A stretch of DNA of 14,771 nucleotides from an uncultured Aquincola sp. (GTDB lineage: Bacteria; Pseudomonadota; Gammaproteobacteria; Burkholderiales; Burkholderiaceae), in the NCBI GenBank assembly GCA_937883885.1, contig CAKZXL010000067.1:1-14771 (forward strand), in the 5' to 3' direction. The notes under the pieces were generated by a model. It saw nothing but the letters and a program-made list of their open reading frames with translations, ran no database searches and was not told where the DNA came from. The translations under genes and the position numbers were made by a program. Shown here piece by piece: positions 1-14,771 of this stretch (position 1 is its first letter; each line of letters opens with the position of its first letter).

Positions 1-1
1 G

Positions 2-394
2 ATCCCGGGCGAGGTGGTGATCGACTTCAACTTCCGCTTCAGCACCGAATCCACGCCCGAGGCGCTCAAGGCCCGCGTGGCGGCGGTGCTGGACAGGCAC
101 GGCCTGGAATACAGCATCGACTGGACGCTGGGCGGCGAGCCCTTCCTCACGCCGGTGGGCACGCTCACCGAAGCACTGGGCGCGGCCATCCACGACGAGA
201 CCGGCCTCACCACCGAGCTGTCCACCACCGGCGGCACCTCGGACGGTCGCTTCATCGCCAAGCACTGCCCGCAGGTGATGGAGTTCGGCCCCATCAACGC
301 CAGCATCCACAAGATCGACGAACACGTGATCGCCGCCGACGTGGAACGGCTGAAGAACATCTACCGCCGGCTGCTGGAGAAGGTGCTGGCATGA
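2..394 (+). CDS. dapE: Succinyl-diaminopimelate desuccinylase, C-terminal part (5' truncated by window edge)
   Basis: DapE is a cytoplasmic di-zinc peptidase-family hydrolase that converts N-succinyl-LL-2,6-diaminopimelate and water to LL-diaminopimelate and succinate, in the route to lysine and peptidoglycan. About 130 residues are visible, roughly the last third of a protein that is about 375 residues long in E. coli. The open frame enters from the left edge with no start codon (first full codon at base 2), reading [17 protein letters not shown]. Family hallmarks are the [10 protein letters not shown] motif and the [12 protein letters not shown] motif, whose His (codon 308-310) corresponds to the last metal-binding His of E. 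coli DapE. The stop TGA shares an ATGA overlap with the next start, so dapE, prmB and probably yheS are co-transcribed. The identification is secure; the N-terminal metal-binding half lies outside the window. Confidence 0.96.
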
Positions 395-1281
395 GTGCCG
401 AACACCCGACCATCGTGGCCGCGATCGAAGCCGCGGCGGCGCGGCTGGACGCGGCCGGCGTGAGCTACGGCCACGGCACCACCAATGCCTTCGACGAAGC
501 CGCCTGGCTGGTGCTGTGGCGCCTGGGCCTGCCGCTGGATGCGCTGGACGACGTGGCCGGGCGGCCGCTGAGCGCCGACGAGCAGGCGGCCATCGATGCC
601 TTGATCCAGCAGCGCATCAGCACCCGCCGCCCCGCCGCCTACCTGACGCAGGAAGCCTGGCTGCAAGGCGTGAGCTTCCATGTCGACGAGCGCGTGATCG
701 TGCCGCGTTCCTTGATCGCCGAGCCGCTGGCCGACGGCACGCTGGACGCCTGGCTGGGCGAAGACACCCGCCAGGTGCTGGACCTGTGCACCGGCAACGG
801 CAGCCTGGCCGTGCTGGCCGCGATGGCCTGGCCCGAGGTTCACGTGGACGCCGCCGACATCAGCGACGATGCGCTGGCCGTGGCCCGCATCAACGTCGAC
901 CGCCATGGCTTGGCCGAGCGCATCCGCCTGCTGCACAGCGACGGCCTGGCAGCCCTGCCCGGCCCTTACGACCTGGTGCTGTGCAACCCGCCCTACGTCA
1001 ACAGCGCGTCCATGGCCGCGCTGCCCGCCGAATACCGTGCCGAACCCGCGCTGGCCCTGGCCGGCGGCGAAGACGGCATGGACTTCATCCGCCGCCTGCT
1101 GGCCGAGCTGCCGCAGCGGCTGTCGCCCCACGGTGTGCTGGTGCTCGAGATCGGCCACGAGCGCGAGCACTTCGAGGCCGCCTTTCCCGCGCTGGCGCCC
1201 GTCTGGCTGTCCACCAGCGCCGGCGACGACCAGGTGCTGCTGCTGGACCGCGACGCGCTGAGCGCACTGTCTGTTTCCTGA
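391..1281 (+). CDS. prmB: 50S ribosomal protein L3 N(5)-glutamine methyltransferase PrmB
   Basis: Class I SAM-dependent methyltransferase of 296 residues of the HemK/PrmB family, which methylates a glutamine side chain; PrmB acts on ribosomal protein L3 in the cytoplasm during 50S assembly. An N-terminal helical domain (about 1-95) precedes the catalytic fold. Visible motifs are VPRSLIAE at 104-111, the SAM-binding loop DLCTGNGS at 131-138, and the diagnostic NPPY at 199-202 that holds the target Gln amide. PrmB is preferred over PrmC because the segment after NPPY ([19 protein letters not shown]) follows the PrmB pattern. The ATG lies in an ATGA overlap with the dapE stop, and the TGA stop shares one base with the yheS start, so translational coupling on both sides is likely. 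PrmC is the main alternative and is judged unlikely. Confidence 0.92.
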
Positions 1282-3335
1282 TGATCACTGTTCGCAACCT
1301 CACCCTGCGCCGCGGCACCAAGGTCGTGCTCGACGACGCCAGCGTCACCCTCAACCCGGGCGAGAAGATCGGCCTGGTGGGCCGCAACGGCGCCGGCAAG
1401 TCCAGCCTGTTCGCGCTGCTCACCGGCCGGTTGAGCGCCGATGCCGGCGATGCCGAGATCCCGCCGCGCTGGCGCATCGGCGAGGTGGCGCAGCACATGC
1501 CCGAAACCAGCGACAGCGCGACCGACTTCGTGCTGCAGGGCGACATTCCGCTGATGGAGGCGCAGACGGCACTGGCCGCGGCCGAAGCCAGCGACGACGG
1601 CCATGCCATCGCCGATGCGCACATGGCCATCGAAGAAGCCGGCGGCTTCGATGCCCGCGCCCGCGCGCAATCGCTGCTGCTGGGCCTGGGCTTTCAGGTG
1701 CAGCAGCTGGATGCGCCAGTCAACAGCTTCTCGGGCGGCTGGCGCATGCGGCTGCAGCTGGCGCGGGCGCTGATGTGCCCGGCCGACCTGATGCTGCTGG
1801 ACGAGCCCACCAACCACCTGGACCTGGACGCGCTGGTGTGGCTGGAAGGCTGGCTGCAGCGCTTTGCCGGCACCATGATCGTGATCAGCCACGACCGCGA
1901 ATTTCTGGACGCCATCACCAAGGTGACGCTGCACCTGGACGACGCCAAGCTGACGCGCTATGGCGGCAACTACACCACCTTCGAAGAGATGCGCGCCGAG
2001 CGCATGAGCCAGCAGGCCACGGCCTTCGTCAAGCAGCAGGAACGCATCGCGCACCTGCAGCGCTTCATCGACCGCTTCAAGGCCAAGGCCAGCAAGGCCA
2101 AGCAGGCGCAGAGCCGTGTGAAGGCGCTGGACCGCATGGAAAAGCTGGCGCCGGTGCTCACCGCCAGCGACTTCAGCTTCGAGTTCAAGGAGCCGGTCAG
2201 CCTGCCCAACCCCATGCTCGCGATGCGCGAGGTGGTGTGTGGGTACATGGTGCCCTCAGCCGGCGACGAGTCGGTGCGCGTGCCCAAGCCCATCGTCCAC
2301 AACGTCACCCGCACCGTGCTGGCCGGCCAGCGCATCGGCATCCTGGGTGCCAACGGCCAGGGCAAGTCCACCGTGGTCAAGACCATCGCGCGGCAGCACC
2401 CGGCGCTGGGCGGCGAGATCACCGAAGGCAAGGGCCTGGCCATCGGCTACTTCGCGCAGCAGGAGATGGACCTGCTGCATGCCGACGATGCGCCGCTGCA
2501 GCACATGGTGCGGCTGGCGCGCACCGTCGGCCCCGAGGCGCGCGAGCAGGAGCTGCGCGACTTCCTCGGCAAGTTCCGCTTCACCGGCGACATGGTGCAG
2601 CAGCGCATCGGCTCGCTGTCGGGCGGCGAAAAGGCGCGCCTGGTGCTGGCCAGCCTGGTGTGGCAGCGGCCCAACCTGCTGCTGCTGGACGAACCCACCA
2701 ACCACCTGGACCTGACCACCCGTGAAGCGCTGTCGATGGCGCTGAACGAGTTCGAAGGCTCGGTGATGCTGGTGAGCCACGACCGCGCGCTGCTGCGCGA
2801 GGTGTGCGACGAGTTCTGGCTGGTCACGGCCGGCGGCCTTCAGCCCTTCGACGGCGACCTGGACGACTACCAGCGCTGGCTGCTGGAGCAATCGCGCGCA
2901 GTGCAGCGGGCCGCAGCCAAGGGCGAGAAGTACAACGCCACGCCGCTGCCGGAGGCGGCCAAGCCGGCGCCTGCCCCGGCCGCGAGCGGCCGTGCCAAGG
3001 CCGCACCGGCAGCCGCACCGGCACCCGCGCCGGCCCAGCAGCAAGGCCCCGGCCGCCGCGAAGACCGCAAGGCCCAGGCGCAGGCCCGCGCCAAGGTCGC
3101 CGAGCGCACACGGCCGATGCGCGTGGAGATCGAGCGCATCGACAGCCGCATGGCCAAGCTCAGCGCCGAGCGCGGCGACTACGAGGCGCAGCTGGCCAAC
3201 GGCCACCTGCCCGGCAGCGACATTGCCGAGCTGGGCCGCAAGCTCAACCACATCAGCGCCGAGCTGACGATGCTGGAAGAGCGCTGGCTGGAGCTGAGCA
3301 GCGAGATCGAAGCCATCCAGGCCGAAGCGGGCTGA
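1281..3335 (+). CDS. yheS: ABC-F family ATP-binding protein, YheS/Uup-like
   Basis: Soluble ABC-F protein of 684 residues with two ATPase cassettes and no membrane segments. ABC-F proteins bind the ribosomal E site and act on stalled or problematic translation. Cassette 1 has Walker A GRNGAGKS at 34-41, signature SGGWR from 151 and Walker B with D174/E175. Cassette 2 has Walker A GANGQGKST at 356-364, signature SGGE from 447 and D470/E471. The helical P-site tRNA interaction (linker) region lies at about 235-300. A low-complexity Ala/Pro-rich stretch (about 553-592) leads to a charged C-terminal coiled-coil domain (593-684). Sequence along the whole length follows E. coli YheS (637 residues); the extra length is mainly the Ala/Pro linker and a short segment before cassette 2. 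The frame is open upstream to about 516 inside prmB, but the ATG at 1281 (TGATG with the prmB stop) matches the family N-terminus. Uup is the nearest alternative. Confidence 0.93.
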   Translation: MITVRNLTLRRGTKVVLDDASVTLNPGEKIGLVGRNGAGKSSLFALLTGRLSADAGDAEIPPRWRIGEVAQHMPETSDSATDFVLQGDIPLMEAQTALAAAEASDDGHAIADAHMAIEEAGGFDARARAQSLLLGLGFQVQQLDAPVNSFSGGWRMRLQLARALMCPADLMLLDEPTNHLDLDALVWLEGWLQRFAGTMIVISHDREFLDAITKVTLHLDDAKLTRYGGNYTTFEEMRAERMSQQATAFVKQQERIAHLQRFIDRFKAKASKAKQAQSRVKALDRMEKLAPVLTASDFSFEFKEPVSLPNPMLAMREVVCGYMVPSAGDESVRVPKPIVHNVTRTVLAGQRIGILGANGQGKSTVVKTIARQHPALGGEITEGKGLAIGYFAQQEMDLLHADDAPLQHMVRLARTVGPEAREQELRDFLGKFRFTGDMVQQRIGSLSGGEKARLVLASLVWQRPNLLLLDEPTNHLDLTTREALSMALNEFEGSVMLVSHDRALLREVCDEFWLVTAGGLQPFDGDLDDYQRWLLEQSRAVQRAAAKGEKYNATPLPEAAKPAPAPAASGRAKAAPAAAPAPAPAQQQGPGRREDRKAQAQARAKVAERTRPMRVEIERIDSRMAKLSAERGDYEAQLANGHLPGSDIAELGRKLNHISAELTMLEERWLELSSEIEAIQAEAG

Positions 3336-3347
3336 GCGCCTGCGCCC

Positions 3348-3377
3348 TGAGCGGCGCGTGCGGTGCGGCGCCGCTCA
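3348..3377 (+). terminator. GC-rich hairpin after yheS, possible terminator
   Basis: A perfect 10-bp inverted repeat (TGAGCGGCGC at 3348-3357 and GCGCCGCTCA at 3368-3377) with a 10-base loop begins 13 bases after the yheS stop. Its position suggests transcript termination or 3' end protection for the dapE-prmB-yheS unit, separating it from ohrR. No run of T follows the stem, so it is not a canonical intrinsic terminator. Confidence 0.45.
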
Positions 3378-3396
3378 CCCCGCGCAGCCAAAGACC

Positions 3397-3419
3397 ATTT
3401 AAGTTGCACGCAATTTAAT
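3397..3419. promoter_or_regulatory. Probable OhrR operator (AT-rich inverted repeat)
   Basis: An AT-rich patch in a GC-rich genome holds an imperfect inverted repeat: TTTAAGTTGC (3398-3407), a 2-base centre, then GCAATTTAAT (3410-3419). Eight of ten arm positions pair. Shape and composition (TTAAnTTGC half-sites) resemble the palindromic AT-rich sites bound by OhrR/MarR regulators. The site covers the proposed -35 and spacer of the ohrR promoter, which fits autorepression of ohrR-ohr released by organic hydroperoxides. That role is inferred from family knowledge. Confidence 0.75.
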
Positions 3420-3432
3420 TGAGGGCTACAGT
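3404..3432 (+). promoter_or_regulatory. Candidate sigma-70-type promoter for ohrR-ohr
   Basis: TTGCAC (3404-3409) and TACAGT (3427-3432) are separated by 17 bp, the optimal spacing. The -35 lies inside the proposed OhrR operator. A start about seven bases after the -10 would fall at or next to the ohrR ATG at 3440, predicting a leaderless or nearly leaderless mRNA. Confidence 0.55.
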
Positions 3433-3439
3433 CCTGCCC

Positions 3440-3940
3440 ATGCGCTCGACACCCGCCGCCCGCCAAGCCCCCGCCGACCCGCCGGTTGCACCGGAAGCCT
3501 GGCTGGCGCTCGACCAGCAGCTGTGCTTTGCCTTGTACTCGTCTTCGCTGGCGATGACCAAGCTGTACAAGCCCCTGCTCGACCCGCTGGGCCTGACCTA
3601 CCCGCAGTACCTGGTGATGCTGGCGCTGTGGGAGACGGACGACGTGTCCGTGGGTGAGCTTGGCCACAGGCTGTCACTGGACTCGGGCACCTTGACGCCG
3701 CTGCTCAAGCGGCTGGAAGCCTCAGGCCACCTCAGCCGCCTGCGCGACCGGCAGGACGAACGGCGGGTTCGGGTTCAGCTCACGCCCGCGGGCCGGGCGC
3801 TCAAGGCCCAGGCCCTGTCGGTGCCGAAGGCCGTGGCCTGTGCCAGCGGCTGCGCACTGGACGAACTCGTGGCGCTGACGCGGCAGCTGCAGCAGTTGCG
3901 CAACAACCTGTCTCAACAAGCCGAACGTGCGGCGGCCTGA
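3440..3940 (+). CDS. ohrR: Organic hydroperoxide-sensing transcriptional repressor OhrR (MarR family, 2-Cys type)
   Basis: MarR-family winged-helix repressor of 166 residues. OhrR dimers bind an operator near ohr and are released when an organic hydroperoxide oxidises a conserved cysteine. The N-terminal sensing motif LDQQLCFALYSSS places the reactive Cys at C29. Y43 and Y54 and a second Cys at C134 each fall seven residues after Xanthomonas OhrR C22, Y36, Y47 and C127, so this is a 2-Cys OhrR expected to form a C29-C134 disulfide; C138 is an extra cysteine close by. The DNA-binding helix and wing span about 60-105 (LDSGTLTPLLKRLE, then DRQDERRVRV). ATG 3440 is chosen because it gives the expected N-terminal length; an in-frame TTG at 3419 would add seven residues but lies inside the operator. 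No clear ribosome-binding site precedes the ATG. It lies 32 bp before ohr, forming an operon. Confidence 0.94.
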   Translation: MRSTPAARQAPADPPVAPEAWLALDQQLCFALYSSSLAMTKLYKPLLDPLGLTYPQYLVMLALWETDDVSVGELGHRLSLDSGTLTPLLKRLEASGHLSRLRDRQDERRVRVQLTPAGRALKAQALSVPKAVACASGCALDELVALTRQLQQLRNNLSQQAERAAA

Positions 3941-3972
3941 TCCGCACGAAGACACACGGAAGGAAGACCACC

Positions 3973-4407
3973 ATGGCGATCGAGAAGACCCTGTACACCG
4001 CCCACGCCACGTCCACCGGCGGCCGCGACGGCAAGTCCAAGAGCGACGACGGCAAGCTGGAAGTCAAGCTGGCACCGCCCAAGGAAATGGGCGGCAACGG
4101 CGAAGGCACCAACCCCGAGCAGCTGTTCGCGGCCGGCTACTCCGCCTGCTTCCTGGGGGCGATGAAGTTCGTGGCCGGCCAGCAGAAGGCAGCCCTGCCC
4201 GCCGACACCTCGATCAGCGCCGACATCGGCATCGGCCCGCTGGCCGGCGGCAAGGTGGGCTTCGGCATCAGCGCGGTGCTCAACATCACCATCCCGGGCT
4301 GGGAGCAGGCCAAGGCGCAAGAGCTGGTCGACGCCGCCCACCAGGTTTGCCCCTACTCCAACGCCACCCGCGGCAACATCGACGTGACGCTGAACGTCGC
4401 GGTCTGA
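3973..4407 (+). CDS. ohr: Organic hydroperoxide resistance protein Ohr (thiol peroxidase)
   Basis: Cytoplasmic Ohr/OsmC-fold peroxidase of 144 residues that reduces organic and fatty-acid hydroperoxides with thiols, typically lipoylated proteins. The peroxidatic Cys is C59 in AAGYSACF and the resolving Cys is C126 in VCPYSNATRGN. R18 and E49 match the Arg-Glu pair that activates the catalytic thiolate, so all expected active-site residues are present. Length is typical of Ohr; the VCPYSNATRGN segment and the closely linked ohrR separate it from OsmC. A strong ribosome-binding site (GGAAGGAAG, 3958-3966) precedes the ATG, unlike ohrR upstream, so Ohr may be translated far more efficiently than its repressor. 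Expression is expected to be induced by organic peroxides through OhrR. The gene ends 15 bp before the convergent asparaginase gene, with no terminator visible between them. Confidence 0.96.
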   Translation: MAIEKTLYTAHATSTGGRDGKSKSDDGKLEVKLAPPKEMGGNGEGTNPEQLFAAGYSACFLGAMKFVAGQQKAALPADTSISADIGIGPLAGGKVGFGISAVLNITIPGWEQAKAQELVDAAHQVCPYSNATRGNIDVTLNVAV

Positions 4408-4422
4408 GCGACCAGCGCGCCG

Positions 4423-5379
<957 letters not shown>

Positions 5380-5390
5380 TGATTTTCTGG

Positions 5391-5406
5391 CTGGATAAGA
5401 ATACAG
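5391..5406. promoter_or_regulatory. LexA-binding site (SOS box 1)
   Basis: CTG-N10-CAG with an AT-rich centre (CTGGATAAGAATACAG) lies 27 bp before the lexA start. It matches the core of the E. coli consensus CTGT-N8-ACAG, with the right half (ATACAG) the better conserved. It also lies 12 bp upstream of the divergent asparaginase start. LexA autoregulation is universal in this family, so function is likely. Confidence 0.82.
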
Positions 5407-5409
5407 TGA

Positions 5410-5425
5410 CTGGACGAATTCACAG
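5410..5425. promoter_or_regulatory. LexA-binding site (SOS box 2)
   Basis: A second CTG-N10-CAG (CTGGACGAATTCACAG) starts 19 bp after the first, echoing the paired boxes in front of E. coli lexA. Its last CAG overlaps the lexA ribosome-binding site AGGAA (5424-5428), so LexA bound here would cover the start region. The centre is less AT-rich than in box 1, so affinity may be lower. Confidence 0.68.
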
Positions 5426-5433
5426 GAACGCCG

Positions 5434-6132
5434 ATGGTCGATCGCCCGAAGCTGAATGGTCTGAAGTTGACTGAGCGCCAGCAACAGATTTTTGATCTTG
5501 TGCGCACCGCCATCGAAACCACCGGCGCACCGCCCACCCGGGCCGAAATCGCGCGCCAGCTGGGCTTCAAGTCTGCCAACGCCGCCGAAGAGCATCTGCA
5601 GGCCCTGGCCCGCAAAGGCGTCATCGAACTCGTCGGCGGCACCTCGCGCGGCATCCGGCTGCCGGCTGAAACGCTCAACGCCGTGAACGAAGCGCGTGAG
5701 GCCCGCGGCCGGCAGTTCAGCCTGCCGCTGGCCAGCCTGGCCCAGCTCACGCTGCCGCTCATCGGCCGCGTGGCCGCCGGCAGCCCCATCCTGGCGCAGG
5801 AGCACATCGACCAGACCTACGTGGTCGAGGCCAGCCTGTTCGCCCGCCGCCCCGACTACCTGCTGCGCGTGCGCGGCATGAGCATGCGCGACGCCGGCAT
5901 CCTGGATGGCGACTTGCTGGCGGTGCAAAAAGCCACCGAGGCCCGCAACGGCCAGATCGTCGTCGCCCGCATCGGCGACGAGGTCACCGTCAAGCGCTTC
6001 GAGCGCCAGGGCGGCAGCATCCGCCTGCTGCCCGAAAACCCCGATTTCGCACCCATCGATGTTTCGGCCGACGAAAGCTTCACGCTGGAAGGGCTGGCCG
6101 TCGGCCTGGTGCGCAACACGCTGCTGATGTGA
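5434..6132 (+). CDS. lexA: LexA repressor, SOS response regulator
   Basis: LexA of 232 residues: a dimeric repressor of DNA-damage genes that cuts itself when stimulated by RecA filaments. The N-terminal winged helix-turn-helix (about 11-76) contains [13 protein letters not shown] and [17 protein letters not shown], typical of LexA recognition helices. A linker (77-108) leads to the S24 peptidase domain. The cleavage site is A115-G116 in GRVAAGSP; the catalytic dyad is S150 (RGMSMRDAG) and K187 (VTVKRF), with the same 37-residue spacing as E. coli S119/K156. It is about 30 residues longer than E. coli LexA, from an N-terminal extension and a longer linker, the latter as in other beta-proteobacteria. 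AGGAA at 5424-5428 is a good ribosome-binding site for ATG 5434. Two SOS boxes upstream indicate autorepression. The stop overlaps the start of the next gene. Confidence 0.97.
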
Positions 6133-6452
6133 TGGGCCGCGCGCTGGTCAAGTCGCCCAAGGCCGAGAGTGCCGCGGCCTGCCAGACGCTGGAACAGTTG
6201 CCCAACATCGGCCCTTCGCTGGCGGCCGACCTGCGCCTCATCGGCATCCAGCAGCCGCGCGACCTGATCGGCCGCGACGCCTTCGTGCTGTACCAGGCGC
6301 TGTGCGCCAAGACCGGCAAGCGGCAAGACCCCTGCGTGCTCGACACGTTCATGGCGGTCACCGACTTCATGCGCGGCGGCGCCGCCGCGCCCTGGTGGGC
6401 CTACACGCCCCAGCGCAAGCTGCTCTACGGGCCGATGGAGCCGGTGCGCTAG
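6132..6452 (+). CDS. Small helix-hairpin-helix protein of the Cdd1 ('pathogenicity locus') family
   Basis: A 106-residue protein with a helix-hairpin-helix motif (about 20-39) built on LEQLPNIGPSLAADLRLIGI, followed by a region with DPCVLDTFMAVTDFM and a Trp-rich tail. This pattern fits the small Cdd1 family, which is sometimes annotated as a mitomycin resistance or pathogenicity-locus protein; its biochemical role is not established. HhH motifs usually contact the DNA backbone without sequence specificity. ATG 6132 shares its A with the lexA stop (TGATG), implying translational coupling; an in-frame GTG at 6129 would add one residue. Sitting directly behind lexA, it should be SOS-induced, and a DNA-binding role in damage tolerance is a reasonable inference only. 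No enzyme motif was recognised. Confidence 0.82.
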   Translation: MGRALVKSPKAESAAACQTLEQLPNIGPSLAADLRLIGIQQPRDLIGRDAFVLYQALCAKTGKRQDPCVLDTFMAVTDFMRGGAAAPWWAYTPQRKLLYGPMEPVR

Positions 6453-6491
6453 CACCCACCAACAAGCACGGTTCCGGGCGCTTTATCGGTG

Positions 6492-6517
6492 CTTTGCGCG
6501 TGGATGCACGCGCAAAG
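6492..6517. terminator. Perfect 11-bp hairpin downstream of the lexA operon
   Basis: CTTTGCGCGTG (6492-6502) and CACGCGCAAAG (6507-6517) pair perfectly around a 4-base GATG loop, 40 bp after the HhH gene stop and 44 bp before the next start. It may end the lexA transcript. Only a broken T-rich stretch (GGCTTTATTC, 6521-6530) follows, so factor-independent termination is uncertain; an operator-like or RNA-processing role is possible. Nothing else was recognised in the 108-bp gap at 6453-6560. Confidence 0.5.
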
Positions 6518-6560
6518 AATGGCTTTATTCACGATGCCATGCGCCGATATCCCGGAGACC

Positions 6561-6983
6561 ATGTTGAACGCCCTCCTGTTCCAAGTGCGCCGCCTGCGGG
6601 CGAGCGCCGGCACGCGGGTCGAGGTCTGTCCCCCTGCGGTGTTGTCGCCGGTCGAGCCTGTGTGGTCGCGGTTGATGCGCTGGGTGGCGGCCCCCGCACC
6701 CTGGCAGGCGGCCATGAACCCGCCCGGCGGACGCCGGCTGCAACGCACCAAGGCCGATTTCGTCGCTGCCTTGAAAGACATCGCTTCGCCGCAGGCGCGC
6801 CAGCTGGCCGATCGGGTGCACACCGCCCGCTCGCCGCGCGAGCTGTGGCACCTGCGCTCGGCCGTCTTCCAGCTGGTGTCGCTGGCCCACAGCCAGCGCG
6901 AAGCCCAGCTGCGGCTGGAAGCGCTGAACCGCCATTTCCCCACCCGGGCGCCGCGCTCAGGCTTCGGCGCGCTGGACGCATGA
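6561..6983 (+). CDS. Hypothetical protein, LW-x-LR-x-AV motif (paralogue A)
   Basis: A 140-residue basic protein of unrecognised family. It has no evident membrane segment beyond a mildly hydrophobic, Arg-containing N-terminus (MLNALLFQVRRLRAS) and a Pro-rich middle region. The C-terminal half is predicted helical and holds TKADFVAALKDI, then VHTARSPRELWHLRSAVF with L95-W96. The same spaced residues recur in the next gene, suggesting tandem duplication and divergence. ATG 6561 is chosen because GGAG (6554-6557) lies just upstream; the frame is open back to a GTG at 6489, but that start would sit in the hairpin. The TGA stop overlaps the next ATG (ATGA), so the pair is probably translated together. 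Codon use matches its neighbours, which supports a real gene. No function is proposed. Confidence 0.72.
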   Translation: MLNALLFQVRRLRASAGTRVEVCPPAVLSPVEPVWSRLMRWVAAPAPWQAAMNPPGGRRLQRTKADFVAALKDIASPQARQLADRVHTARSPRELWHLRSAVFQLVSLAHSQREAQLRLEALNRHFPTRAPRSGFGALDA

Positions 6984-7378
6984 GCGCGCCTCGCCACTTC
7001 TCGCCTACGCCCGACCACCGCCCGCGCGCCAGTGCGGCGCCGGGTGCGCCGCGCAACTACACCGTCGGCGGTCTGCGCACCGGCATGCCGGCCGAGCAGA
7101 TGTCGCGGCTGAGCGTCCGCAAGGCCTTCGTCGACACCAAGCTGGTGTTCATGCAGGTGCTGGCCCAGATCAACCGGACCGACGCTGGCGTGGAATGGCT
7201 GCGCAAGCAGGTGCGCAGCGCGCAGATGCCCGAAGATCTGTGGCTGCTGCGCGCCGCCGTGTACGACGCGCTGCGCAGCGAAGGAGCCCAAGGGGCCGAG
7301 CTGCGCGAGCTGCTGCGCCGCAGCCTGGACGGCCTGCTGCCGGGCACCTACATGCCCAGCGGCTTTACGACGCTTTGA
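6980..7378 (+). CDS. Hypothetical protein, LW-x-LR-x-AV motif (paralogue B)
   Basis: A 132-residue protein of unrecognised family. The first 40 residues are rich in Pro, Ala and Arg and are probably disordered (SPTPDHRPRASAAPGAP). A predicted helical domain follows with DTKLVFMQVLAQI and VRSAQMPEDLWLLRAAVY (L87-W88), then a Leu/Arg-rich helix (GAELRELLRRSLDGLLPG) and the tail GTYMPSGFTTL. The frame is open far upstream through the HhH gene, but the ATG at 6980 forms an ATGA overlap with the stop of the preceding paralogue and is the natural start. There is no signal peptide, membrane segment or catalytic motif. Similarity to the preceding protein covers about 45 residues. A helical protein-interaction module is the most that can be suggested. 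Confidence 0.75.
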   Translation: MSAPRHFSPTPDHRPRASAAPGAPRNYTVGGLRTGMPAEQMSRLSVRKAFVDTKLVFMQVLAQINRTDAGVEWLRKQVRSAQMPEDLWLLRAAVYDALRSEGAQGAELRELLRRSLDGLLPGTYMPSGFTTL

Positions 7379-7427
7379 CCTTCGGCCCGGGGGTGAGGAT
7401 GGCGGCCGAGGCACAATGCCCGGCCAC

Positions 7428-8435
7428 ATGAACATCATCATCCTCGACGACTACCAGGATGCGGTGCGCAAGCTGAAGTGCGCCTCGCTGCTCGAACCGC
7501 TGAACGCCAAGGTGTTCACCAACACGGTCAAGGGCATCGGCCAGCTGTCGGTGCGCCTGCGTGATGCCGATGTGCTGGTGCTGATCCGCGAACGCACCGC
7601 CTTCCCGCGCCAACTGCTGGAAAAACTGCCCAAACTCAAGCTCATCTCGCAAACCGGCAAGGTGGGCTCCCACATCGATGTCGAGGCCTGCACCCGGCTG
7701 GGCATCGCGGTGGCCGAAGGCACCGGCTCGCCGGTGGCGCCGGCCGAACTGACCTGGGCACTGATCATGGCCGCGATGCGCCGGCTGCCCCAGTACATCG
7801 GCAACCTCAAGCACGGCGCCTGGCAGCAGTCGGGCCTGAAGGCCGCCGGCATGCCGCCCAACTTCGGCGTCGGCCAGGTGCTGCGCGGCAAGACGCTGGG
7901 CATCTGGGGCTATGGCCGCATCGGCCAGCTGGTGGCGGGCTTCGGCCGCGCCTTCGGCATGCAGGTGGTGGTGTGGGGCCGTGAGCCTTCGCTGGAACGC
8001 GCCCGCGCCGACGGCCTGGCCACCGCGCCCAGCAAGGAAGCCTTCTTCGAAGGCTGCGACGTGCTGACCGTGCACCTGCGGCTGAACGACGCCACCCGCG
8101 GCATCGTCACGCTGGAAGACCTGTCGCGCATGAAGCCGACGGCGCTTTTCGTCAACACGTCGCGCGCCGAGCTGGTGGAAGAAAACGCGCTGGTGTCGGC
8201 GCTGAACAAGGGACGCCCCGGCCTGGCCGCGGTGGACGTGTTCGAGAGCGAACCCATCCTGCAAGGCCACCCGCTGCTGCGCCTGGAAAACGCCGTGTGC
8301 ACGCCGCACATCGGCTACGTGGAGCAGGACAGCTACGAGATGTACTTCGGCGCCGCGTTCCAGAACGTCGTCAACTTCGTCAACCAGCAGCCCACCAACC
8401 TGCTGAACCCTGAAGCCCTGCGGGTGCACCGGTGA
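7428..8435 (+). CDS. D-2-hydroxyacid dehydrogenase, NAD(P)-dependent
   Basis: A 335-residue member of the D-isomer-specific 2-hydroxyacid dehydrogenase family (the PdxB/SerA/LdhA superfamily), which interconverts 2-hydroxy and 2-oxo acids. The nucleotide-binding loop GYGRIG (G161-x-G163-xx-G166) sits in a Rossmann domain inserted in the catalytic domain. The expected catalytic residues are R246 (VNTSRAELVEE), Glu in VDVFESEP and H294 (TPHIGY). No C-terminal ACT domain is present, arguing against a long-form SerA; the physiological substrate cannot be read from sequence. ATG 7428 gives the usual N-terminus MNIIILDDYQDAVRKL; an in-frame ATG at 7416 would add MPGH. CACAAT at 7412-7417 resembles a -10 element but has no convincing -35. 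The stop lies in a GTGA overlap with the MFS gene, making this the first gene of a five-gene run. Confidence 0.9.
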   Translation: MNIIILDDYQDAVRKLKCASLLEPLNAKVFTNTVKGIGQLSVRLRDADVLVLIRERTAFPRQLLEKLPKLKLISQTGKVGSHIDVEACTRLGIAVAEGTGSPVAPAELTWALIMAAMRRLPQYIGNLKHGAWQQSGLKAAGMPPNFGVGQVLRGKTLGIWGYGRIGQLVAGFGRAFGMQVVVWGREPSLERARADGLATAPSKEAFFEGCDVLTVHLRLNDATRGIVTLEDLSRMKPTALFVNTSRAELVEENALVSALNKGRPGLAAVDVFESEPILQGHPLLRLENAVCTPHIGYVEQDSYEMYFGAAFQNVVNFVNQQPTNLLNPEALRVHR

Positions 8436-9634
8436 CCACCGCGCCGCGGGCCGCCGGTGAAGTTCCGGCCGGGGCGCTGCGCTGGTCGCTGCTGTTCGGC
8501 AACTTTGCGATCGGTTGCGGTGTGATGGTCACCGCAGGCTCACTCAACGACCTCACCCGCTCGCTGCAGGTGAGCGTGGCCGTCGGCGGACAATTGATCA
8601 CCATCGCCGCGGCGGTGCTGGCCTTCGGCGCGCCGCTGCTGGCAGCAGCCGTCGGCGGCTTCGACCGGCGGCGGCTGCTCACCTTGTCGCTGGCGTGGTA
8701 CGCCATCGGCCATGCGCTGTCGGCCTTGATGCCCAGCTACGCGGCACTCATGCCGGTGCGCGCCGCCAGCGTGCTGGCCGCAGCCGTGTTCACGCCGCAG
8801 GCGGCGGCCACCGCCGCCTGGCTGGCCCCGCCAGCGGCACGCGGGCGGCTCATCACTTTCATCTTCCTGGGCTGGTCGGTGGCCAGCGTGCTGGGCATGC
8901 CGGTGCACAGCTTCATCGGCGAAACCTTCGGCTGGCGCTATGCCTTTGGCGTGGTGGCCCTGCTGTCGGCCGTGGCCGCCGCATGGGTGTGGCAGGTGGT
9001 GCCCGATGGCGTGCGCCCGCCCGCGATGAGCCTGCGCTCCTGGCGCGAGGTGGTCACCCACCCGGCGCTGATGGCCATGGTGCTGGTCACGGCCCTGTCG
9101 GCCGCCGGGCAGTTCACCGTGTTTTCGTACTTCGCGCCCTACTACCGGCAGGTGCTGGGCGCCAGCGGCGGCCAGACCAGCCTGATGTTCTTCTGGTTCG
9201 GCGCCTTCGGCCTGCTGGGCAATGTGCTGCTGTCGCGCAACGTCGATCGCTTCGGCGCCTCGCGCGCGGTGGCATTGGCGCTGGCGGGCATGGCCTTGTC
9301 GCTCCTGCTGTGGCCGCTGGGCACGTCGTTGATGGCCATGGCCCTGGTGCTGGTGCCTTGGGCGCTGGGCTGCTTCTCGTGCAACTCGGCGCAGCAGGCG
9401 CGGCTGGGGCAGGCGGCGCCGGCCTGGGCCGGGGCGCTGATGGCACTCAACACCTCGGCCATCTATCTGGGCCAGGCGGTGGGCGCAGCCGGTGGCGGCG
9501 CGCTGGTGGCGGCCCATGCCGGCGAGCTTGGCGCCGCGGCTTTCGGCCCGTTCCACTGGGTGGGGCTGGCCTGGCTGGTGCTGGCCATCGCCCTGAGCGC
9601 CTGGGCCACCCGAAGGATGCACAACCATGTCTGA
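8432..9634 (+). CDS. Major facilitator superfamily transporter (DHA1/AraJ-like)
   Basis: A 400-residue integral inner-membrane protein with about twelve hydrophobic segments in two halves, typical of MFS drug:proton or sugar efflux permeases. The loop AVGGFDRRRLLTLSLAW between segments 2 and 3 matches MFS motif A (G-x-x-x-D-R-x-x-R-R) in modified form, and LGWSVASVLGMPVHSFIGETFGWRYAF resembles the DHA1 segment 4-5 region of AraJ/YdhP-like proteins. The start is GTG 8432, overlapping the upstream stop as GTGA; no convincing ribosome-binding site is seen, so translation is probably coupled. The end overlaps the first chrA by 8 bp. Substrate is unknown; neighbours give no single clear pathway. 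Confidence 0.9.
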   Translation: MTTAPRAAGEVPAGALRWSLLFGNFAIGCGVMVTAGSLNDLTRSLQVSVAVGGQLITIAAAVLAFGAPLLAAAVGGFDRRRLLTLSLAWYAIGHALSALMPSYAALMPVRAASVLAAAVFTPQAAATAAWLAPPAARGRLITFIFLGWSVASVLGMPVHSFIGETFGWRYAFGVVALLSAVAAAWVWQVVPDGVRPPAMSLRSWREVVTHPALMAMVLVTALSAAGQFTVFSYFAPYYRQVLGASGGQTSLMFFWFGAFGLLGNVLLSRNVDRFGASRAVALALAGMALSLLLWPLGTSLMAMALVLVPWALGCFSCNSAQQARLGQAAPAWAGALMALNTSAIYLGQAVGAAGGGALVAAHAGELGAAAFGPFHWVGLAWLVLAIALSAWATRRMHNHV

Positions 9635-10226
9635 ACCGCTGGTGCCCACGCTGGACACCCAGGCGCTGCCCCGCCCTGCCGGCCCGCGCGACCTCTTCCG
9701 GGCCTTCACCCGCATGAGCCTGATGGGCTTCGGCGGCGTGCTGCCGGTGGCCCAGCATGAACTGGTGGAACGCCGCCGCTGGCTCACACGCGAAGACTTC
9801 GTCGAGCTGCTGTCCATCGGCCAGGTGCTGCCCGGCCCCAACATCGTCAACGTGGCCCTGATGCTGGGCGACCGCTTCTTCGGCTGGCGCGGCGCGGCTG
9901 CGGCCGTCGGCGGCTTGCTGGGCGTGCCCATGCTGCTGGTGATGAGCCTGGCCATCCTCTACAACGGTTTTTCGCAGCACCCGATGGTGTCGGGCGCGCT
10001 GCGCGGCATGGGCGCGGTGTCGGCGGGGCTGGTGCTGTCCACCGCCGTCAAGCTGCTGCCGGCGCTCAGGAAGAACCCGATGGGCCGGCCGATGTGCGCG
10101 CTGGTGGCCGTGGCCACGGTGGCGCTGATCGCCGGCTGGCGGGTGCCGCTGGGCTGGGTGGTGGCCGGGGTGGGCGGTGGCGCCTGCCTGGTCGCCTGGT
10201 GGGCCCTGGGAAAGCAGGCGCGATGA
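9627..10226 (+). CDS. Chromate transporter family protein, first half-size ChrA subunit
   Basis: A 199-residue membrane protein of the CHR (chromate ion transporter) family, single-domain type. Signature motifs are FTRMSLMGFGG with GFGG at 34-37 and GQVLPGPN with PGPN at 69-72, followed by several hydrophobic segments. Long ChrA proteins fuse two such domains and export chromate; short ones are usually encoded in pairs and are thought to work together. The ATG overlaps the MFS stop by 8 bp and has an AAGGA ribosome-binding site at 9613-9617. The stop overlaps the next ATG (ATGA). No chrB-like regulator is present here, so chromate as the natural substrate is uncertain; another oxyanion is possible. 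Confidence 0.9.
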   Translation: MSEPLVPTLDTQALPRPAGPRDLFRAFTRMSLMGFGGVLPVAQHELVERRRWLTREDFVELLSIGQVLPGPNIVNVALMLGDRFFGWRGAAAAVGGLLGVPMLLVMSLAILYNGFSQHPMVSGALRGMGAVSAGLVLSTAVKLLPALRKNPMGRPMCALVAVATVALIAGWRVPLGWVVAGVGGGACLVAWWALGKQAR

Positions 10227-10777
10227 GCTGGCTGGTTGGCACCCATGGCTTGACGCTGGCCGACTGGCTGGGCGTGTTCGTGCAGTTCATGCTGCTGTCG
10301 ACACTGGCGATTGGCGGCGCCATTGCCACCGCGCCCGACATGCACCGTTACCTGGTCAACCAGCACGGCTGGCTGACCGACGCGCAGTTCACCTCCTCCA
10401 TCGCGCTGGCGCAGGCCGCGCCGGGGCCCAACGTGCTGTTCATCCCGGTGCTGGGCTACGGCATGGGCGGCCTGCTGGGGGCGGCGGTGATGCTGCTGGG
10501 CAGCCTGATTCCCAGCACCACGCTGGCCCTGACCGCCACCCGCTGGGGCACGCAGCGGCGCGACACCCGCGGCGTGCGCGCCTTCGTGGCCGGCATGGCG
10601 CCGGTGACGCTGGGGCTGCTGCTGTCCACCGGCTGGGTGCTCACCGAACCGTCGCGCGGCCACCTCGGCGCCATGCTGCTGGTGGGCGTGACCGTGCTGG
10701 TGATGTGGCGCACCAAGCTCAGCCCGATCTGGATGGTGGCGCTGGGTGCGCTGGTGGGGGTGCTGGGATGGGCATGA
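10223..10777 (+). CDS. Chromate transporter family protein, second half-size ChrA subunit
   Basis: A 184-residue membrane protein of the same CHR domain family, partner of the preceding gene. FMLLSTLAIGGAIATAPDMHRYLV carries a shortened GG motif (31-32) in place of GFGG, and ALAQAAPGPN carries PGPN at 67-70; four to five further hydrophobic segments follow. ATG 10223 gives an ATGA overlap with the first subunit, implying equimolar, coupled synthesis, as expected for a two-protein transporter equivalent to a full-length ChrA. The frame is open upstream to about 10094, but that region lies inside the first subunit. The stop overlaps the oxidoreductase start (ATGA). Confidence 0.88.
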   Translation: MSWLVGTHGLTLADWLGVFVQFMLLSTLAIGGAIATAPDMHRYLVNQHGWLTDAQFTSSIALAQAAPGPNVLFIPVLGYGMGGLLGAAVMLLGSLIPSTTLALTATRWGTQRRDTRGVRAFVAGMAPVTLGLLLSTGWVLTEPSRGHLGAMLLVGVTVLVMWRTKLSPIWMVALGALVGVLGWA

Positions 10778-11784
10778 CGACGAGCCAGCCGGTGCGCTGG
10801 GGCATTCTCTCCACCGCCGGCATCGCGCTGCGGCGGGTGATCCCGGTGCTGCAGCAGAACCCGGCGCTGATGGAGGTGCGGGCCATCGCCTCGCGCCAGC
10901 AGGCTGCGGCCGAAGGCGCGGCGCAGGCACATGGCATTGCGCTGGCCTACGGCAGCTACGAGGCGCTGCTGGCCGACCCCGACATCGACGCCATCTACAA
11001 CCCGCTGCCGAACCACCTGCACGTGCCGCTGACGCTGGCAGCGCTGCAGGCCGGCAAGCATGTGCTGTGCGAAAAGCCGTTCGCGATGAACGCCGCCGAG
11101 CTGGCGGCGCTGCGGCCCTATGCCACGCAGCTGCACATCCGCGAAGCCTTCATGGTGCGCCACCACCCGCAATGGGCCGCCGTGCGCCGCGAGTTGCGCG
11201 CCGGCGCCCTGGGCACGCTGCGCTTCATGCAGGTGCCCTTCGGCTACTTCAACACCGATGCCGCCAATATCCGCAACCGGCCCGAGGCCGGCGGCGGCGC
11301 GCTTTACGACATCGGCTGCTATGCCGTGGCGGCGGCACGCTGGTGCTTCGAGCGTGAGCCGCTGCGCGTGGCCTGCAGCATCGACCGCGACGCCGACTTC
11401 GGCACCGACCGTCTGTGCAGCGCGCTGCTGGACTTTGGTGCCGAGGGGCAGATGGTGTTCAGCGTCAGCACCCAGGCCCACCGCTACCAGCGGCTGCACC
11501 TGGTGGGCACCCAGGGTCGGCTGGAGATGGAGATGCCCTTCAATGCGCCGCAGGGTGCGGCCAGCCGCTATTGGGTGGAAGACGCCAGCGGACTGCGCAC
11601 CATCGACCTGCCGCCCGCCGACCAGTACCTGCTGCAGATGGAAAGCTTCTCACGCGCGGTGCGGGAAGAAGCTCCCACCGCTGCCGGCCTGGACGAAGCC
11701 GAAGCCGGCATGCGGGTGATCGACGCGCTGTTCGCCTCGGCCGCCAGCGGGCGGTTCGAGGCGGTGAGACGACAAGCGGGTTAG
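10774..11784 (+). CDS. Gfo/Idh/MocA family NAD(P)-dependent oxidoreductase
   Basis: A 336-residue soluble dehydrogenase of the Gfo/Idh/MocA family, which oxidises or reduces sugars, cyclitols and related diols. The N-terminal Rossmann fold starts with WGILSTAGIALR, followed by IDAIYNPLPNHLH and the family signature EKP at 100-102 (HVLCEKPFAMN). The C-terminal alpha/beta domain contains GGGALYDIGCYAV, matching the conserved G-G-G-x-L-x-D-x-G-x-Y/H segment with the catalytic-region Asp. Two starts are possible: ATG 10774 (ATGA overlap with the ChrA stop, chosen here) or ATG 10768, two residues longer with GGGGG at 10756-10760. It closes the five-gene run. The TAG stop overlaps the purL stop tail to tail, leaving no room for a separate terminator. 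Substrate is not determinable. Confidence 0.9.
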   Translation: MTTSQPVRWGILSTAGIALRRVIPVLQQNPALMEVRAIASRQQAAAEGAAQAHGIALAYGSYEALLADPDIDAIYNPLPNHLHVPLTLAALQAGKHVLCEKPFAMNAAELAALRPYATQLHIREAFMVRHHPQWAAVRRELRAGALGTLRFMQVPFGYFNTDAANIRNRPEAGGGALYDIGCYAVAAARWCFEREPLRVACSIDRDADFGTDRLCSALLDFGAEGQMVFSVSTQAHRYQRLHLVGTQGRLEMEMPFNAPQGAASRYWVEDASGLRTIDLPPADQYLLQMESFSRAVREEAPTAAGLDEAEAGMRVIDALFASAASGRFEAVRRQAG

Positions 11785-14771
11785 CCCAACGCCCTGCGTG
11801 CGTTGTGGAACATCCGCAGCCACGGGCTGTGGGCCGACACATCTCCGGCGGCCCAGCTCATTTGCACGTTGCGGAACACGCGCTCGGGGTGGGGCATCAG
11901 CGCGGTGAAGCGGCCGTCGGCCGTGGTCACCGAGGTGAGGCCGCCCGGGCTGCCGTTGGGGTTGGCCGGGTAGGCTTCGGTCGGCTGGCCGCGATGGTCG
12001 ACGTAGCGCATCGCGCGCTGCACCCGCGCCGCGTCACCGCGCTGCGAGAAGTCGGCAAAGCCCTCGCCGTGCGACACGACGATGGGCAGGCGGCTGCCGG
12101 CCATGCCGGTGAAGAACACGCTGGGGCTTTGCAGCACTTCCACCATCGCCAGCCGCGCCTCGAACTGCTCGCTCTTGTTGCGGGTGAACTTGGGCCAGGC
12201 ATCGGCGCCCGGGATGATGGACGACAGCGCGGCCAGCATCTGACAGCCGTTGCACACGCCCAGCGCCAGCGTGTCGGTACGGCCGAAGAAGGCGGCAAAG
12301 GCCTCGGCCAGCTGCGGGTTGAACAGGATGGACCGCGCCCAGCCTTCACCCGCGCCCAGCGTGTCGCCGTAACTGAAGCCGCCGCAGGCCACGAAGCCCT
12401 GGAACTGGTCCAGCCGCGCGCGGCCGGCCTGCAGGTCGCTCATGTGCACGTCGAAGGTCTCGAAGCCGGCCAGCGACATCGCATACGCCATCTCGACGTG
12501 GCTGTTGACGCCCTGCTCGCGCAGGATGGCCATCTTCGGCTTGGCGCCGCCGATGCCCACCAGCGGCGCCATCTGCGTCACCGCTTCCTGCGGGTCGAAG
12601 CTCAGGTGCTGGTGCAGGCCGGTGTCGTCGGCCAGGCCGACGGCGGCATGCTCGGCATCGGCACAGGCCGGGTTGTCGCGCAGCCGCGCGATGCGCCAGC
12701 TCACCTCGTCCCACACCTGGTGCAGCTGCTGCAGCGGCGCGCTGTACACCGCCTTGGCGTCACGGTAGACCTCGACCACACCCTTGGTGTTGGGCTTGCC
12801 GATCACATGGCTGTGGCGGCTGAGGCCGTGGGCACGCAGCGTGGCCATCACCGCATCGCGGTCGGCCGTCTTCACCTGGACGACGGCGCCCAGCTCTTCG
12901 TTGAACAGCGCCTGCAGCGTCAGCTCGTTGCGGCGCTCGCCGACCTGGGTGGCCCAGTTCTTCGAGTCGCCGTATTCGGCGCGGCTGTCGCTGATGCCGT
13001 CGCTGTCGGTCACCAGCAGGTCCACGTTAAGGCTCACGCCCAGGTGGCCGGCGAAGGCCATCTCGCACACCGTGGCCCACAGGCCGCCGTCGCCGCGGTC
13101 GTGGTAGGCCAGCAGCTGGCCGGCGCTGCGCAGCGCGTTGATGGCCTGCACCAGCGCCTTCAGCTGCGCCGGATCGTCGAGGTCGGGCACCGCATCGCCG
13201 AACTGCTGCAGCGTCTGCGCCAGGATGGAGCCGCCCATGCGGCGCCGGCCCTGGCCGAGGTCGATCAGGATCAGCGTGGTGTCGCCGGCCTGCAGCTGCG
13301 GCGTCAGGGTGCCGCGCACGTCATCGAGCGTGACGAAGGCGGTGACCACCAGCGACACCGGTGCAACCACCTGTTTGGTTTCGCCGCCTTCGCTCCAGCG
13401 GGTGCGCATGGACAGCGAATCCTTGCCCACCGGCACGCCGATGCCCAGCGCCGGGCACAGCTCCAGGCCCACGGCCTTGACGGTGTCGTACAGCGCGGCG
13501 TCTTCGCCCGGCTCGCCGCAGGCGGCCATCCAGTTGCAGCTGAGCTTGACGCGCGGCAGGTCGATGGGCGCGGCCAGCAGGTTGGTGATGGACTCGGCCA
13601 CCGCCATGCGGCCCGAGGCCGGTGCGTCCAGCACCGCCAGCGGCGTGCGCTCGCCCATGGCCATGGCTTCGCCGCGGAAGCCGGCAAAGTCGGCCAGCGT
13701 CACCGCCACATCGGCCACCGGCACCTGCCAGGGACCCACCATCTGGTCGCGGTGGCTGAGGCCACCCACGCTGCGGTCGCCGATGGTGATGAGGAAGCGC
13801 TTGCTGGCCACCGTGGGGTGGCGCAACACGTCCAGCGCCGCCTGTTCCAGTGAGACGCCGGTGAGGTCCAGCGCCGCCTGCGTGCGCGGCAGGCGCTGGA
13901 CGTCGCGGTGCATCTTGGGCGGCTTACCCAGCAGCACGTCCATCGGCATGTCGATCACGCGCTCGCCGCCGGGGCCGTCTTCCAGCACCAGCTCACGGTC
14001 GCTGGTGGCCACGCCCACCACGGCGAAGGGGCAACGCTCGCGTGCGGCCATGGCCTCGAACAGCGGCAGGCCGGCCGGGTCGAGCGCGATGACGTAGCGC
14101 TCCTGGCTTTCGTTGCACCAGATTTCCTTGGGCGCCAGGCCGGTTTCTTCCAGCGGCACCTTGCGAAGGTCGAAGGTGGCGCCCTGGCCGGCGCCGTCCA
14201 CCAGCTCGGGGAAAGCATTGCTGATGCCGCCCGCACCCACGTCGTGGATGGCCAGGATGGGGTTGCCGCCGCCCCAGGCGGCGACGGGCCGCTCCCGAGC
14301 CGCCTGCGCCCCCTCGGGGGGCTCGGCCGACGTGTCGGCCTTGGGGGCACCAAGACTCCAGCAGTGGTTGATCACCTCCTGCGCACGCCGTTCGATCTCC
14401 GGATTGCCACGCTGCACCGAGTCGAAGTCGAGTGCCGCCACGTTGGTGCCAGCCGCCATCGAGCTGGCGGCGCCGCCGCCCATGCCGATGCGCATGCCGG
14501 GGCCGCCCAGCTGAATGAGCAGGGTGCCGGGGCCGAAAGGCAGCTTCTTGGTCTGGTCGGCGCGGATGGACCCCAGGCCGCCCGCGATCATGATGGGCTT
14601 GTGGTAGCCGCGCCGCTGGCCGTCCACCGTCTGCTCGAACACGCGGAAGTAGCCGCCCAGGTTGGGCCGGCCGAACTCGTTGTTGAACGCGGCGCCGCCC
14701 AGCGGGCCTTCGATCATGATGTCCAGCGCGCTGGCGATGTGCTCGGGCTTGCCGTAGGGCTGGCGCTCCCA
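11781..14771 (-). CDS. purL: Phosphoribosylformylglycinamidine synthase, single-chain (5' part beyond window)
   Basis: Large single-chain PurL (FGAM synthase), which makes formylglycinamidine ribonucleotide from FGAR, ATP and glutamine in purine synthesis. 996 residues are visible; compared with E. coli PurL (1295), about 325 N-terminal residues lie past the right edge. The frame is open to the edge (WERQPYGKPEHIASALDI), so the ATG at 14717 is internal. Visible parts are the rest of the first AIRS-like half (NNEFGRPNLGGYF, HDVGAGGISNAFPELV, WCNESQERYV), the second half (LITIGDRSVGG, MVGPWQVPVA, CNWMAACGEPGEDA, VPVGKDSLSM, AYHDRGDGGL, ALFNEELGAV) and a C-terminal glutamine amidotransferase with the nucleophile Cys in GVCNGCQM (codon 12254-12252) and the catalytic His-Glu in MPHPER. 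An unusual in-frame insertion occurs between CWSLG and NPILAIHD (see the repeat entry). The reading frame is otherwise intact. Confidence 0.97.
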   Translation of the reverse strand, partial: WERQPYGKPEHIASALDIMIEGPLGGAAFNNEFGRPNLGGYFRVFEQTVDGQRRGYHKPIMIAGGLGSIRADQTKKLPFGPGTLLIQLGGPGMRIGMGGGAASSMAAGTNVAALDFDSVQRGNPEIERRAQEVINHCWSLGAPKADTSAEPPEGAQAARERPVAAWGGGNPILAIHDVGAGGISNAFPELVDGAGQGATFDLRKVPLEETGLAPKEIWCNESQERYVIALDPAGLPLFEAMAARERCPFAVVGVATSDRELVLEDGPGGERVIDMPMDVLLGKPPKMHRDVQRLPRTQAALDLTGVSLEQAALDVLRHPTVASKRFLITIGDRSVGGLSHRDQMVGPWQVPVADVAVTLADFAGFRGEAMAMGERTPLAVLDAPASGRMAVAESITNLLAAPIDLPRVKLSCNWMAACGEPGEDAALYDTVKAVGLELCPALGIGVPVGKDSLSMRTRWSEGGETKQVVAPVSLVVTAFVTLDDVRGTLTPQLQAGDTTLILIDLGQGRRRMGGSILAQTLQQFGDAVPDLDDPAQLKALVQAINALRSAGQLLAYHDRGDGGLWATVCEMAFAGHLGVSLNVDLLVTDSDGISDSRAEYGDSKNWATQVGERRNELTLQALFNEELGAVVQVKTADRDAVMATLRAHGLSRHSHVIGKPNTKGVVEVYRDAKAVYSAPLQQLHQVWDEVSWRIARLRDNPACADAEHAAVGLADDTGLHQHLSFDPQEAVTQMAPLVGIGGAKPKMAILREQGVNSHVEMAYAMSLAGFETFDVHMSDLQAGRARLDQFQGFVACGGFSYGDTLGAGEGWARSILFNPQLAEAFAAFFGRTDTLALGVCNGCQMLAALSSIIPGADAWPKFTRNKSEQFEARLAMVEVLQSPSVFFTGMAGSRLPIVVSHGEGFADFSQRGDAARVQRAMRYVDHRGQPTEAYPANPNGSPGGLTSVTTADGRFTALMPHPERVFRNVQMSWAAGDVSAHSPWLRMFHNARRALG
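14265..14348 (-). repeat. In-frame palindrome-rich insertion element inside purL
   Basis: 84 bp (28 codons) separate the conserved PurL blocks CWSLG and NPILAIHDVGAGG, where E. coli has only two residues. The DNA is built of inverted repeats on the plus strand: GCCCCC (14308-14313) with GGGGGC (14317-14322); CCGAGC (14295-14300) with GCTCGG (14321-14326); and GGCCGAC (14325-14331) with GTCGGCC (14334-14340). The encoded peptide is Pro/Ala/Glu-rich and polar (for example SAEPPEGAQAARERP), as expected for a surface loop. A dispersed palindromic repeat that inserted without breaking the frame is the favoured explanation; a lineage-specific loop expansion is the alternative. Confidence 0.65.

Follow-up and report, generated by a model that had tools for sequence, protein, structure and literature searches.

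The question raised by this locus is how a housekeeping gene came to carry an additional coding segment made of palindromic DNA. Within the window (the whole analysed stretch of 14,771 nt), purL, encoding phosphoribosylformylglycinamidine synthase, occupies 11781..14771 on the minus strand in a frame that runs from 14771 to 11781 and is open at the window edge, with 996 aa seen and the 5' end lying beyond the window. Its product matches the families PF13507, PF22689, PF02769, NF003672 and TIGR01735 and the structures PDB 6jt9 and 1t3t. Residues 142-169 (APKADTSAEPPEGAQAARERPVAAWGGG; 14265..14348, minus strand), flanked by CWSLG and NPILAIHDVGAGG, form an inserted segment replacing two residues of relatives, which agrees exactly with the span proposed in an initial annotation made from this DNA. 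The accompanying estimate of about 28 extra residues was correct for the span (28 residues, 84 bp) and too high for the net gain: because the insert-free PurL of the nearest genome (G001) has WALG-DA-NP at this site, reading WALGDANPIM, and that of Aquincola tertiaricarbonis (L033) has WALG-DS-NP, again with two residues only, the net insertion is 26 aa, or 78 bp. Comparison of purL with its G001 counterpart (dN 0.010, dS 0.126, 966 codons) demonstrates constraint on the gene, and an AlphaFold model of the 996-aa fragment (mean pLDDT 58.8) was too poor for placing the insert loop. The explanation favoured here, with a probability of roughly 85% that includes the steps set out further below, is that a dispersed structured repeat was recently inserted in frame into a permissive turn of PurL.

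A covariance model of length 74, built from 14 G001 copies with the window copy excluded, matched 14274..14347 on the minus strand over its entire length (positions 1-74) with 42.3 bits (E 2.6e-5), identifying a complete copy of a dispersed palindromic element there. This was the sole strong match within the window, the second listed one reaching 10.5 bits (E 1.5). The fold predicted for 14262-14352 consists of three hairpins and a closing stem (-61.3 kcal/mol; mean of the shuffles, -51.0 kcal/mol; z = -2.9), and one of 200 shuffles was equally good; the model match and the blastn matches given below carry more weight than this fold. Read along the minus strand, the copy begins with the motif CCCCCAAG (14340..14347), which stands near the 5' end of 121 of the 149 analysed copies, window copy included, and which is preceded by variable bases. 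It is followed by hairpin 1 (14325..14340), whose variable stem was defined by the fold and family alignments; by a central palindrome around CCCCCCGAGGGGG (14308..14322; helix 3 in fold and alignment), which encodes PPEG; and by hairpin 2 (14275..14306), supported by the fold and by covariation of helix 4, with the stem AGGCGGC/GCCGCCT and a loop, TCGGGAGCGGCCCGTC, that is akin to the loop TTGGGGCGGCCCGGC of the family. Sequence comparison further delimited a derived left flank, AGTCTTGGT (14349..14357, minus strand; codons S-L-G). A pseudoknot between CCCCCAAG and CTTGGGG of the hairpin-2 loop was considered and dropped, since the loop is mostly unchanged where the 5' motif reads CCCCCACG.

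The copy counts refer to the genomes of relatives, G001 being the nearest. In G001, blastn with the window stretch returned 46 matches at E<=10 (best E 3.6e-7), and the covariance model returned at least 142 at E<=0.01, a lower bound because only 150 candidates were scored. Among 148 analysed G001 copies, 144 are non-coding and four lie in frame within genes, so that the element does occur both between and inside genes of one genome; in ten other genomes, 4 of 46 copies read through genes. These calls were based on codon training (frame test 172/172 on the training genes themselves), and five copies near stretch ends were left out of the coding and stop-codon counts. Non-coding copies have the same direction as the upstream gene and begin a few bases past its stop codon, 88 of 110 in G001 and 26 of 34 in the other genomes being located 0-12 nt downstream of it. 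The repeat family, whose hosts are bacteria of soil and water, is mainly post-stop and non-coding, and coding copies are a small minority. Among 60 relatives, 36 belong to the same bacterial family and 24 to other families; the repeat was found in 28 of the former and in 1 of the latter. In 105 copies, helix 4 had two-sided changes at all nine pairs with 95% of cells paired, and the whole structure scored 0.481, compared to 0.111 in shuffled controls and no more than 0.070 when the partners were slid; in helix 3, the central palindrome, 99.8% of cells were paired. One stem is free to vary in sequence and yet covaries, and as the stems covary, the feature preserved there is base pairing, either of RNA or of single-stranded DNA.

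The host proteins of coding copies were named through Pfam/NCBIfam. Palindromes in frame within a conserved ORF, the mark of protein-coding palindromes, were found in PurL, an AMP-forming ligase and HutH. The ligase has a clean insert of 26 aa that is lacking in the 19 other homologues of the 20 aligned (out of 120 listed); the HutH insert was recognized by comparison with structure 1gkm, and HutH relatives widely share an insert (115 loops parsed out of 120 matches). In G001, a DUF1800 protein and an ABC substrate-binding protein contain two of the four coding copies, by frame and family match only, which is also how the four coding copies from other genomes were assigned; Fpg, UvrD and NosD probably carry element-derived coding segments as well.

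Related inserts were detected at the same site of about 40 other PurL proteins or clusters with a patchy distribution, whereas the nearest PurL relatives of the window, up to 99% identical, have none. A PurL tree (without identical rows, rows with short flanks, L306 and L308) requires at least 30 state changes for 42 insert rows, 19 of them forced by well-supported branches. A single old insertion in the common ancestor of the group, followed by many losses, would account for the common site and similar peptides of these clusters and for the insert widely common to HutH relatives; however, empty genes have a short loop, the closest relatives of the window are empty, 24 of the 42 insert rows are nearest to a row without the element, and the similarity between inserts does not track the distance between PurL sequences (Mantel r 0.14, p 0.12, n=34). 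Such an origin is disfavoured for the window and appears improbable, and the gain in its lineage is recent. That a tolerant loop merely varies in length, with palindromes as a by-product of GC-rich Pro/Ala/Gly/Glu codons, is very hard to credit: Gly-rich extras of variable length without palindromic DNA do exist at this place in other lineages, and the folding z of -2.9 is modest when taken alone, but the covarying stems and the recurrence of one 74-nt plan in G001, over 140 times and largely in non-coding positions, stand against it, and the multi-copy family contradicts it. The initial annotation had weighed its proposal against a single-copy element together with a palindrome-free loop in all related PurL proteins; instead, the element is multi-copy in G001 and the closest PurL relatives are empty, and the idea that a betaproteobacterial palindromic repeat became a PurL coding segment is supported by these observations and by the model match.

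The remaining alternative, for which the chances may be put just short of even, is that an insert-bearing purL allele (the insert with a few flanking codons) was acquired from another genus by homologous recombination and that the body of the element was then changed by conversion with local genomic copies. The flank AGTCTTGGT differs in the near relatives of the window. G449 (L306; genus g118), whose PurL bears an insert, has exactly this flank and shares with the window the identical 18-mer AGTCTTGGTGCCCCCAAG, where G001 has GCGCTGGGTGATGCC. Across 26 genomes, AGTCTTGGNGCCCCC was matched exactly nowhere but in two insert-bearing PurL genes, and with one mismatch in two more, beside 8 other one-mismatch matches versus 15 control matches. 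The window also has NPIL, compared to NPIM in the congeners read, and the large number of state changes in the tree points in the same direction. On the other hand, the 90 nt on either side of the insert match G001 at 86/90, so the imported tract, if any, would be very short, and hairpin 1 is present in the window insert and absent from the four PurL inserts of g118. In this genus, 75 of 81 genomes had a match and four have the PurL insert, about 20 loops of the other 71 having been read and the remainder judged by match spans; in a wider survey (381 of 399 family genomes with a match; 50 loci examined, L252-L301), the element was at none of the 48 parsed loci. The common flank suggests a common origin or allele transfer, and since PurL inserts of different genera share this derived 5' flank, many of them probably come from one allele, by recombination or descent, rather than from many separate jumps.

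The repeat family is usually placed on the sense strand just past a stop codon. Under the favoured explanation, a recent in-frame insertion of a dispersed repeat, the hairpins of such copies would be part of the 3' untranslated RNA and would presumably help to define 3' ends or affect the stability of mRNA. Copies are open in the sense frame almost throughout, so a copy landing in phase inside a gene would simply be translated (AP-K/M ... PPEG ... RPG) and would survive where the loop is tolerant, presumably including the helix-to-strand turn in which the PurL segment sits. On this view, that segment is probably without any function of its own. We infer in the same manner the mobility and function of the repeat family, its mode of spread, the tolerance of the PurL segment, and the movement of the PurL allele between species by recombination, the last because the AGTCTTGGT flank is shared and the distribution is patchy. 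Neither a donor copy nor a moving enzyme was identified, and no association between the family and Y1 transposase was seen across ten genomes; as in-frame copies are few (4/148 in G001), chance capture could suffice. More tentatively, and with somewhat less than an even chance of being right in full, structured RNA elements placed mostly 5-7 nt past stop codons, in which one stem is free in sequence and yet covaries, may form a class throughout the bacterial family and double as portable protein inserts that repeatedly entered the same PurL and HutH loops and whose alleles cross species in very short tracts, forming a mobile coding segment without splicing.

Several known systems resemble this family in part. 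Rickettsia palindromic elements, as mentioned in PMC3733652, lie in frame in conserved genes and are translated as an extra segment; the present repeat resembles them in both features, but the lineage is different and 144/148 G001 copies are non-coding, mostly post-stop. According to the same text, REPs of the GTAG/CGTC superfamilies have a 5' GTAG or CGTC tetranucleotide beside a 20-40 bp palindrome and occur in many copies, most of which lie outside genes, near 3' ends and where neighbouring genes converge or run in the same direction; others are inside ORFs, with DNA repair genes among the hosts, and two Xanthomonas recB genes have REPs at about the same site (PMC3733652). High copy number, mostly intergenic and some intragenic positions, proximity to 3' ends, and repair-gene hosts (here UvrD and Fpg) are similar, whereas the present element has 74 nt, three hairpins and a free but covarying stem, and begins with CCCCCAAG without a 5' GTAG or CGTC tag, which places it outside these superfamilies as there defined. 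RAYT/Y1 transposase was rejected as the mover: in the ten genomes, Y1 matches exceeded the cut-off in G032, G020 and G024 and stayed below it in G001, and although G032 has both a Y1 match and 41 element matches, G020 and G024 have no element match, and Y1 was not matched in G002 and G013, which have 26 and 9 element matches, respectively. At gathering score, an Rfam search of the window and five G001 loci yielded only a tRNA (in L030), and a further search gave two chance-level matches far below that score. Integron attC sites also keep structure while sequence varies and stand right after a stop codon, and they end in RYYYAAC and GTTRRRY (AAC/GTT). The present element is similar in structure and position, but has CCCCCAAG-type 5' ends and CTTGGGG in the hairpin-2 loop, and its hosts are ordinary chromosomal genes. 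The palindromic repeats of PMC2755013 are CRISPR repeats.

Protein-coding palindromes are already known from Rickettsia elements and intragenic REPs, and searches of open-licence PMC papers (including PMC3733652, PMC2755013 and PMC2267715) found no description of this repeat family, of its narrow distance from stop codons or of the PurL and HutH sites that recur in it. In this one family, a precise position past stop codons and a structure that covaries go together with copies that have become protein (in PurL, HutH and the ligase). Dispersed palindromes are usually seen as intergenic clutter. Two questions become testable with this family, namely by what means such repeats are spread and positioned and with what frequency repeats give bacterial proteins new segments, and inserts of this kind can mislead when housekeeping genes of a large bacterial family are annotated or aligned.

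The purL gene (phosphoribosylformylglycinamidine synthase) lies on the minus strand at 14771-11781, its 5' end being beyond the window edge, and carries an in-frame segment of 28 residues (14348-14265, minus strand) between CWSLG and NPILAIHDVGAGG. The initial annotation's view that about 28 extra residues separate two conserved PurL blocks was thus confirmed, with a net gain of 26 residues: this place reads HCWALGDANPIMAIHDVGAGG in the nearest genome compared (G001, in which 38% of the 31-letter words sampled from the window recur) and HCWALGDSNPIM in Aquincola tertiaricarbonis (L033). The hairpins of the window insert are intact. No palindromic insert was detected in a set of 80 PurL loci, five of which (L078, L080, L092, L105, and L108) had 7-11 extra residues, mostly Gly-rich; such extras (e.g., GTGDEGASGAG) were observed without the element at the same turn in these loci, P0042, P0052, and other homologs. 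The remainder of PurL is under normal constraint (966 codons aligned with G001, 96.3% nucleotide identity, dN 0.010, dS 0.126), and the insert makes up 26 of the 30 gap positions. The initial annotation had also proposed mapping the insert on a PurL structure, which could be done for its position (between query residues 141 and 167 in comparison with solved structures 6jt9 and 1t3t), whereas its form comes from a poor AlphaFold model (mean pLDDT 58.8), in which residues 141-168 (pLDDT below 50) are predicted as coil between helix 124-139 and strand 172-177. The insert is read as a tolerated segment.

The insert belongs to a dispersed repeat family. A blastn search of the insert stretch against G001 gave 46 matches at E<=10, and the copies have a common plan, in which CCCCCAAG is followed by a variable-stem hairpin, the palindrome CCCCCCGAGGGGG, GC, and another hairpin, with a stem that varies among copies and a loop that stays close to TTGGGGCGGCCCGGC; the 5' half is divergent in a minority of G001 copies. 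A covariance model built from 14 G001 copies, with the window copy left out, recovered the window copy (42.3 bits, E 2.6e-5) and at least 142 matches in G001 at E<=0.01 (only 150 candidates being scored). Matches were present in 29 of 60 relatives: 28 of the 36 that belong to the same family and 1 of the 24 from other families. Against Rfam, the element scored below the gathering threshold of every family. Three near-identical copies stand in tandem at L002:1477-1719 (84 nt apart) and at L398:844-1070 (77 nt apart).

The structure is the conserved property of the element. When 105 copies drawn from eleven genomes were aligned to the model, all nine pairs of the hairpin-2 stem showed two-sided changes, and 95% of cells were paired. 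Covariation over the whole structure scored 0.481, whereas shuffles gave 0.111 and slid partners no more than 0.070. This alignment was itself fitted to the structure, a bias in its favour; with MAFFT, an alignment of 14 copies led to the same result (0.255, compared with 0.091 and at most 0.098, respectively). The loop motif was present in 94 copies, 79 of which had a perfect hairpin-2 stem of at least 6 bp; 37 different stem heptamers were represented. Hairpin 1 was weaker (66-72% of cells paired). A candidate pseudoknot of CCCCCAAG with CTTGGGG was unsupported by copy comparison.

Protein-coding palindromes are known in Rickettsia. Among 148 G001 copies with enough flank (stretches L001-L030, L113-L142, and L172-L251; 5 copies at stretch ends dropped), 144 were not spanned by a coding frame, as judged by codon usage, and four were, so that this relative shows the recurrence both between and inside genes that the initial annotation had proposed to look for. 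The coding copies lie in an AMP-forming ligase (L180), a DUF1800 protein (L225), an ABC substrate-binding protein (L220), and histidine ammonia-lyase (HutH, L015:929-2569). The ligase has a clean 26-residue insert, ELSAPKLAALAPPKGALSPLGRPGGT; of 20 homologs aligned, out of 120 listed, the close relative P0242 shares it and the other 19 lack it. The HutH copy is antisense-oriented between NPLVF and ISGGNFH, and residues 329-353 have no counterpart in the solved structure 1gkm. A recognisable core was found at the same place in 89 of the best 120 HutH homologs (P0122-P0241), chosen by similarity to the insert-bearing query, and judging from these sequences the HutH site may be more widely occupied than the PurL site. 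In other genomes of the family, 4 of 46 copies read through genes, namely Fpg (L389:2-1411), UvrD (L413:2-1552), NosD (L412:2-1180), and a peptidase-like gene (L394:1-1701), which, like the DUF1800 and ABC copies, were placed in genes by frame and family match. Fpg and UvrD are DNA repair enzymes. Coding copies occur in both orientations, and those of the window PurL and the ligase, both sense-oriented, are read in a shared frame (APK ... PP-E/K-G ... RP). Of the 148 G001 copies, 139-145 were open in each of the three sense frames and 109-115 in each of the three antisense ones, the comparison being 81% for random sequence of 80% GC.

A search with PurL residues 110-200 revealed inserts at this place in P0002-P0041 among the best 120 of 7,997 proteins, a sampling that favours insert-bearing proteins, so that counts are not frequencies. 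Exactly 20 residues more than in empty genes were present in 33 of these 40, typically AP-x-PPEG-x-GAASERPGAAPGD, and a few were strongly diverged; P0023 has two in-frame tandem units (APKTRDAGR...GGASG twice). The remaining 80 were mostly empty, some having 8-9-residue Gly-rich or other extras. In P0043, P0044, P0114, and L275, the loop is enlarged by a different, GERPSGS-type repeat without PPEG. The insert was found in none of 48 parsed PurL loops of a 399-genome family sample and in 4 of 75 genomes with a match in g118, the genus that includes G449; each of these four has 2 to 5 weaker dispersed relatives of the insert, and two of the four insert peptides match exactly those of P0005 and P0033, which carry the name Rubrivivax sp.

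In a FastTree phylogeny of 206 PurL proteins with insert columns removed, the 42 insert rows need at least 30 state changes, 19 of them forced by well-supported branches, and for 24 of these rows the closest neighbour lacks the element. The rows closest to the window (P0050 at 99%, G001, P0049, and P0065) are all empty; therefore, the alignment proposed for dating the insertion indicates a recent gain. Similarity between inserts showed no significant correlation with PurL distance (Mantel r 0.14, p 0.12, n 34). Repeated insertion at a permissive PurL turn is a conceivable explanation. The PurL inserts are probably of common origin: short recombination tracts would have carried them from species to species, and their bodies would later have been swapped with those of local copies, as suggested by a shared flank, NPIL, and body differences. 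The window and G449 have AGTCTTGGTGCCCCCAAG in common, at a place where GCGCTGGGTGATGCC or a similar sequence stands in empty genes. The element does not generally include AGTCTTGG, no such consensus appearing in base counts before CCCCCAAG (121 copies). No match to AGTCTTGGNGCCCCC within one mismatch was present in G001, and across 26 genomes its only exact matches were at two PurL genes with the insert. The remaining two insert-bearing PurL genes differed from it by one mismatch, and there were 8 further one-mismatch matches versus 15 for a reversed control. The window PurL has NPIL, the congeners read have NPIM, and hairpin 1 is present in the window insert body and absent from the four g118 bodies.

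According to PMC3733652, GTAG/CGTC REPs lie inside genes in several species, and the recB genes of two Xanthomonas carry them at nearly the same position; other REPs are located near the 3' ends of genes. No description of the present three-hairpin covarying family, of its tight spacing to stop codons, or of its recurrence at the same PurL and HutH loops was found in the open-licence literature. The upstream gene of the 144 non-coding G001 copies was on the element's strand in 110, on the opposite strand in 5, and unclear in 29. In 88 of the 110, the sense gene's stop codon preceded the element by 0-12 nt, and in 60 by 5-7 nt; a gene faced the other end within 0-12 nt in 20 of 70. With both flanks clear, 51 of 80 copies were between convergent genes, 29 were between co-directional genes, and none was between divergent genes. 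Among the 46 copies from ten other genomes, a non-random sample of best-scoring matches, the upstream gene was sense in 34 and antisense in 6, with a stop within 0-12 nt in 26 of the 34 and at 5-7 nt in only 8. Because the bases between stop and element are variable, the repeat does not simply include the stop codon. Placement after the stop, in the sense orientation, suggests that the element may act as a 3'-untranslated RNA element.
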